DNA from: Confluentibacter flavum
Lineage (GTDB): Bacteria; Bacteroidota; Bacteroidia; Flavobacteriales; Flavobacteriaceae
DNA: 64,000 bases
Direction: 5' to 3'
Assembly: GCF_002843175.1 (NCBI RefSeq)
Contig: NZ_PJEO01000034.1
Location: forward strand, 1-64,000
Shown here: positions 1-64,000 of the stretch, one piece after another
How the letters are laid out: the number at the start of each line of letters is the position of its first letter
Numbering within the stretch: the stretch's first letter is position 1
Position numbers and translations under genes: made by a program
Notes under the pieces: model-generated
The model's input: the letters and a program-made list of their open reading frames with translations, nothing else
Told to the model about the DNA's origin: nothing
Databases searched by the model: none

Positions 1-978
1 ACTCGTTGTGCATTTTAAATAATGCTAATTTTAATATTGTTGATGTTTCTATCAAAAATAAACTTATTGATATATTGAATTGTTGTAAGGGCCGCTATTT
101 TAGATAGGATCCTAGTCTTAAATCCTCGAAAAGACTTGGCATAATTACGTCTTATCATAAATTGGTCACATAATTGTGAGAACAATGTCTCTATTCTTTT
201 TCTCTTTTTTCTGAAAATGTAAGGTTGTTTTTTATAATCTTTTTGATTGCTTCTCATAGGTGTATTTAGCTTTATGTTACAGGTTTCAAACAAATTGAGC
301 TGTATTTCTGCTGATAGATACCCTCTATCTCCAATTAAAGTGCAATCGCCCATTTGTGCTTTAATGTCCTTAAGGTAATTGACATCGTGTACCGATGCAG
401 GGCTCAAATCGACACTTTGAAAAACACCTTTAATAGAACAGACGGCGTGCAGCTTATAACCATAATAATTGGAACCTTGGGAGGCACAATAGCCTTTGTC
501 AGGAAAAGCATAGGCATCCTCTTTACAGACTCTCGAACGGGAACTTCGTGATAATTTACAAACCTCTAAAGGCATACTGTCCACTATAAAATAATCTTCA
601 AATTCATTAAAATGAGAGGCTAATCTTAATCGGATATCATCCATGTAACCTACTAATTTCCGTCTTCTTCGATTGTAGACGCTCCTGTCTATTTTTGAGG
701 CAATAATGACAGGGAGCTTTCTAAATAAATCATTCTCACTATCTATTCCCATAAATTCAGCTGTTAAGCTTAAACAAATCAGTTCCAAATCACTCAGCTT
801 CGGTCGACGTCTTTGATAGTCCAAAAGTTGTTCTTTTGATATTTTTTGTAATACTTCCAATATTCTTTCGTAATTTGCATTTAAGTTGTTCATAATTAAT
901 GTTTTATCGCTAAAACAATTTACTGATTATCAGTAATATGGACAACTTTTTTCTTTTAAATCATAATGCACAACGGGT
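1..978 (-). mobile_element. IS982-family insertion sequence, complete
   Basis: The element is bounded by 14-bp terminal inverted repeats: ACTCGTTGTGCATT at 1-14 and its complement AATGCACAACGGGT at 965-978, with one mismatch. Between them lies a single transposase gene on the minus strand. The length near 1 kb is usual for IS982 elements. The left end coincides with the first base of the window, so any target-site duplication cannot be tested. The right end lies 95 bp before the GH2 glycosidase gene. Confidence 0.85.
15..893 (-). CDS. IS982-family DDE transposase
   Basis: This 292-residue protein catalyses cut-and-paste or copy movement of the surrounding element. It shows the IS982 layout: an N-terminal helical part with the RRRPKLSD and YNRRRRKL segments, then a DDE catalytic core. 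Candidate catalytic acids are the Asp of IVDSMPLEVCK, the Asp of IGDRGYLS and the Glu of KRIETLFSQL. The frame is intact and the length is normal for the family, so the element may still be active. It fills nearly the whole space between the two terminal repeats. The family call is from motif recognition; I have not compared it with named IS copies. Confidence 0.9.
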   Translation of the reverse strand: MNNLNANYERILEVLQKISKEQLLDYQRRRPKLSDLELICLSLTAEFMGIDSENDLFRKLPVIIASKIDRSVYNRRRRKLVGYMDDIRLRLASHFNEFEDYFIVDSMPLEVCKLSRSSRSRVCKEDAYAFPDKGYCASQGSNYYGYKLHAVCSIKGVFQSVDLSPASVHDVNYLKDIKAQMGDCTLIGDRGYLSAEIQLNLFETCNIKLNTPMRSNQKDYKKQPYIFRKKRKRIETLFSQLCDQFMIRRNYAKSFRGFKTRILSKIAALTTIQYINKFIFDRNINNIKISII

Positions 979-1073
979 TATAAATTCATTTTAATAACCT
1001 GTAATTTTGGAATATAGTTTTACTATTAAAAACTAGTAATTCAATTTTTTCGAAACATAATAGTAAGTTTTAT

Positions 1074-3500
1074 ATGCAACAAAAAAATTTTTTTCTCCTT
1101 ATATTCTTAATCCTTATACAAGTGTCTTTTTCACAGGTAAGAACAATAAAAGAATTAGACGCCAATTGGAAGTTTCAAAAAGGAGATTTTGAAAATGCTT
1201 TTCAAGTTGGTTTTGATGATTCTAAATGGGAAAACGTAACCATTCCCCACGATTGGGCTATTTACGGTCCTTTTGATAAAGAAATAGACAAACAAGATGT
1301 AGCCATTGTTCAAAACGGAGAAAATATAGCTTCAGAAAAAACAGGAAGAACAGGTGCTTTACCACACATTGGGTCAGCTTGGTATCGAAATAAGTTTACC
1401 TTATCTTATTACGAAAAGAACAAAAAGGTGATTTTACTTTTTGAAGGTGCTATGAGCGAACCTCAAATTTATTTAAACGGCAAAAAAGTAGGAGCGTGGG
1501 CTTATGGTTACAGTTATTTTTATTTTGATGTTTCAGAATTTATTAAAGAAGGCGAAAATACGTTAGCAGTAAAATTAACAAATAAAGAATTTGCTTCCCG
1601 GTGGTATCCCGGAGCGGGCTTATATCGTAAAGTTAGTGTGATTGTAAAAAACAAGGAAAGCATCAACCAATGGGGCACATTTATAACAACGCCTTTTATT
1701 AGTAAGGAGGTTTCTAAAGTAAATATTAAATCAAAGACATCGGGAGAAAATGTTCGTTTAGTTACTGCCATTTATGATGCAGATGGACAAAAAATTAGTT
1801 CAGAAGAAGCAACCACTCAATTTGGGAATGAATTCGATCAAAATATCAAAGTTCAAAATCCTAAATTATGGAGTCCCGAAACGCCATATTTGTATAAAGC
1901 AGTGTCTCAGTTGTTTGTTGGTAGCGAATTGAAAGATGAGGTGTCAACGCATTTTGGAATTAGAGATATAAAATATGAAGCTAACAAAGGATTTAGCTTA
2001 AATGGGGAAGTGAGAAAGTTTAAAGGTGTTTGTTTGCACCATGATTTAGGGCCATTGGGAACCGCAATAAATAATGCGGCATTGCGTCGCCAATTAACCA
2101 TTTTAAAAGATATGGGATGCGATGCCATTCGCAGCTCTCATAATATGCCCTCATTCGAACAGTTAGAATTATGTGACGAAATGGGTTTTATGTTTTTGGC
2201 AGAAAGTTTTGATGAATGGGCAAAACCAAAGGTTAAGAATGGCTATAACAGATTTTTTGAAGCATATGCAGAGAAAGATATCGTGAATTTAGTACAAGCC
2301 ACCAGAAACCATCCTTCAATTGTGATGTGGAGTTCTGGAAATGAAGTGCCAGATCAGTGGGGAGAAGAAGGCGTGAAACGTGCAAAGTGGCTGCAAGACA
2401 TTTTTCATAGAGAAGATCCAACACGACCTGTAACTGTTGGTATGGATCAAGTAAATGCAACCATGGAATCTGGATTTGGAGCATTACTGGATGTTCCCGG
2501 ATTAAATTATCGCTTACATTTATATGAAGAGGCGTTTAAAAAATTCCCTCAGGGGTTTATATTAGGCTCTGAAACTGCTTCAACTGTTAGTTCTAGAGGT
2601 ATTTATAAGTTTCCTGTCGTTCAAGAAAAAAATAAACAATATGATGACCTTCAGTGTTCTTCATATGATTTGGAAGCATGTAGTTGGTCTAATGTGCCAG
2701 ACGAAGATTTTGTATTGCAAGATGATAAACCGTGGGTTATTGGTGAGTTTGTATGGACTGGTTTTGATTACTTGGGAGAGCCTACACCTTATGATGAAAG
2801 TTGGCCATCACGTAGTTCTTATTTTGGAATTTCAGATTTAGCGGGACTTCCTAAAGACCGCTTTTATCTATATAGAAGCCGTTGGAATACAGCGGACGAA
2901 ACCTTACATGTTTTACCTCATTGGAATTGGGAAGGACGTGAAGGTGAAACAACCCCTGTTTTTGTGTATACCAGTTACAATAGCGCCGAACTTTTTGTGA
3001 ATGGAAAAAGCATGGGCATTCAAAAAAAGAATGCATCAACAGCTCAAAACAGGTATCGTTTAATGTGGATGGATGTAAAATATGATCCCGGTACCTTAAA
3101 AGTTGTTGCTTTTGATGATGAAGGAAACCCCGTTGCTGAAAAGGAAATACATACAGCTGAAAAGCCTTATAAGATTATATTAAACCCAGACAGAAAAACA
3201 ATTAAAGCAGATGGTAAGGATTTATCTTTTGTTGAGGTTTCTGTGGTTGATAAAAACGGCATTCCTTGTCCAACCGCAACCAATCAGTTAAAATTCAAGG
3301 TAAAAGGAGAAGGAATGTATCGAGCAGCATGCAATGGCGATGCCACCTCATTAGAACAATTTCATTTGCCAACCATGAAACTTTTTAGTGGTAAGTTGGT
3401 GGTATTGGTGCAATCTACAAACCAATCAGGAAATATTGAATTATCAGTAACAAGCAATGGCTTAAAAAGTGGTAAATTGAATTTGAATTCCCATAAATAA
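1074..3500 (+). CDS. Secreted glycoside hydrolase family 2 enzyme (beta-galactosidase/beta-glucuronidase type)
   Basis: An 808-residue exported enzyme, probably periplasmic, that removes a beta-linked sugar from glycans. It has a signal peptide ending near SFSQ (residue about 20), a GH2 sugar-binding jelly-roll domain (about 25-190), an immunoglobulin-like domain (about 195-300), a TIM barrel and C-terminal domains. The acid/base is E424 in SSGNE and the nucleophile is E558 in VIGEFVWTGFDYLGEP, both in GH2 consensus settings. It stands apart from the starch genes: it converges with the amylase gene at 3540 and is preceded by an insertion sequence. The exact substrate (galactoside, glucuronide or mannoside) cannot be read from the sequence. 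Confidence 0.9.
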   Translation: MQQKNFFLLIFLILIQVSFSQVRTIKELDANWKFQKGDFENAFQVGFDDSKWENVTIPHDWAIYGPFDKEIDKQDVAIVQNGENIASEKTGRTGALPHIGSAWYRNKFTLSYYEKNKKVILLFEGAMSEPQIYLNGKKVGAWAYGYSYFYFDVSEFIKEGENTLAVKLTNKEFASRWYPGAGLYRKVSVIVKNKESINQWGTFITTPFISKEVSKVNIKSKTSGENVRLVTAIYDADGQKISSEEATTQFGNEFDQNIKVQNPKLWSPETPYLYKAVSQLFVGSELKDEVSTHFGIRDIKYEANKGFSLNGEVRKFKGVCLHHDLGPLGTAINNAALRRQLTILKDMGCDAIRSSHNMPSFEQLELCDEMGFMFLAESFDEWAKPKVKNGYNRFFEAYAEKDIVNLVQATRNHPSIVMWSSGNEVPDQWGEEGVKRAKWLQDIFHREDPTRPVTVGMDQVNATMESGFGALLDVPGLNYRLHLYEEAFKKFPQGFILGSETASTVSSRGIYKFPVVQEKNKQYDDLQCSSYDLEACSWSNVPDEDFVLQDDKPWVIGEFVWTGFDYLGEPTPYDESWPSRSSYFGISDLAGLPKDRFYLYRSRWNTADETLHVLPHWNWEGREGETTPVFVYTSYNSAELFVNGKSMGIQKKNASTAQNRYRLMWMDVKYDPGTLKVVAFDDEGNPVAEKEIHTAEKPYKIILNPDRKTIKADGKDLSFVEVSVVDKNGIPCPTATNQLKFKVKGEGMYRAACNGDATSLEQFHLPTMKLFSGKLVVLVQSTNQSGNIELSVTSNGLKSGKLNLNSHK

Positions 3501-3539
3501 TTAGGTAACAGCTAGGCTTGTTTTTAAATCGAACTCACC

Positions 3540-6311
3540 TTAATTTAATTTTACAATTTTAAAAGTATTTTTTGTTTCAAGGTTATTGTCCATTTTTACT
3601 ATGTATACACTTGGAGGTAAACTTGAAATATTGAAAGCATGATTTTTACTAAAATGCCCTTCAAACGTTTTAACAAGTTTTCCTGTAATGTTATATATGA
3701 TAATATTATTTACATCTTTATTTACCGAAAATGTATCTATTACTGGGTTGGGATATAATTTAACGTCTTGAGATTCATTTAAAGTATTAGTGCTTAAGTT
3801 TTGGTTTTGAGAATATAATCGGTATTCACCGGGTTGCAAACTTAATAAAGCTGTTGGGTTGGTAACATTTAATGTGTTTCCAGAAAACATGTCGTACCAG
3901 TTTCCTGTGGCGGGGAAGTTCGGATTTACAGATTGCGTAGTAACATCAAAATTTGCTACAATAACAACATCAAAACTCCCAACATTATCGCTTAAATTAA
4001 TGCGTTTTACTAATCCGTTAACGTTTAATAAATAGTCATCTGTGTTAAAGGTATTAGGAAATTGCTTTTTTAACGACATCATTTTTGCGGTAATATCATG
4101 CAAATCTTGTCGGTCTGTTTCAGTATCATAACCCAGTGTCCACGCAACAGGTTTTCTCTCTAGTCTACAGCTACCATCATTTATATTTGAAGCACAATTA
4201 ATACTTTTATCGTAACCAAGTTCTCCAAACTGCCAAAGCATTTTAGGACCGGGGACGCCATAAAAAATAACGGTGGCGGCTTCTTGTCGGTCTAATGCAG
4301 TGCTTAAGGTTTTTACATTGTAGCCACCACTCGAATTGCCATAGGCTAAATTTTTAACCATTAAACGTTCTTCGTCGTGACTTTCCATATAGCCGACGAC
4401 ATGTGGGTTGTTCCAGCCTCGGTTTTTATATGATAGCCAAGAAACATCGGCTTCTGAACTATAGCCCATTGTATTTTGATTAAAATTATGGTTAAGATTC
4501 CCCCAAAGCATGATGCCGTAATTAGCTAATTCTGTTTCTTCAGAATTATCGGATAAATGCTCAAAAATAACATAAGCTTCATTTCCTGGGTCTTGATTCC
4601 ATACATGATCTGCATACGCCTTTAAATTTGCTATTCTATCGGCATCGTAGGTACTTGCCCAATTGTTAGCCCCATAATAAAGGGTGTTTGAAAGCCCTTT
4701 GGTAAAATCAAAACGGAAACCATCAATCTTATATTCATCCATCCAAAAACTTAAAACATCATTGAAAAAGTTGACTGTATAGGTAGATTCATGGTTGAAA
4801 TCATACCCCCAATGTGCACTAGTGTTATCAACTAAATTGTGGTTTTGATTATAATAAGGGCTATTTGCTGCAGGGCGGTTATTTACGCCATCCCAATACA
4901 TTTGCAATAAAGGTGATTGGCTGTATGAATGATTAAAAACAACATCTGTAATAACGGCCATACCTCGGTTATGGCATTCATCAACAAATTGTTTTAAATC
5001 ATTATTGGTGCCATATGCTTTATCTAAAGCCATATAAAATGAAGGGTTATAACCCCAGCTATCATTACCTTCAAACTCATTAATAGGCATAAGTTCAATA
5101 GCGGTAACGCCTAAGTTTTGTAAGTAATCTAGATGAGTCATCGCTTCCTGGTAGGTGTCACTCTCAGTAAAATCTCTTAAAAGCATTTCATAAATAACAA
5201 GATTTTCCTTGTTTGGCTTGGTAAAAGACGTGTTTTGCCAATTATAAGATGCTTCATTGATTTTGAAAGTAGAAACTATTCCTGTTGTTTCATCTGTTGG
5301 ATATCCCATTAAATTAGGGTAGGTGGTAGTTGGTATATATTGATCATTATTAGGGTCAAGAACTTTTTTGGAATAGGGGTCGGCTACTTTTAAATTGTAA
5401 TCAATAATATATTGATAGGCGTATTCGGTATCTGGGTCTAATCCGTTTACCGTTAACCAGAAATGATCCCCATCTTTTTTCATTTGGTAAGTTTCATTGA
5501 GTATCCAGTTATTAAACCCCCCAACTAAGAATACATCGGTTTTAAAAGGCGCTTCTAGAACAAAGGTTACTGTACCATCACCATTGTTATTATAGCCTTT
5601 TTTTAAGCCCGTTGGTATGGTTTGATTTTGTGTAGTTGTTTTTACATATACTGAAATAGCTTTTTGTTTGGTTTCACCATTTTGAGATGCCAATGCTTCA
5701 ATAGTATAACTTCCTGTTGACGTAAACGTATATGAGGTTGAAATTGAAGTCGTGTTTGAAGCTGTTTGTATGGAAGTGTTATTAACTTTCAATTCTAAAT
5801 CGGCATTAATACTTGATGCAGCACTAATGGTAATATTATCGTTTAAATTATAAACGGCACTGTTTATAGGATTTGTAATAGTAACGTTTAAGCCTTCGGC
5901 ATAGATAGGAATGAAAATATCGGGCCTGGATTGGGCATTTCCTGCACTGTTTCTAAACACAATAGCAATATGGGTAACAACCTCACCAGTAGTTGTGCTG
6001 TAAAAAGTTGGGATATCTGGAGTTATGGTTAATTGATAAGTATTTGTGCCAGTTCGGGTTAACTTTGGTTGTGTGGTATTATTTCCCCAACTTCCTATAA
6101 CATGCTTCCAATCGGTATTGCTTGTTGAAGCCGTAGTTATGACTCCGGTATGCGCATAGACATCGCCTGTATAACCATCTAATTCGGTTCCAGCAGCATT
6201 AAACGTAATGGTAATAGCATCTGTAGCAGTTGGTATGGTAGGGATGGTGGTAACTACTTGACCATAAATTACCGATGTAAACAATAAAAAAAGTGCGTAT
6301 AATTTTTTCAT
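3540..6311 (-). CDS. Secreted multidomain alpha-amylase (GH13) with T9SS sorting domain
   Basis: A 923-residue extracellular or surface amylase expected to make the first cuts in starch. It carries a signal peptide (first about 18 residues), N-terminal starch-binding or Ig-like domains (to about residue 235), a CBM48-like domain (about 235-340) and a GH13 barrel. The catalytic triad is visible as D535 (GFRFDF), E584 (VIFEHLSD) and D646 (MESHDEE). The last about 75 residues, starting at KLYPNPVIDTF, form a Por secretion (type A) sorting domain, which directs type IX export. It lies downstream of the susCDEF-like genes on the same strand but behind a strong hairpin at 6333-6362, so its expression may be set separately. 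Confidence 0.92.
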   Translation of the reverse strand: MKKLYALFLLFTSVIYGQVVTTIPTIPTATDAITITFNAAGTELDGYTGDVYAHTGVITTASTSNTDWKHVIGSWGNNTTQPKLTRTGTNTYQLTITPDIPTFYSTTTGEVVTHIAIVFRNSAGNAQSRPDIFIPIYAEGLNVTITNPINSAVYNLNDNITISAASSINADLELKVNNTSIQTASNTTSISTSYTFTSTGSYTIEALASQNGETKQKAISVYVKTTTQNQTIPTGLKKGYNNNGDGTVTFVLEAPFKTDVFLVGGFNNWILNETYQMKKDGDHFWLTVNGLDPDTEYAYQYIIDYNLKVADPYSKKVLDPNNDQYIPTTTYPNLMGYPTDETTGIVSTFKINEASYNWQNTSFTKPNKENLVIYEMLLRDFTESDTYQEAMTHLDYLQNLGVTAIELMPINEFEGNDSWGYNPSFYMALDKAYGTNNDLKQFVDECHNRGMAVITDVVFNHSYSQSPLLQMYWDGVNNRPAANSPYYNQNHNLVDNTSAHWGYDFNHESTYTVNFFNDVLSFWMDEYKIDGFRFDFTKGLSNTLYYGANNWASTYDADRIANLKAYADHVWNQDPGNEAYVIFEHLSDNSEETELANYGIMLWGNLNHNFNQNTMGYSSEADVSWLSYKNRGWNNPHVVGYMESHDEERLMVKNLAYGNSSGGYNVKTLSTALDRQEAATVIFYGVPGPKMLWQFGELGYDKSINCASNINDGSCRLERKPVAWTLGYDTETDRQDLHDITAKMMSLKKQFPNTFNTDDYLLNVNGLVKRINLSDNVGSFDVVIVANFDVTTQSVNPNFPATGNWYDMFSGNTLNVTNPTALLSLQPGEYRLYSQNQNLSTNTLNESQDVKLYPNPVIDTFSVNKDVNNIIIYNITGKLVKTFEGHFSKNHAFNISSLPPSVYIVKMDNNLETKNTFKIVKLN

Positions 6312-6332
6312 AGTCTGTTTTTATATTTTGTA

Positions 6333-6362
6333 AAAAAAGGCTGATGTATATCAGCCTTTTTT
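6333..6362 (-). terminator. Intrinsic terminator just before the amylase start
   Basis: Perfect 13-bp inverted repeat (AAAAAAGGCTGAT, 4-nt loop, complement). Read on the minus strand it is followed by a run of seven T, then only 20 nt to the amylase ATG. It closes the susCDEF transcript. No promoter fits between it and the amylase start, so amylase mRNA must either read through it or start upstream and carry it in its leader. Confidence 0.75.
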
Positions 6363-6371
6363 AATATGTTT

Positions 6372-6383
6372 AAAAACGTTTTT
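6372..6383. promoter_or_regulatory. Possible LacI-type half-conserved operator upstream of the amylase
   Basis: Perfect 12-bp palindrome AAAAACGTTTTT in the 142-bp gap upstream of the amylase gene. It shares the core AAAACGTTTT with the 16-bp palindrome at 13679-13694 between the divergent susC and lacI-type genes. Being AT-rich it could be chance; the shared CG centre and the position make a regulator site plausible. Confidence 0.4.
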
Positions 6384-6453
6384 GATGCTGTTTAATTAAT
6401 CTATTTTTGTCTAATAATCTGTATCGATTTTTTAGGACTAGTCAAAAAAAAAT

Positions 6454-7914
6454 CTAATTTGGAATAATTAGGTAACTGCCATCTAAATCGTTGAACCAAA
6501 CATCATAACTACCGGATGGTGCTGTAAAAGGGAAGTTATTTCCGTCACCTAAAAATGCTTTGCCATAAAGTTCTGTGGAGCCTGTGTATCTCCAAACATT
6601 AGTCCACATATCATTGGCTCTTATTAGAAACTCCTCACCATTAGTGAAATTAACAGCTAATGAATACCATAAATGAGGATTGTTTGGATCTTGAGTGAAG
6701 TTAACTTCATCACCATCACCCCAGCCACCAATAGCCTGTCCTATAAGACCCATAGTTGTATAAGTTGCAGCACTTGTTGCATCATAAGGTGTTACCGTAA
6801 AGCTGCCTGATTCACCAACTGTTGTCATATTGTAGGTGTAGTACCCAGCAGAAGCGACATTAAATGTGCCAGGGTCTGATCCACCACCAAGATTTACAGC
6901 TAATGAAGAACCATCATTTGTGCCCCATTGTGGTTGCCATTGCCCCTTAGTTTCTAATAATTTGAATGCTCCAGCCTTGAAGTAACCAGTAAATACATAA
7001 GAATTTGGAACATCTTGATTTCTGAACATGGGTGTGTTATTGTTATTGTTGTCCCAACCAGGTGTTGTAGCATCACCAACCATGTATAAATTGGGGAAGC
7101 TTGCGAGGTAAGGTGTTACAGAAATAGTTAAAACTTCAGAAACTCTTTCTAGAATATTGCCATTAGAATTCGTGTTTTTTGCTACAACTCTAATGTCCAT
7201 ATTCCCTGAAATTTCTGGAGCCAATCCAATTCCAATGGCAACAGCATTTAAATCGGCATGTGTCGATGAAACCATCGTACCGTTTGTAATTGAGCCTAAA
7301 GAAACTGGAACCGCAAAGTCTGTTCCTTCTAAGGTAGCTTCAACAGTGTAATTTATATCAACTCCAAGAGTAGAAGATAGTGCAAGATCTGTCCATTCAA
7401 CTGTAATAGCCGTTTCGTTTGAAGTACTTAAAGATAGTACGAAAGCGTCATTTACTGATGGACTCGTTATTACAGGTGCTTCAGTAGGGTAGGTGGTCAC
7501 TAAATATTGTATCACATTACTATATGTTCCACTTCCATTTACTCTTAAATAAACAGCAACATCTGTATAGTTTGTAGCACCAGCACTTCTTATAGCTGCA
7601 TTTAAATCTTCAACATTTATTGTATAAGATTTAGCACTTACACTCCCTAAATCAACTATGGTTGTTAATTCGGGATCTAATGACATTTCAATATCATAAG
7701 TAGAACTTCCAGTTAAATCATCGTTCCATGAGATTGTTAATGCTGCATTGGTTGGTGTTCCAAAATTTAAAAACACATTACTAATGCCTGGTTCTTGTAA
7801 TACTAACGCAGGTTCGGGTGATGTTATTTGGATGCTTTCCTCGGTTTCACAAGCTATAAAAACAAAAGCAAGAGAGAGAAAAAGGACGCCTAATTTTTTT
7901 ATATATAAATTCAT
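6454..7914 (-). CDS. SusE/SusF-like starch-binding outer-membrane lipoprotein
   Basis: A 486-residue lipoprotein (lipobox ending in C22, VFIAC) expected on the cell surface to bind maltooligosaccharides beside SusCD. It contains two SusE-type Ig-like domains (about 30-145 and 150-270) and C-terminal starch-binding modules. The segment around YMVGDATTPGWDNNNNN and WQPQWGTND is clearly paralogous to the neighbouring gene at 7934-9034, so the pair arose by duplication of one design. It is the last gene of the susC-D-E-F row before a terminator, with a 19-nt gap to its upstream neighbour. The symbol susF is not assigned because SusE and SusF are named by position rather than by clear sequence difference. 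Confidence 0.85.
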   Translation of the reverse strand: MNLYIKKLGVLFLSLAFVFIACETEESIQITSPEPALVLQEPGISNVFLNFGTPTNAALTISWNDDLTGSSTYDIEMSLDPELTTIVDLGSVSAKSYTINVEDLNAAIRSAGATNYTDVAVYLRVNGSGTYSNVIQYLVTTYPTEAPVITSPSVNDAFVLSLSTSNETAITVEWTDLALSSTLGVDINYTVEATLEGTDFAVPVSLGSITNGTMVSSTHADLNAVAIGIGLAPEISGNMDIRVVAKNTNSNGNILERVSEVLTISVTPYLASFPNLYMVGDATTPGWDNNNNNTPMFRNQDVPNSYVFTGYFKAGAFKLLETKGQWQPQWGTNDGSSLAVNLGGGSDPGTFNVASAGYYTYNMTTVGESGSFTVTPYDATSAATYTTMGLIGQAIGGWGDGDEVNFTQDPNNPHLWYSLAVNFTNGEEFLIRANDMWTNVWRYTGSTELYGKAFLGDGNNFPFTAPSGSYDVWFNDLDGSYLIIPN

Positions 7915-7933
7915 ATCTATGTTCTTTTAATGA

Positions 7934-9034
7934 TTATAAATTCAACGGAATAAGGATATAATGGCCTGTAAGGTCATTAAACCAAATATCATAATCGTCC
8001 TCTACAACAACTGGAATATTTCCTCCATTTTCTGTAGCTTGTCCAGAAAATTCTGTACTACCCGCCCAAACAGCATCTGTATTGGTTTTAAATTGTAAAT
8101 TGCCAGGCACTAAGTGAATATTGTTTAAATACCAGATGTGGCCATCAAAACCTAATTGATTCATCGCTGTTGTTGTGCCAGCAGAACCTTGAACACTCAT
8201 ACCTGTATAATTTGTAGCTCCTGTAGCATTATAAGGTGTAAAAGAAAATGTTTTTGCAGAAAAGTTTATGGTAAACGTATAAAAACCTGCTGCTGCAATT
8301 GCCGAATTATTATTAGGAAACGTTCCAGGATCGGTTCCAGTGCCAGGGTTTACATCAATAGTTGTTTTGTCGTTTGTTCCCCATTGTGGTTGCCAAAGTC
8401 CTTTAAATTCTAATAGTTTAAATTCGCCTGCAGTAAAATATCCTGTATAATAATATACGTTAGCATTTGAACCATCTCTAAACATAGGTGGATTGTTATT
8501 ATTGTTATTCCAATCTGGAGCTGTGGCATTGCCTACTAAATAATAATCTTTAAACTTATAATTAAAGTAAGGATATACACTAAAACTAATACTATTGGAA
8601 GCCACCGGTAATCCGTTTTGTGTTCCAATAGAAGATGTTATTCTAGCGTATAGTGAATTCCACGCAAAAGGCGGCAGACCAACAGTGCCTGCTGCAGCAT
8701 TTAATTCGTTAACAGATAATGTGACCGTATTATTTCCATTGACTGTTGCTGCTGTGGTAACATTAGTAAAAGCTTCGTCTGCAGAGATTTCTAGACTATA
8801 ATTAACCGATGCTTGTTGTCCATAATCGGCTGTTGTCCAGTTAAGTGTTATAGCGGGATTGTTAATATTTACCGGATCTAACTCTATATTGGTAATAGAT
8901 AAATTGGATAAAACAACAGGCTCTGTACTTGAAGCCACAAAAGTGTCTGTGGTATCAGTACATGAACTAAACAGCAAAAATGTAAATGCTGCTAGCATTG
9001 AAATTGATATATTTTTCAAATTTTTCATTGTCAT
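7934..9034 (-). CDS. SusE-like starch-binding outer-membrane lipoprotein
   Basis: A 366-residue lipoprotein (lipobox LFSSC, C25) with an N-terminal SusE domain (about 35-160) and C-terminal starch-binding modules with the YLVGNATAPDWNNNNN and LWQPQWGTND segments. It is expected on the outer surface, holding glucan chains near the SusCD pump. Only 10 nt separate it from susD, so the two are surely co-transcribed. A second in-frame ATG two codons downstream (start 9028, MKNLKN) is an equally possible start. It is the shorter paralogue of the gene at 6454-7914. Confidence 0.87.
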   Translation of the reverse strand: MTMKNLKNISISMLAAFTFLLFSSCTDTTDTFVASSTEPVVLSNLSITNIELDPVNINNPAITLNWTTADYGQQASVNYSLEISADEAFTNVTTAATVNGNNTVTLSVNELNAAAGTVGLPPFAWNSLYARITSSIGTQNGLPVASNSISFSVYPYFNYKFKDYYLVGNATAPDWNNNNNNPPMFRDGSNANVYYYTGYFTAGEFKLLEFKGLWQPQWGTNDKTTIDVNPGTGTDPGTFPNNNSAIAAAGFYTFTINFSAKTFSFTPYNATGATNYTGMSVQGSAGTTTAMNQLGFDGHIWYLNNIHLVPGNLQFKTNTDAVWAGSTEFSGQATENGGNIPVVVEDDYDIWFNDLTGHYILIPLNL

Positions 9035-9044
9035 TGTTTTTTAA

Positions 9045-10646
9045 TTAATACCCAGGGTTTTGGGTAAGATTAGGATTTGCAGCTATGCTTGCTGTAGGTA
9101 TAGGATACACTTTAAAGTGTGCAGGAAGTGAAATACCATTGCTACCATTGCCTTTCCAGACCCAGTTGTAATTACCACCTGTAAATTTACCATAGCGAAT
9201 TAAGTCTTGTCTTCTGTGGGCTTCCCAATGTAACTCACGCGCTCTTTCATCTAAAATAAAATCTAAGGTTAAATCGCTTGAAGTAATAGTATTTGAGTTG
9301 TTTGCTCTAGTTCTTAAAGCATTTACATACCCAACAGCTGTAGATAGGCTACCTCCACCACCTCTTAAGTGTGCTTCAGCATACATTAAATACACATCGG
9401 CCAATCTAAATAATGGAAAATCAGTATCAACAAAAGTTTGGTCTATCCCAAAAGTTCCTGTAGAAGTGGCGTTGGAATATTTTTGCAGGATATAACCAGA
9501 ATCTCTATCAGAGATATCGGTAATTTCAATAGATCTTCCGCTAGAAATGATTGTGTTTCTATCATCATTAGCAAAGGCAGACCCAAATAGGTTAGCAAGT
9601 TGTTTTCTTACTCTAAGCGCACCGCCCCAGCCACCAGGACTTACCCCAACTTCGGTACCATTTACTTCAATACTTCCAACAGAACCGTTAATCATAACTG
9701 TAGTTGGCCCGTAGTTTTGAGTTGTTAAACCATCGGAAACGATTGGAAAAATAATCTCGTTTGTAGCAGAATTTGTGTTGTTGTCTGCCATGAAATTGTG
9801 GAGGTAATTAGTTGCTAATGTGTAGCCATCGCCAATTATTTTTTCGCAGTAACTAACACAATCTGTATAGCGGTTTTCGTTAATATAAACTTCAGCATTT
9901 AAGTACATTTTGGCTAAAATCATGTATGCCACCGATTTATCGGCCCTTCCGTATTGGTTTTGTCTAGAGGCTATTAAATCGGTATCAATAGCTTTTAATT
10001 CGGTTTCTATAAAACTGAATAACTGTGCTCTATCGTATACCGGTGGTTGTGAGTTAAGGGCATCATCTTCGGTTACGAAATTTGCTTTTCCAAAAATATC
10101 CATCATATAATAATAAGCCATAGCTCTCATTAATCGTGCTTCAGCTCTATAGGCAGATATCTCGCTTCTAGTGGCTGTAGATACATTTCTAGCATCTAAT
10201 TTTGCATCGGTAGTTTCTCTTAAAAAGTTATTAGCCAATGCTATTGATAAATGTGCTCTACTAAACATGCCTAATAGTAATGGGTTTTGGGCAGTCCATA
10301 GGTTTCTTTGAATTTCTCTGGTGCCTGGGTCGTTTTCATAAGACCAAATCATTTCGTCTGCCGATAGTGTTTGTACATATAATAATACACGTCCAAATTG
10401 ACTCGTTCCAGCATCAATGTTTTTAAGGTTAGAACTTCCGGCGCCATCTGTGCCTGTTAAAGCTAAATTGGCATAAATGCCTGCTAACACTTGTTCGTAA
10501 GCACTTTCGTTTAAAAAAAGCTCTTCGCTTAATGTTGTTTGGTCGTCATTAGGAGTAATATTTAAATCGTCTGTACAAGCTGTTAATGTAGCTATACAAA
10601 TACCTATTAATCCAATTGTTTTGTATATTTTAAATCTTGTTTTCAT
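9045..10646 (-). CDS. susD: SusD-family starch-binding lipoprotein
   Basis: A 533-residue surface lipoprotein (lipobox LTAC, C24) that caps the SusC channel and delivers oligosaccharides. The length, the N-terminal segment about 45-60 (LSEELFLNESAYEQVLAGIYANL), the TPR-like AEARLMRAMAYYYMMDIFG part and the C-terminal RARELHWEAHRRQDLIRYGKF signature are typical of SusD/RagB. It lies 11 nt after susC. The neighbouring GH13, GH97 and GH65 genes point to starch or maltodextrin as the ligand; that is inference from context rather than from binding residues. Confidence 0.95.
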   Translation of the reverse strand: MKTRFKIYKTIGLIGICIATLTACTDDLNITPNDDQTTLSEELFLNESAYEQVLAGIYANLALTGTDGAGSSNLKNIDAGTSQFGRVLLYVQTLSADEMIWSYENDPGTREIQRNLWTAQNPLLLGMFSRAHLSIALANNFLRETTDAKLDARNVSTATRSEISAYRAEARLMRAMAYYYMMDIFGKANFVTEDDALNSQPPVYDRAQLFSFIETELKAIDTDLIASRQNQYGRADKSVAYMILAKMYLNAEVYINENRYTDCVSYCEKIIGDGYTLATNYLHNFMADNNTNSATNEIIFPIVSDGLTTQNYGPTTVMINGSVGSIEVNGTEVGVSPGGWGGALRVRKQLANLFGSAFANDDRNTIISSGRSIEITDISDRDSGYILQKYSNATSTGTFGIDQTFVDTDFPLFRLADVYLMYAEAHLRGGGGSLSTAVGYVNALRTRANNSNTITSSDLTLDFILDERARELHWEAHRRQDLIRYGKFTGGNYNWVWKGNGSNGISLPAHFKVYPIPTASIAANPNLTQNPGY

Positions 10647-10657
10647 AGTTGTTTTTA

Positions 10658-13570
10658 TTAAAATTTAAAATTAGCTCCAGTTAAAATGGTTCTAGGTCTT
10701 GGGTAAATTAAATTATCAATCCCGCCAAACACCTCTGGATCTAAGCCACTATAATTCGTGATGGTAAATACGTTTTGAACGCCACCCCACAAACGGATGC
10801 TTTTTAAAGATTTAGAGACGTTATTAAAAGTATAACCCAAGGTAATATTATCCAATTTTAAGAATGAAGCATCTTCCAAATAGATGTCTGATATGATAAC
10901 ATCAGAGGTTCTTTGGAATGTGGTGTTCAATACAGAAGTTGGTAAATTGGCTAATACTGAATTGTCTAGAATACGCTCATATTGCGCTCTTGAAGAGTTT
11001 GCATTGTTGTAAGCATAGTTACCAATATTTGCTCTTAAATTAAAAGATAAATCTAAATTTTTGTAATTAATATTTGATTGGAACCCTAAAATAACATCGG
11101 CATTTGGGTTTTCTTTTAAATAGCGGTCGTCATCGTTAATAATGTTATCGCCATTTAAATCGGCGTAAGCACCTTCAATTGGATTTCCAGAAGTGTCGTA
11201 TAGTTGTTTGAAAACACTAAACGAATTAGGGGCTTCACCTTCTCTTAATAATTGAATATTGTTTCCAGTACCACCAGCAATACCACCTGTTCTTACATCT
11301 TGGCCTAAAGCAAGTTTTTTAATTTCTCTGTTTAAAAAAGTAGCATTAAAGTTGAAATTAATATCAAGGTCCTCGTTTTTAACGACATCGGTATTTGCCG
11401 AAAACTCTATACCTTGTATCTGTAATTCGCCAATATTTTGAATGATACTATTGGAAAAGTTAGTGCCATCTGCAACCGATGCTGTAAATAATAAATCTGT
11501 TGAGTTTTTTTGGAAAAAGTTTAATGAACCCGAAATCCTATCATTAAATAAACCATAATCTATACCAAATTCTATAGTGCTTGTTTCTTCCCATTTTAAG
11601 TCTGGGTTTATTTCAGAAGCAATTAAAGATTCAATTACTTGGTTATCAAATTGGTATTGAGAGTTTTGGTCGCCACCTCGGTAACGGTTTAAGAATATAT
11701 CGTTATTACCGCTTATGTCTTGTTGCCCAGTAATACCGTAACCTACTCTTAATTTTAAGTTAGAAATAGTGTTGTTGTCTTTTAGGAAGTCTTCATCACT
11801 CATGTTCCATGCAAAAGCAGCGGCAGGGAAATTACCCCATCTATTAGTTTCGCTAAAACGCGATGTTCCATCTCTTCTATAGGTTAAGGTAAGTAAGTAT
11901 TTATCTTGTAAAGTAAAATTAGCTCTACCAAAAAAACCAATTAAAACCACATCTGGGTCGGCAAATGTGCTTGGAAAACTGGCAGAATCTCTTTGATTAC
12001 CTGTGTTCCCACCGTTATTTGTGAATTTTTGATATGAGTAACCCGTCATTAACTCTGTGCGAATGTTACCAAATTCATCGGTATAATTTAAATAACCATC
12101 AAGCGATTTGTTGGTTCTTTTTTGAAAGCCCAACGATGAATTTCCTTTAACAGGGTCGTTAGTAGCAACTAAAGTAGATGTGTAATCTATCGACTTCGAT
12201 TCTGTTTCATCATAACCAATATTTACCACAGCTCTTAATTCTGGTAAGAAATGAAACTTATAATCAAAATTTAAGTTTCCATAGCTTCTGTTAGCATCAC
12301 CATAGTTCTCTCTTTGTAAAAGCGATGCGACAGGGTTTGTTGTACCGTTTGAAAGTAAAGACCCATTTCTATGTTGATAAAACCCACCAAAAGGAGATGA
12401 TGGATCATAAACTGGATGTGTTGGGTCGTAACCCAAAGCAGCTCCAATTTGTCCTGTGTCTCCAAAACGGTTATCTTCGAATGCTAGGTTTGCATTTAAG
12501 TTTATTTTTAAATGATTGTCTAATAAAGTAGGATTTAATGCTACACCTAAATTTCTTCTTTCAAATTCTGAAGTTATCAAAGCACCTTCTTGATTGGTTG
12601 TTCCAAAAGAAAAACGTGCAGGTATGGCTTTAAATAGCGACCCTTGCATGGAAACGTTGTGTAGCGAAGATACGGTATTTCTAAAAATTTCATCTTGCCA
12701 ATCGGTACTAGCACTACCCAATAAACTTTCATTTAGGGTTGAACCATTAATAGGCTGTGATGCTATTAATTGTCTAAACTCATCTCCAGAAAATACACCT
12801 ATTCTATCGGTTAATTCTCCAAAACTATATTGGGTATCATAAGTGGCACTAAAGGTTGCTTTACCTTTTTTAGTTACAATAATAATAACGCCATTAGATG
12901 CTCTAGAACCATAGATGGCTGTAGATGAAGCATCTTTTAAAACCGAGAACGATTCAATATCGTTAGGGTTTATGGTGGCCAAAATACCATTAGAACCGTT
13001 AACACCATTATTATCAATTGGTAGCCCATCAATAATAATAAGCGGATTGTTGGAGGCATTAATAGAAGAGCCTCCCCTAATTCTAATTTCAGATCCCGAT
13101 CCTGGTGAACCGCTTGTGTTTATACTCACACCCGCAACACGACCACTTAAAAGGTTTTCTGGGGTTACAATATTCCCTCTGGTAAAATCTTCAGATGTTA
13201 CCGATTCAACTGAGCCAGTGGCATCCTTTTTAGTCGTAGATCCATATCCAATAAGCACAATTTCAGATAATTGAGATGTATCTTCTTCTAATACGACATC
13301 CAAAACGGCTTGTCCTGAATAAATAATTTCTTGTGATTTATAACCTATAAAAGAAAATTGTAGCACATCGCCGTTATTTACTTCAATTTGATATTCACCA
13401 TCAAAATCTGTAGCTGTACCTGCGTTCGTGCCTTTAATAAGGACATTAACCGCTGGAATAGGTAAAGATGTAGATTGTTCTGTTACTGTTCCTTTTAAAT
13501 TTGTTTGTGCTTCTAAGATGGTGGGCACAAAAAGCAGAGAAAACAGTATGGCATTAATAATTGTCTTCAT
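10658..13570 (-). CDS. susC: SusC-family TonB-dependent outer-membrane receptor
   Basis: A 970-residue outer-membrane barrel that imports maltooligosaccharides using TonB energy. It has a signal peptide (to about EAQ, residue 22), a carboxypeptidase-regulatory-like domain (about 25-95), a plug with LLSGRVAGVSI and IRIRGGSSINASNNPL (about 110-230), then the barrel ending in an aromatic residue (TGANFKF). It is the first gene of the leftward arm and is read away from the LacI-type regulator. The 328-bp gap between them holds its promoter and a perfect operator-like palindrome. Confidence 0.96.
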   Translation of the reverse strand: MKTIINAILFSLLFVPTILEAQTNLKGTVTEQSTSLPIPAVNVLIKGTNAGTATDFDGEYQIEVNNGDVLQFSFIGYKSQEIIYSGQAVLDVVLEEDTSQLSEIVLIGYGSTTKKDATGSVESVTSEDFTRGNIVTPENLLSGRVAGVSINTSGSPGSGSEIRIRGGSSINASNNPLIIIDGLPIDNNGVNGSNGILATINPNDIESFSVLKDASSTAIYGSRASNGVIIIVTKKGKATFSATYDTQYSFGELTDRIGVFSGDEFRQLIASQPINGSTLNESLLGSASTDWQDEIFRNTVSSLHNVSMQGSLFKAIPARFSFGTTNQEGALITSEFERRNLGVALNPTLLDNHLKINLNANLAFEDNRFGDTGQIGAALGYDPTHPVYDPSSPFGGFYQHRNGSLLSNGTTNPVASLLQRENYGDANRSYGNLNFDYKFHFLPELRAVVNIGYDETESKSIDYTSTLVATNDPVKGNSSLGFQKRTNKSLDGYLNYTDEFGNIRTELMTGYSYQKFTNNGGNTGNQRDSASFPSTFADPDVVLIGFFGRANFTLQDKYLLTLTYRRDGTSRFSETNRWGNFPAAAFAWNMSDEDFLKDNNTISNLKLRVGYGITGQQDISGNNDIFLNRYRGGDQNSQYQFDNQVIESLIASEINPDLKWEETSTIEFGIDYGLFNDRISGSLNFFQKNSTDLLFTASVADGTNFSNSIIQNIGELQIQGIEFSANTDVVKNEDLDINFNFNATFLNREIKKLALGQDVRTGGIAGGTGNNIQLLREGEAPNSFSVFKQLYDTSGNPIEGAYADLNGDNIINDDDRYLKENPNADVILGFQSNINYKNLDLSFNLRANIGNYAYNNANSSRAQYERILDNSVLANLPTSVLNTTFQRTSDVIISDIYLEDASFLKLDNITLGYTFNNVSKSLKSIRLWGGVQNVFTITNYSGLDPEVFGGIDNLIYPRPRTILTGANFKF

Positions 13571-13604
13571 ACATTTTTAGTTAAAGTCTTAAGTTTTAGT
13601 TTAG

Positions 13605-13633
13605 TTATATTTTCACTTCTCAAGTCAAAACTA
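13605..13633 (-). promoter_or_regulatory. susC promoter -7 box and adjoining 18-bp shared motif
   Basis: On the minus strand TAGTTTTG (13626-13633) matches the Bacteroidota -7 box TAnnTTTG. The -33 element is weak (TTTC about 17 nt upstream), as expected for an activated promoter. The 18-bp sequence TTATATTTTCACTTCTCA at 13605-13622 (plus-strand reading) sits around the predicted transcript start and recurs exactly at 15028-15045 in the transporter leader. Confidence 0.55.
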
Positions 13634-13678
13634 TGTAAAGGAATTGTAAAGAAATAATTATAAGTTACGAAATATTTA

Positions 13679-13694
13679 ACGAAAACGTTTTCGT
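13679..13694. promoter_or_regulatory. LacI-family operator palindrome
   Basis: ACGAAAACGTTTTCGT is a perfect 16-bp palindrome with the central CG typical of LacI/GalR-family operators. It lies between the divergent susC and LacI-type genes and upstream of the susC -7 box. The protein encoded at 13899 is the natural candidate to bind it. Confidence 0.75.
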
Positions 13695-13720
13695 GTTGAC
13701 AACTTTTTAATAAAAGTGAC

Positions 13721-13757
13721 TTATTTTGATAAAATCATAATACCATAATCAAAATAA
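13721..13757. repeat. Inverted repeat in the susC/regulator gap
   Basis: TTATTTTGAT at 13721-13730 and its exact complement ATCAAAATAA at 13748-13757 flank a 17-nt spacer. It lies about 140 bp before the regulator start and could be a protein site or part of the regulator promoter. No U-run follows it, so it is not a terminator. Confidence 0.35.
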
Positions 13758-13898
13758 TTAAGATGATATCTTCATACAAAAAGATAAAATTTGTTATTTT
13801 AGTAAGAATTCGACACCGATAAATAAGCGATAAAATGCTAGGAATTAGTGATATGTTTACTAGCTATTGGCATTTGACAAATAAAAACAATAAGATTA

Positions 13899-14972
13899 AT
13901 GAAAAGAAAGATCACATTAAAGCAAATTGCGAGAGAGCTAGACGTCTCAATTTCTACTGTTTCTAAGGCTTTAAGTAATAGCAAAGAAATTAGTGAAGAC
14001 ACCACTCAAAAAATTCAGGCCTTTGCAAAACTATATAATTACAAAGCCAATAACATAGCTCTTAGTTTAAAAAACAGAAAGACAAAAACCATTGGTATTT
14101 TAATTCCGGAAATTGTACACCATTTTTTTTCAACGGTTATAAGAGGCATAGAAAGGGTTGCCAATAGGCGTGGTTATAACGTTATTGTAGGGCTATCTAA
14201 TGAGTCGTTTACCAAAGAAATTATTAATATGGAAATGCTAGCGAATGGCAGTATTGACGGGATTATTCTTTCTATTTCCAAAGAAACTTTACTGAAACAG
14301 GATTATCATCATTTTAATGCGACCATCAATCAAGGGATCCCTATTGTCATGTTTGATAGGGTTGTAAATGAAGTTGATTGCGATAAGGTGATTGTTGATG
14401 ATTTTAACGGAGCAGTTAAGGCCGTTAAGAAACTTGTTGAGAATGGTTGTAAAAACATAGCTCTTATTACCACCATGGATTATGTTAGTGTTGGTAGGTT
14501 AAGAACTCAAGGGTATTTGGAGGCTTTGGGTTTAAGTGGTATCGAGGCAAATTCTAATCTCATATTAAAGATTGATGATAGTTTGGATGTGGAAAACCAT
14601 TTAGATATTTTAGAAACTGAAATTACACAGTTTTTTAAAGCAAATCCAAATATTGATGGCTTATTTGCTGTAAATGAGCTTTATGCAGTATCTGCTATGA
14701 AGGTAGCTAGGAAGTTGGGGCTTACCATCCCAGACGACATGCAAGTGATAGGTTTTACAGATGGAGTCCTGTCAAAACATGCCACACCTAGCTTAACAAC
14801 GGTGAGCCAACATGGTCAAAAAATGGGTGAACAATCTGCCAATTTATTGATAGATAGATTGGAGGCTGAGGATAACGATAATGAGCAATATTTTACTAAT
14901 AACCCTAAAGATCATGATTTCATAAAAGTGGTTATTGAGACCGAAATAATTGAAAGAGAATCTACTAAATAA
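13899..14972 (+). CDS. LacI/GalR-family transcriptional regulator of the starch locus
   Basis: A 357-residue DNA-binding protein. Residues about 3-50 form the LacI helix-turn-helix (TLKQIARELDVSISTVSKAL) with the hinge helix (NNIALSLKNRKTKTIG), followed by a periplasmic-binding-protein-like sensor domain (about 60-345) that would bind a sugar. It is divergent from susC and is followed, after a promoter, by the transporter and enzyme arm, so it is the likely regulator of both arms. It differs from the SusR membrane regulator of Bacteroides thetaiotaomicron; LacI-type control of maltose loci is known in flavobacteria. The inducer is inferred to be maltose or a derivative. Confidence 0.92.
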   Translation: MKRKITLKQIARELDVSISTVSKALSNSKEISEDTTQKIQAFAKLYNYKANNIALSLKNRKTKTIGILIPEIVHHFFSTVIRGIERVANRRGYNVIVGLSNESFTKEIINMEMLANGSIDGIILSISKETLLKQDYHHFNATINQGIPIVMFDRVVNEVDCDKVIVDDFNGAVKAVKKLVENGCKNIALITTMDYVSVGRLRTQGYLEALGLSGIEANSNLILKIDDSLDVENHLDILETEITQFFKANPNIDGLFAVNELYAVSAMKVARKLGLTIPDDMQVIGFTDGVLSKHATPSLTTVSQHGQKMGEQSANLLIDRLEAEDNDNEQYFTNNPKDHDFIKVVIETEIIERESTK

Positions 14973-14979
14973 AAATTTA

Positions 14980-15012
14980 TTTGGAAGAATAAATTTTTAT
15001 TATATATATTTG
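14980..15012 (+). promoter_or_regulatory. Promoter of the transporter/enzyme operon
   Basis: TTTG (14980-14983) and TATATTTG (15005-15012) are separated by 21 nt, matching the Bacteroidota -33/-7 promoter TTTG-N19-21-TAnnTTTG. The predicted transcript would start near 15019 and have a leader of about 85 nt before the MFS gene. Confidence 0.65.
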
Positions 15013-15020
15013 TACCCGAA

Positions 15021-15078
15021 TCAAAACTTATATTTTCACTTCTCACAATAAGTTTTGATAAGTAAGTCGCTTATCAAA
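15021..15078 (+). promoter_or_regulatory. Structured leader with two mutually exclusive hairpins
   Basis: Three segments compete: A, TCAAAACTTAT (15021-15031); B, ATAAGTTTTGATAAG (15048-15062); C, CTTATCAAA (15070-15078). B can pair with A over 11 bp or with C over 9 bp, both perfectly, but the two pairings share bases. The A:B loop exposes most of the 18-bp sequence also found at the susC promoter. This layout resembles an attenuator or protein-controlled leader; no U-run follows the B:C hairpin, so control of translation or RNA stability is more likely than termination. Confidence 0.45.
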
Positions 15079-15103
15079 TAGTATTAATATAACATACTAT
15101 TTA

Positions 15104-16462
15104 ATGGAAAAGCGTAGATTAAGTTTCCTGCAAATTTGGAACATGAGTTTCGGATTTCTGGGAATTCAGATGGGTTTCGCCCTTCAAAATGCCAACGCCA
15201 GTAGAATACTTCAAATTTTCGGAGCCGATGTTCACGAACTATCATGGTTTTGGATAATTGCACCCCTTATGGGTCTAATTGTTCAACCCATAGTAGGTCA
15301 TTACAGCGATAAAACATGGGGACGCTTTGGCAGAAGAAAGCCTTATTTCTTAGTTGGAGCTATTTTAGCATCTATAGGTTTGGTGTTAATGCCACAGGCC
15401 GATATATTTATTGCGTTTTTGCCAACACTTTGGATTGGGGCAGGAATGCTCATGATTATGGATGCCTCTTTTAATATTGCCATGGAGCCTTTTCGGGCTT
15501 TAGTTGGTGACAATTTAAGAACAGACCAACGTACTTTAGGATTTAGTGTTCAAACAGCTTTAATTGGGTTTGGTGCGGTGATTGGTTCTTGGCTACCTTA
15601 TGTACTTACTAATTGGCTTGGCATATCTAATGAAACATCAGCAGGTGTTGTTCCAACAAACTTAATCTTATCATTCATTATTGGCGCTGTCATTCTGATC
15701 ATTTCCATTTTAGTGACGGTTTTAACTACTAAAGAATATTCACCAGAAGAACTAGCAAGTTTTGAAGATGAGCAAATGCATTCCGACACCATCACAAAAG
15801 ATGGTCAAGAAGAAAAATCTAGTTTGCTCGATATTTTTGATGACTTCAAAAAAATGCCAACAACCATGCGCCAACTAAGTTGGGTGCAGTTCTTTTCTTG
15901 GTTTGGGCTTTTTGGAATGTGGGTTTTTGCAACTCCAGCTATCGCACAGCACATTTACGGATTACCACATACAGATAGCAGTAGCACTGCGTATCAAGAT
16001 GCGGGTGATTGGATAGGGATTCTATTTGGTGTTTACAATTTAGTATCTGCGTTCTATGCGTTTGCCTTGCCATATATAGCTAAAAAAATAGGAAGAAAAC
16101 GTACCCATTCCATCTCTTTAATAATTGGTGGCTTAGGCTTGCTGTCCATTTATATTATGCCAGACAAAAATTGGCTCATCGTTTCCATGATAGGGGTAGG
16201 TATTGCTTGGGCAAGTATTCTGGCCATGCCTTATGCCATTTTAGCAGGTTCGATATCACCTAAAAAAATGGGCGTTTATATGGGGATTTTTAATTTTTTC
16301 ATAGTCCTTCCACAAATAATCAATGCGTTAATTGGTGGGCCTCTTGTAAAATACGCTTACGGAAATCAAGCCATATTTGCTTTGGTAATGAGTGGCGTTA
16401 GTTTTTTAATAGCAGCATCATTAGTCTATAAAGTGAAAGACGTTGATGATGTTGTACAATAA
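15104..16462 (+). CDS. MFS sugar transporter, maltose/GPH type
   Basis: A 452-residue inner-membrane protein with about 12 transmembrane segments that would carry maltose or maltooligosaccharides into the cytoplasm. The N-terminus (FLQIWNMSFGFLGIQMGFAL, residues about 8-27) and the GHYSDKTWGRFGRRKPY loop are typical of the SLC45/GPH-like transporters found in Bacteroidota maltose loci. It is first in a rightward run with pgmB, maltose phosphorylase and glucosidases, 50 nt before pgmB. The sugar is inferred from these neighbours. Confidence 0.88.
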   Translation: MEKRRLSFLQIWNMSFGFLGIQMGFALQNANASRILQIFGADVHELSWFWIIAPLMGLIVQPIVGHYSDKTWGRFGRRKPYFLVGAILASIGLVLMPQADIFIAFLPTLWIGAGMLMIMDASFNIAMEPFRALVGDNLRTDQRTLGFSVQTALIGFGAVIGSWLPYVLTNWLGISNETSAGVVPTNLILSFIIGAVILIISILVTVLTTKEYSPEELASFEDEQMHSDTITKDGQEEKSSLLDIFDDFKKMPTTMRQLSWVQFFSWFGLFGMWVFATPAIAQHIYGLPHTDSSSTAYQDAGDWIGILFGVYNLVSAFYAFALPYIAKKIGRKRTHSISLIIGGLGLLSIYIMPDKNWLIVSMIGVGIAWASILAMPYAILAGSISPKKMGVYMGIFNFFIVLPQIINALIGGPLVKYAYGNQAIFALVMSGVSFLIAASLVYKVKDVDDVVQ

Positions 16463-16479
16463 AATAATAAATAAAAAAT

Positions 16480-16512
16480 ATGCTCTCTCTTTCGGAGAGG
16501 GTTAGGAGATAA
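16480..16512 (+). repeat. REP-like repeat that supplies the pgmB ribosome-binding region
   Basis: The spacer contains CTCTCTCTTTCGGAGAGGG, a small hairpin of the kind scattered between flavobacterial genes, followed by TTAGGAGATAA directly before the ATG. The TAGGAG run is an unusually good Shine-Dalgarno-like sequence for this phylum. A related CTTTCCTTTGGAGAGG sequence occurs near 29020. Confidence 0.35.
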
Positions 16513-17181
16513 ATGAGTAAAATAGGAGTTATATTCGATTTAGATGGTGTTATTGTAGACACCGCAAAATACCATTATTTGGCTTGGAAAAACCTTGCAG
16601 ATAGTTTGGACTTTGAATTTACCGAAGCGCATAACGAGTTGTTAAAAGGTGTGAGTCGTGTAAGGTCGTTAGAAATTTTGTTAGATATCGGGAAAGTTCA
16701 ATTATCCGAACAAAAAAAACAAGAGATATTAATTAGTAAAAACGAAGAATATCTTGGATATATAATGAAAATGAATACGGATGAAATTCTTCCTGGTGCA
16801 GAAAAACTGCTAAATACTTTAGATGATTTAGGTGTCAACTACGTACTAGGTTCCGCAAGTAAAAATGCCGAATTAATTTTAAAACAAGTTGGGTTATACC
16901 ATCGTTTTTTTGGGATTGTAGATGGCAATGCTGTTTCAAAAGCAAAACCAGACCCCGAAGTGTTTTTAATTGGAGCCAAAAAACTGAATCTTCTTCCTGA
17001 AAGCTGTATCGTATTTGAAGATGCCATTGCAGGTATTGAAGCCGCTAATAAAGCAAATATGACTTCTGTAGGAATTGGAGATAAAGAAACCCTTAAAGAA
17101 GCCGATTTTAATTTTAATAGTTTAATAGAAATACCTGAAGATTTTTTCAGCAGATTTCTTTCAGAAAAAATTAAAAAATAA
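16513..17181 (+). CDS. pgmB: Beta-phosphoglucomutase
   Basis: A 222-residue cytoplasmic HAD-superfamily enzyme that converts beta-glucose-1-phosphate to glucose-6-phosphate. The nucleophile and acid/base are D9 and D11 in FDLDGVIVD. The cap-domain signature (HYLAWKNLADSL, LLKGVSRVRSLEILL) and the GSASKNAELILKQ and KPDPEVFL motifs are those of beta-PGM. The stop codon overlaps the start of the maltose phosphorylase gene (TAATG), so the two are translationally coupled. This fits their joint pathway, since the phosphorylase makes the substrate of this enzyme. Confidence 0.93.
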   Translation: MSKIGVIFDLDGVIVDTAKYHYLAWKNLADSLDFEFTEAHNELLKGVSRVRSLEILLDIGKVQLSEQKKQEILISKNEEYLGYIMKMNTDEILPGAEKLLNTLDDLGVNYVLGSASKNAELILKQVGLYHRFFGIVDGNAVSKAKPDPEVFLIGAKKLNLLPESCIVFEDAIAGIEAANKANMTSVGIGDKETLKEADFNFNSLIEIPEDFFSRFLSEKIKK

Positions 17182-19490
17182 TGAATCAAGATTATATAAA
17201 ACCAGATCATTGGTCAATTATAGAAGAAGGGTTTGATGCATCTCGCGTTAAGTCTTCTGAGAGTTTATTTAGTATTGGCAATGGTGCCATGGGGCAACGT
17301 GCAAATTTTGAAGAGCAGTATTCTGGTCATACCTTTCAAGGGAGTTACATAGCAGGCGTTTATTACCCAGACAAAACCAGAGTGGGGTGGTGGAAAAATG
17401 GCTATCCAGAATATTTTGCCAAGGTACTTAATGCCCCAAGTTGGATTGGGATTGATGTTATTGTAAATGGCGAGCCACTCGATTTATATATGTGTAAAAA
17501 AGTAGAAGACTTTAAGAGGGAACTTAACATGAAAGAAGGTTGGTTGTCAAGAAGTTTTAACGCAACACTTCAAAATAATACGATAATTCATGTTGAAGCA
17601 AAACGCTTTTTAAGTTTAGAATTTGACGAACTTGGGGCTATTCAATACCGTGTGAAACCTATAAATATAGATGCAGAAATTATATTTCAGCCTTATTTAA
17701 GTAGTGGCATTAGCAATAAAGACACGAATTGGGATGATAAGTTTTGGGATACCTTACACGTAAAACACGAAAATCAACAAGCCTTTATTCAGGCAAAAAC
17801 CATGAAGACAGATTTTCATACCTGTACATTTATGGAATCTCAATTATTTTTAAACGAAAAAGAAGTTGTTTTACTGCCAAGTGTTAAAACCACCGAAACA
17901 TCCATTTCTTTTAGTTTTAAACAGCAAGTAAAAGCAAATGAAACAGTTGCCATTCATAAGTTTGGTGGTTATACAGTAGATAGAAACCACGAAAAAGAGG
18001 AATTAATTTCAGCAGCAAAAAACGTATTAAAAACCGCTGTGAATTTAGGTTTTAACGCCTTGTTAGAAACCCAAAAACAGGCTTGGGCAAACATTTGGGA
18101 CATGGCCGATATAACCATTCAAGACGATGTAAAAGCACAACAAGGCATCCGTTTTAATATTTTTCAATTAAATCAAACCTATTTAGGTAAAGATTCGCGT
18201 TTAAATATAGGGCCTAAAGGTTTTACAGGTGAAAAATATGGGGGCAGTACCTATTGGGATACCGAAGCCTATTGCATCCCGTTTTACATGGCAACAAAAA
18301 ATCAGCAAGTGGCAAAAAACCTATTGGAATACCGCTATAATCATTTAGAAAAAGCCATTGAAAATGCCCAAAAGTTAGGTTTTAAAAACGGAGCAGCTTT
18401 ATACCCAATGGTAACCATGAATGGTGAAGAATGCCATAACGAATGGGAAATTACGTTTGAAGAAATACATAGAAATGGTGCCATTGCTTTTGCTATTTAT
18501 AATTACCACCGCTATACGGGAGATTATAGTTATATACCAGAAAAAGGCTTAGAGGTTTTAATAGGGATTGCTCGTTTTTGGCAACAACGTGCTACATTTT
18601 CAACAGACAAAAACCAGTATGTTATTTTAGGTGTTACGGGACCTAATGAATATGAAAACAACGTCAACAATAATTTTTATACCAATTATTTAGCACAGTG
18701 GTGTATTTATTATGCTTTAGAAAATATTAGTAAGATTGAAGCAGATTATCTTCCAGATTATACCCGAATAATGAGTAAGGTCCACTTATCTGAAAGTGAA
18801 TTAATAGATTGGAAAGCAGTTGCAGAGAATATGTATTTTCCATATTCTGAAAAGCATCAAGTCTATTTACAGCAAGATGGTTTTTTAGATAAAGAATTAA
18901 TTACGGTGACCGATTTAGATAAATCGCATCGTCCCATCAATCAAAAATGGAGTTGGGATAGAATCTTGCGCTCGCCTTATATAAAACAAGCCGATACCTT
19001 ACAGGGATTATATTTTTTTGAAGAACATTTTTCTATAGAAGAATTAGAACGTCATTTCGATTTTTATGAACCATTTACAGTTCACGAAAGTTCGTTATCG
19101 CCTTGTGTACACAGTATACAAGCTGCGAAGTTAGATAGAATGGAACAGGCTTATACCTTTTATTTAAGAACATCGCGTTTAGATTTAGACGATTATAACC
19201 ACGAAGTTCACGAAGGACTACACACAACGTCTATGGCTGGAACTTGGATGAGTATTGTAGAAGGTTTTGGAGGTATGCGTGTTAAAAATAACACGTTGTC
19301 ATTTACACCAAAAATACCAAAACAATGGGAAGGGTATTCGTTCAAAGTGAATTTTAGAAACCATATTTTGAAGGTAAGTGTTAATCAAAATCAAACAAAT
19401 TTTGAATTAATAAGCGGTGATGTACTAGAAATTTTAGTGAACAATAAGTCTCTAGTGCTCCAAAAGAAACAATTGCAAACATTAAATTAA
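17181..19490 (+). CDS. GH65 maltose phosphorylase (family 65 glycosidase)
   Basis: A 769-residue cytoplasmic enzyme that splits maltose with phosphate into glucose and beta-glucose-1-phosphate. It has the GH65 N-terminal beta-sandwich (about 1-270), a linker, the (alpha/alpha)6 barrel (about 310-690) and a small C-terminal beta-domain. E421 in CHNEWEITFEEIHRNG sits where the GH65 general acid is found. No signal peptide is seen. It is coupled to pgmB by a 1-nt overlap. Kojibiose or trehalose phosphorylase activity cannot be excluded, but the amylolytic context favours maltose. Confidence 0.92.
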   Translation: MNQDYIKPDHWSIIEEGFDASRVKSSESLFSIGNGAMGQRANFEEQYSGHTFQGSYIAGVYYPDKTRVGWWKNGYPEYFAKVLNAPSWIGIDVIVNGEPLDLYMCKKVEDFKRELNMKEGWLSRSFNATLQNNTIIHVEAKRFLSLEFDELGAIQYRVKPINIDAEIIFQPYLSSGISNKDTNWDDKFWDTLHVKHENQQAFIQAKTMKTDFHTCTFMESQLFLNEKEVVLLPSVKTTETSISFSFKQQVKANETVAIHKFGGYTVDRNHEKEELISAAKNVLKTAVNLGFNALLETQKQAWANIWDMADITIQDDVKAQQGIRFNIFQLNQTYLGKDSRLNIGPKGFTGEKYGGSTYWDTEAYCIPFYMATKNQQVAKNLLEYRYNHLEKAIENAQKLGFKNGAALYPMVTMNGEECHNEWEITFEEIHRNGAIAFAIYNYHRYTGDYSYIPEKGLEVLIGIARFWQQRATFSTDKNQYVILGVTGPNEYENNVNNNFYTNYLAQWCIYYALENISKIEADYLPDYTRIMSKVHLSESELIDWKAVAENMYFPYSEKHQVYLQQDGFLDKELITVTDLDKSHRPINQKWSWDRILRSPYIKQADTLQGLYFFEEHFSIEELERHFDFYEPFTVHESSLSPCVHSIQAAKLDRMEQAYTFYLRTSRLDLDDYNHEVHEGLHTTSMAGTWMSIVEGFGGMRVKNNTLSFTPKIPKQWEGYSFKVNFRNHILKVSVNQNQTNFELISGDVLEILVNNKSLVLQKKQLQTLN

Positions 19491-19524
19491 TGTATTGTTT
19501 AGTACGTATAATTTTAAAAATTAA

Positions 19525-21642
<2,118 letters not shown>

Positions 21643-21663
21643 TGAAATTAAAAAAATAGACTT

Positions 21664-23580
21664 ATGAATTACCATCTAAAAAAGAAACAAAGAGGTAAGC
21701 AATTAATTTTTATTGTTTTAATATTTCTATTTATGGGCATGTTAGGACATGCTCAATTAGAACGGGTTGAGCCATTAAATTGGTGGGTGGGTTTTAACAA
21801 TCCTCAATTGCAATTGTTGGTAAAACACCCAAATATTTCTGAAGCTATGCCTAGTATATTGTATAAAGGCGTTACTGTTAAAAAAGTTCATAAAGCCGAT
21901 AGTCCTAATTATTTATTTATCGATTTAGAAATAGATAAAACGACTAAAGCAGGAACATTTGATATCGTATTTAAGTTTAAAAATGGCAATGAAATAAAAC
22001 AGCCATACCAATTTAAAGCAAGACCAAAATCCGCAGAAAATTATGTAGGATTTAATAGTTCGGATGCTATTTATTTGATTACACCCGATAGGTTTGCAAA
22101 TGGAGACGCATCTAATGATGTAAACCAAGATTTACTGGAAAAAACTATCGACAGAACCAACGATTATGCACGACATGGAGGTGACATAAAAGGAATTACA
22201 AATCATTTAAATTATATTGAAGATTTGGGATTTACGGCTATTTGGCCCTGTCCATTATTAACTAATGATATGCCTCAAAGCTCGTATCATGGTTATGCCA
22301 TGACTGATTTTTATGAAATAGACCCACGTTTTGGAACTCTAACGGAATACATAGAATTATCTCATGCTGCACAAAAAAAAGGGATTAAATTAATTATGGA
22401 TCAAGTGGCAAATCATTGTGGCTTGGAACACTGGTGGATGAAAGATTTACCTTTTAAAGATTGGGTAAATTATCAAAAAAACTATGAAGACAATAAAGCT
22501 AATTGGAATGATAAAGTAACCATTACTTCTAATCACAGGAGAACCACAAACCAAGATAGATACGCTTCAAAAAATGACCATGAAGAAATGGTTAATGGTT
22601 GGTTTGTTCCTGGAATGCCCGATTTAAACCAACGTAATCCGTTTATGGCAAAATACATCATTCAAAATAGTATTTGGTGGATTGAAATTGCTGGTTTAGG
22701 TGGTATTCGTCAAGATACCTATCCATATCCAGATAAAGATTTTATGAGCCAATGGGCAGGAGCTATTATGAACGAATATCCAAAATTTAGTATAGTAGGA
22801 GAAGAATGGAGCACAAATCCTCTACTTATTGGTTATTGGCAAAAGGATGCTAATAACAAAGACGGGTATCAGTCCAATTTGAAATCGCCTATGGATTTTG
22901 CCATGCAAAACCAAATAGTGAATGGGTTGAATGAAAGGGAAAGTTGGGATACCGGCTTAGTTAAAATGTATGACGGGTTGGCAAACGACTTTCATTATAC
23001 AGCTCCTAAAGACATTATGATTTTTCCAGATAACCATGATATGAGTCGTATTTTTACCCAATTGAAAGAAGATGTAGTTAATACCAAAATGGCACTGGCA
23101 TACATCTTAACATTGCCTAGAATTCCACAAATATATTACGGCACTGAAATTTTAATGAACGATACCGCAAAACCAGGAGATCATGGTTTAATACGTACCG
23201 ATTTTCCTGGAGGTTGGGAAGGGGATGACGCAAATGCGTTTACAGGTGAAGGCTTAAACGAAGCCCAAAAAGATATGCAATCCTTTGTAAAAAAAGTGTT
23301 GAACTATCGCAAAACCAGCAAAGCCATTCATGAAGGGAAAACCATTCATTTTGCACCAAAAGAAGGTGTTTATGTACTGTTTCGAATGGCAGAAAACGAA
23401 ACGGTAGTTCATATCATTAATAAAAATGAAACACCAATTAAATTGGATTTAAAAAGATTTGAAGAAGTTGGTTTAGGAGGAAAAATGGTGAAAAATATTA
23501 TTAGTAGCGAACAATTTATTTGGGAAGATAGTATAGCTATAAACAGTAAAGGAAGTATTTTGTTAACAACAAAAAAATAA
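21664..23580 (+). CDS. GH13 cyclomaltodextrinase/neopullulanase-like enzyme, SusA-like
   Basis: A 638-residue exported, probably periplasmic, alpha-glucan hydrolase. It has a membrane-spanning signal segment (about 12-31), an N-terminal cyclomaltodextrinase-type domain (about 32-120, LERVEPLNWWVGFNNP), a GH13 barrel and a C-terminal beta-domain. The catalytic triad is D351 (IRQDTYPY), E380 (VGEEWSTNP) and D456 (PDNHDM). The preceding gene ends 21 nt upstream. It would cut imported oligosaccharides or cyclodextrins to pieces that the GH97 enzyme finishes. Confidence 0.9.
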   Translation: MNYHLKKKQRGKQLIFIVLIFLFMGMLGHAQLERVEPLNWWVGFNNPQLQLLVKHPNISEAMPSILYKGVTVKKVHKADSPNYLFIDLEIDKTTKAGTFDIVFKFKNGNEIKQPYQFKARPKSAENYVGFNSSDAIYLITPDRFANGDASNDVNQDLLEKTIDRTNDYARHGGDIKGITNHLNYIEDLGFTAIWPCPLLTNDMPQSSYHGYAMTDFYEIDPRFGTLTEYIELSHAAQKKGIKLIMDQVANHCGLEHWWMKDLPFKDWVNYQKNYEDNKANWNDKVTITSNHRRTTNQDRYASKNDHEEMVNGWFVPGMPDLNQRNPFMAKYIIQNSIWWIEIAGLGGIRQDTYPYPDKDFMSQWAGAIMNEYPKFSIVGEEWSTNPLLIGYWQKDANNKDGYQSNLKSPMDFAMQNQIVNGLNERESWDTGLVKMYDGLANDFHYTAPKDIMIFPDNHDMSRIFTQLKEDVVNTKMALAYILTLPRIPQIYYGTEILMNDTAKPGDHGLIRTDFPGGWEGDDANAFTGEGLNEAQKDMQSFVKKVLNYRKTSKAIHEGKTIHFAPKEGVYVLFRMAENETVVHIINKNETPIKLDLKRFEEVGLGGKMVKNIISSEQFIWEDSIAINSKGSILLTTKK

Positions 23581-23585
23581 AAGTT

Positions 23586-25025
23586 ATGATGAAAAAAATA
23601 ATATCGCTGGTTCTTATTATAGGATTCGTTTTCTATTCATGTAAAAATGAACAAAAAACTGAAGAAAAAAGAATTCCAACAGTTACAGAAATTGCTCCAG
23701 TATCTCCCGAGATGATGAAAAATGCTGTTATTTATGAAGCAAATATTCGTCAGTATTCACCAGAAGGCACATTTAATGCTTTTGCTAAAGACATCCCGGT
23801 ACTAAAAGAATTAGGTGTCAAAATAATTTGGTTAATGCCCATAAATCCCATTTCTAAGATTAAAAGAAAAGCTACAGGAGACAAATTTACATCAGAGATT
23901 GAAGACGAAAATGAACGTAAAAAATACTTAGGAAGTTACTATTCAGTATCCGATTATAAAGCAATAAATCCAGAGTTTGGCACGCTTGAAGATTTTAAAA
24001 ATTTAATCAATAAAGCGCACGAAAACGGCATATATGTTATAGTAGATTGGGTACCAAATCATACAGGTTGGGATCACCCTTGGATAACTGCGCATCCTGA
24101 TTATTACACGCAAAATGACAGAGGAGACATTATCGATCCGATAAATCCAGATACGGGCGAATCTTGGGGTTGGACCGATACCGCTGATTTGAATTATGAT
24201 AATATGAACATGCGCAAAGACATGATTTCAGACTTAACTTATTGGGTAAAAGAAGCCAATATAGATGGCTACAGAATGGATGTTGCTCATAAAGTTCCTG
24301 TTGATTTTTTTGAAACAGTATCCACCGAGTTAAAAAAAATAAAACCAGTATTTATGCTGGCAGAAGCGGAACAGCCCGATTTATTAATTAACGCTTTCGA
24401 TATGCAATACGGTTGGGAAGCACATCATATTTTTAATAAAATTTCTAAAGGAGAAATGACCGTTAAAGATTTTGATGACTATATGGTTAAAATCGATACT
24501 ACCTTACAAGATGATGATATTAATATGAATTTTGTGACCAACCATGATGAAAACTCATGGAATGGCACATTAAAAGAACGTATGCCAGACAACAAAAACA
24601 TATTTACAGCACTAACTTACATGATGCCAGGAATGCCATTAATTTATTCTGGACAAGAATATGATTTAAACCATAGATTAAAGTTTTTTGAAAAAGATTC
24701 CATTCCAAAAACAAAAGGAAACTATTTTGAATTATTAAAAAAACTGGGGCAACTTAAAAACTCAAATCCAGCTTTAAATGGAGGCAAAGTAGCAGCCCTT
24801 TATGAACGGATTGATACAAAAAACGACCAAGTTTTAATGTTTGAAAGAAGTAAAGGAGAAAATAAGGTGATATTTATTGGTAATTTTTCCAATAACGAAC
24901 AAACTGTAAAAGACATTGGTTTGGGTAAAATGCTAGATTATATTGCCGCCAAGAACTTAGAATTTAATAAAAAAGACATTGTTTTAGCACCTTGGGAATA
25001 TAGAATATTGATTAGACAGGAGTAA
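23586..25025 (+). CDS. GH13 alpha-amylase-family lipoprotein
   Basis: A 479-residue lipoprotein (lipobox FYSC, C19) with a GH13 barrel starting near residue 45. The triad is D232 (YRMDVAH), E260 (LAEAEQPD) and D321 (TNHDENSW). A short C-terminal beta-domain follows. The missing N-terminal carbohydrate module and the lipid anchor suggest a membrane-bound oligosaccharide hydrolase. It starts 5 nt after the upstream GH13 gene and is the last gene of the operon before a strong terminator. A glucosyltransferase activity of related GH13 lipoproteins cannot be excluded. Confidence 0.88.
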   Translation: MMKKIISLVLIIGFVFYSCKNEQKTEEKRIPTVTEIAPVSPEMMKNAVIYEANIRQYSPEGTFNAFAKDIPVLKELGVKIIWLMPINPISKIKRKATGDKFTSEIEDENERKKYLGSYYSVSDYKAINPEFGTLEDFKNLINKAHENGIYVIVDWVPNHTGWDHPWITAHPDYYTQNDRGDIIDPINPDTGESWGWTDTADLNYDNMNMRKDMISDLTYWVKEANIDGYRMDVAHKVPVDFFETVSTELKKIKPVFMLAEAEQPDLLINAFDMQYGWEAHHIFNKISKGEMTVKDFDDYMVKIDTTLQDDDINMNFVTNHDENSWNGTLKERMPDNKNIFTALTYMMPGMPLIYSGQEYDLNHRLKFFEKDSIPKTKGNYFELLKKLGQLKNSNPALNGGKVAALYERIDTKNDQVLMFERSKGENKVIFIGNFSNNEQTVKDIGLGKMLDYIAAKNLEFNKKDIVLAPWEYRILIRQE

Positions 25026-25044
25026 TTATTGATTATTAACAAAC

Positions 25045-25074
25045 AAAAAAAGCTTCTAAAATAGAAGCTTTTTT
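25045..25074. terminator. Bidirectional intrinsic terminator
   Basis: Perfect inverted repeat AAAAAAAGCTTCTA, 3-nt loop, TAGAAGCTTTTTT between the convergent GH13 gene and the gene at 25091. The A/T runs on both sides let it work in both directions. It ends the starch operon. Confidence 0.9.
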
Positions 25075-25090
25075 ATCAACCAATGAAGTC

Positions 25091-25549
25091 CTAGAACAAA
25101 CCTAGCCTAACACTTGGCGTATTAACTCTAACATTTGTGCCCATCGTAGTTCTGTGTCTTGGATATCTTTCATAATAGTAACCTTGATATCCATAGTAGT
25201 AGAAAGAGGCATGATGATAGTAATAATCACTATGATGACAATGATGGTTACAATGCTCATAATGGTTAGCGTAAGCCGCTTTTTTACGTTTCATGTAGGC
25301 TTTGTAAGCTTTTTTGTCCTTTCGTTTTAAATCGTTTTCATAGTTTTTTTGTTCTTCCCAAAACTTTTCTTCTTCAGCTTTGTTTTTTGAACTAAATCCT
25401 TGTTCATATTTTGCATCTTCTTCAGCTCTTTCTTGATAATATGATTTTTTATCAACGGTTGCTTCATTTGAGATGTCATTATCTTGGGCATTTGTTATAA
25501 ACGAAAAACTTAATACGATAACAAATACCATTGTTTTTATTAGTTTCAT
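25091..25549 (-). CDS. Secreted His/Tyr-rich hypothetical protein
   Basis: A 152-residue protein of unknown function. It has a clean signal peptide (cleavage near NAQ, residue 22), a charged helical middle (about 30-90) rich in Lys and Glu, then a segment about 95-130 very rich in His and Tyr (NHYEHCNHHCHHSDYYYHH) that could bind metal ions. It has its own copy of the 29-nt motif GTAGGGTAAA-N11-GTGTCTTA ending 28 nt before its start, so it is a candidate target of the ECF sigma factor encoded at 28456. Confidence 0.7.
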   Translation of the reverse strand: MKLIKTMVFVIVLSFSFITNAQDNDISNEATVDKKSYYQERAEEDAKYEQGFSSKNKAEEEKFWEEQKNYENDLKRKDKKAYKAYMKRKKAAYANHYEHCNHHCHHSDYYYHHASFYYYGYQGYYYERYPRHRTTMGTNVRVNTPSVRLGLF

Positions 25550-25577
25550 AATTTTAATTTTTAATGGTTTTCAATAT

Positions 25578-25606
25578 TAAGACACTTTAAATGCATTTTA
25601 CCCTAC
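25578..25606 (-). promoter_or_regulatory. ECF-type promoter motif, copy 1
   Basis: On the minus strand it reads GTAGGGTAAA, 11 nt, GTGTCTTA (29 nt in all). Copies 2-4 (28224-28252, 28388-28416, 29198-29226) have the same two boxes and exactly the same spacing. It precedes the His/Tyr-rich secreted protein gene. Confidence 0.7.
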
Positions 25607-25634
25607 CTGTTTTTAGGATTTATTTAAGTTTTTT

Positions 25635-26213
25635 CTAAAAATCAAATCCTAGAGAAAATTGCCAAACCCTGTTTTTAGGATGGCCTTCATCATAAACATT
25701 TCCTAGACCTAAGTGGTAACGAACTCCTAAACTTACCCCAGAGTCTGTTTTAAATCCAGCACCTAAATTAAGGCCCCAATCAAAGTTATCTGGTTCAAAT
25801 TCTTGCGATGTATCAAACAGATTAAAGTTACTGTCAAATTCTTCTTTATGTGAAATAGCCAATCCAACTTGTGGGCCAACTTCTAAGAAGACGTTTTCAT
25901 CTGGATATAATTTTAGTAATAATGGTAAGTTTATGTAATCAATCTTTTGCGTGAAGGTTCCACTGTCATCCCTTAATTCATAACCTTGTAGCGAGTATAA
26001 AAGTTCGATTTGGAATGATGTGCTTTCCGATATGAATGATTCGCCATAAAAACCGATATGAAATCCGTGTCTTTGTCCGGTTTCCGTATCTCCATCAAAA
26101 CTTACCGCGGCTAAGTTGTAACCGCCTTTGATACCTGCGTTAGATTGTTCTGTTTGAGCTTGTACTGTTAGCGTTGCGCTTAGTATAAATAAGAATTTTA
26201 AAATCGTTTTCAT
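25635..26213 (-). CDS. Outer-membrane beta-barrel (porin-like) protein
   Basis: A 192-residue exported protein with a signal peptide (to about VQAQ, residue 20) and alternating beta-strands typical of the PF13568-like small barrels (GIKGGYNLA at the mature start, KLYPDENVFLEVGPQVGL in the middle, aromatic C-terminal residue in LGFDF). It probably sits in the outer membrane; the function is unknown. It follows the metalloprotease gene by 30 nt and likely shares its transcript. Confidence 0.8.
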   Translation of the reverse strand: MKTILKFLFILSATLTVQAQTEQSNAGIKGGYNLAAVSFDGDTETGQRHGFHIGFYGESFISESTSFQIELLYSLQGYELRDDSGTFTQKIDYINLPLLLKLYPDENVFLEVGPQVGLAISHKEEFDSNFNLFDTSQEFEPDNFDWGLNLGAGFKTDSGVSLGVRYHLGLGNVYDEGHPKNRVWQFSLGFDF

Positions 26214-26243
26214 TGTCTTATGTTTTTAAAAGTTAAGTAATTT

Positions 26244-27014
26244 TTATTTTCCGCCGTTTGCTTGCAAATCGGCAATGCATTTTGCATCAAGTTGTGGTGC
26301 TGTGCTCGCCCCTACTAAGTTTGATAATCCCGAACCGTTTTCGGCAGCCCAATACATCAAGCAACTTTCAACGTTGCAATGCTTGACATGTTCAGGATCT
26401 TCATGATTTTCAACCATGTTGGAACCTAGGTTTGTCAGGCCGAGTAAATGCCCGAATTCGTGCGTTACTACTGTGGTTTCTAAAACACTTCTATTAGGTT
26501 CAAAAGTACTGTTGCTTAACTCCTGAATGGTTTCTTCAAAAATCACGAATGATGTATTTCTATAAGCCGTTCCTAAAACAGCTCCAGAATTTGTGGTGTT
26601 TTCAGAAGCTCCATCAATAAAAAGAGCCCAAACAGCTATTTGATTATTTATGTTGTACTTAGTTCGGTGGGCATCTTCAATAGCAATAATGTCTTGATTT
26701 GTATAAGATGTTTTTCCTGTGGAGGCAATAGCTCTCGTTTCAACAGTAATACCATTAGGTTTGAAAGTTCTGGCATTTAAAAAAGAAACAAAATTATCAA
26801 TGGTATTTTGAGATGGCTTTAAGCCTTCAACATAAACCAATTCAATAACCAAACTTTTAAAGGTGTTGTCAGATAATAGATCGTGCGAGGAACTTCCAGT
26901 TGCTTTTTGGTTTTCATGTTTATTATTGGTTTCATCAACCGTTTTCAAATCGTCATCTTTTGAACAAGCCGCTAAAACGATTATGATGCAAACTATTTTC
27001 AATATTTTTTTCAT
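26244..27014 (-). CDS. Metzincin-like lipoprotein metalloprotease
   Basis: A 256-residue lipoprotein (lipobox LAAC, C17) with zinc-protease motif HEFGH at 185-189 and a following GLTNLG. The usual third ligand place of the extended HExxHxxGxxH motif is Asn (N195), but a downstream NHEDPEHVKHC...SCLMYW block resembles the Cys/His-rich and Met-turn segments of Bacteroidota membrane metalloproteases, so activity is likely. It is predicted to be anchored in the cell envelope; the substrate is unknown. It lies between a lipoprotein gene and a porin-like gene, all read leftward. Confidence 0.8.
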   Translation of the reverse strand: MKKILKIVCIIIVLAACSKDDDLKTVDETNNKHENQKATGSSSHDLLSDNTFKSLVIELVYVEGLKPSQNTIDNFVSFLNARTFKPNGITVETRAIASTGKTSYTNQDIIAIEDAHRTKYNINNQIAVWALFIDGASENTTNSGAVLGTAYRNTSFVIFEETIQELSNSTFEPNRSVLETTVVTHEFGHLLGLTNLGSNMVENHEDPEHVKHCNVESCLMYWAAENGSGLSNLVGASTAPQLDAKCIADLQANGGK

Positions 27015-27036
27015 GTTATTTTTATTTTAAATATAA

Positions 27037-27062
27037 GCAGCTGTTAGTTTCCCAACAGCTGC
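27037..27062 (-). terminator. Hairpin between the 347-residue lipoprotein gene and the metalloprotease gene
   Basis: Perfect 9-bp stem GCAGCTGTT / AACAGCTGC with an 8-nt loop. A second short stem (GTTGGTT / AACCAAC) lies about 20 nt to its right. Neither is followed by a long U-run, so they may protect RNA ends or cause weak termination. Confidence 0.45.
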
Positions 27063-27113
27063 TCCACCATACAAGTTGGTTACCAAACCAACCTACCAAA
27101 AATTAAATAAATA

Positions 27114-28157
27114 CTAAATTTGGGTCAAAACCAGTGTTACGGCAGCATTAGTTGTACTTTTTAAAGAGATAGATGTGTTACTAAAGCTTGTTACTTCCCA
27201 ATTATGGTTAAGTAAACTAAATGTTGCATTTCCTGAAAAAGTTAAGTCTAAGAATACTTCAGTTTCTGATGTCACTTCATAAGTACCCTCTACAGTACTA
27301 ATCGTTGAGTTTACTGCTGTACATGTTTTGTCGTTTGCGAAATCTATAGTATAGTTTGCATAATCTGTGGCTTTTTCTACGCCAGCATTTACAAAAGATT
27401 GTACTTTAAAAGCGCCATCAACTATAATGGTTTCTAGATTTTTTGCTTCAGCTTCAGCTGTATCTTCAGCTTCTTCAACATCTAAACAATCGCTAATACT
27501 TGCTTGTAAATCTAAATCGCTAGTTATGGAAATAACGGTTTCATTATTTAAGGTTGCCGCAATAGGGTAGTTAATAGCGAACAATTCATTGTTTCCTAAG
27601 TTATTCATGTAAGCATATAATTCTTGCTCTGATTCAATAACTACACTGCCGGTTTGTTCCAGATTTAAGCTATACGTTAAAATAGTGATCGGGAAATCAA
27701 TATCGATACAAGAAATAGCACTCTTTCCTTCATTTTCAACCGTTTCACAAGCATCAATTAATGCATCGTATTCCGCTTGATTGGCAACTTGTACCTCGGT
27801 GTAATTACTCATTTTAACAGTTAAAGGAAATTGTAGTGTAACCACATCATCATCATTAGTAATTTCTCCTAAAATATTTAAAACTAATTGATAATCAGAC
27901 TGTGTTAGTATGGATACTTGCGTACCATTAACATTGGCGACCACAGGAAGTAATATAGATGAACAAGACATGCCGTCTATAAAATCATCAAAACTTCCAT
28001 CATACATACTAGAACGTTCTAGGTTGCTGGCTGTTTGAGAGTTTGCCGCATTCGTGTTTGGGTTTTGTCCGTTCTCACTATCCAATTCGTCTTGACAGGA
28101 TGTGAATGCCAAAAAAGTGACTAATAAAATTGATGTAATACTTTTTAAATTTTTCAT
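27114..28157 (-). CDS. Secreted lipoprotein of unknown function
   Basis: A 347-residue lipoprotein (lipobox FTSC, C21). The middle has two repeats of a roughly 75-residue unit marked by FPLTVKMSNYTEVQV or YPIAATLNNETVISI followed by a conserved Cys near DACE or DCLD; a third related unit lies between them. The C-terminal about 110 residues (FKVQSFVNAG to the end) look like a beta-rich lipocalin-like domain. Two motif copies (28224-28252 and 28388-28416) precede it, so it is a probable target of the adjacent ECF sigma factor. The role is unknown. Confidence 0.7.
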   Translation of the reverse strand: MKNLKSITSILLVTFLAFTSCQDELDSENGQNPNTNAANSQTASNLERSSMYDGSFDDFIDGMSCSSILLPVVANVNGTQVSILTQSDYQLVLNILGEITNDDDVVTLQFPLTVKMSNYTEVQVANQAEYDALIDACETVENEGKSAISCIDIDFPITILTYSLNLEQTGSVVIESEQELYAYMNNLGNNELFAINYPIAATLNNETVISITSDLDLQASISDCLDVEEAEDTAEAEAKNLETIIVDGAFKVQSFVNAGVEKATDYANYTIDFANDKTCTAVNSTISTVEGTYEVTSETEVFLDLTFSGNATFSLLNHNWEVTSFSNTSISLKSTTNAAVTLVLTQI

Positions 28158-28193
28158 GATAATAGTTTTTAGGGTTAATAATTTTTATTCTTT

Positions 28194-28358
28194 TTAATAG
28201 CGATTTTTTACGCTTTCTGTAATTAAGACAACTGGGTTTAAATTTACCCTACCTTTTATTTTAATTACTTTTCTAAATAGACTGAAAACATTAAGTATGG
28301 TGCTAAAACCTTGCTTAATTCTATATCTATCAGTTTTAATAATATGTTTCGTTTTCAT
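28194..28358 (-). CDS. Possible 54-residue basic peptide
   Basis: An open frame beginning MKTKHIIKTDRYRIKQ and ending SVKNRY, rich in Lys and Arg, with no signal peptide or known motif. Its ATG lies 29 nt downstream of ECF-type motif copy 3, nearly the same distance as the 25549 gene from copy 1. Against it: it overlaps motif copy 2, it is short, and no homologue is known to me. It may instead be part of a long leader of the lipoprotein gene. Confidence 0.22.
   Translation of the reverse strand: MKTKHIIKTDRYRIKQGFSTILNVFSLFRKVIKIKGRVNLNPVVLITESVKNRY
28224..28252 (-). promoter_or_regulatory. ECF-type promoter motif, copy 2
   Basis: On the minus strand GTAGGGTAAA, 11 nt, TTGTCTTA. It lies 66 nt before the ATG of the lipoprotein gene at 28157. 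Confidence 0.7.
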
Positions 28359-28387
28359 CTTTTTTTATACTTTGGAATTGTTATTAT

Positions 28388-28416
28388 TAAGACACCTATA
28401 AATAATTTTACCCTAC
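28388..28416 (-). promoter_or_regulatory. ECF-type promoter motif, copy 3
   Basis: On the minus strand GTAGGGTAAA, 11 nt, GTGTCTTA. It points away from the sigma-factor gene, whose start is only 40 nt to the right, and toward the lipoprotein gene and the small open frame at 28194-28358. Confidence 0.65.
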
Positions 28417-28455
28417 TTTTGTAAAGTAAATTAAATTTATAGAAAGTACTAGTTT

Positions 28456-28971
28456 ATGAATAACAACAAGCCCATGCTTTGTGAAGAAACCTATTTTAAT
28501 CATTTTTATTTAGAACATGTACAGCATGCGAGTAATTTTGCTTATTACAAATGCGGCGACAAGGATCATGCACTGGATTTAGTTCAAGACGCGTTTTCTA
28601 AAATATGGGAAAATTGCTCTAAAATAGATTTTACAAAAGCTAAGACCTATTTGTTTACCACGGTTAATAATTTGTTTTTAAACAACGTTAAACATAATAA
28701 AGTGGTTTTAGAATATGCTAAAGCGGCACCTTATATTGATAAAACAAACGAAAGCCCGGAATATTTATTAGAAGAAGAAGAATTTAAAAAGAAACTTCAA
28801 AACGCCATTTCATTATTAACGGATGCACAACGCGAAGTATTTTTATTAAATCGGATTGACGGAAAGAAATACAGGGAAATAGCCGAATTATTAGACGTTT
28901 CCCAAAAAGCGGTTGAAAAAAGAATGTCCGGGGCATTAAAAATTTTAAGGGAACACATAGAAAATATTTAA
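28456..28971 (+). CDS. ECF RNA polymerase sigma factor (FecI-like)
   Basis: A 171-residue sigma-70-family factor with region 2 (about 15-75, NFAYYKCGDKDHALDLVQDAFSKIWE) and region 4 (about 112-168, LLTDAQREVFLLNRIDGKKYREIAELLDVSQKAVEKRM). The following FecR-like and TonB-receptor genes give the classic Bacteroidota surface-signalling trio. A 273-nt gap with repeats separates it from the fecR-like start. Four identical-spacing promoter motifs in the neighbourhood, including one directly before fecR, are its likely targets. Confidence 0.92.
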   Translation: MNNNKPMLCEETYFNHFYLEHVQHASNFAYYKCGDKDHALDLVQDAFSKIWENCSKIDFTKAKTYLFTTVNNLFLNNVKHNKVVLEYAKAAPYIDKTNESPEYLLEEEEFKKKLQNAISLLTDAQREVFLLNRIDGKKYREIAELLDVSQKAVEKRMSGALKILREHIENI

Positions 28972-28980
28972 TCTAAATAA

Positions 28981-29075
28981 TTCCCCAATGGCTCTGCCTC
29001 GGGGTTTGCAAATCACCTTTCCTTTGGAGAGGTCAGACCTACCCAAAAAGGCAGTTCTGGGTGAGGTGAAGTAGA
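28981..29075 (+). repeat. Intergenic REP-like sequence
   Basis: The stretch contains short complementary blocks such as CTTTCCTTTGGAGAGG and CACCT...AGGTG, with GGGTGAGGTGA at its right part. It has higher GC than its surroundings and no reading frame. Sequences of this look occur between genes in many flavobacterial genomes; copy number here cannot be checked. Confidence 0.4.
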
Positions 29076-29152
29076 GAATTTTGATTTTTAGCCCAAAGGT
29101 CAAAATGAAATGGATTAAAGATATCTAAGTCTATGCCTTGAGTATAGTTCGT

Positions 29153-29197
29153 TTTGAAGAATTCTTTATTTTAAGTTTGAAGAATTCTTTATTTAAG
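29153..29197. repeat. Tandem repeat upstream of the fecR promoter
   Basis: Two units (23 and 22 nt) of TTTGAAGAATTCTTTATTTT/AAG, the second lacking one T, abut each other and end 1 nt before ECF motif copy 4. Each contains the palindrome AAGAATTCTT. They could be paired regulator sites or a recent slippage duplication. Confidence 0.75.
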
Positions 29198-29226
29198 GTA
29201 GGGTAAATTTAAATGTAGTTGTCTTA
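29198..29226 (+). promoter_or_regulatory. ECF-type promoter motif, copy 4
   Basis: GTAGGGTAAA, 11 nt, TTGTCTTA on the plus strand, ending 18 nt before the fecR-like ATG at 29245. It suggests that the anti-sigma and receptor genes are transcribed by the sigma factor they regulate. Confidence 0.7.
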
Positions 29227-29244
29227 GACTTGAAGGATTATAAA

Positions 29245-30156
29245 ATGAAAAATGAAAATAACATATTAAAGTGGTTAAATAATGAGCTTTCTGAAGAAGA
29301 AGTTAAAGATTTGAAGCAATCTGAAAACCTTGAAACTTTAGAGAAAATAGCTTTTTATGCCTCACAAATGCAAGCGCCAAAAATGGATGCGCAACAGGCT
29401 TTGGATGCTTTTAAAGAAAGAAACCTTTCTAAAAAAGAAACCAAAGTCATTCCATTAAACTTTAAAACGTTTATGCGCGTTGCTGCTGTTCTTGTGGTGA
29501 TGCTAGCATCGTCTTATTTTTTATTCTTCAACAATGCAAAATCTTTTGAAACCCACATAGCACAAACGCAAAACGTCACGTTGCCTGATGCTTCCGAAGT
29601 TATTTTAAACGCCCAATCTACACTAAAGTACAATAAGAAAACTTGGAAAGATACACGTGATTTAGAATTAAGCGGCGAGGCCTTTTTTAAAGTTAGCAAA
29701 GGACAAAAATTTACGGTAAATACCCCTGTAGGAACGGTTCAAGTGTTAGGGACCCAATTTAACGTAAAAGAACGCCCCAATTACTTTGAAGTACAATGTT
29801 ATGAAGGATTGGTAGCTGTAACTTATAACAATAAAACCCTGAAATTATCCAAGGGAAAATCGTTTAGGGTGTTGAATGAAACCATTCAAGTAGTTGAAGA
29901 TTTTAATGCTGAAAATCCGTCGTGGTTGCAAGCCGAATCAAGTTTTGATAAGATTCCGTTAAGCCAAGTCGTAAGTGAATTAGAAAGACAATACGACTTA
30001 AATGTTGATTATGAGGCTGTTGATGGGTCACAATTATTTACAGGTGCATTTACACATTCAGATAAAAATATTGCGTTACAATCTATTACCATCCCTTTAA
30101 AATTAAGTTATAAAATAGAAGGTAGAAACGTTACGTTATATAACTATGGAAAATAG
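29245..30156 (+). CDS. FecR-family anti-sigma regulator
   Basis: A 303-residue inner-membrane regulator. It has a short cytoplasmic N-terminus (about 1-75), one transmembrane helix (RVAAVLVVMLASSYFLFF), a periplasmic FecR domain (about 105-200, VTLPDASEVILNAQSTLKY, LSGEAFFKV, VLGTQFNVKE) and a C-terminal DUF4974-like domain that contacts the receptor. The ATG at 29245 is preferred over an upstream in-frame TTG because the promoter motif ends at 29226. It overlaps the receptor gene by 11 nt. Confidence 0.9.
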   Translation: MKNENNILKWLNNELSEEEVKDLKQSENLETLEKIAFYASQMQAPKMDAQQALDAFKERNLSKKETKVIPLNFKTFMRVAAVLVVMLASSYFLFFNNAKSFETHIAQTQNVTLPDASEVILNAQSTLKYNKKTWKDTRDLELSGEAFFKVSKGQKFTVNTPVGTVQVLGTQFNVKERPNYFEVQCYEGLVAVTYNNKTLKLSKGKSFRVLNETIQVVEDFNAENPSWLQAESSFDKIPLSQVVSELERQYDLNVDYEAVDGSQLFTGAFTHSDKNIALQSITIPLKLSYKIEGRNVTLYNYGK

Positions 30157-32710
30157 AAAATGGATCATTTATATACTTATTTGTTTTATTCAATTAGGTT
30201 TCGGTCAAACTAATTCTGAAAAAGTACCGCTAACAGAAATAATTATAGCTGTTGAAAATAAATTTGATGTGAAATTTTCATATGCCCATGAAGATGTGGT
30301 GAATGTTTCTATTGAACAACCAGATGCCAATTTTAATCTTCAACAAATATTAAGTTACTTAAATCGTAAAACGCTTCTAAATTTTAAAACATTGGATAAT
30401 CGTTACATTACGGTGTCGGTTATTGATAAAATGATTACTCTCTGTGTTACATTGATTTCAGCTGAAAATAATGCCCCTTTATTTGGTGCTTCCGTTTACA
30501 TAAGCAATACCAATAGAGGTGTTATATCAGATGATGAAGGCAAGTTTCAGTTAGACAATGTGCCTTTAAACTCGTTTATAACCATATCTTATTTAGGTTT
30601 TAAAAGTCAACAAGTGCCTGTTGAATCGTTGTTTCATGAAGATGGTATTTGTAAAACCATAGTCCTTGAAGAAAGTCAAGAAATACTCAATCAAGTGCTT
30701 ATTACCAAGTTTTTAACCACTGGTTTGCAAAAGCTCATAGATGGAAGTACTGTTTTAAATACTGAGAAATTCGGCATTTTACCCGGACTAACAGAACCGG
30801 ATATATTACAATCCATACAAGCACTTCCAGGTGTTGAAAGTGTGAATGAAAGCATAGCCAATATTAACGTAAGAGGTGGTACGAACGACCAAAATTTAAT
30901 ACTTTGGGATAACATAAAAATGTATCATTCTGGGCATTTTTTCGGACTTATTTCAGCTTACAATCCTAATTTAACTAACAAAGTTGTAGTGACTAAAAAT
31001 GGTACTTCAAGTGAATTTAGTGACGGTGTGTCCAGTACCATTAATATGTCTACAAAAGATGTTTTAACCCATAAATTACAAGGCGGTCTCGGTGTAAATT
31101 TGATAAGTGCAGATGCTTTTTTGGAAATTCCTATCAACAAAAAACTGGCATTACACATTTCCGGAAGACGTTCGTTTACCGATTTTATTACCTCACCTAC
31201 TTACGATAATTATTTTGAGCGCAGTTTCCAAGATAGTGAGTTAACTACCAACAGCGATAATATTAGTGAAAGCAATCGGTCGTCAGAGTTTTTCTTTTAC
31301 GATTACACAGCAAAGCTATTATTTGATTTGAATGAAAACCATAAGTTTCGCGCCAACATTATAGGTATAAGCAACAATCTGGATTATAAAGAAAATTACA
31401 CGAATAATAATAATCAAACAGAGTCTAAAACGAGTAATTTAAGTCAGGAAAACATCGGCTTAGGCACAAAATGGAATGCCATTTGGAGCGACACATTTAC
31501 AACGGATTTCATGGCGTTTTACTCCAAATATAACGTTGATGCGATTGATTATAGAGTGGAGACCGATCAAAAATTAACGCAATCCAATGAGGTGCTTGAG
31601 ACAGGTATTAAAATCAATACGAATTTAAAGCTTAACACGCATTTGAATTTGCTAAACGGTTATCAGTTTAGTGAAATAGGCATTCTTAACCAAACCACTG
31701 TTTCTGCACCATCATACGATAGAACTAAAAAAGATGTGTTGCTTAACCATGCTGTTTTTAGTGAACTAGAATTTAACAGCAACCAAACGTATGTTAGGTT
31801 TGGGGTTAGAGCTAATTATTTTCAAAAGTTTGCGAAGTTTTTAATTGAGCCCAGATTAAATTTAAGACAAAAGCTTTCTAATCAATTTGCTTTAAAATTA
31901 CAAGGGGAGTTTAAAAACCAATCTGCCACACAAATAGTCGATTTTCAAGATGATTTTCTAGGAGTGGAAAACAGACGTTGGATTTTAGCTAACGAGCAGA
32001 GCATCCCCATCTCAGAAAGTAAACAAGCATCGTTCGGATTTGAATTCAATCAGAATAATCTGGTTTTAGATATTGAAGCTTTTTTTAAAAAGGTAGAAGG
32101 GATCACAACTTCCAACCAAGGGTTTTATAATAATTTAGGGTTTTATAATAATTTTCAATACATCAATGCGACAGGAAGTTATGAAGCCAAAGGGGTGGAG
32201 TTTTTAATCAATAAAACAGCAAGTACCTACAGCACTTGGTTAAGTTATACGTATAGTGTTAATGATTATGAATTTGAATCCTTTACACCATCAAAATTCC
32301 CTAATAATATAGATATCAGGCATTCGGTGTCCTTAGCGTTTAATTACAATCTGCTTGATAATTTGGAAGTGTCAGTAGGTGGTATCTGGCGCAGTGGACA
32401 ACCTTTTACAAAACCTGTTAATGGTAACGAAACCATACAAGATGGTAGCCAAACGGTTGTAAATTATGATACACCCAATAGTGATAATTTAGACAATTTC
32501 ATGCGATTGGATGCTTCCATAAATTATAATTTTAATGTTTCAAACACTATAAAAGGGTCTTTACGGGCAGGTGTTTTAAATGTATTGGATAGAGAAAATA
32601 CCATTAATAGGTATTATGAAGTTGATCCAAATGATTCTGAATCAACCGTTCAAATAGATAATAAGTCACTTGGTATGACGCCTAATATTAGTTTAAGGGT
32701 AAGGTTTTAA
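30146..32710 (+). CDS. TonB-dependent transducer with STN and carboxypeptidase-like domains
   Basis: An 854-residue outer-membrane receptor. After the signal peptide (to about GFGQ, residue 21) it has an STN signalling domain (about 30-85, LTEIIIAVENKFDVKFSYAHE), a carboxypeptidase-regulatory-like domain (about 92-180), a plug (VESVNESIANINVRGGTNDQ) and a barrel ending in RVRF. The STN domain and operon place show it signals through the FecR-like protein to the ECF sigma factor. No SusD partner follows. The ligand is unknown. Confidence 0.9.
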   Translation: MENRKWIIYILICFIQLGFGQTNSEKVPLTEIIIAVENKFDVKFSYAHEDVVNVSIEQPDANFNLQQILSYLNRKTLLNFKTLDNRYITVSVIDKMITLCVTLISAENNAPLFGASVYISNTNRGVISDDEGKFQLDNVPLNSFITISYLGFKSQQVPVESLFHEDGICKTIVLEESQEILNQVLITKFLTTGLQKLIDGSTVLNTEKFGILPGLTEPDILQSIQALPGVESVNESIANINVRGGTNDQNLILWDNIKMYHSGHFFGLISAYNPNLTNKVVVTKNGTSSEFSDGVSSTINMSTKDVLTHKLQGGLGVNLISADAFLEIPINKKLALHISGRRSFTDFITSPTYDNYFERSFQDSELTTNSDNISESNRSSEFFFYDYTAKLLFDLNENHKFRANIIGISNNLDYKENYTNNNNQTESKTSNLSQENIGLGTKWNAIWSDTFTTDFMAFYSKYNVDAIDYRVETDQKLTQSNEVLETGIKINTNLKLNTHLNLLNGYQFSEIGILNQTTVSAPSYDRTKKDVLLNHAVFSELEFNSNQTYVRFGVRANYFQKFAKFLIEPRLNLRQKLSNQFALKLQGEFKNQSATQIVDFQDDFLGVENRRWILANEQSIPISESKQASFGFEFNQNNLVLDIEAFFKKVEGITTSNQGFYNNLGFYNNFQYINATGSYEAKGVEFLINKTASTYSTWLSYTYSVNDYEFESFTPSKFPNNIDIRHSVSLAFNYNLLDNLEVSVGGIWRSGQPFTKPVNGNETIQDGSQTVVNYDTPNSDNLDNFMRLDASINYNFNVSNTIKGSLRAGVLNVLDRENTINRYYEVDPNDSESTVQIDNKSLGMTPNISLRVRF

Positions 32711-32733
32711 TGGTTTCGGTCAGTGCCTGAAGT

Positions 32734-32838
32734 CGTCATTGCGAGGAGGAACGACCAAGCAATCTTTTTAATTGTAGTTCCACCTCATGAGATTGCTTTA
32801 CTTCAACTGCGCTCAGTATAAACTCACTCGCAAAGACG
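32734..32838. repeat. Short interspersed element with terminal inverted repeats
   Basis: Bounded by CGTCATTGCGAG (32734-32745) and CTCGCAAAGACG (32827-32838), complementary with one mismatch. It has internal AAGCAATCT / AGATTGCTT inverted blocks. It has no reading frame and abuts the stop codon of the next gene. Sequences with these ends are common between genes in Flavobacteriia; it may act as a bidirectional terminator or be a MITE. Confidence 0.65.
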
Positions 32839-33846
32839 TTATTTATTCAACTCCTGCATAATCTCCGCAAACAAACGGTACGATGTAATACGGTCCTTGC
32901 TATCATAAATATTGGTCACGGCAATGAGCTCATCTACCTGCGTCTCATCAATAAACGCTTTCACTTGCTGCTTTACGGTGTCTTTATTGCCGACAAACGT
33001 ATATTTAAGCATCTGCTGTACTGAAGGGTGCTGTTTCATAGTGCGCAGCTCATTGGTCATTTCGGTAGGAGGTTGCATAAAATCCCTTTTGCCGGTTAAT
33101 AGACCAATAATCATTTTGTAAAGGGAGGTTGACATACGTTCTGCTTCCTCGTCCGAGTCTGCCACAATAATGTTAACGCCGGCGAAGGTATAGGGTGTTT
33201 CAAGGGCTTCACTTGGTTGAAAGTCACGTCTATAAATATCAAGAGCAGCCTGTAATTGGGGTGTTGCAAAATGACTGGCAAAGGCATAGGGTAAGCCTTT
33301 TTTTGCTGCCAAATGCGCGCTGTCGGTACTAGACCCTAAAATATACAGCGGCACATCAACGCCTTCTGCTACGGTGGCGCGGACTTTTTCGTTGAGGTTA
33401 TCTAGTGAAAAGTAGTTCTGTATCTGTTGCACGTTGTCTGGAAAAGACATGGCGGCTTCGTAAAAGTCGGAGCGAATGGCCTGTGCCGTTTCTCTATCGG
33501 TGCCTGGGGCGCGTCCCAATCCCAAATCAATGCGGTGGGGATATAAAATGCCCAAGGTGCCAAATTGTTCCGCAATGATTAATGGGGAATGGTTTGGTAA
33601 CATGATGCCACCCGACCCAACGCGTATGCGTTTAGTGCCTTCGGCTATTTTACCTATTAAAATAGAAGTCGCACTGCTACCAATGGCGTCGGAGTTATGA
33701 TGTTCTGCCAACCAATAGCGCGTATAGCCCACTTCTTCGGCAGCCTTTGCCAATGCCAGCGAATCGTTAAAAGTATCTTGCAACGAGCGACCTTTTGATA
33801 CAATAGCGAGGTCTAATATAGAGTATTTTGTATGTTTTGTTTGCAT
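32839..33846 (-). CDS. LLM-class flavin-dependent oxidoreductase
   Basis: A 335-residue cytoplasmic bacterial-luciferase-like monooxygenase of the MsnO8 subgroup: SILDLAIVSKG at the start, RYWLAEHHNSDAIGSSATSIL (about 40-60), GSGGIMLPNHSPLIIAEQFG and LGLGRAPGTDRET are diagnostic. It uses reduced flavin to oxidise an unknown substrate. It is monocistronic, with the MITE-like element at its 3' end. The composition is more GC-rich than the upstream genes, but this family is widespread in flavobacteria and need not be foreign. Confidence 0.9.
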   Translation of the reverse strand: MQTKHTKYSILDLAIVSKGRSLQDTFNDSLALAKAAEEVGYTRYWLAEHHNSDAIGSSATSILIGKIAEGTKRIRVGSGGIMLPNHSPLIIAEQFGTLGILYPHRIDLGLGRAPGTDRETAQAIRSDFYEAAMSFPDNVQQIQNYFSLDNLNEKVRATVAEGVDVPLYILGSSTDSAHLAAKKGLPYAFASHFATPQLQAALDIYRRDFQPSEALETPYTFAGVNIIVADSDEEAERMSTSLYKMIIGLLTGKRDFMQPPTEMTNELRTMKQHPSVQQMLKYTFVGNKDTVKQQVKAFIDETQVDELIAVTNIYDSKDRITSYRLFAEIMQELNK

Positions 33847-33968
33847 GGGTTTGTGTATTGATACATTTAAAAAACTAAATGTATTTTATTATAAAAACAA
33901 CTATGGTTATGTGAGGTTATATAACTCACAAGGTGGGTTGTTTATGGGGGTAAGCTAATTAAAAGCCG

Positions 33969-35267
33969 TTACTTAGGTTGTTCACTCTTTTTTTGTTCAC
34001 TCTTCCTTTCGGTTGGTTTAATAATCATTCTAAAGGATTGGTCTTTATAAATGTAGTAACCTAACCAATTATACAAGGTTCTTATTTTGTTTTTAAAATT
34101 GACAAGACTCATGATGTGTACAAAAATCCAAATCAACCAAGCACTAAAACCTTTTAAGTACTGTTTTTGATTTGGAAAATCCAATACCGCTTTGTTTCTT
34201 CCTATGATGGCCATGGCCCCTTTATCGGTGTATTGAAATGATTTCCAGTTGTTGTCTTTCCTGCTTAAGTTGTCTGCCAAATTTTTAGCCTGTTGCAACG
34301 CCGGTTGTGCCAATTGCGGATGTCCGTTGGGATATTTTTCATCACCAACAATGAATGCACAATCGCCCAAAGCATATATGTTGTTGTATGAATGAACGAG
34401 ATTAAACCGATTTGTTTTCATTCGTCTGCCCGCTCCAAAACAGTCTTTTGAAAATCCGTCAAACGTTTTTGCCGAAACGCCTGCTGCCCAAATAAGGTTT
34501 TTCGATGGAATCTCATGGCCATTGGATAAATACACGGTCTCCCCATTAAAATCCTTAACCAAGGCATTCATGGTTAAGGTCACGCCAAAATCGGTTAATT
34601 TTTTAGCCGTGTATGTTTGGGCATTTTTAGACATGGCGGCTAAAACAGAGGCCTGTCCGTCAATTAAATGGATGTCCCCAAGGTCTTGTGCCATTAATTC
34701 AGGATAGTCCTGTAAAATAATGGACGCTTTCATTTCCGATAATATACCCGAAAGCTCCACGCCCGTAGGGCCTGCGCCTGCAATAACAAACGTTAAGTAT
34801 TTTTTCCGTTCCTCTTCGTTTTGAATGCGCGTGGCACGGTCAAGTCGGGTTAGAATTACATTTCGTAGCGACAGGGCATCACTAATCGTTTTCATTGGCA
34901 AGCTTTTTTCCTCTATGTTTTTGTTGCCAAAAAAGTTGGTTTCGGTACCGGTCGCCATCACCAAAATATCGTAGTCCAACTCACCGTTACTTAATATTAT
35001 TTTGTTCTCTTCAGGAACCACTTTTATAAGGGAACCCAGTCTAAAACGGACGTTTTTTAATTTTCTTAGAATTTTCCTGAACGGATAACTAATGGCAGAC
35101 GGTTCCATAAAACCTGTGGATACCTGATAGATTAAAGGCGGAAAGAAATTATAGTTGTTACTATCAACCAAAACAATCTGGTAATCTGCAGATTTACCTA
35201 ATCTTTTTACAAGTTCCAAGCCTGCGAAACCACCCCCAACAACCACTAGCTTTTTAGTGTTTTTCAT
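33969..35267 (-). CDS. NAD(P)/FAD-dependent oxidoreductase, type II NADH dehydrogenase
   Basis: A 432-residue membrane-associated flavoprotein that passes electrons from NADH to quinone. The FAD site is VVVGGGFAGLELVKRLG (about 8-24) and the NADH site VIAGAGPTGVELSGIL (about 157-172). The AGVSAKTF and ALGDCAFI blocks and the C-terminal amphipathic part (LIWIFVHIMSLVNFKNKIRT) are typical of NDH-2. The start at the MKNTKKL methionine is preferred to one ten codons earlier because the Rossmann fold then begins at the usual place. Confidence 0.9.
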   Translation of the reverse strand: MKNTKKLVVVGGGFAGLELVKRLGKSADYQIVLVDSNNYNFFPPLIYQVSTGFMEPSAISYPFRKILRKLKNVRFRLGSLIKVVPEENKIILSNGELDYDILVMATGTETNFFGNKNIEEKSLPMKTISDALSLRNVILTRLDRATRIQNEEERKKYLTFVIAGAGPTGVELSGILSEMKASIILQDYPELMAQDLGDIHLIDGQASVLAAMSKNAQTYTAKKLTDFGVTLTMNALVKDFNGETVYLSNGHEIPSKNLIWAAGVSAKTFDGFSKDCFGAGRRMKTNRFNLVHSYNNIYALGDCAFIVGDEKYPNGHPQLAQPALQQAKNLADNLSRKDNNWKSFQYTDKGAMAIIGRNKAVLDFPNQKQYLKGFSAWLIWIFVHIMSLVNFKNKIRTLYNWLGYYIYKDQSFRMIIKPTERKSEQKKSEQPK

Positions 35268-35515
35268 AACAATATTGCTATTTTTTAAATAAAGCAAAGG
35301 TAGTTAAATCAGGCGTTGTAAAAATTGAGTTGGTTTAAGAAAGTTGTTTTGTTTTTATTGGAATGGGGTGGTTTCATGCAATACTACCTATTTGAATTTT
35401 GTAAAAAAGATTTATTGGATTACAGCAGAAATAAGGCTACTGATATTTTTGTTTTATAACGCTGTTAATAAATTATCTAACGTTTGGCTTTATGCAAAGT
35501 CCTGATTTCATTCGT

Positions 35516-35890
35516 TTACTTTATGTGTCTCTCTTGCACGTTAAATACGGTTCCTGCTGGGTCCTGAATCCAGTGCATTTTTTTTGGAAGTTCTTCAATA
35601 TCGTCGCAAGTTTCCACACCGTTTGTTTGTAAATACTGTGTTGCTTCTTCTATGTCAGGAACGGTAAGTTGTAACCACGTTTCTGAATGGGTATAGTTGT
35701 CCACACAGTCTAACCAAAGAATATTATTCCCGAATGTCACTTGGTGGGTTCTTGAAACGGTTGGATTATCTATAGGTTTTTCTTCGATTTTTAACTTTAA
35801 AATATCCCTGTAAAAAGCAACCGTTTTTTCGTATTTGCTTTTAGGTATTTTTATGGCGATATTAATGCCTGCTTCAAATTTTGGGTCCAT
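35516..35890 (-). CDS. VOC-family (glyoxalase-like) protein
   Basis: A 124-residue protein with the beta-alpha-beta-beta-beta fold of vicinal oxygen chelate proteins: INIAIKIPKSKYEKTVAFYRDIL at the start and KMHWIQDPAGTVFNVQER at the end. Too small for a classical extradiol dioxygenase; the substrate is unknown. It is monocistronic. The 218-bp gap on its downstream side shows nothing I can name. Confidence 0.85.
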   Translation of the reverse strand: MDPKFEAGINIAIKIPKSKYEKTVAFYRDILKLKIEEKPIDNPTVSRTHQVTFGNNILWLDCVDNYTHSETWLQLTVPDIEEATQYLQTNGVETCDDIEELPKKMHWIQDPAGTVFNVQERHIK

Positions 35891-36185
35891 TGTTTTTTAG
35901 TTTTCAAGTTCCTTTTTTGTTTTATTAATACAATCCAAACATAGACCTTTCTTACAAACCATCCAAACAATTTTCTGTTTTTTACAAATCATTTTTTGGT
36001 TTTTTCGCTGTTTTATAACTAGTTATTCGTCTAGTATTAGGGTATTTAGCGTGCATAATTGCCAATAGCCTTATTATTTCAATTACAGAAATAACATATT
36101 GTTTTTGAGGTACTTATTATATAGATAAAGCACCTGAATTTTATGGGCTAGCCTTAATTTGGCCATAAACTTAAAATAAATTAAT

Positions 36186-36650
36186 ATGAAAAATGGGATC
36201 AAAATTTTATTAAGCATGTTTGCTTTATTAGCAATTTCATGTGGCAATTCAACAAAACAGGCGGGAACAGACGGTACATCAGATACATACTACTCGAGCG
36301 ATGCTCAAGGAATGGATCATATGAACGGGGACGATAATATGAATAGCAACAGTAGTATGATGAATAATGAGGCAACAAATACCCCAACCCAAGACCTTAC
36401 TCAAGAGGAGTATGACAAACAAAGGAATACGCAAATGTATACGTCTTTAAATATGACAGACGAACAAATAGGTGAATATGAAAGCGTAACACGTTCGTCA
36501 ATGGATACATGGAAGCGAGACAATCCTCAAAAAACTATGGCTACTCAAGATAGAATGAAATATCAAAGCGATCATTTGAAAACCATTCTAGATGAGTCCC
36601 AGTATACAAACTATGGGCAATGGGCAACTTCGAATCCCTATAGAAATTAA
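36186..36650 (+). CDS. Small lipoprotein rich in Met, Asn and Ser
   Basis: A 154-residue lipoprotein (lipobox AISC, C19). Residues about 20-75 are low-complexity (YYSSDAQGMDHMNGDDNMNS); the C-terminal half is helical (LTQEEYDKQRNTQMYTSLNMTDEQIGEYE). The helical part resembles small stress-related or Spy-like periplasmic proteins only loosely. Function unknown. It has its own terminator. Confidence 0.75.
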   Translation: MKNGIKILLSMFALLAISCGNSTKQAGTDGTSDTYYSSDAQGMDHMNGDDNMNSNSSMMNNEATNTPTQDLTQEEYDKQRNTQMYTSLNMTDEQIGEYESVTRSSMDTWKRDNPQKTMATQDRMKYQSDHLKTILDESQYTNYGQWATSNPYRN

Positions 36651-36671
36651 TGTAGTTCATAAATCAAAAAG

Positions 36672-36706
36672 AACCCTTTATACTTGATTGTATAAAGGGT
36701 TTTTTA
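36672..36706 (+). terminator. Intrinsic terminator after the small lipoprotein gene
   Basis: Perfect 12-bp stem AACCCTTTATAC / GTATAAAGGGTT with a 6-nt loop, followed by TTTTT. It lies 21 nt after the stop codon. Confidence 0.92.
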
Positions 36707-36993
36707 GTTTATAATATATAGGCTATTTTAAGTTTTTAATTTTCTACAACCTCAGTTCTCAATACAATTCTAAAAAAATTTTATGCTTACTAACAATAAG
36801 CCTAGCTAAGTAAGTTTGTAACCCTCAAATAGCCGTAAATATCTGTTTTACAATTATTTATTAAAGGAAATAAATAGAGCAGGATTAGATTGTAATAAAT
36901 TTTAAATATGTCCCCATAACCAAGTGTTAATAATTTACTAGTAAGGTTTAATACAAAAAAACTACTTTTACAGTATTAAAAGAATTATTGATT
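36707..36993. other. Intergenic region before trxB
   Basis: AT-rich, without a reading frame. Close to trxB, TACTTTTA near 36962 is one mismatch from the -7 box and is the best promoter guess. The remainder shows nothing I can name. Confidence 0.35.
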
Positions 36994-37974
36994 ATGGCAG
37001 AACATATTGAAAAAGTAAAATGTTTGATTATTGGGTCTGGACCTGCAGGTTATACAGCAGCCATTTATGCTGCCAGAGCTAATATGGCTCCGGTTTTATA
37101 CCAAGGTACACAACCAGGAGGGCAATTAACAACCACTAATGAAGTTGAGAATTTCCCAGGATATCCTGATGGAATTACAGGTCCGGAAATGATGATGGAA
37201 CTGCAAAAACAAGCAGAGCGATTTGAAACTGATGTACGTCATGGCTGGATAACCAAAGTTGATTTTTCAGGTGATATCCATAAAGTTTGGGTAGACGATG
37301 AAAAAGAGATTCATTGTGAAACGGTTATTATTTCTACAGGTGCATCTGCAAAATATTTAGGATTGGAATCTGAACAAAAATATTTAAAATTAGGAGGCGG
37401 CGTGTCTGCTTGTGCTATTTGTGATGGATTCTTTTATAGAAATCAAGAAGTCGTTATAGTAGGGGCGGGTGATTCAGCTTGTGAAGAGGCTCATTATCTA
37501 TCCAAACTTTGTAAAAAAGTAACCATGATTGTAAGACGTGATGAATTCAGGGCCTCTAAAATCATGGCAGAACGTGTTAAAAGAACACCTAATATAGAGA
37601 TATTGTTTAATACAGAAACCGATGAGGTTTTGGGTGACGGACACGTAGTTACAGGTGTTAGGGTTTTTAATAATATAACTAATGAAAAACATGAGATTCC
37701 AGCAACTGGATTTTTTGTTGCCATAGGGCATAAACCTAATACCGATATTTTTAAGGATTATTTAGAGTTAGACGAAACAGGTTATATTATTAACGTTCCA
37801 GGAACATCAAAAACCAATATTGAAGGCGTATTTGTGTCGGGTGATGCTGCAGACCATGTGTATAGACAAGCGGTTACGGCAGCAGGCACAGGTTGTATGG
37901 CGGCTCTAGATGCAGAACGCTATTTAGCGGCGAAAGATTCTACTTTTGAAGTATCTACTTCTACTTACAATTAA
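36994..37974 (+). CDS. trxB: Thioredoxin-disulfide reductase
   Basis: A 326-residue cytoplasmic flavoenzyme that reduces thioredoxin with NADPH. The FAD motif is IIGSGPAGYTAAIYAARA (about 11-28), the redox-active pair is in SACAICDGFF, the NADPH motif is VIVGAGDSACEEAHYLS and the C-terminal FAD contact is SGDAADHVYRQAVTAAGTG. The ATG at 36994 (MAEHIEKVK) is chosen over an upstream TTG because it gives the usual N-terminus. It stands alone between its own promoter region and a terminator. Confidence 0.97.
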   Translation: MAEHIEKVKCLIIGSGPAGYTAAIYAARANMAPVLYQGTQPGGQLTTTNEVENFPGYPDGITGPEMMMELQKQAERFETDVRHGWITKVDFSGDIHKVWVDDEKEIHCETVIISTGASAKYLGLESEQKYLKLGGGVSACAICDGFFYRNQEVVIVGAGDSACEEAHYLSKLCKKVTMIVRRDEFRASKIMAERVKRTPNIEILFNTETDEVLGDGHVVTGVRVFNNITNEKHEIPATGFFVAIGHKPNTDIFKDYLELDETGYIINVPGTSKTNIEGVFVSGDAADHVYRQAVTAAGTGCMAALDAERYLAAKDSTFEVSTSTYN

Positions 37975-38040
37975 GATTTACTATAAGCAAGTTTAAATTA
38001 TTGATGGAATAAAAGAATTCCTTAAAGTTTTGTGATTTAA

Positions 38041-38083
38041 TTGATTAAGGTTTATCTGGTCAATACAAATAAACCTTAATCAA
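38041..38083. terminator. Bidirectional terminator between trxB and the broken receptor gene
   Basis: Perfect 15-bp stem TTGATTAAGGTTTAT / ATAAACCTTAATCAA with a 13-nt loop. The right arm contains the stop codon of the converging TonB-receptor frame. Confidence 0.75.
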
Positions 38084-40525
38084 ATACAAAATTATAGGTT
38101 AGGGCAAATAGTGGACTATTCATAATAGTTAGTTCGTAAGAACCTAGAGGGCTTCCAAGAAAAATATGTTTATTTGCATCGCCCGTTCTTTGTGTGTAAT
38201 AGGTATTATAGACATTCTTTCTAGCGTATAGATTATAAATGGTAAAAGTCCAATCACCTACCCAACGTCTATTTAATTTTTTGCTATACTTTACTTTCCA
38301 AGATAGATCAAGACGGTGATAAGGTTTCAAACGAGCATTATTACGCTCCAAGAATATAGGAATGTCAATGCCTTCTAAATTAAAATAACCATTAGCTACA
38401 GAGTATGGCCGACCGGTTTGTGCGGTAAAGTTAAAGCTCAAAGTATTGTATTTATTACCTTCAAAATTTATTGTACCATTAAAAACATGAGGTCTATCAA
38501 AATCTGAAGGATGCCATTGGTTGTTGTTAATTCTATCACTTAATTTTGAACTGTTTGTTTTTAAATAGCTTCTAGACCACGTATACTTCTAGACCACGTA
38601 TAGTTAATCCAGCCATTAACGGTTCCATTGGGTTTTTTCAAACTAAATTCAACACCATAGGCTTTGCCTTGAGCTTGCACAATATCGCGCTCTAAAAATT
38701 CTTCTAAAAAGAAATCGGCACCTGGTTTGTAAGTTAAATTGTTTTGAATGTCTCTATAATAGCCTTCAACACCAAGTTCTAAATTATTGTCATCTAAATT
38801 TTGATAAACTCCAAAGCTATAGGTATCACTTTTTTGAGGTTCTATATTTGGGTCTGAGGTTTTCCATCGAGATGTTGGTAAGGGTGTGGTAGAATTGTAA
38901 ATATTTTGTAGGTACTGATTCAAACGAGCATAGCTAGCTTTTATCGAAGTGTTTCCTCCTAGTTTTAAATTGGCTCCCAATCGAGGTTCTATAGAATTGA
39001 ATGTTTTAATCTTTTCGCCTTTGCCAAATTCGGTGATGTTGGTGATTTCTTCTGTGCTTTCATCAAAAGTGGCTTGTGTGTAAGGACCAACAAAAGAAAA
39101 ATTATTTAATCGTAACCCCCCAGATAGCGTCAGATAATCACTGGGGCTCCAGTTAATATTTGAGTATGCAGATAATTCATAACTTGTTTCATCATCTAGG
39201 TCTACAGGTAGGATACTGTTTCCGCTACCAGGATCCAGTTTCCCGGGTTTAATTTTATATCTGTTGGCTTGTATTCCTAGATAATAATTTAACTTATCAT
39301 CTATTTTTTTAGAATATTCAGAAAAGAGACTTAGAAAGTTAATTTGAGATTCATATTCAATGACATTGTTATTATCCCTTTCAGGAAATAATGTTTTTGG
39401 TGTATATCTGCTATGTAATAAAACGGTTCTTAAACTAGAATTATCAGTAAACGAGTGCGTCCAGTTAAGTGTGTTGTTGAAGGTTTTAAAATCATATTGA
39501 TTGCTTTCAGCATTAATATTCTCAATTTGGGAAATCAAATCAAGTTGGTAGAAATCTTTACTGAAAAAATTGGTAAACGAGATTTGGTCTTTATCCGTTG
39601 GTAAGTAAAGTAACTTTATGGTATGATCATAGAATCGAGCTTTAGTTTTTTCTAATCGTTTCGAAACAATGGGCAATAAAAAGTCAGTAAATCCAGCTCT
39701 GGTGCCAGCATATAAAAAAAGCTTATCCTTAATTAAGGGTGTTTCAACAGATAATCTGCTGGAAACTAGTCCAATGCCACCACTTAACTTTAACTTGTCA
39801 ACATAAGGGTTTTTTACCTTAACATCTAGCACAGAAGTAATTCTTCCTCCGTAGCGTGCAGGTATATTGGCACGATAAAGATCGGTTGAAGCAATGGCTT
39901 CGGGCGTAAATACAGAGAATAAACCAAATAAGTGGGTTGGATTAAATACTGGGGCGTAATCGTATAATAAAAGGTTTTGGTCTAATGAGCCACCGCGAAC
40001 CGATAAACCATTGCTAACTTCTCCAGCATTATTAACTCCAGGTAATAATGTCATGCTTCTTAATAGGTCTACTTCACCCACAGCTGCGGGCATTTTATTA
40101 AGTTCTTGTGCAGTCATTTGTACAGCTCCCATTTGTGGAGATTCCAAACGTTCGCTAACACGTTTAGCCCTTAACACAACTTCAGATAGTTGTTGTTCTT
40201 CTTCAGCAAGTGTTAAACGTAATCTTTTGTCTTGGTCCAGTGTAATTTCTCTTTCCGCTGTTTTAAAACCAATGAAAGAGACTTTTATTAAATAAGTATT
40301 TTTGGATAAATTAATGGAAAATTCACCATTAGTATCTGTAACTCCGCCACATGCACAAGGAGTAAGGATTATCTGGGCATTTTCAATAGGTCTATTACCA
40401 GCTTCACTCAATATTTGGAAAGCGAGTTTGTATTCTTGAGCTGAAAGCTGAGTTATACCCAACAAAACTATTACTACAAACCAGCTTCGAATTTGATTAA
40501 TCTGTAATAATTTTATTCTATCCAT
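38076..40525 (-). pseudogene. TonB-dependent receptor broken by a 17-bp tandem duplication
   Basis: The first 654 residues are intact: signal peptide (to about LSAQ, residue 30), carboxypeptidase-regulatory domain (about 32-115), plug (NKMPAAVGEVDLLRSM, LSVRGGSLDQN) and much of the barrel. The frame then runs into a stop after YTWSRS. Removing one of two identical 17-bp copies (38569-38585, 38586-38602) restores reading through SYLKTNSSKLSDRINNNQWH into the remaining barrel (SFNFTAQTGRPYS to the terminal NFVFD), giving a normal 810-residue receptor. It overlaps the upstream DUF4249 gene by 13 nt. The exact repeat means the mutation is recent or reversible. Confidence 0.93.
38569..38602. repeat. 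Exact 17-bp tandem duplication inside the TonB-receptor gene
   Basis: CTTCTAGACCACGTATA occurs twice in a row with no mismatch. Seventeen is not a multiple of three, so the copy shifts the frame. With one copy the barrel frame is continuous over its full length. Confidence 0.97.
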
Positions 40526-41631
40526 CCTTCTGGTTCTGTTGAGGTTCTGTATCTGCTTTCTTCACATGGCGCATATAAATAATGGGGGCCAGGACCGGAT
40601 GGTGGTGGTTCTGGATGAGGTATTAATTGGTTATCTATAGGACTCTCTTCTATCATAGTACGATCTATCATGATGGATTTTGTGTTTGCTGATGATGCAG
40701 TAAACCTTCCTAAAACATATTCGTTCGGATTTTCTGGATTATACATGTTACCAATAAGTGCTGCCGGTAAAGGCGCATTAAACCCACCATTGTTATCAAT
40801 TAAATCCTTGATGGTTCGGTAATACTCATAGGCCTTGGGGGTAAGTGAAAATTGTTGTATTTCCACTAAAACATTTGTTGTTCTGGTTAATAGAACATTA
40901 GCTATAGGTAAAGAAGATGTAGTGGTTCCATTAGAGAACTTATCGGAAAAAATATGAATTTTGTTCCCATAATCTATTTGCCAACAATCAGATTCACACC
41001 AATAAGTATAGTAATCTATGTTGGGATTACGAATATAGTTATTATCTCTAAAGTTACCTTCATAACATATTTTACAAATCTGCGCCTTATCATAAGTTTT
41101 AAGGCGCCAATAATAATAATTGGTTTGGTTTTCAGGATCATCAAAAGTTACAGATATTTCGTGTCCTGGAACGTATTTTTTATAATCTTCAACAAACTCT
41201 AATTGCTTATCATATCTAATATTAATTTCTTTTATGGGAACTGATGGATTTATGGTTTCCATTTCAGATAGATATTGGTTACCGTTGGGTAAATTCACTT
41301 CTAAAAACCAATTTTCACCCAATTCTCCTTTAAAATTGGGTGGTGGAGAGTATTGTGAGTTTTCTTCAAGTAATGGTATCCTTTCTTCCGAATCGGCATT
41401 TATAAATACGACATTAGCACCGCTGACAAAAATATTTCTATAATACACAGCTACATCAGACTCTGTTATTGTTACATAGGAAGATCCCTCGGTAGTTCCC
41501 ACAAAGCCTTCAATATAAATTAATCCGTCAATAAATTGGTACTCTGGAGTAACTGGGGTTGTACATGTTAATAATGTAAGGGATAGTTTAAGTAAGATAA
41601 TTTTTTGAAATAAGATTGGTTTTGTTGGCAT
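40513..41631 (-). CDS. DUF4249-family lipoprotein-like protein
   Basis: A 372-residue exported protein. From MPTKPILF the N-terminus is a signal segment with a lipobox-like LLTC, so it is probably lipid-anchored. The body (GLIYIEGFVGTTEGSSYVTI, SSPPPNFKGELGE-like region, GGFNAPLPAALIGNMYNP) is that of DUF4249 proteins, which regularly accompany TonB-dependent receptors and may help them bind or transport a ligand. A -7 box TATATTTG at 41653-41660 (minus strand) supports the 41631 start. Its partner receptor downstream is broken, so the pair may be non-functional at present. Confidence 0.85.
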   Translation of the reverse strand: MPTKPILFQKIILLKLSLTLLTCTTPVTPEYQFIDGLIYIEGFVGTTEGSSYVTITESDVAVYYRNIFVSGANVVFINADSEERIPLLEENSQYSPPPNFKGELGENWFLEVNLPNGNQYLSEMETINPSVPIKEINIRYDKQLEFVEDYKKYVPGHEISVTFDDPENQTNYYYWRLKTYDKAQICKICYEGNFRDNNYIRNPNIDYYTYWCESDCWQIDYGNKIHIFSDKFSNGTTTSSLPIANVLLTRTTNVLVEIQQFSLTPKAYEYYRTIKDLIDNNGGFNAPLPAALIGNMYNPENPNEYVLGRFTASSANTKSIMIDRTMIEESPIDNQLIPHPEPPPSGPGPHYLYAPCEESRYRTSTEPEGWIE

Positions 41632-41954
41632 ATAAAGGATAAATCGATTGTTCAAATATAGTAAAACAGAGTTGAGATTCTGTACGTATTATCTGTTAAA
41701 AAAAATTAAAAGTGTTTAATTTGTTTGGTATGTTGTATATGTTCAGAATATAAACTTATAGAAAGTCCTATTTTCAAAAAAATACTTTTTTTTAATCGTA
41801 ATTAATTTTTAATCTTTTAATAAAATGTGTTTTCTTTGAACCCAATTTTAAAATGGGATGTGGCCAAGCTAAGGATAAACGGCATTCACTAAAGATTGGA
41901 CTTCCAAAAACCATGATGGACTATGTAATGTATAGTTGACACTTAAATAAATTT

Positions 41955-42028
41955 CGGGATGTGGCGCAGTCCGGTAGCGTACACGGCTGGGGGCCGTGTG
42001 GTCGCAGGTTCAAATCCTGTCATCCCGA
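41955..42028 (+). tRNA. tRNA-Pro (anticodon GGG)
   Basis: A 74-nt cloverleaf: acceptor CGGGATG / CATCCCG, anticodon stem CACGG / CCGTG around loop CTGGGGG with anticodon GGG, T-arm GCAGG-TTCAAAT-CCTGT and discriminator A. The CCA end is not encoded. A tyrosine recombinase gene begins 214 nt downstream, so the tRNA 3' end is the probable attachment site of the integrated region to the right. Confidence 0.95.
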
Positions 42029-42044
42029 CGAACCCTATTTTTAT

Positions 42045-42096
42045 AAAATTAAAATACTGTTAATTGTATGATTTTCAGTATTTTAATTTTTTTTGG
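42045..42096 (+). terminator. Terminator after tRNA-Pro
   Basis: Perfect 15-bp stem AAAATTAAAATACTG / CAGTATTTTAATTTT with a 16-nt loop, followed by further T residues. It lies 16 nt after the tRNA. Confidence 0.85.
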
Positions 42097-42242
42097 TTTC
42101 AAATGAAATCAATTAATATCAACTAAAAGGTGTACTATTCGGTGAGTCATTTCTAATCGGAATTGTCGTAAATTTAAAGAGCTTTTAAGAGCAATTTGAC
42201 TTTTGTTTTACAATTAAAATTGTTTAACTTAAAACTCGTAAA

Positions 42243-43493
42243 ATGCAGACAAACAGTACCTTTGCAATCATTTTCTTCACAAGAAAACCTAAAGGTTTAT
42301 CTAATGAATTATCAATTTATGCACGTATAACAGTTAATGGAAAGCGTTCAGAAATTAGTTTAAAACGAAGCGTTCTGGTGAACGATTGGGACGTAAATAA
42401 GGCTAGATGTAGGGGAAATACATCAAAAATAAGATTTTTAAACGCTTATCTAGATGAGGTTTATACCAAACTATTAGATTGCCAAAAACAATTATTTGCC
42501 GAAGGTAAAATGGTGTCTGCGGATAGCATAAAGGCAAGATACTTGGGTGAAGATGAAAACCATAAAACTTTAAGGGATATTATCAAGTACCATAATACAA
42601 ACATGATTGATGTTTTGAAGTTTGGCACTATGAAGAATTATTACACAACTGAAAAATATTTATATAAATTTTTAGCGGACGAATTAAAGGCAAATGATAT
42701 TTATTTAAAGCAACTAAATCATAGGTTCATTTGTGATTTCGAAATTTTCTTAAGGAATAGCAAGAATTCAAAAAATGAATTAACATTAACAAATAATGGT
42801 GTCATGAAGCATTTAGAACGTTTAAAAAAAATGGTAACCCTTGCCTGTAAATTGGAATGGATAGTTAAGGATCCATTTCAATTGTTTCAATTAAAATTTA
42901 AAAAGTTTGATAGGCAGTATCTTTCAGAAAGAGAATTGGAACTCATTGAAAACACTATTTTTAGAAAAGAAGGATTAGAGAAAGTCAAGGATTGTTTTTT
43001 ATTTTCTTGTTATACTGGTCTTTCTTATGTTGATGTGAAAATGCTAAAAAACAATCATATCACTAGAGGTATTGATAACAATTATTGGATTTTTACCAAA
43101 CGAGAAAAAACAAATGAAACCGTTAAAATTCCTATTTTGCCTAAAGCTTTGGAAATTTTGAATAAATACAAAACCTTTTCCAAACACAATAATGGTGAAA
43201 AGGCTTTGCCCATTTTTTCCAACCAAAAAATTAATATTTATTTAAAGGACATTGCCAAGGATTGTGGCATCCACAAAAACCTGACCTTTCATGTTGCAAG
43301 ACATACGTTTGCAACCACCGTCATGTTATCCAATGGAGTACCTTTAGAAACCGTATCGAAGCTTTTGGGCCATTCAAAGTTATCCACTACCCAAATTTAT
43401 GCTAGGGTAGTGGAAACCAAGATTAGCGAGGATATACAAAATCTACTAATAAGATTTCAAACGAAAAAAGAACAATGTCAGGCTATAAACTAA
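42243..43493 (+). CDS. Tyrosine recombinase/integrase of the Bacteroidota IntDOT type
   Basis: A 416-residue site-specific recombinase: arm-binding domain (about 10-95, FARITVNGKRSEISLKR-like), SAM-like core-binding domain (about 105-205) and catalytic domain (about 215-405). Active-site residues H350, R353 (HVARHTF), H377 (LGHSKLSTTQ) and nucleophile Y386 are present. The first catalytic Arg is replaced by Ser (S261 in YTGLSYVDV), as known for IntDOT of CTnDOT. It reads away from the tRNA-Pro gene, the usual layout of an element integrated at a tRNA. It probably mobilised part or all of the region to the right. Confidence 0.92.
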   Translation: MQTNSTFAIIFFTRKPKGLSNELSIYARITVNGKRSEISLKRSVLVNDWDVNKARCRGNTSKIRFLNAYLDEVYTKLLDCQKQLFAEGKMVSADSIKARYLGEDENHKTLRDIIKYHNTNMIDVLKFGTMKNYYTTEKYLYKFLADELKANDIYLKQLNHRFICDFEIFLRNSKNSKNELTLTNNGVMKHLERLKKMVTLACKLEWIVKDPFQLFQLKFKKFDRQYLSERELELIENTIFRKEGLEKVKDCFLFSCYTGLSYVDVKMLKNNHITRGIDNNYWIFTKREKTNETVKIPILPKALEILNKYKTFSKHNNGEKALPIFSNQKINIYLKDIAKDCGIHKNLTFHVARHTFATTVMLSNGVPLETVSKLLGHSKLSTTQIYARVVETKISEDIQNLLIRFQTKKEQCQAIN

Positions 43494-43578
43494 ATTTTTT
43501 TTTATTAAAAATATAAGAAAGCTAGTAGCCTAAATTCAAAATTAGCTTAAAATGGCTTGTTTTTTAACTCAGTTCTTT

Positions 43579-43594
43579 GTTGGCGTTTCGTTGT
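43579..43594 (+). repeat. Left flank motif of the three-gene cassette
   Basis: GTTGGCGTTTCGTTGT. A near-complement (ACAATGAACGCCAAC) lies at 48269-48283 beyond the other side of the operon. Both stand in GC-richer non-coding stretches full of GTGCG and TTGCAA blocks, unlike the AT-rich operon. Confidence 0.45.
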
Positions 43595-43700
43595 TTATTT
43601 TTACTTGCAATCTGTGCGTTTGGAGGACATGCTCTTTAAGCAAATTTGGTTGTGCGGTCATTTGTGCGTTTGCTTAATGCGCATGTCACTTAGCGCCGGA

Positions 43701-45389
43701 CTATCGTTCACTTAGATTTATCATTATATGATACAATTTAATTTTCTTTCCATTTCTCAAATGTTTTGCTACTCCAATTTTAATGTCAGTAAAATTGTAA
43801 TCATTTATTTCTTCATAATCAATAAATTTATAATTATATACGTGTTTTGAAATAAAGGCTTTGTATTTATTCCAGAGTTTAGCAAAGTCCTTCGCAGTAG
43901 AATATGTTATTATATAATTGTTTTCTAATCCAGTTGTGTCATATCTAAATAGTTTGTCGAGATGAAGAATTACATAATCCGTTTTTAATGAGTCAAGAAT
44001 TAAGGCTTCAATAATTGATTTAGGACTACCATCTTTTTCTGTTATAAATATGTCAATTTCTCCACTTTTTTTACCTTCATTTGATGTACTCCATTGAGTT
44101 TGGTCCTTAATTGAGAAGCCCCTTGCTTCAACCAAATTTGCTAAATACTTGTTCCTTTCATTCTCATCAGAATTGTTTGCCCAGTATTTTTTATCACCTT
44201 GCATTTTTGCACTTGCAAAAATTAGTGAATCAACTAGCTCACTATTAGATTTATTAGTAAGTGTTTCAAAAGCCTTTAAACAATCAGAAGGTTTATCTAT
44301 TTCATTAACTAATTGCTCAATAATTACTGGGTTATGAGTTGGGAATAAATTTTTGAACATCCTACCAAGACTATCTGATTCAACTTTTTTTTTATTGCTA
44401 TGCTCAATAACTGATTTAAGATATGAGAGAAAATTATATTCCTCCGTACCCTGTTGCAGCTCTCTTAACCTTACATTTAGTTTTGTTATCTCAGAACTAA
44501 AATGTATCGTAAAATATGGTTCGAAAATTTTCTCACTTACAAAGTTGCCCAAACTACTTGCTACTGACTTTTCATTCAATCTTTGCTTTAAAGTTGAATT
44601 AGTTATTTCTGAATAACATAGATAAACATTGTCAAGTTCTGACCTGTAATCAAGCCAATTATTTGGTTGTTGATTACATAGTTTTTGCAAAGATGTTAGC
44701 ATTTTATAAAAGCTAAACTGCAAATTTTCAAGCTTATAATTAAATGAAAATACGTCTCTTTGAAAAAGGATATTCCCAAGCTCACGTATGTACTCTTTTG
44801 CAGAACCCCATCTATTATTGATTATTTCACCAAGAATTGAAACTACCTTAAAATAAAAATTAGAGTCAATTCGATTTTCTAATTCTTCATTGGATTTAAT
44901 GAAATAGGATTTACTAATTGTTAAAGCTTTAGAACATTCCTCCTCAGACACTGAGGTTAATGCCTTTTGGAAATTAATAAGTCCAAGATTTAATAAACTT
45001 TCAGAAACTAATTCTGCTTCTGAATCATCTAATTTCTGTTTGTAAATTATTTCAATTTCTTCATTTGAGTCGTCATAATACAAGTATAGATCCTTTAAAC
45101 GTTGGAGCTCTATAAAAATCTCTGAACTTGGTAACCAATCATCAATTAGCAAACTTAAACCTTGTCTTGATTTTAGTTTTCCTAATACGACCAAGTCTGT
45201 AAACAATTCTAGCCCAATTTTTCTAACAAAAGAGTTTTCTTTTTCATCCAATATAATTTCACGCATTGAAGAGTTTATAGTTTTTTCTTCAAGGTTTATT
45301 ATTGAACCAACAAAATCATTCTCAAGAAAACTAATTTTCTCAGGACGACTCAGAGTTTTAAACGCTTGTATTTCAAAATCTTTATTCAT
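43701..45389 (-). CDS. Putative effector of an ABC-three-component-like defence operon, nuclease-like C-terminus
   Basis: A 562-residue protein not matching a family I can name. Residues about 1-390 are mostly helical. The C-terminal domain (about 400-562) has a GEIDIFITEKDGSPKSIIEA block at 443-462; this spacing of Asp (D446) and Glu (E461) resembles restriction-endonuclease-fold (PD-(D/E)xK) nucleases, although the Lys of ExK is not in place. Its start codon overlaps the stop of the ATPase gene (TAATG), so the two are translationally coupled. As the last gene of the operon it is the natural effector candidate. The nuclease role is inference. Confidence 0.6.
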   Translation of the reverse strand: MNKDFEIQAFKTLSRPEKISFLENDFVGSIINLEEKTINSSMREIILDEKENSFVRKIGLELFTDLVVLGKLKSRQGLSLLIDDWLPSSEIFIELQRLKDLYLYYDDSNEEIEIIYKQKLDDSEAELVSESLLNLGLINFQKALTSVSEEECSKALTISKSYFIKSNEELENRIDSNFYFKVVSILGEIINNRWGSAKEYIRELGNILFQRDVFSFNYKLENLQFSFYKMLTSLQKLCNQQPNNWLDYRSELDNVYLCYSEITNSTLKQRLNEKSVASSLGNFVSEKIFEPYFTIHFSSEITKLNVRLRELQQGTEEYNFLSYLKSVIEHSNKKKVESDSLGRMFKNLFPTHNPVIIEQLVNEIDKPSDCLKAFETLTNKSNSELVDSLIFASAKMQGDKKYWANNSDENERNKYLANLVEARGFSIKDQTQWSTSNEGKKSGEIDIFITEKDGSPKSIIEALILDSLKTDYVILHLDKLFRYDTTGLENNYIITYSTAKDFAKLWNKYKAFISKHVYNYKFIDYEEINDYNFTDIKIGVAKHLRNGKKIKLYHIMINLSER

Positions 45390-47506
45390 TAGAATACATA
45401 TTCATCGACTGCAAATTCTTTTTGATTTTTTAAAACGCCTGATAATTTTTTTTCAGCTGTTCCGATTAATATTTGCAATTTATCTCCATATCTTGATTCT
45501 ATGCTTTGTAGAACACTGGCTAAACCATCTAGATACTTTGAATCTGCTTCCTCTTTCCCAGGACTATCAATTATTAATAAGCGTGTATGTCTGCCAAAAT
45601 TAAACTCGATATCAAGTTGGATTAGGCTCAAATAAAATGCTATTTTAGCCCTTAACTGCTCACCCTCAGCTATATTTTCAAAAGTCAGATACTCATTGTC
45701 CTGTTTGTAGTAAATTTCGAAATTGTCCTTAATCAAAACTTCTGAAATTGAAGTTAACCCAAAATCATGAATCTCATTTTTCATTAATTCCGAAAGTCTA
45801 TCTAAAACTTTTGTTCCTAATTCAAATCTTCGTTCTGATAGTTTTCCAATCGCTGAATCTAGAAGGTCGATTTTTGTTTCATAATTTGAGTCTTGAATTA
45901 TTTCTTGAGACGTTATTTGTTGTATTTGAAAATTTAACACTGCTTTTTCTGATACAAGTTCTTCTTTTCTAGAATCGGAAGGATTTACTTTACTCTTTTC
46001 GGAATTTATTATATTTTCTAATTCTTGAAGTTTCTTAGATAAAGAAGATACATCTTGAATCCCATCAAGCATTTTTTCGGAACTGACAATATCCGAATAA
46101 AGAGAATTGAATCTTTCCTGAAAAATGTCATTTTGTTTTGAAAGCGTAGATATTTCCGACTCTAAATTTTCAATAGTGATTTTTAAATTTTCAATTTTAT
46201 CTTTAAATACTTCAATATCAACGCCATCTTCATTATCCAGAATTGATTCGCTGCACAATGAGCATTTATGCTCATGCAATCTAGATTGTTTTTGTATTTC
46301 TGTAACATCATGATTACAGCTAGGACAATATTTAATATCCAAATTGGAAAACAAAATACCAATATCCACAAACTCTTTTAAGTCATTACTTTGCTTATTC
46401 GCTTTCTCTAACTCTTTTTTTAGTCGAAAAATCTCAGATTGATTTGTTTGTTGTTTTGTTTTAATTGAATTTAATTCTTTGTTCTTTGATTGCTTTGCTT
46501 TTTCAATTTCTATTGATTTCCTATTCTCCGATTGAATTAAACCAAGAAGCGAATTATATTCAATGTAAAGTGGTGCTAGATTAACCTTTTCCTTGCTTAT
46601 TATTTGAATTTCATTCAACTCAATATTTATATCTGTGAGTCTTTGCTGAAATTTCTCCAAGTTTTGTTGTTTTTGTTTTTTCTGTCTTTCTGTAAAAGAT
46701 TGCTCTTTTGCTTTTTCATAATTAAGCAAATCCTTTTTTATTGTCAATCTGTTTATTGGATAAGTCAATTTTAGACCTAAAAGCATTTGAAAAACTTTTT
46801 TCCCTTGGTCTCCATACATTAGGCTAGTGGAATCTTTTGATTCAAGTAGGATAGATTTAAAATAAGTTTTCCAACTAGCTCCAGCCTCAATTAAATCATC
46901 CTTGTCTTTTTGGGAAGATTTCTGTGTCCACTTCAAAGAATAATATGTGAATTGCTGAAAGAAAAAGTCATTTATTAAATCTTGATAGGATGTTTCACTA
47001 TTTGCATCAAAAATGACCTCATCAGAACAATTTTCCAATTCATCTAATGAATTAAAAGAACCATTGAATAATCCGGCATAAATTCTATATTTCGACAAAT
47101 CTAAAAATACTGTGTACTTTTTCTCATTTATACTAAAGTTTACAAAAGCATGATTAATCCACTTTTTAATATTATCCTTTAATGAATTTGTTCCAGTGAG
47201 TGCGTATTTTATAATTTTAAAAATACTTGATTTTCCCTTTAGATTGTCTGCAATAATAATATTGAGTCCTGTTTCAAAAGGTAAAGAAAAATTAATTTTA
47301 GCACCTGAATAATCTTGATTTTCTGAGACACCCTTTTCACCAAGCAGAGTTACATTGTCAATTAATAGTCTTTTACCCGTTGACATTGGAGTGTCTCTAC
47401 CGTATTCATCATTTAGATTAAGTAATTCTTCAACTTCAGATTTAGCTAATTGCTCTTTATACTCTTCGTATAATTCATCTGTAAATTTTTTAAAATCGAA
47501 ATTCAT
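45389..47506 (-). CDS. SMC/Rad50-like ATPase with zinc hook, defence-type
   Basis: A 705-residue ATPase. A Walker A variant ADNLKGKSS lies at 86-94 (K92), then a long coiled coil (about 270-380 and 430-530) closed at its tip by a zinc hook CPSC...CSLC (C394, C397, C415, C418). A signature-like AEGEQLR is at 613-619 and Walker B LLIIDSPG at 643-650 (D647). This layout is that of the ABC ATPase of ABC-three-component systems and of LmuB of Lamassu. It overlaps the upstream gene by 4 nt and the downstream gene by 1 nt. It would sense or bind DNA ends and activate the effector; the exact system type is uncertain. Confidence 0.8.
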   Translation of the reverse strand: MNFDFKKFTDELYEEYKEQLAKSEVEELLNLNDEYGRDTPMSTGKRLLIDNVTLLGEKGVSENQDYSGAKINFSLPFETGLNIIIADNLKGKSSIFKIIKYALTGTNSLKDNIKKWINHAFVNFSINEKKYTVFLDLSKYRIYAGLFNGSFNSLDELENCSDEVIFDANSETSYQDLINDFFFQQFTYYSLKWTQKSSQKDKDDLIEAGASWKTYFKSILLESKDSTSLMYGDQGKKVFQMLLGLKLTYPINRLTIKKDLLNYEKAKEQSFTERQKKQKQQNLEKFQQRLTDINIELNEIQIISKEKVNLAPLYIEYNSLLGLIQSENRKSIEIEKAKQSKNKELNSIKTKQQTNQSEIFRLKKELEKANKQSNDLKEFVDIGILFSNLDIKYCPSCNHDVTEIQKQSRLHEHKCSLCSESILDNEDGVDIEVFKDKIENLKITIENLESEISTLSKQNDIFQERFNSLYSDIVSSEKMLDGIQDVSSLSKKLQELENIINSEKSKVNPSDSRKEELVSEKAVLNFQIQQITSQEIIQDSNYETKIDLLDSAIGKLSERRFELGTKVLDRLSELMKNEIHDFGLTSISEVLIKDNFEIYYKQDNEYLTFENIAEGEQLRAKIAFYLSLIQLDIEFNFGRHTRLLIIDSPGKEEADSKYLDGLASVLQSIESRYGDKLQILIGTAEKKLSGVLKNQKEFAVDEYVF

Positions 47507-48156
47507 AATTTCTCTGAATAAAGGTTAAAGAATTCTGCATTAACATTATCTTGGATTCCACCTATATACTCTCTATAACATGTGTTTTTATATTCCTCAA
47601 TTTGATATTGAGATATTCTTAATTGACTTCCGGTTAAATCTCCGAAGTAATTTTTGATTAAACCACATCTCTCAACATACCAATTTAATGCAGATAATGA
47701 CTTTATAGTGCTTTCAAACTTGTCTATTGCATATTGTGTAATGAAATACTTTTTTTCAATTGTCTTAAGGTCAATACTTTTTTTGCTTGAGAAATCAATA
47801 AAATCAACACTTTTCAAAAAAGCAATTACATTATCGATATCCTCATATGCTCCAAAAAAGAATCTTTCCATTTCTAATCGTCTGATAACAGGCTCCTTAT
47901 TTCCGAAAATATCTTTTACAATTTTCTTAATCTCCAATTGTTTTGGCAAGTCAACTTTTGCAATATTTATTAATTCAAATGATAAGTAATCAGGATTTCT
48001 TAATAAAAAGTCAATTTTCTGAATACGTTGTTCACTTTTGAAAATCCTTTTTAAATTGGGGAAATTTAAATCAGAATAAGGCTCACTAAAGACATAGAGT
48101 ATCAAGAATATTCTTAATCTGTCTTTGTAAATTCTTATTTTTTCATTTTCATCCAT
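47503..48156 (-). CDS. Small middle component of the ABC-three-component-like operon
   Basis: A 217-residue protein, first gene of the operon. Near residues 45-60 it has IQKIDFLLRNPDYLSFEL, which resembles the FLLRxPxxL segment of middle components in ABC-three-component systems and of LmuC-like partners. The remainder is helical with a winged-helix-like part (about 60-150). It overlaps the ATPase gene by 4 nt (ATGA). Function is inferred from operon order: a connector or DNA-binding partner of the ATPase. Confidence 0.55.
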   Translation of the reverse strand: MDENEKIRIYKDRLRIFLILYVFSEPYSDLNFPNLKRIFKSEQRIQKIDFLLRNPDYLSFELINIAKVDLPKQLEIKKIVKDIFGNKEPVIRRLEMERFFFGAYEDIDNVIAFLKSVDFIDFSSKKSIDLKTIEKKYFITQYAIDKFESTIKSLSALNWYVERCGLIKNYFGDLTGSQLRISQYQIEEYKNTCYREYIGGIQDNVNAEFFNLYSEKL

Positions 48157-48268
48157 ATTTTCAATATTCTATGTGTGTGTTGGCAAAAATTTGGCTCTTT
48201 TGCAAGCTGAAGAATCAGCCTGTGGGTTTGGGCTTGCAAATGTGCCAAATGTGCGTCGGCTGCTTTTT

Positions 48269-48283
48269 ACAATGAACGCCAAC
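48269..48283 (-). repeat. Right flank motif of the three-gene cassette
   Basis: On the minus strand GTTGGCGTTCATTGT, matching the left flank motif at 43579-43594 apart from one missing T and one substitution. The two copies are inverted with respect to each other. Confidence 0.45.
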
Positions 48284-48472
48284 TTATTTATATACGGAAC
48301 TTTTATTCTCTTAGCCAGCCATATTGGATGGATATGCGGAAGTTTTATGTTTATAACATCTTTACCATCTTATAAAAAAGAAGAAAATTCCTTATGCAAT
48401 TTAACTGTATTTTATTAACTACCAAATAGTTTTTCTTATTTCTAATTAAATAAGGGCGTAAATTGAATCGGG

Positions 48473-48508
48473 TTTCATTTGATGTTTACCTACAAACATT
48501 AAATGAAA
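48473..48508. repeat. Long imperfect palindrome upstream of the XRE gene region
   Basis: TTTCATTTGATGTTT and AAACATTAAATGAAA are complementary with one mismatch over 15 bp around a 6-nt centre. It lies in a 541-bp gene-poor stretch (48157-48698). A separate 11-bp inverted repeat AAATTCCCTTT / AAAGGGAATTT is at 48606-48616 and 48649-48659. Either may be a regulator site, a terminator of the XRE transcript, or a transfer relic. Confidence 0.5.
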
Positions 48509-48698
48509 AAGGTAAGTGATGGTATAAGCATCCTATGGCAACGATTTGATACAAAACGAAGCATCCAAGGGAACAAGCCAAAATGACTGTTTTTAATGCT
48601 TAAACAAATTCCCTTTAATACATTCCTATTGCAGCTAGAAACATATAAAAAGGGAATTTTTGAGATTTAAATAATTTAGCAATTAATTTCTTCTGGTA

Positions 48699-49103
48699 TT
48701 ATTTTTTGAGTAGTTTCTCCAAATACTCGATTTTGTCTTTTTCTGCCTTAACTAGACGTTCATAAAGTTCAACGATTTTCTCCACAGTATTAAAAGTCGG
48801 CTGGTAATTTACGGAACTTGAAATCAAAGTAGAATTATCACTACTATTATTGTTGTAAGTATTATTAATAATATTAAAAACAGCTTCATCCGAAAAATTC
48901 TCGATACCTTCTTTAGTTACGCCTAAAACATTTGCAATCTGTTCCAGTTTGTCATCTTCAATCTTTTCTGACTGTTCAATTTTAGATACTGCCTGTTGGC
49001 TAATGCCAAGTTTTTCTGCAAGGGTTTCCTGTTTCATTCCCCTTAGTTCCCTGATACGGCCAATCTTTCTGCCTATGTGGTTTGGTTTTGTTGCTGTTTC
49101 CAT
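48699..49103 (-). CDS. XRE-family helix-turn-helix regulator
   Basis: A 134-residue DNA-binding protein. Residues about 10-68 form an HTH_3 domain (GRIRELRGMKQETLAEKLGISQQAVSKIEQ); the middle is Asn/Ser-rich and the C-terminal about 30 residues form a coiled coil (VEKIVELYERLVKAEKDKIEYLEKLL) likely to make dimers. Such proteins are frequent in Bacteroidota mobile elements. It is divergent from the HEPN-like gene, with a short gap, and may control it. Confidence 0.85.
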   Translation of the reverse strand: METATKPNHIGRKIGRIRELRGMKQETLAEKLGISQQAVSKIEQSEKIEDDKLEQIANVLGVTKEGIENFSDEAVFNIINNTYNNNSSDNSTLISSSVNYQPTFNTVEKIVELYERLVKAEKDKIEYLEKLLKK

Positions 49104-49231
49104 AAACCAAATATAAGATTTTTTCTAAAAATCACCATACCCGTAAAAAACAAATTTGTAGTTGTATTATACAATGTGCTTTGGTTCGGTACATTGGACT
49201 TTTGTGCTTAGTTTATGTAAAACAAAATATC

Positions 49232-50110
49232 ATGGAAACAAAAGCACCCAAAAAGTTCCCATTTCAAAAAGAATTGATTTCACTAATCCAAAAGGAACTT
49301 ACACTTCATTCAGTCTATGTCATTAGTGTATATCCCGAAAAAAGGAAACAGGACGTATATTTGACCCCCATAAATAAGAACACCAAAAGGCAGGTAACAT
49401 ATACCTTGCTCATTATTGGACATAAATCACCACGTAAGAACCTTGGGGATCTTATGGCTTACCTCTACAACAAAACGCAACAGCGATGCAAGGTATATGC
49501 CATTTTCCATACCCTTGCCAACATCATGTACAGGATAGATGTTGGGGATAATTTTTTGACCCGTGCCATTTCACAGACCCCCTGCATGTACAAAGAGGAT
49601 GATGCCCTTCTGAGGTTCAGCCAATACCAGATATGTTTCCACAGGCTTGTATATAAAACGATAAAGGAAGGCTGGATGAACCGTATGAAAAGGGCGGACT
49701 ATTTGCTAACGGTAATAAACACTATAGAGGATAATGAAGAACCCAATTCCAAACTGGCAGTGGCGCACTGTGCCGTGGAACAGATGTGCTTGGCACTCTT
49801 GAACCTATTTTGGGAATATAAGCCGCACCATTATTCACTGGACTACCTATTGCACCTATGCAGCCACTTCACCCAATTGCCAAACAGGATATTCCCAAGG
49901 ACGACTTTCGGTCTGCAACGCCAATATTATATGCTCTGCAATGCACAGGATATCTTACGTTTCAAGGACAACAATGAATTTTCAAAGAATGATGCCCATA
50001 AGGTCGCCAAATTATGCGAACGGTTCTATGATGAAGCCGTAACACTTGGTAAGGAACAATTAAAACACCTTAAGGAACTCCATTGTCGGCAAGATGTAAA
50101 ATCCCAATAG
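49232..50110 (+). CDS. HEPN-domain-like protein with nucleotidyltransferase-like N-terminus
   Basis: A 292-residue protein. The N-terminal about 120 residues (VYVISVYPEKRKQDVYLTPI, YTLLIIGHKS) look like a worn nucleotidyltransferase-type fold without the catalytic GS and DxD motifs. The C-terminal about 150 residues (RADYLLTVINTIEDN, AVAHCAVEQMCLALLNLFW, YSLDYLLHLC) have the helical pattern of HEPN domains, with no clear RxxxxH nuclease motif. The start METKAPKK is preferred over an upstream TTG. GC content is higher than in the neighbours, pointing to transfer. HEPN identity is moderately sure; the function is unknown. Confidence 0.6.
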   Translation: METKAPKKFPFQKELISLIQKELTLHSVYVISVYPEKRKQDVYLTPINKNTKRQVTYTLLIIGHKSPRKNLGDLMAYLYNKTQQRCKVYAIFHTLANIMYRIDVGDNFLTRAISQTPCMYKEDDALLRFSQYQICFHRLVYKTIKEGWMNRMKRADYLLTVINTIEDNEEPNSKLAVAHCAVEQMCLALLNLFWEYKPHHYSLDYLLHLCSHFTQLPNRIFPRTTFGLQRQYYMLCNAQDILRFKDNNEFSKNDAHKVAKLCERFYDEAVTLGKEQLKHLKELHCRQDVKSQ

Positions 50111-50160
50111 GGGCATAAAGCCCATGAAAAGAAAAAAAAATCAATCATTAAAAATCGCAT

Positions 50161-50517
50161 ATGGAAGCAAACAACACACCGAACAGGACGGACAGGGAAA
50201 CACTGGAGGAAGCCATTAAGCTCTTGAACCCCAGAACCCGCAAGCGTTACAAACGGGAGGACAATGCCACCATGCAGGAAGTCACCTTTGAGGTAGAGGA
50301 CAATGGCGAACTGCGGTATATTATATCCTGCCTGTTGAGGACATGCATCTTGGCATTGGACAGTGAGAATGACTTTGCATCGCCAAGGCTGAGCAATTGC
50401 TCTAAGGAACTGACCATAGCGACCGTATTGGACCTGGTGGACAGCTTACTGCCAGATGCACAACTGGCAAGCTATGATGCCATTGAAAAACTGTTATTGG
50501 AAAGGAACCAACATTAG
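50161..50517 (+). CDS. Small acidic hypothetical protein
   Basis: A 118-residue protein without a domain I recognise. It has a polar start (NNTPNRTDRETLEEAIKLLN), a basic patch (RTRKRYKRED), then a helical C-terminal half (ELTIATVLDLVDSLLPDAQL). It begins 50 nt after the HEPN-like gene on the same strand with the same higher GC content, so the two are probably one transferred unit, perhaps partners. Confidence 0.65.
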   Translation: MEANNTPNRTDRETLEEAIKLLNPRTRKRYKREDNATMQEVTFEVEDNGELRYIISCLLRTCILALDSENDFASPRLSNCSKELTIATVLDLVDSLLPDAQLASYDAIEKLLLERNQH

Positions 50518-51173
50518 GCATAAAAGCGTTAAAATTAGGGATTACCAATAAATGTTTGTATTATGATATTTTTACGGATTAAAAGCCCCAACATCTATCG
50601 AGCTAATACTATGAAGTGTTTTTGGAAAATAAAGGACGTAAAGTTGATATTTTAGTAAAAAAATCATTGGTTTTACTGGGCTATCCCCATTTTTTAGTAA
50701 AAACCAAATTTCAATAGCCTTATAAACACTTCTAGAACTTCAAATTTTACTAAAAGGCAGCAAAGAGTATTAAGGGCCAACTTTTTCACGGAAAAACACA
50801 TTGATTCTATTGGCTTTCGGATGTTTTTCCGTGAAAAATGATTGGCATTCAATCCATTTAAACCCTCAAAACTACCTAAAACTAAGGGGGAATAAACCGT
50901 AACATCGCTTTAGCGTGTTACCCTCTTGCTTTTCCCTTAGTTTTACAATCACGGTTATATAGAGAATTTTTTACATAGTAAGTACTATGTAATAAGTAAC
51001 TTTATATCGAGGGAAAACTCCTTTACTTACTATTAAATGTTTGGACTTTTCCTAAGTAGTATTTTTTTATTTTTTATTACCTTTTATTATAATAAGTATG
51101 TATATTTGTTCATAAATTTTTATCGTTCACGAATAATGAACGTGTAAAATAATGAACATAAAGAATCAATAAT
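50518..51173. other. Structured non-coding region, candidate relic transfer origin
   Basis: No gene in 656 bp. Features: three TTTTAGTAAAA-type blocks (near 50650 and 50693, and inverted as TTTTACTAAAA near 50745); a perfect 17-bp inverted repeat TTTTTCACGGAAAAACA at 50782-50798 and 50822-50838; and a nested hairpin with outer arms AAAACTAAGGG / CCCTTAGTTTT (50878-50888, 50934-50944) and inner arms GTAACA...CGC / GCG...TGTTAC (50899-50921). Such clustered repeats are typical of oriT or plasmid/ICE control regions, but no relaxase gene is nearby. Confidence 0.5.
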
Positions 51174-52172
51174 ATGAATGAAGTCGATATTCTAAATAAT
51201 GCGATTCATAATTTAGAGAAAGATATCCCCTTAACATGGGATTGGAAAATGTTGGATTATAATAAAGATACTGGTATTGATGGAGAATTAAATATTGTAA
51301 TTAATAATCAACAAACTGTATTGCTTGTAGAGGTAAAAAGGGATGTTAAAAATCACCAACTGTTTAACATTATTAATTATAAAAATAAATTTAACAATTT
51401 TCTTTTGGTGGCTGAAAAACTATATCCAAAAGTAAAAAAGGAACTTAGGGAAAACCAAGTGAATTATTTAGAGGGCAATGGGAATGTGTATATCAATAAA
51501 GATGGACTGTTTCTCTACATAGATACAAATAAAACGGATAAACCTCAAAAAGATAAGGGAAACAGGGCATTTACTAAAACAGGTTTAAAAGTTCTGTTTC
51601 AATTCTTGTTAGACCCTCAATTAATAAATCAAACCCAACGGGATATTGCAGAAATTACTAATGTTGCTTTGGGCAATATTCCTTTAATCATAAACGGTTT
51701 ACTAGAAACGAACTTGATATTAAAGTTGAACAAAAATGAATATGTAATTAATAATTATGAAGAATTCCTTAACAAGTGGATTACAGAATTTGAGCAAACC
51801 TTGAAACCCAACATTTTTAAGCAACGTTTTAGATTTCAGAATAATAACCAAGAATGGAGAAATATTCATTTTAATTATGAAAAAACGGTGTGGGGTGGCG
51901 AACCTGCGGGAGATATTATAACCAATCACCTACGACCAGAAAAATTTACTATTTACACCAAGGAAACTAATAAAGAATTAATGTTGAATTATAGACTATT
52001 ACCAGACAATGAAGGCGATATATGGGTGTATGATATGTTTTGGACAAATAATATGAATACAAACACAGCACCTGAACAATTGGTTTATACAGATTTAATG
52101 ATTACCAACGATAAAAGATGCAAAGAAACCGCAAAACTGATTTTTAATGAGTACATCCAACCAAACATATAA
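51174..52172 (+). CDS. AbiEi-type antitoxin with nuclease-fold-like N-terminus
   Basis: A 332-residue protein, the first gene of a type IV toxin-antitoxin-like pair. Residues about 30-60 contain GIDGELNIVINN and VEVKRD, giving D36, E53 and K55 in the spacing of PD-(D/E)xK nucleases. A winged helix follows (about 130-200, FTKTGLKVLFQFLLD, TQRDIAEITNVALGNI) and a C-terminal AbiEi-like domain (about 205-330, WGGEPAGDIITNHLRPEKFTIY). It overlaps the toxin gene by 26 nt. In the AbiE family the antitoxin also represses its promoter through the winged helix. Confidence 0.75.
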   Translation: MNEVDILNNAIHNLEKDIPLTWDWKMLDYNKDTGIDGELNIVINNQQTVLLVEVKRDVKNHQLFNIINYKNKFNNFLLVAEKLYPKVKKELRENQVNYLEGNGNVYINKDGLFLYIDTNKTDKPQKDKGNRAFTKTGLKVLFQFLLDPQLINQTQRDIAEITNVALGNIPLIINGLLETNLILKLNKNEYVINNYEEFLNKWITEFEQTLKPNIFKQRFRFQNNNQEWRNIHFNYEKTVWGGEPAGDIITNHLRPEKFTIYTKETNKELMLNYRLLPDNEGDIWVYDMFWTNNMNTNTAPEQLVYTDLMITNDKRCKETAKLIFNEYIQPNI

Positions 52173-52986
52173 AGAATTAGCAATTCCCTACTTCAAGGAA
52201 GTTTTTGATATTATTGATAAAGTCATGTTAAAACTAAATGTGCCTTATTATCTCATTGGTGCAAGTGCCATAGCATTGGAATTATTAAAAGATGGCATTA
52301 AACCAAGCAGGGGTACCAAAGATATTGATTTTGCCATCATGATTTCTTCCATTCGAGAGTTTGAAACAATTGTTAAAGAACTCAGCAATTATGGATTCAA
52401 TAAAGTTGAAGCACCTTGGACTTTATACAATGAAAAGTTCAACGTCGTTATAGACTTATTGCCTTTTGGTGAAATTGAGGAAAAGTTTACACTAAATTTC
52501 AATAAACGTAATGCAGATTTACATTTTTTAGGTTTTAGTGAAGTATTAAAAGAACCAGAAACAGTACAAATTGAAGAAAAGATTGTTCAAATACCATCCT
52601 TACCAGGGATGGTTGTATTAAAGCTAATTGCTTGGAGTGATAGGCCAGAAGAACGTAATAGTGATTTAGGAGATGTTTTAAAAATTATAGAACATTATTT
52701 CAGCCTTAATTTAGATGAAATAGTTGAATTCCATAATGACATCTTTCCAGAAGAAGGGGAACTGGATCAACTCAAAATAGCAGCGAGGGTGTTGGGTAGA
52801 AAAGCAAGAGCGTTTTTGGATGTTTCCCCGGCCATCAATGAAAGAATACTGAAAACCATTAACGATAATGTTATTAAGGTCGAAAACTCGGAAATAGCCA
52901 AGCAATGGATTCGGAACAAAGACTGGAATCTGGAATATGCAGTTGAGATTTTGGATGAGTTAAGGATAGGGCTAATTGAAGAATAA
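52147..52986 (+). CDS. AbiEii-type nucleotidyltransferase toxin
   Basis: A 279-residue nucleotidyltransferase. The motif GAS is at 38-40 (LIGASAIALELL), catalytic Asp pair D59 and D61 (TKDIDFAI), third Asp D103 (VVIDLLPFG), and the AbiEii-type PGMVVLKLIAWSDRPEERNSDLGD block follows. Toxins of this family transfer nucleotides to tRNA or similar targets and stop growth, giving abortive phage defence. All catalytic residues are present. It overlaps the antitoxin gene, which supports joint translation. Target and phage range are unknown. Confidence 0.8.
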   Translation: MSTSNQTYKELAIPYFKEVFDIIDKVMLKLNVPYYLIGASAIALELLKDGIKPSRGTKDIDFAIMISSIREFETIVKELSNYGFNKVEAPWTLYNEKFNVVIDLLPFGEIEEKFTLNFNKRNADLHFLGFSEVLKEPETVQIEEKIVQIPSLPGMVVLKLIAWSDRPEERNSDLGDVLKIIEHYFSLNLDEIVEFHNDIFPEEGELDQLKIAARVLGRKARAFLDVSPAINERILKTINDNVIKVENSEIAKQWIRNKDWNLEYAVEILDELRIGLIEE

Positions 52987-52990
52987 AAAA

Positions 52991-53117
52991 TAAGTGGCTT
53001 TATCCTAAACTAAGGTATAATATTAGCTTTCAATCTTTGCGCATATAACTTTTTGGAATTGTCAAACAATTAATTTTTCACCGGGGTATTTCGCTAACAA
53101 TTAAACAGAGCCACTCT
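52991..53117. repeat. Short element bounded by AGTGGCT inverted repeats
   Basis: AAGTGGCT (52992-52999) and its complement AGCCACT (53109-53115) with A/T-rich outer flanks enclose about 110 bp without a reading frame. It starts 5 nt after the AbiEii stop codon. It may be a MITE, an IS remnant or a long-loop terminator. The stretch 53118-53395 to its right shows nothing I can name. Confidence 0.35.
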
Positions 53118-53396
53118 TTTTAATTGACAGTTTAATTTTATAGAAATACATGAGCTAAAGAATAGATTCTTATAGCTCCAATAGAAAAAAAACAGTCAAT
53201 TTTATTATAAATAAGAGGAAAATTCATCAAAAAATAAGAATGTTTTTGTAGATTTATACGGTCAATTGATGGGGGGCCTTGTATAAAGCTCACGAAGTTT
53301 CATTATAAAAAAAGATTTAATAATACGCTAAGTTGATATGTCCTGGACGTTTTGACTTAGGGCTTTTATTGTTTAGTTAGAGAAACCTTTAGGCAT

Positions 53397-53478
53397 AAAA
53401 AATGCCCCCTGATTATGGACAAGGAGCAACCCAAATGTTTTCACAACGGAATAATCCTTATTGTGAATTGCTTTCAGT
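53397..53478 (-). ncRNA. tracrRNA of the type II-C CRISPR-Cas locus
   Basis: The minus strand of 53461-53478 is an 18-nt anti-repeat: the plus strand here (TTGTGAATTGCTTTCAGT) is identical to nucleotides 2-19 of the crRNA-strand repeat. Behind it come a stem CACAA...GTTGTG around GGATTATTCC, and a terminator hairpin TGCTCC...GGGGGCA followed by a run of T at about 53397-53402. A -7 box TATATTTG lies at 53483-53490, setting the RNA 5' end near 53476. It is divergent from cas9. It pairs with crRNA and guides RNase III processing and Cas9 loading. Confidence 0.92.
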
Positions 53479-53586
53479 GCTACAAATATAATAAAATAAC
53501 CTAAAGTTGAAATACGGTTTTCCGTAAATATGTTTTGGCAATTGGTTGTAATTTTTGACTTTTAATTGTTAAATAAAATAAAGGAA

Positions 53587-56500
53587 ATGAAACGGATTTT
53601 AGGATTAGACTTAGGAACAACCAGCATTGGTTTTGCATATATTAAAGAGGGTGAAAATGAAAAAGAACTCTCATCTATTGAAAAGATTGGTGTTCGAGTT
53701 AATCCATTAACGACAGATGAACAGACAAATTTTGAAAAAGGGAAACCATTAACCACCAATGCTGATAGAACGTTAAAACGTGGAGCAAGACGCAATCTTG
53801 ACCGTTACCAACTGCGCAGAGAAGACTTGATTGAGATTTTAAAAAAAGCTAGTTTAATTTCTGATGATAGTATTTTAACAGAAAACGGAAAAAACACAAC
53901 TTTTGAAACTTGGCGTTTGCGAGCAAAAGCCGTGAACGAAAAAATAGAAAAACACGAATTTGCTCGTGTGCTTTTGGCGATTAATAAAAAACGTGGTTAC
54001 AAAAGCAGCCGAAAAACAAAAAATGAGGAAGATGGACAAGCAGTTGATGGAATGGGTATTGCCAAACTTTTGTATGAAGAAAACCTTACACCCGGACAAT
54101 TATCGTTTCAAATTTTACAAAATGGAAAAACATTACTTCCTGATTTTTATCGTTCAGATTTACAGGCAGAGTTTAATAAAGTTTGGAACTTTCAAAAGCA
54201 ATTTTATTCTGAAATTTTTACCGATGAATTTTACAAAGAATTGCAAGGCAAAGGACAGCGGGCAACTTCTGCCTTGTTTTGGATAACGTGCAAATTCAAT
54301 ATCGCCGAAATAAAAGATTTGGAAGATAGCCTAAAAACTGAAAAAACAATTAAATTCAACAAAAGGCAGCAAAAGAAATTACAAGCCTATAAGTGGAGAA
54401 GTGATGCTATTTCTAAGCAACTGCCAAAGGAAGAAGTCGCTTATGTATTAACTGAAATCAACAACGATTTAAATAAATCAAGTGGTTATCTCGGAGCAAT
54501 TTCAGATAGAAGCAAAAAATTGTACTTCAATAAAGAAACCGTCGGACAACATCTTTACAGGCAGCTACAGAAAAATCAGCATACACGTTTAAAGAATCAA
54601 GTGTTTTACCGGCAAGATTATCTCGATGAGTTTGAAATTATTTGGGAAACTCAAGCCAAATTTCATTCAGAATTAACAAAAGAATTGAAGGAAGAAATTC
54701 GTGATATAGTTATTTTCTACCAACGAAAACTGAAATCACAAAAAGGACTCATCAGTTTTTGTGAGTTTGAAAGCAGAGAAATTGTAAAAAATGGTAGGGA
54801 AAAAACAGTTGGGTTACGTGTTGCCTCAAAATCTTCATCTATGTTTCAAGAGTTTAAGATTTGGCAAATTTTAAGCAACTTGGAGTTCAGAAATAAAACT
54901 ACTAAGGAAAAACTTTCGCTCGATTTAGAAGCGAAAGAAATTTTGTTTGAAGAATTGAATTTAAAAGGTAACTTATCGGCAAGCAAAATAATAGAACTAT
55001 TAGGTTGTGAATCCAAAGATTGGGAATTAAACTATAAAACCATTGAAGGCAACCGCACTAACAAATCCTTGTATGAAGCCTATCTGAAAATCTTGGAAAT
55101 AGAAGGCTATGATGTAAAAGACTTGCTGAAAGTAAAGTCCAATAAAGATGAATTAGAGTTAGACGATTTGAATGTTCCCGCTACCAAAATCAAAAATATG
55201 GTGAACAAGATTTTCGATACCTTAGAAATCAGTACCGAAATATTGGATTTTGATGCGGATTTGGACGGAAAGGATTTTGAAAAACAAGCTTCTTATCAAC
55301 TGTGGCATTTGTTGTATTCTGCCGAAGATGACAGCAAAAAGTACAGTGAAGACGATATTTTAACCTACGGAAATGACAACATCGGGCTGAAAAAGCAGTT
55401 GTGTGCCAAATTTGGTTTCAAGCCTGAACACGCTAAAATTTTGGTAAATGTTGATTTTCAAGATGACTACGGAAATCTTTCCAGCAAAGCAATGAGAAAA
55501 ATTTATCCTTATATCAAAGAACACCAGTATTCTGATGCTTGCGAACAGGCGGGTTATCGCCATTCCAAATATTCATTAAGCAAAGAAGAACTCAAAAAGA
55601 GAGAATTAAAACCACATTTGGAATTGCTTAAAAAGAACAGTTTACGCAATCCTGTGGTGGAGAAAATCCTCAACCAAATGGTTAATGTTGTGAATACACT
55701 GATTGATAACGAAAAGAAAAAAGACCCGAATTTCAAGTTTGATGAAATCCGCATTGAGTTGGCTCGTGAGTTGAAGAAAAATGCCAAAGAACGAGCAGAA
55801 ATGACTACCAATATCAACGCGGCAAAAATGCGACACGAGAAAATCGTAAAACGTTTGCAAAGCGAATTTGGTGTTGCCAACCCAACTCGAAACGACATCA
55901 TTCGCTACAAACTGTACGAAGAACTGAAAAACAACGGTTACAAAGATTTATACACGAATACGTATATCCCGAGAGAAAAATTGTTTACTAAAGAAATTGA
56001 TATTGAGCACATCATTCCACAATCCAAAGCATTTGATGACAGTTTTTCCAATAAAACAATTTGTTACAGAGAGGAAAATTTGAAAAAGGGCAATAGAACT
56101 GCCATAGATTATATTCAAAGCGAATATGGAGGCGAAAAGCTTGAAGAATACTTAAACAGAATTACTGCACTGAACAAAAATTGGGGTAAAGACAAACAAG
56201 AAGAAGGCATCAGCAAAGCCAAATTCCAAAAATTGCAAAAACGGGAAAGCGAAATAGGTGAAGGTTTTGCGGAAAGAGATTTGCGGGATAGCCAATACAT
56301 TGCAAAAAAAGCCAAAAGTATGTTGTTTGAAATTACACCTTCGGTGGTTTCTACTTCGGGAAGTATTACCGACCGTTTGCGTGAAGATTGGGATTTAATC
56401 AACGTGATGAAAGAACTCAATTTGCCTAAATACAGGATGTTGGGGCTTGCAGAAATACAGGAGCGTAAATTTGGCAAACAAGTAGAAGTAATTACTGATT

Positions 56501-57969
56501 GGACTAAACGAAACGACCACCGCCACCACGCTATGGATGCGCTTGCGGTTGCTTTTACTAAGCGAAACCACATTCAATACCTAAACTATTTGAATGCTAG
56601 AAAGAACGAAAATCATAAACTACACGCAAACATCATTGCCATTGAAAAAAAGGAAACCGAATTGGTGGAAAATGGTAATGGCAGTAAAAAACGATTGTTT
56701 AAAAAACCATTGCCAAATTTCCGCCAAGTAGCCAAAGAGCACTTGGAAAACGTATTGGTTTCTCACAAAGCGAAAAATAAAGTAGTTACTAAAAATAAGA
56801 ACAAAACCAAATCGAAAAAAGGAGAAAAAGTTAAAATTGAACTCACGCCAAGAGGTCAATTGCATAAAGAAACAGTTTATGGGAAATATCACTATTACAA
56901 CAGTAAAGAAGAAAAGGTAGGAACAAAATTTAATAAAGAAACCATCGCGCAAGTAAGTAATCCACTTTATAGAAAATTGTTGTTGCAACGATTGGAAGAA
57001 AACAACAATGACCCAAAAAAAGCTTTTGGAGGTAAAAATGCGTTGGTAAAAAATCTGATTTATCTCGATAAAATCAAAACTGAAGTTTTACCTGAAAAAG
57101 TAAAGTTGGTTTGGTTGGAAGAGGATTTTTCCATCCGAAAGGATATTACACCCGAAAATTTCAAAGATTTAAAAACCATTGAAAAAGTATTGGACGATGG
57201 CGTAAAAAGGGTTTTGAAAAAACGCTTATCAGACTTTGGTAACGACCCTAAAAAAGCCTTCTCCGATTTGGGTAAAAACCCAATCTGGCTTAATGAAGAA
57301 AAAGGTATATCCATTAAACGGGTGACTATTTCGGGCGTGAAAAATGCTGAACACTTGCACTATAAAAAGGACCATTTAGGCAATTTTATTTTGGATGATG
57401 ACGGACATAAAATTCCTGTGGGTTATGTAAGTACAGGCAATAACCACCATATAGCAATTTATAGAGATGAAAATGGTGAATTGCTTGATTACGTTGTTAG
57501 CTTTTCAGATGCCGTAAAACGTAAAAGTTATGGGCTTCCAATTGTTCCTAAGGATACAAATAAATTGTGGGATAAAGTTTTTCAGTTAGGAATTGATAAC
57601 CAATCGATTTTAGCGACATTACCAAGGCAAGGGCTGCAACTTGAGTTTTCAATGAAGCAGAATGAGTGCTTTGTGTTTCCTAATGAAGCAATGGATTTCA
57701 ATCCCAAAGAGGTTGATTTACATAACCCTAATTACAAAAAGTTAATAAGTCCAAATTTGTTTATTGTCCAAACTATTTCGAAAGTTATGTATGGTAATAA
57801 TGCTGTAAGAGATTATGTTTTTAGACATCATTTAGATACAACTAAAGATAAATCCTCTGCATTGAAAGGGGTCTCTCATCAAATAATAAAAAGTTTATCT
57901 CATTTACATGGAATTGTAAAAGTCCGCATAAACCACCTTGGAGATATTGTAAGTGTTGGAGAATATTAA
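53587..57969 (+). CDS. cas9: CRISPR-associated endonuclease Cas9, type II-C
   Basis: A 1460-residue RNA-guided DNA nuclease. RuvC-I has D8 (ILGLDLGTTSIGF), the Arg-rich bridge helix is RTLKRGARRNLDRYQLRR (about 62-79), RuvC-II has E724 (IRIELARE), HNH has D805 and H808 (DIEHIIP) with N831 in ENLKKGN, and RuvC-III has H981 and D984 (HHAMDALAV). All catalytic residues are present. The size is that of large Bacteroidota II-C enzymes. The start MKRILGLD is preferred over a TTG seven codons earlier. No csn2 or cas4 follows cas1-cas2, which defines II-C. The PAM cannot be read without protospacers. Confidence 0.97.
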   Translation: MKRILGLDLGTTSIGFAYIKEGENEKELSSIEKIGVRVNPLTTDEQTNFEKGKPLTTNADRTLKRGARRNLDRYQLRREDLIEILKKASLISDDSILTENGKNTTFETWRLRAKAVNEKIEKHEFARVLLAINKKRGYKSSRKTKNEEDGQAVDGMGIAKLLYEENLTPGQLSFQILQNGKTLLPDFYRSDLQAEFNKVWNFQKQFYSEIFTDEFYKELQGKGQRATSALFWITCKFNIAEIKDLEDSLKTEKTIKFNKRQQKKLQAYKWRSDAISKQLPKEEVAYVLTEINNDLNKSSGYLGAISDRSKKLYFNKETVGQHLYRQLQKNQHTRLKNQVFYRQDYLDEFEIIWETQAKFHSELTKELKEEIRDIVIFYQRKLKSQKGLISFCEFESREIVKNGREKTVGLRVASKSSSMFQEFKIWQILSNLEFRNKTTKEKLSLDLEAKEILFEELNLKGNLSASKIIELLGCESKDWELNYKTIEGNRTNKSLYEAYLKILEIEGYDVKDLLKVKSNKDELELDDLNVPATKIKNMVNKIFDTLEISTEILDFDADLDGKDFEKQASYQLWHLLYSAEDDSKKYSEDDILTYGNDNIGLKKQLCAKFGFKPEHAKILVNVDFQDDYGNLSSKAMRKIYPYIKEHQYSDACEQAGYRHSKYSLSKEELKKRELKPHLELLKKNSLRNPVVEKILNQMVNVVNTLIDNEKKKDPNFKFDEIRIELARELKKNAKERAEMTTNINAAKMRHEKIVKRLQSEFGVANPTRNDIIRYKLYEELKNNGYKDLYTNTYIPREKLFTKEIDIEHIIPQSKAFDDSFSNKTICYREENLKKGNRTAIDYIQSEYGGEKLEEYLNRITALNKNWGKDKQEEGISKAKFQKLQKRESEIGEGFAERDLRDSQYIAKKAKSMLFEITPSVVSTSGSITDRLREDWDLINVMKELNLPKYRMLGLAEIQERKFGKQVEVITDWTKRNDHRHHAMDALAVAFTKRNHIQYLNYLNARKNENHKLHANIIAIEKKETELVENGNGSKKRLFKKPLPNFRQVAKEHLENVLVSHKAKNKVVTKNKNKTKSKKGEKVKIELTPRGQLHKETVYGKYHYYNSKEEKVGTKFNKETIAQVSNPLYRKLLLQRLEENNNDPKKAFGGKNALVKNLIYLDKIKTEVLPEKVKLVWLEEDFSIRKDITPENFKDLKTIEKVLDDGVKRVLKKRLSDFGNDPKKAFSDLGKNPIWLNEEKGISIKRVTISGVKNAEHLHYKKDHLGNFILDDDGHKIPVGYVSTGNNHHIAIYRDENGELLDYVVSFSDAVKRKSYGLPIVPKDTNKLWDKVFQLGIDNQSILATLPRQGLQLEFSMKQNECFVFPNEAMDFNPKEVDLHNPNYKKLISPNLFIVQTISKVMYGNNAVRDYVFRHHLDTTKDKSSALKGVSHQIIKSLSHLHGIVKVRINHLGDIVSVGEY

Positions 57970-57981
57970 AAAGAGGATAAT

Positions 57982-59248
<1,267 letters not shown>

Positions 59249-59254
59249 AATTTC

Positions 59255-59281
59255 GTCATGCTGAATTTATTTCAGCATGAC
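59255..59281. terminator. Hairpin between cas2 and the CRISPR array
   Basis: Perfect 11-bp stem GTCATGCTGAA / TTCAGCATGAC with a 5-nt loop, 7 nt after the cas2 stop. The sequence is also of the REP-like kind found between flavobacterial genes. It can end the cas transcript and, read from the other strand, the array transcript. Confidence 0.65.
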
Positions 59282-59400
59282 ATAAAGCAATTGCATTTAA
59301 AAAATCAAGTTAAGTAAAGTAGAAAATCTAAAAATTAATGGATTTAGTGTATTTTAACAGATTTTTAAAAAACAGGATACCAGCCTTTTACGGCAAGTAT

Positions 59401-62400
59401 CCTGTGAATTCTCTATAAATTTAAAGAACTGAAAGCAATTCACAACATGACTCCACAAGATAGAGTGATCCATTATCCTGTGAATTCTCTATAAATTTAA
59501 AGAACTGAAAGCAATTCACAACGGACCAATAAAAGTATTATTATTGCCGTGCCCTGTGAATTCTCTATAAATTTAAAGAACTGAAAGCAATTCACAACGC
59601 TTTAGAACTTTATAAAAATGTAGAAATACCTGTGAATTCTCTATAAATTTAAAGAACTGAAAGCAATTCACAACACAAAGTGACCGATGATTTTTTATTG
59701 TTCACCTGTGAATTCTCTATAAATTTAAAGAACTGAAAGCAATTCACAACTATGCTCTTTATTTTCTTTAGCAACCTTGCCCTGTGAATTCTCTATAAAT
59801 TTAAAGAACTGAAAGCAATTCACAACATAAATTACTAGGTTGCGTTAGGGTCAACGCCTGTGAATTCTCTATAAATTTAAAGAACTGAAAGCAATTCACA
59901 ACACCTTTATCCATAATCGAAAGTTTATCTTTCCTGTGAATTCTCTATAAATTTAAAGAACTGAAAGCAATTCACAACTAGCAATCTAAATGGATCAATT
60001 TGGATTGACCTGTGAATTCTCTATAAATTTAAAGAACTGAAAGCAATTCACAACGAATGATATATTTTTTCACTTGGTTGGTTTCCTGTGAATTCTCTAT
60101 AAATTTAAAGAACTGAAAGCAATTCACAACGCTTCGGGCGGTGGTGATGGTTAGCGAAGGCCTGTGAATTCTCTATAAATTTAAAGAACTGAAAGCAATT
60201 CACAACCCAATACCATATATGCTGATAAGCGTACCGCCTGTGAATTCTCTATAAATTTAAAGAACTGAAAGCAATTCACAACGCGTAAACGTATTGGTAC
60301 ACTAGGGTGTACCCTGTGAATTCTCTATAAATTTAAAGAACTGAAAGCAATTCACAACCAAAATTTGTAAATGAAGCTACATATGTTCCCTGTGAATTCT
60401 CTATAAATTTAAAGAACTGAAAGCAATTCACAACACTAACATTATGAAACAATTTAACTCTATTCCTGTGAATTCTCTATAAATTTAAAGAACTGAAAGC
60501 AATTCACAACTGGTCAGGATTTATGGAGTTTAAGTAATGCCCTGTGAATTCTCTATAAATTTAAAGAACTGAAAGCAATTCACAACCGCAAGTTGAACAA
60601 TTCGCGGCGGACACTACCTGTGAATTCTCTATAAATTTAAAGAACTGAAAGCAATTCACAACGCAAAATCCAAAAGTCCTATTTTTTTAATACCTGTGAA
60701 TTCTCTATAAATTTAAAGAACTGAAAGCAATTCACAACTTGCAGGTTATGGTCAATTTTCTGTAACAGCCTGTGAATTCTCTATAAATTTAAAGAACTGA
60801 AAGCAATTCACAACGAATAAAGAAGCTTTAGAAAAGGCTAAACTCCTGTGAATTCTCTATAAATTTAAAGAACTGAAAGCAATTCACAACGCCCAAACAA
60901 GCTAAAACATTGAGGCAAAACCTGTGAATTCTCTATAAATTTAAAGAACTGAAAGCAATTCACAACTATTTTTTCCGACGCTTTTTTACGTTTAATCCTG
61001 TGAATTCTCTATAAATTTAAAGAACTGAAAGCAATTCACAACAATACGTAAATGTATTGGTTTGGGTTTTTGCCTGTGAATTCTCTATAAATTTAAAGAA
61101 CTGAAAGCAATTCACAACACAAACTTCACACACCATATAGGCGTACTCCCTGTGAATTCTCTATAAATTTAAAGAACTGAAAGCAATTCACAACATACGG
61201 GCTAAAGATCAAGAAATTATTGACCTGTGAATTCTCTATAAATTTAAAGAACTGAAAGCAATTCACAACATTCTGCAAACACAATTAAAAACTACGTGCC
61301 TGTGAATTCTCTATAAATTTAAAGAACTGAAAGCAATTCACAACATAGGCAGCAATAAATAATACTCCGGATGCCCTGTGAATTCTCTATAAATTTAAAG
61401 AACTGAAAGCAATTCACAACGTGCTAATTTATTGTTTGATGCCATGAATCCTGTGAATTCTCTATAAATTTAAAGAACTGAAAGCAATTCACAACCTTTT
61501 ACCATTTCAAAAAGAACACCGTTTTCCTGTGAATTCTCTATAAATTTAAAGAACTGAAAGCAATTCACAACGCTTGGGAAGAATTGGAGCATTACCAAAA
61601 ACCTGTGAATTCTCTATAAATTTAAAGAACTGAAAGCAATTCACAACAAGATGCTTCTGAAGATGACATTGAAGCTGCCTGTGAATTCTCTATAAATTTA
61701 AAGAACTGAAAGCAATTCACAACTATGACATTATCAATTACAAAAAAGGGGGCCTGTGAATTCTCTATAAATTTAAAGAACTGAAAGCAATTCACAACAG
61801 ATGGGCGGCCTATGTAACTGTTGGATTTCCTGTGAATTCTCTATAAATTTAAAGAACTGAAAGCAATTCACAACTCGAGTGGTTAATAAACACAAACACC
61901 TTACCTGTGAATTCTCTATAAATTTAAAGAACTGAAAGCAATTCACAACGGCCTCGGTAACATTGTAAAATAAGATAAGCCTGTGAATTCTCTATAAATT
62001 TAAAGAACTGAAAGCAATTCACAACACAAAAGTTAAACAGCCAAAAAAACCTAAGCCTGTGAATTCTCTATAAATTTAAAGAACTGAAAGCAATTCACAA
62101 CACCAGTTCCATTAACCGAAGATTTATTACGCCTGTGAATTCTCTATAAATTTAAAGAACTGAAAGCAATTCACAACGATTTACAAAAAGAGATAAATAC
62201 CATTGTCCTGTGAATTCTCTATAAATTTAAAGAACTGAAAGCAATTCACAACTATAATGATATGACTATCGATGCTGCGACTCCTGTGAATTCTCTATAA
62301 ATTTAAAGAACTGAAAGCAATTCACAACTTGATATATCTTCGGTAGCTGTCGGACTTTCCTGTGAATTCTCTATAAATTTAAAGAACTGAAAGCAATTCA

Positions 62401-63303
62401 CAACCCACAGCCCAATTACATAGACAATAGGATGCCTGTGAATTCTCTATAAATTTAAAGAACTGAAAGCAATTCACAACAAATAGCTGGATGGTTGATT
62501 CATTTACCAACCTGTGAATTCTCTATAAATTTAAAGAACTGAAAGCAATTCACAACGGGCCAGCCACGCCGGTTTCGAGAAGGGTGCCTGTGAATTCTCT
62601 ATAAATTTAAAGAACTGAAAGCAATTCACAACTTGTATTGATAGGCTCAGCGGCATTTGTTTCCTGTGAATTCTCTATAAATTTAAAGAACTGAAAGCAA
62701 TTCACAACTACAATTTTGAATTGTTAAATTAACCAAATCCTGTGAATTCTCTATAAATTTAAAGAACTGAAAGCAATTCACAACGATACAGATATTCATC
62801 AAAGTAAAGGTAAACCTGTGAATTCTCTATAAATTTAAAGAACTGAAAGCAATTCACAACAGTAAATGAATTTGCGAATATTGTAGCCAACCTGTGAATT
62901 CTCTATAAATTTAAAGAACTGAAAGCAATTCACAACAAAGGGTGGCAATTAATAACTATAAATATGCCTGTGAATTCTCTATAAATTTAAAGAACTGAAA
63001 GCAATTCACAACCGGTGATACGTTTGGATTGATTGGATGCATCCTGTGAATTCTCTATAAATTTAAAGAACTGAAAGCAATTCACAACTAACAATGGAAA
63101 CTACAAAAACGTTCGTATCCTGTGAATTCTCTATAAATTTAAAGAACTGAAAGCAATTCACAACATAGGCTTGACATTAAGTAATGATCCAATGCCTGTG
63201 AATTCTCTATAAATTTAAAGAACTGAAAGCAATTCACAACACATTCTGCATTTGCGCCAATTCTTTGAGCCTGTGAATTCTCTATAAATTTAAAGAACTG
63301 AAA
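59401..63303 (-). CRISPR. Type II-C CRISPR array: 51 full repeats, a truncated 52nd, 51 spacers
   Basis: The 46-bp repeat begins CCTGTGAATTCTCTATAAAT and ends CTGAAAGCAATTCACAAC on the plus strand; all full copies appear identical. Repeats start every 76 bp (30-nt spacers) with seven 75-bp steps (29-nt spacers). The crRNA strand is the minus strand, because the tracrRNA anti-repeat pairs with GTTGTGAATTGCTTTCAGT. The left-most repeat next to cas2 is therefore predicted to be the trailer end. The last repeat (from 63270) stops after 34 nt where an IS3-family element begins. In crRNA orientation each repeat contains GTTG, 19 nt, TAAATTTA, close to a Bacteroidota promoter. Confidence 0.98.
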
Positions 63304-63344
63304 AGTGACCCGTCCTGAAATAAGGCTACATAATTTTAAACATT

Positions 63345-63716
63345 ATGTACAAAAATGACAAAGTAATCAGACGGTATTCGGAACCTTTTAAACTGAAAAT
63401 TCTGGACGAAATCACAACTGGAAAACTTAACAAAAACCAACTAGGCAAACTTTATGGCATTGCGCCTACCACCATTAACGAATGGATCAGGAAGTACAAC
63501 CGTAAGAACCTAATGAACACAAGGGTAAAAGTGGAAACAAAAGACGAGATAACACGAATCAAGGAACTGCAAAAAGAGATCGGACAGCTTAAAAAGCTAC
63601 TCCTAAAAAAGGATTTGGATGCATTGGTACTGGATTCATACTTGGAAGTCGCAGCAGAAGACCTGGGCTACAAATCTGTGGCTGAACTAAAAAAAAAGCT
63701 AAGTATAAAGCCTTGA
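63345..63716 (+). CDS. IS3-family transposase OrfA
   Basis: A 123-residue DNA-binding subunit with the IS3 helix-turn-helix (RRYSEPFKLKILDEITTGKL, GIAPTTINEWIRKYN) and a C-terminal leucine-zipper-like helix (ITRIKELQKEIGQLKKLLLKK). Near its end is a run of nine A followed by G (63689-63698), a slippery site of the kind IS3 elements use for -1 frameshifting into OrfB. The frame is complete. Confidence 0.92.
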   Translation: MYKNDKVIRRYSEPFKLKILDEITTGKLNKNQLGKLYGIAPTTINEWIRKYNRKNLMNTRVKVETKDEITRIKELQKEIGQLKKLLLKKDLDALVLDSYLEVAAEDLGYKSVAELKKKLSIKP

Positions 63717-64000
63717 TCAAAGCCAAAGAAAAAGGTAAGGGATTTGCTTCTTTAACTACTATAACCAATTTTTTGGACATAAACGCAATGCTTACTATAA
63801 GTATAAAAATAGAGCTGATAAGCGTTTAAAACTAGAACAGCAGATTATTGGGATAGTTAAGAAAAGACGCAAGTCCCTTCCAAGGGAAGGCGTGCGTAAA
63901 CTTGTTAAATCCTTAGATGATGAGTTTACCAAAGCCAACCTTAAAGTCGGCAGGGATACTTTGTTTAACGTCCTTAGAAAACATCAAATGCTAACACTTA
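63698..64000 (+). pseudogene. IS3-family transposase OrfB, frameshifted and cut by the window end
   Basis: Reading -1 from the OrfA slippery run gives AKYKALIKAKEKGKGFASLTTITNF and then leaves the OrfB frame. The expected continuation FGHKRNAYYKYKNRADKRLK and VKKRRKSLPREGVRKL is in a different frame from about 63772 onward. The switch lies in a run of six T (63769-63774); one more T would restore it. That frame has a stop at 63736, so OrfA cannot reach it directly. Either the gene is broken or the T-run length is a sequencing error. The catalytic DDE domain is beyond the window. Confidence 0.7.

Follow-up and report, generated by a model that had tools for sequence, protein, structure and literature searches.

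Among the closest described systems, the ECF sigma factor FecI of Escherichia coli acts at the fecA promoter, without autoregulation of the fecIR genes; HasI of Serratia controls the anti-sigma gene hasS but not its own gene hasI (PMC9249621). The ECF/anti-sigma pairs of Bacteroides polysaccharide utilisation include a two-domain anti-sigma factor contacting a SusC-like receptor, and the same study of Bacteroides regulation considered ECF promoter prediction without mapped start sites to be difficult (PMC3878776). The mapped SM6 promoters of Flavobacterium psychrophilum are of ECF type, have a conserved CGT in the -10 element and precede type IX secretion targets (PMC9723704). Few ECF regulons have been defined in the family Flavobacteriaceae.

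The analysed window, 64,000 nt of DNA from Confluentibacter flavum, contains four exact copies of the motif GTAGGGTAAA-N11-KTGTCTTA at 25578, 28224 and 28388 (minus strand) and 29198 (plus strand); every copy spans 29 nt and has an 11-nt gap between its boxes. A pattern search confirmed the coordinates, strands and length of these copies given in an earlier sequence-only reading. All of them lie inside 3.65 kb adjoining an ECF sigma factor gene, and they are very probably promoters of this sigma factor, acting in FecI/FecR/FecA-type cell-surface signalling. Recognition by this sigma factor, the transcript starts and the direction of signal flow are what we infer from the comparisons below. The locus comprises:

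25091-25549, minus strand: His/Tyr-rich secreted protein, 152 aa; no significant Pfam/NCBIfam match
25578-25606, minus strand: predicted promoter of the His/Tyr-rich gene; exact motif, predicted start 25572
25635-26213, minus strand: small outer-membrane beta-barrel protein, 192 aa; PF13568, E=1.6e-22
26244-27014, minus strand: putative lipoprotein with the zinc-protease motif HEFGHLLGL; weak metzincin-type Pfam/NCBIfam matches below cut-offs
27114-28157, minus strand: lipoprotein of 347 aa containing repeats; C-terminal barrel predicted to be lipocalin-like; AlphaFold2 model, pLDDT 84
28224-28252, minus strand: predicted promoter of the lipoprotein-protease-barrel operon; exact motif, predicted start 28218
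28388-28416, minus strand: upstream copy of a tandem pair, preceding a small ORF in relatives; exact motif, predicted start 28382
28456-28971, plus strand: gene for the ECF sigma factor (171 aa); matches to PF04542 and PF08281 exceed the cut-offs
28972-29193, plus strand: dispersed-repeat copy lying past the sigma stop codon and ahead of the fecR promoter; not present in two Confluentibacter relatives
29198-29226, plus strand: predicted promoter of fecR and the receptor gene; exact motif, predicted start 29232
29245-30156, plus strand: fecR-like anti-sigma gene, 303 aa; PF04773 (E=4.4e-19) and PF16344
30146-32710, plus strand: TonB-dependent transducer, 854 aa; CarbopepD_reg_2 and plug (Pfam), N-terminal signalling domain

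The sigma factor, the FecR-like protein and the TonB-dependent receptor are encoded in this order on the plus strand, and the order is kept in orthologous loci. Divergently from the sigma gene, the minus strand encodes the lipoprotein, the protease-like lipoprotein and the small barrel, followed by the His/Tyr-rich secreted protein. The only sigma regions in the sigma protein are 2 and 4 (PF04542 and PF08281/PF04545, scoring above cut-offs), and the protein matches solved ECF sigma factors by sequence, which places it in this group; against the NCBIfam model TIGR02985 (Bacteroidetes sigma-70 subfamily 1) it is a close outlier, with 120.2 bits at a cut-off of 126.4. A FecR-like anti-sigma gene adjoins the sigma gene, as in FecI/FecR/FecA-type systems. 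The N-terminus of the receptor (residues 1-111; model built on 22 orthologues, pLDDT 83) is predicted to fold as a signalling domain of the FecA/FpvA/FoxA type: its residues 25-98 matched the signalling domains of FoxA, FecA, PupA and FpvA with Z of 9-9.7 and rmsd of 1.9-2.8 over about 70 residues. Nothing credible was obtained in a PDB sequence search with this N-terminus, and fold comparison alone was informative. Since the N-terminus fits signalling domains, the receptor is probably a transducer of the FecA kind and not a plain transporter. The TonB receptor recognised beside fecR in the sequence-only reading is retained, corrected to a TonB-dependent transducer with no SusD partner among the genes read. 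A SusC/SusD polysaccharide utilisation locus was considered and rejected, since the receptor scored 57.6 bits against the SusC/RagA model TIGR04056 (cut-off 368) and no SusD-like product was recognised among the neighbouring ORFs read.

Like the E. coli Fec system, the locus has an ECF sigma factor, a FecR-type regulator and a TonB receptor with a signalling domain and a sigma-dependent promoter (here predicted), and the sigma gene is not self-activated (PMC9249621). Unlike in Fec, fecR lies behind a predicted sigma-dependent promoter together with the receptor gene, and the putative targets include the divergent lipoprotein-protease-barrel operon and the secreted protein, which is unlinked in some genomes. 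An anti-sigma gene under the sigma factor (again predicted) and a sigma gene that is not autoregulated are shared with the heme system HasI/HasS/HasR of Serratia, whereas none of the genes read was recognised as encoding a heme carrier and an extra surface-protein operon is present. The layout thus appears to combine Fec and Has, with both receptor and anti-sigma factor under the sigma factor and the sigma gene outside. The ECF/anti-sigma pairs of Bacteroides come from the same phylum, but the module conserved here is without a SusD partner or glycan enzymes. The SM6 promoters, of the same family, are likewise of ECF type; compared on the -10 element and targets, the present sites differ, having TTGTCTTA as the -10 box and other targets. 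Given its CGT -10 element and type IX secretion targets, the SM6 class appears to be a different one. No report of the motif was found in the searchable literature, that is, outside subscription journals and the supplementary tables of ECF classification. A text search for the motif letters returned unrelated papers alone, apparently with primer sequences, and the literature search found no paper on an ECF promoter motif with FecR in Flavobacterium.

The motif is rare and tied to the module. It was absent from 100 dinucleotide shuffles, and the whole genome (4,136,527 bases) contained no matches with up to two mismatches beyond the four copies. At exactly three mismatches there were 4 further matches versus 22 for the reversed control pattern, and therefore the looser matches are background. 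Thus, in the genome-wide scan proposed in the sequence-only reading, the motif proved not to be scattered randomly, and the regulon in this genome is limited to one locus. The adjacent starch/maltodextrin-type genes (17181-25025), tried as further members, were dropped because no motif was found in front of them. In 397 Flavobacteriaceae genomes the exact motif was found 66 times, in 31 genomes, and the reversed control once.

With the sigma protein as query, 80 orthologous loci were retrieved, which represent 15 named Flavobacteriaceae genera and have sigma factors 66-94% identical. The presence of the motif next to orthologous sigma genes, another check proposed earlier, was observed in 80 of 80 loci (at least one copy with up to two mismatches), at the same places as in the window, and the gene set of the module is kept in divergent orientation. 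With up to three mismatches, the fecR-side copy was found in 77 of the 80 loci, plus locus L106, and is weaker in L108 and L109 (at least 4 mismatches). The lipoprotein-side copy was likewise found in 77 of 80, plus L106; the gaps concern L061, whose contig leaves just 261 bases ahead of the sigma gene, and L079, which is cut inside this gene. No plus-strand copy directed into the sigma gene was present in the orthologous loci. When one genome was taken per genus (100 in total), the exact motif occurred in all 8 with an orthologous lipoprotein (E<1e-130) and in none of the 92 others (Fisher probability of about 5e-12, with phylogenetic dependence left in).

With 21 matches to the Bacteroidetes sigma-family model in the genome, a further sigma factor might also recognise the sites. 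Paralogous modules on contigs C31 (locus L137) and C32 (L138) have the receptor, FecR and a divergent lipoprotein relative in the same arrangement; upstream of fecR their boxes have diverged, reading GTAGGAAAAA-N11-CTGTTATA in C31 and CAGGAGAA...GTTGTTATA of the same length in C32, as aligned by eye. Paralogous modules of other genomes, with sigma factors 45-62% identical, carry GTAGGGTAAA or nearly so, often with the ending TTGTTTTA. The arrangement thus amounts to a family of modules in which the promoter boxes change along with the module; the near-identical -35 box of related modules means that specificity may be common to close paralogues. Even so, it is unlikely that the sites are real promoters read mainly by another or several of the ECF sigma factors of this genome, since the exact motif tracks the module (8/8 versus 0/92 genomes) and the other sigma loci of this genome contained no comparable motif, the nearest being the diverged sites upstream of fecR. 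In a simple test, no sigma residues cleanly separated TGTC from TGTT promoters at the cut-offs applied, with some paralogue classes assigned roughly. Near-identical -35 and differing -10 boxes among paralogues provide naturally occurring material for asking how sister sigma factors are kept apart.

The internal structure of the sites is promoter-like. In the orthologous loci, the half-sites TAGGGTAA and GTCTT were 14 nt apart in 140 of 140 pairs when distances of 0-39 nt were scanned, with 0.16 pairs expected by chance at any one distance, and the spacer sequence between the boxes varied freely. Flavobacterium is the dominant genus among the 80 loci; therefore, start-site statistics were taken from 20 representative loci. 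A pyrimidine-purine (YR) step occupied motif positions 34-35 in 58 of their 61 sites, and A was found at position 37 in 97%. The YR start signal sits 6 nt past GTCTTA. The sequence-only reading had expected transcripts to start about 7 nt after this box: a fixed start signal is indeed present, with the likely distance being 6 nt after the last base. The YR step at a fixed distance is a trait of start sites and is not required of an operator. The -35-like box, 10 nt long and very strongly conserved, is kept as strictly as an operator could be. Nevertheless, a role as operators, bound by an activator or repressor of their own while the housekeeping sigma factor serves transcription, is very improbable for sites that are asymmetric, directed toward genes, invariant in box spacing and followed by YR at a fixed 6 nt, the more so as the conserved module contains no other regulator gene. 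The predicted transcription start also bears on the gene start: fecR should begin at ATG 29245 and not at TTG 29230 of the listed ORF, because this upstream codon overlaps the predicted transcription start. The Bacteroides study calls such prediction hard; here, comparison alone yields a full promoter together with its constant spacer length, the position of the start and a set of targets.

Although the four copies are within 3.7 kb and two of them are in tandem, leftovers of a dispersed repeat or of local duplication are next to inconceivable, since only the boxes are alike while the 11-nt spacers and flanks differ, the boxes are kept over 15 genera and at unlinked genes elsewhere, and the true dispersed repeat beside one copy has a different sequence. 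This repeat, which partly matches seven further genomic sites, interrupts the region between the sigma gene and fecR: in two Confluentibacter relatives about 10 nt separate the sigma stop codon from the fecR promoter, and the window has about 215 nt more. The fecR promoter and the bases downstream of it are kept despite the insertion.

Spacing, gene-ward orientation, the start signal, co-occurrence with the module and unlinked targets together support the ECF sigma regulon proposed in the sequence-only reading. In the proposed mechanism, the outer-membrane TonB-dependent transducer would sense a ligand, and its periplasmic signalling domain would pass the signal to the FecR-like protein, which would free or activate the sigma factor. 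The latter could then direct RNA polymerase to GTAGGGTAAA (-35) and TTGTCTTA (-10), with transcription starting 6 nt downstream. Expression of fecR and the receptor would rise, and with it that of the lipoprotein-protease-barrel operon and of the gene for the His/Tyr-rich secreted protein. No motif copy serves the sigma gene, and therefore the loop would amplify the brake and the receptor, not the sigma factor.

The lipoprotein that begins the divergent operon had no Pfam or NCBIfam match, and a PDB sequence search with its profile found nothing. In the model, its residues 231-347 match lipocalin-like chains with Z of about 11. Potempin E was among the fold matches; a link of this barrel to protease inhibitors is only a lead, because the lipocalin-like fold is common. 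The protease-like lipoprotein is a conserved neighbour in orthologous loci. Distant relatives of the first lipoprotein were present in 68 of 100 genomes of the family and, where checked, mostly adjoined ECF sigma genes.

Two copies, 164 nt apart, lie on the lipoprotein side. They had been described as both preceding the lipoprotein; their location is correct, while in relatives the upstream copy stands in front of a small ORF of its own. In 13 of these (L037, L038, L042, L047, L049, L051-L056, L058 and L076), a peptide of 30-42 aa with one hydrophobic span is encoded between the tandem minus-strand copies, usually with its ATG about 30 nt past the upstream motif. The peptide is probably translated and under selection, because nonsynonymous change was below synonymous change in 10 of the 10 pairs compared (pooled pN/pS 0.39). 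In five species its stop codon TAG forms part of GTAGGG in the -35 box of the next promoter. Comparison with Pfam and NCBIfam gave nothing above a curated cut-off. The best reading of the upstream copy is as a promoter for this peptide. Neither the window nor L036 preserves the frame, and the window ORF at this place encodes an unrelated sequence; the copy of the window is apparently a remnant, which may still feed the operon. More tentatively, the upstream copy might express this unannotated single-span membrane peptide as a feedback part of signalling, for example on FecR or the receptor, that was lost in the lineage of the window while its promoter was kept. The small membrane peptide seems to have been overlooked so far and would be a new component open to direct test.

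Relatives of the His/Tyr-rich protein were found in 53 of 397 genomes of the family, and its orthologues keep the upstream motif whether or not they are linked to the module. Genes were regarded as unlinked if they were not beside the barrel or protease genes (1.5-kb flanks) and the best FecR match was on another contig or thousands of bases off. In 11 genomes the gene lies away from the module with the motif 64-89 nt upstream; the motif has at most two mismatches in 8 of them and 3-4 mismatches with the TTGTTTTA ending in the other 3. In genome G024, approximately 380 kb separates the gene from the FecR match. Judged by these upstream sites, the His/Tyr-rich gene is a predicted target in trans. 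Some genomes may have further unlinked targets. Off-module copies of the motif or its TTGTTTTA variant were observed at L145:4858-4886, L140:4680-4708, L143:6155-6183 and L144:6398-6426; in L140, L143 and L144 the copy is followed by a gene for an acidic lipoprotein-like protein.
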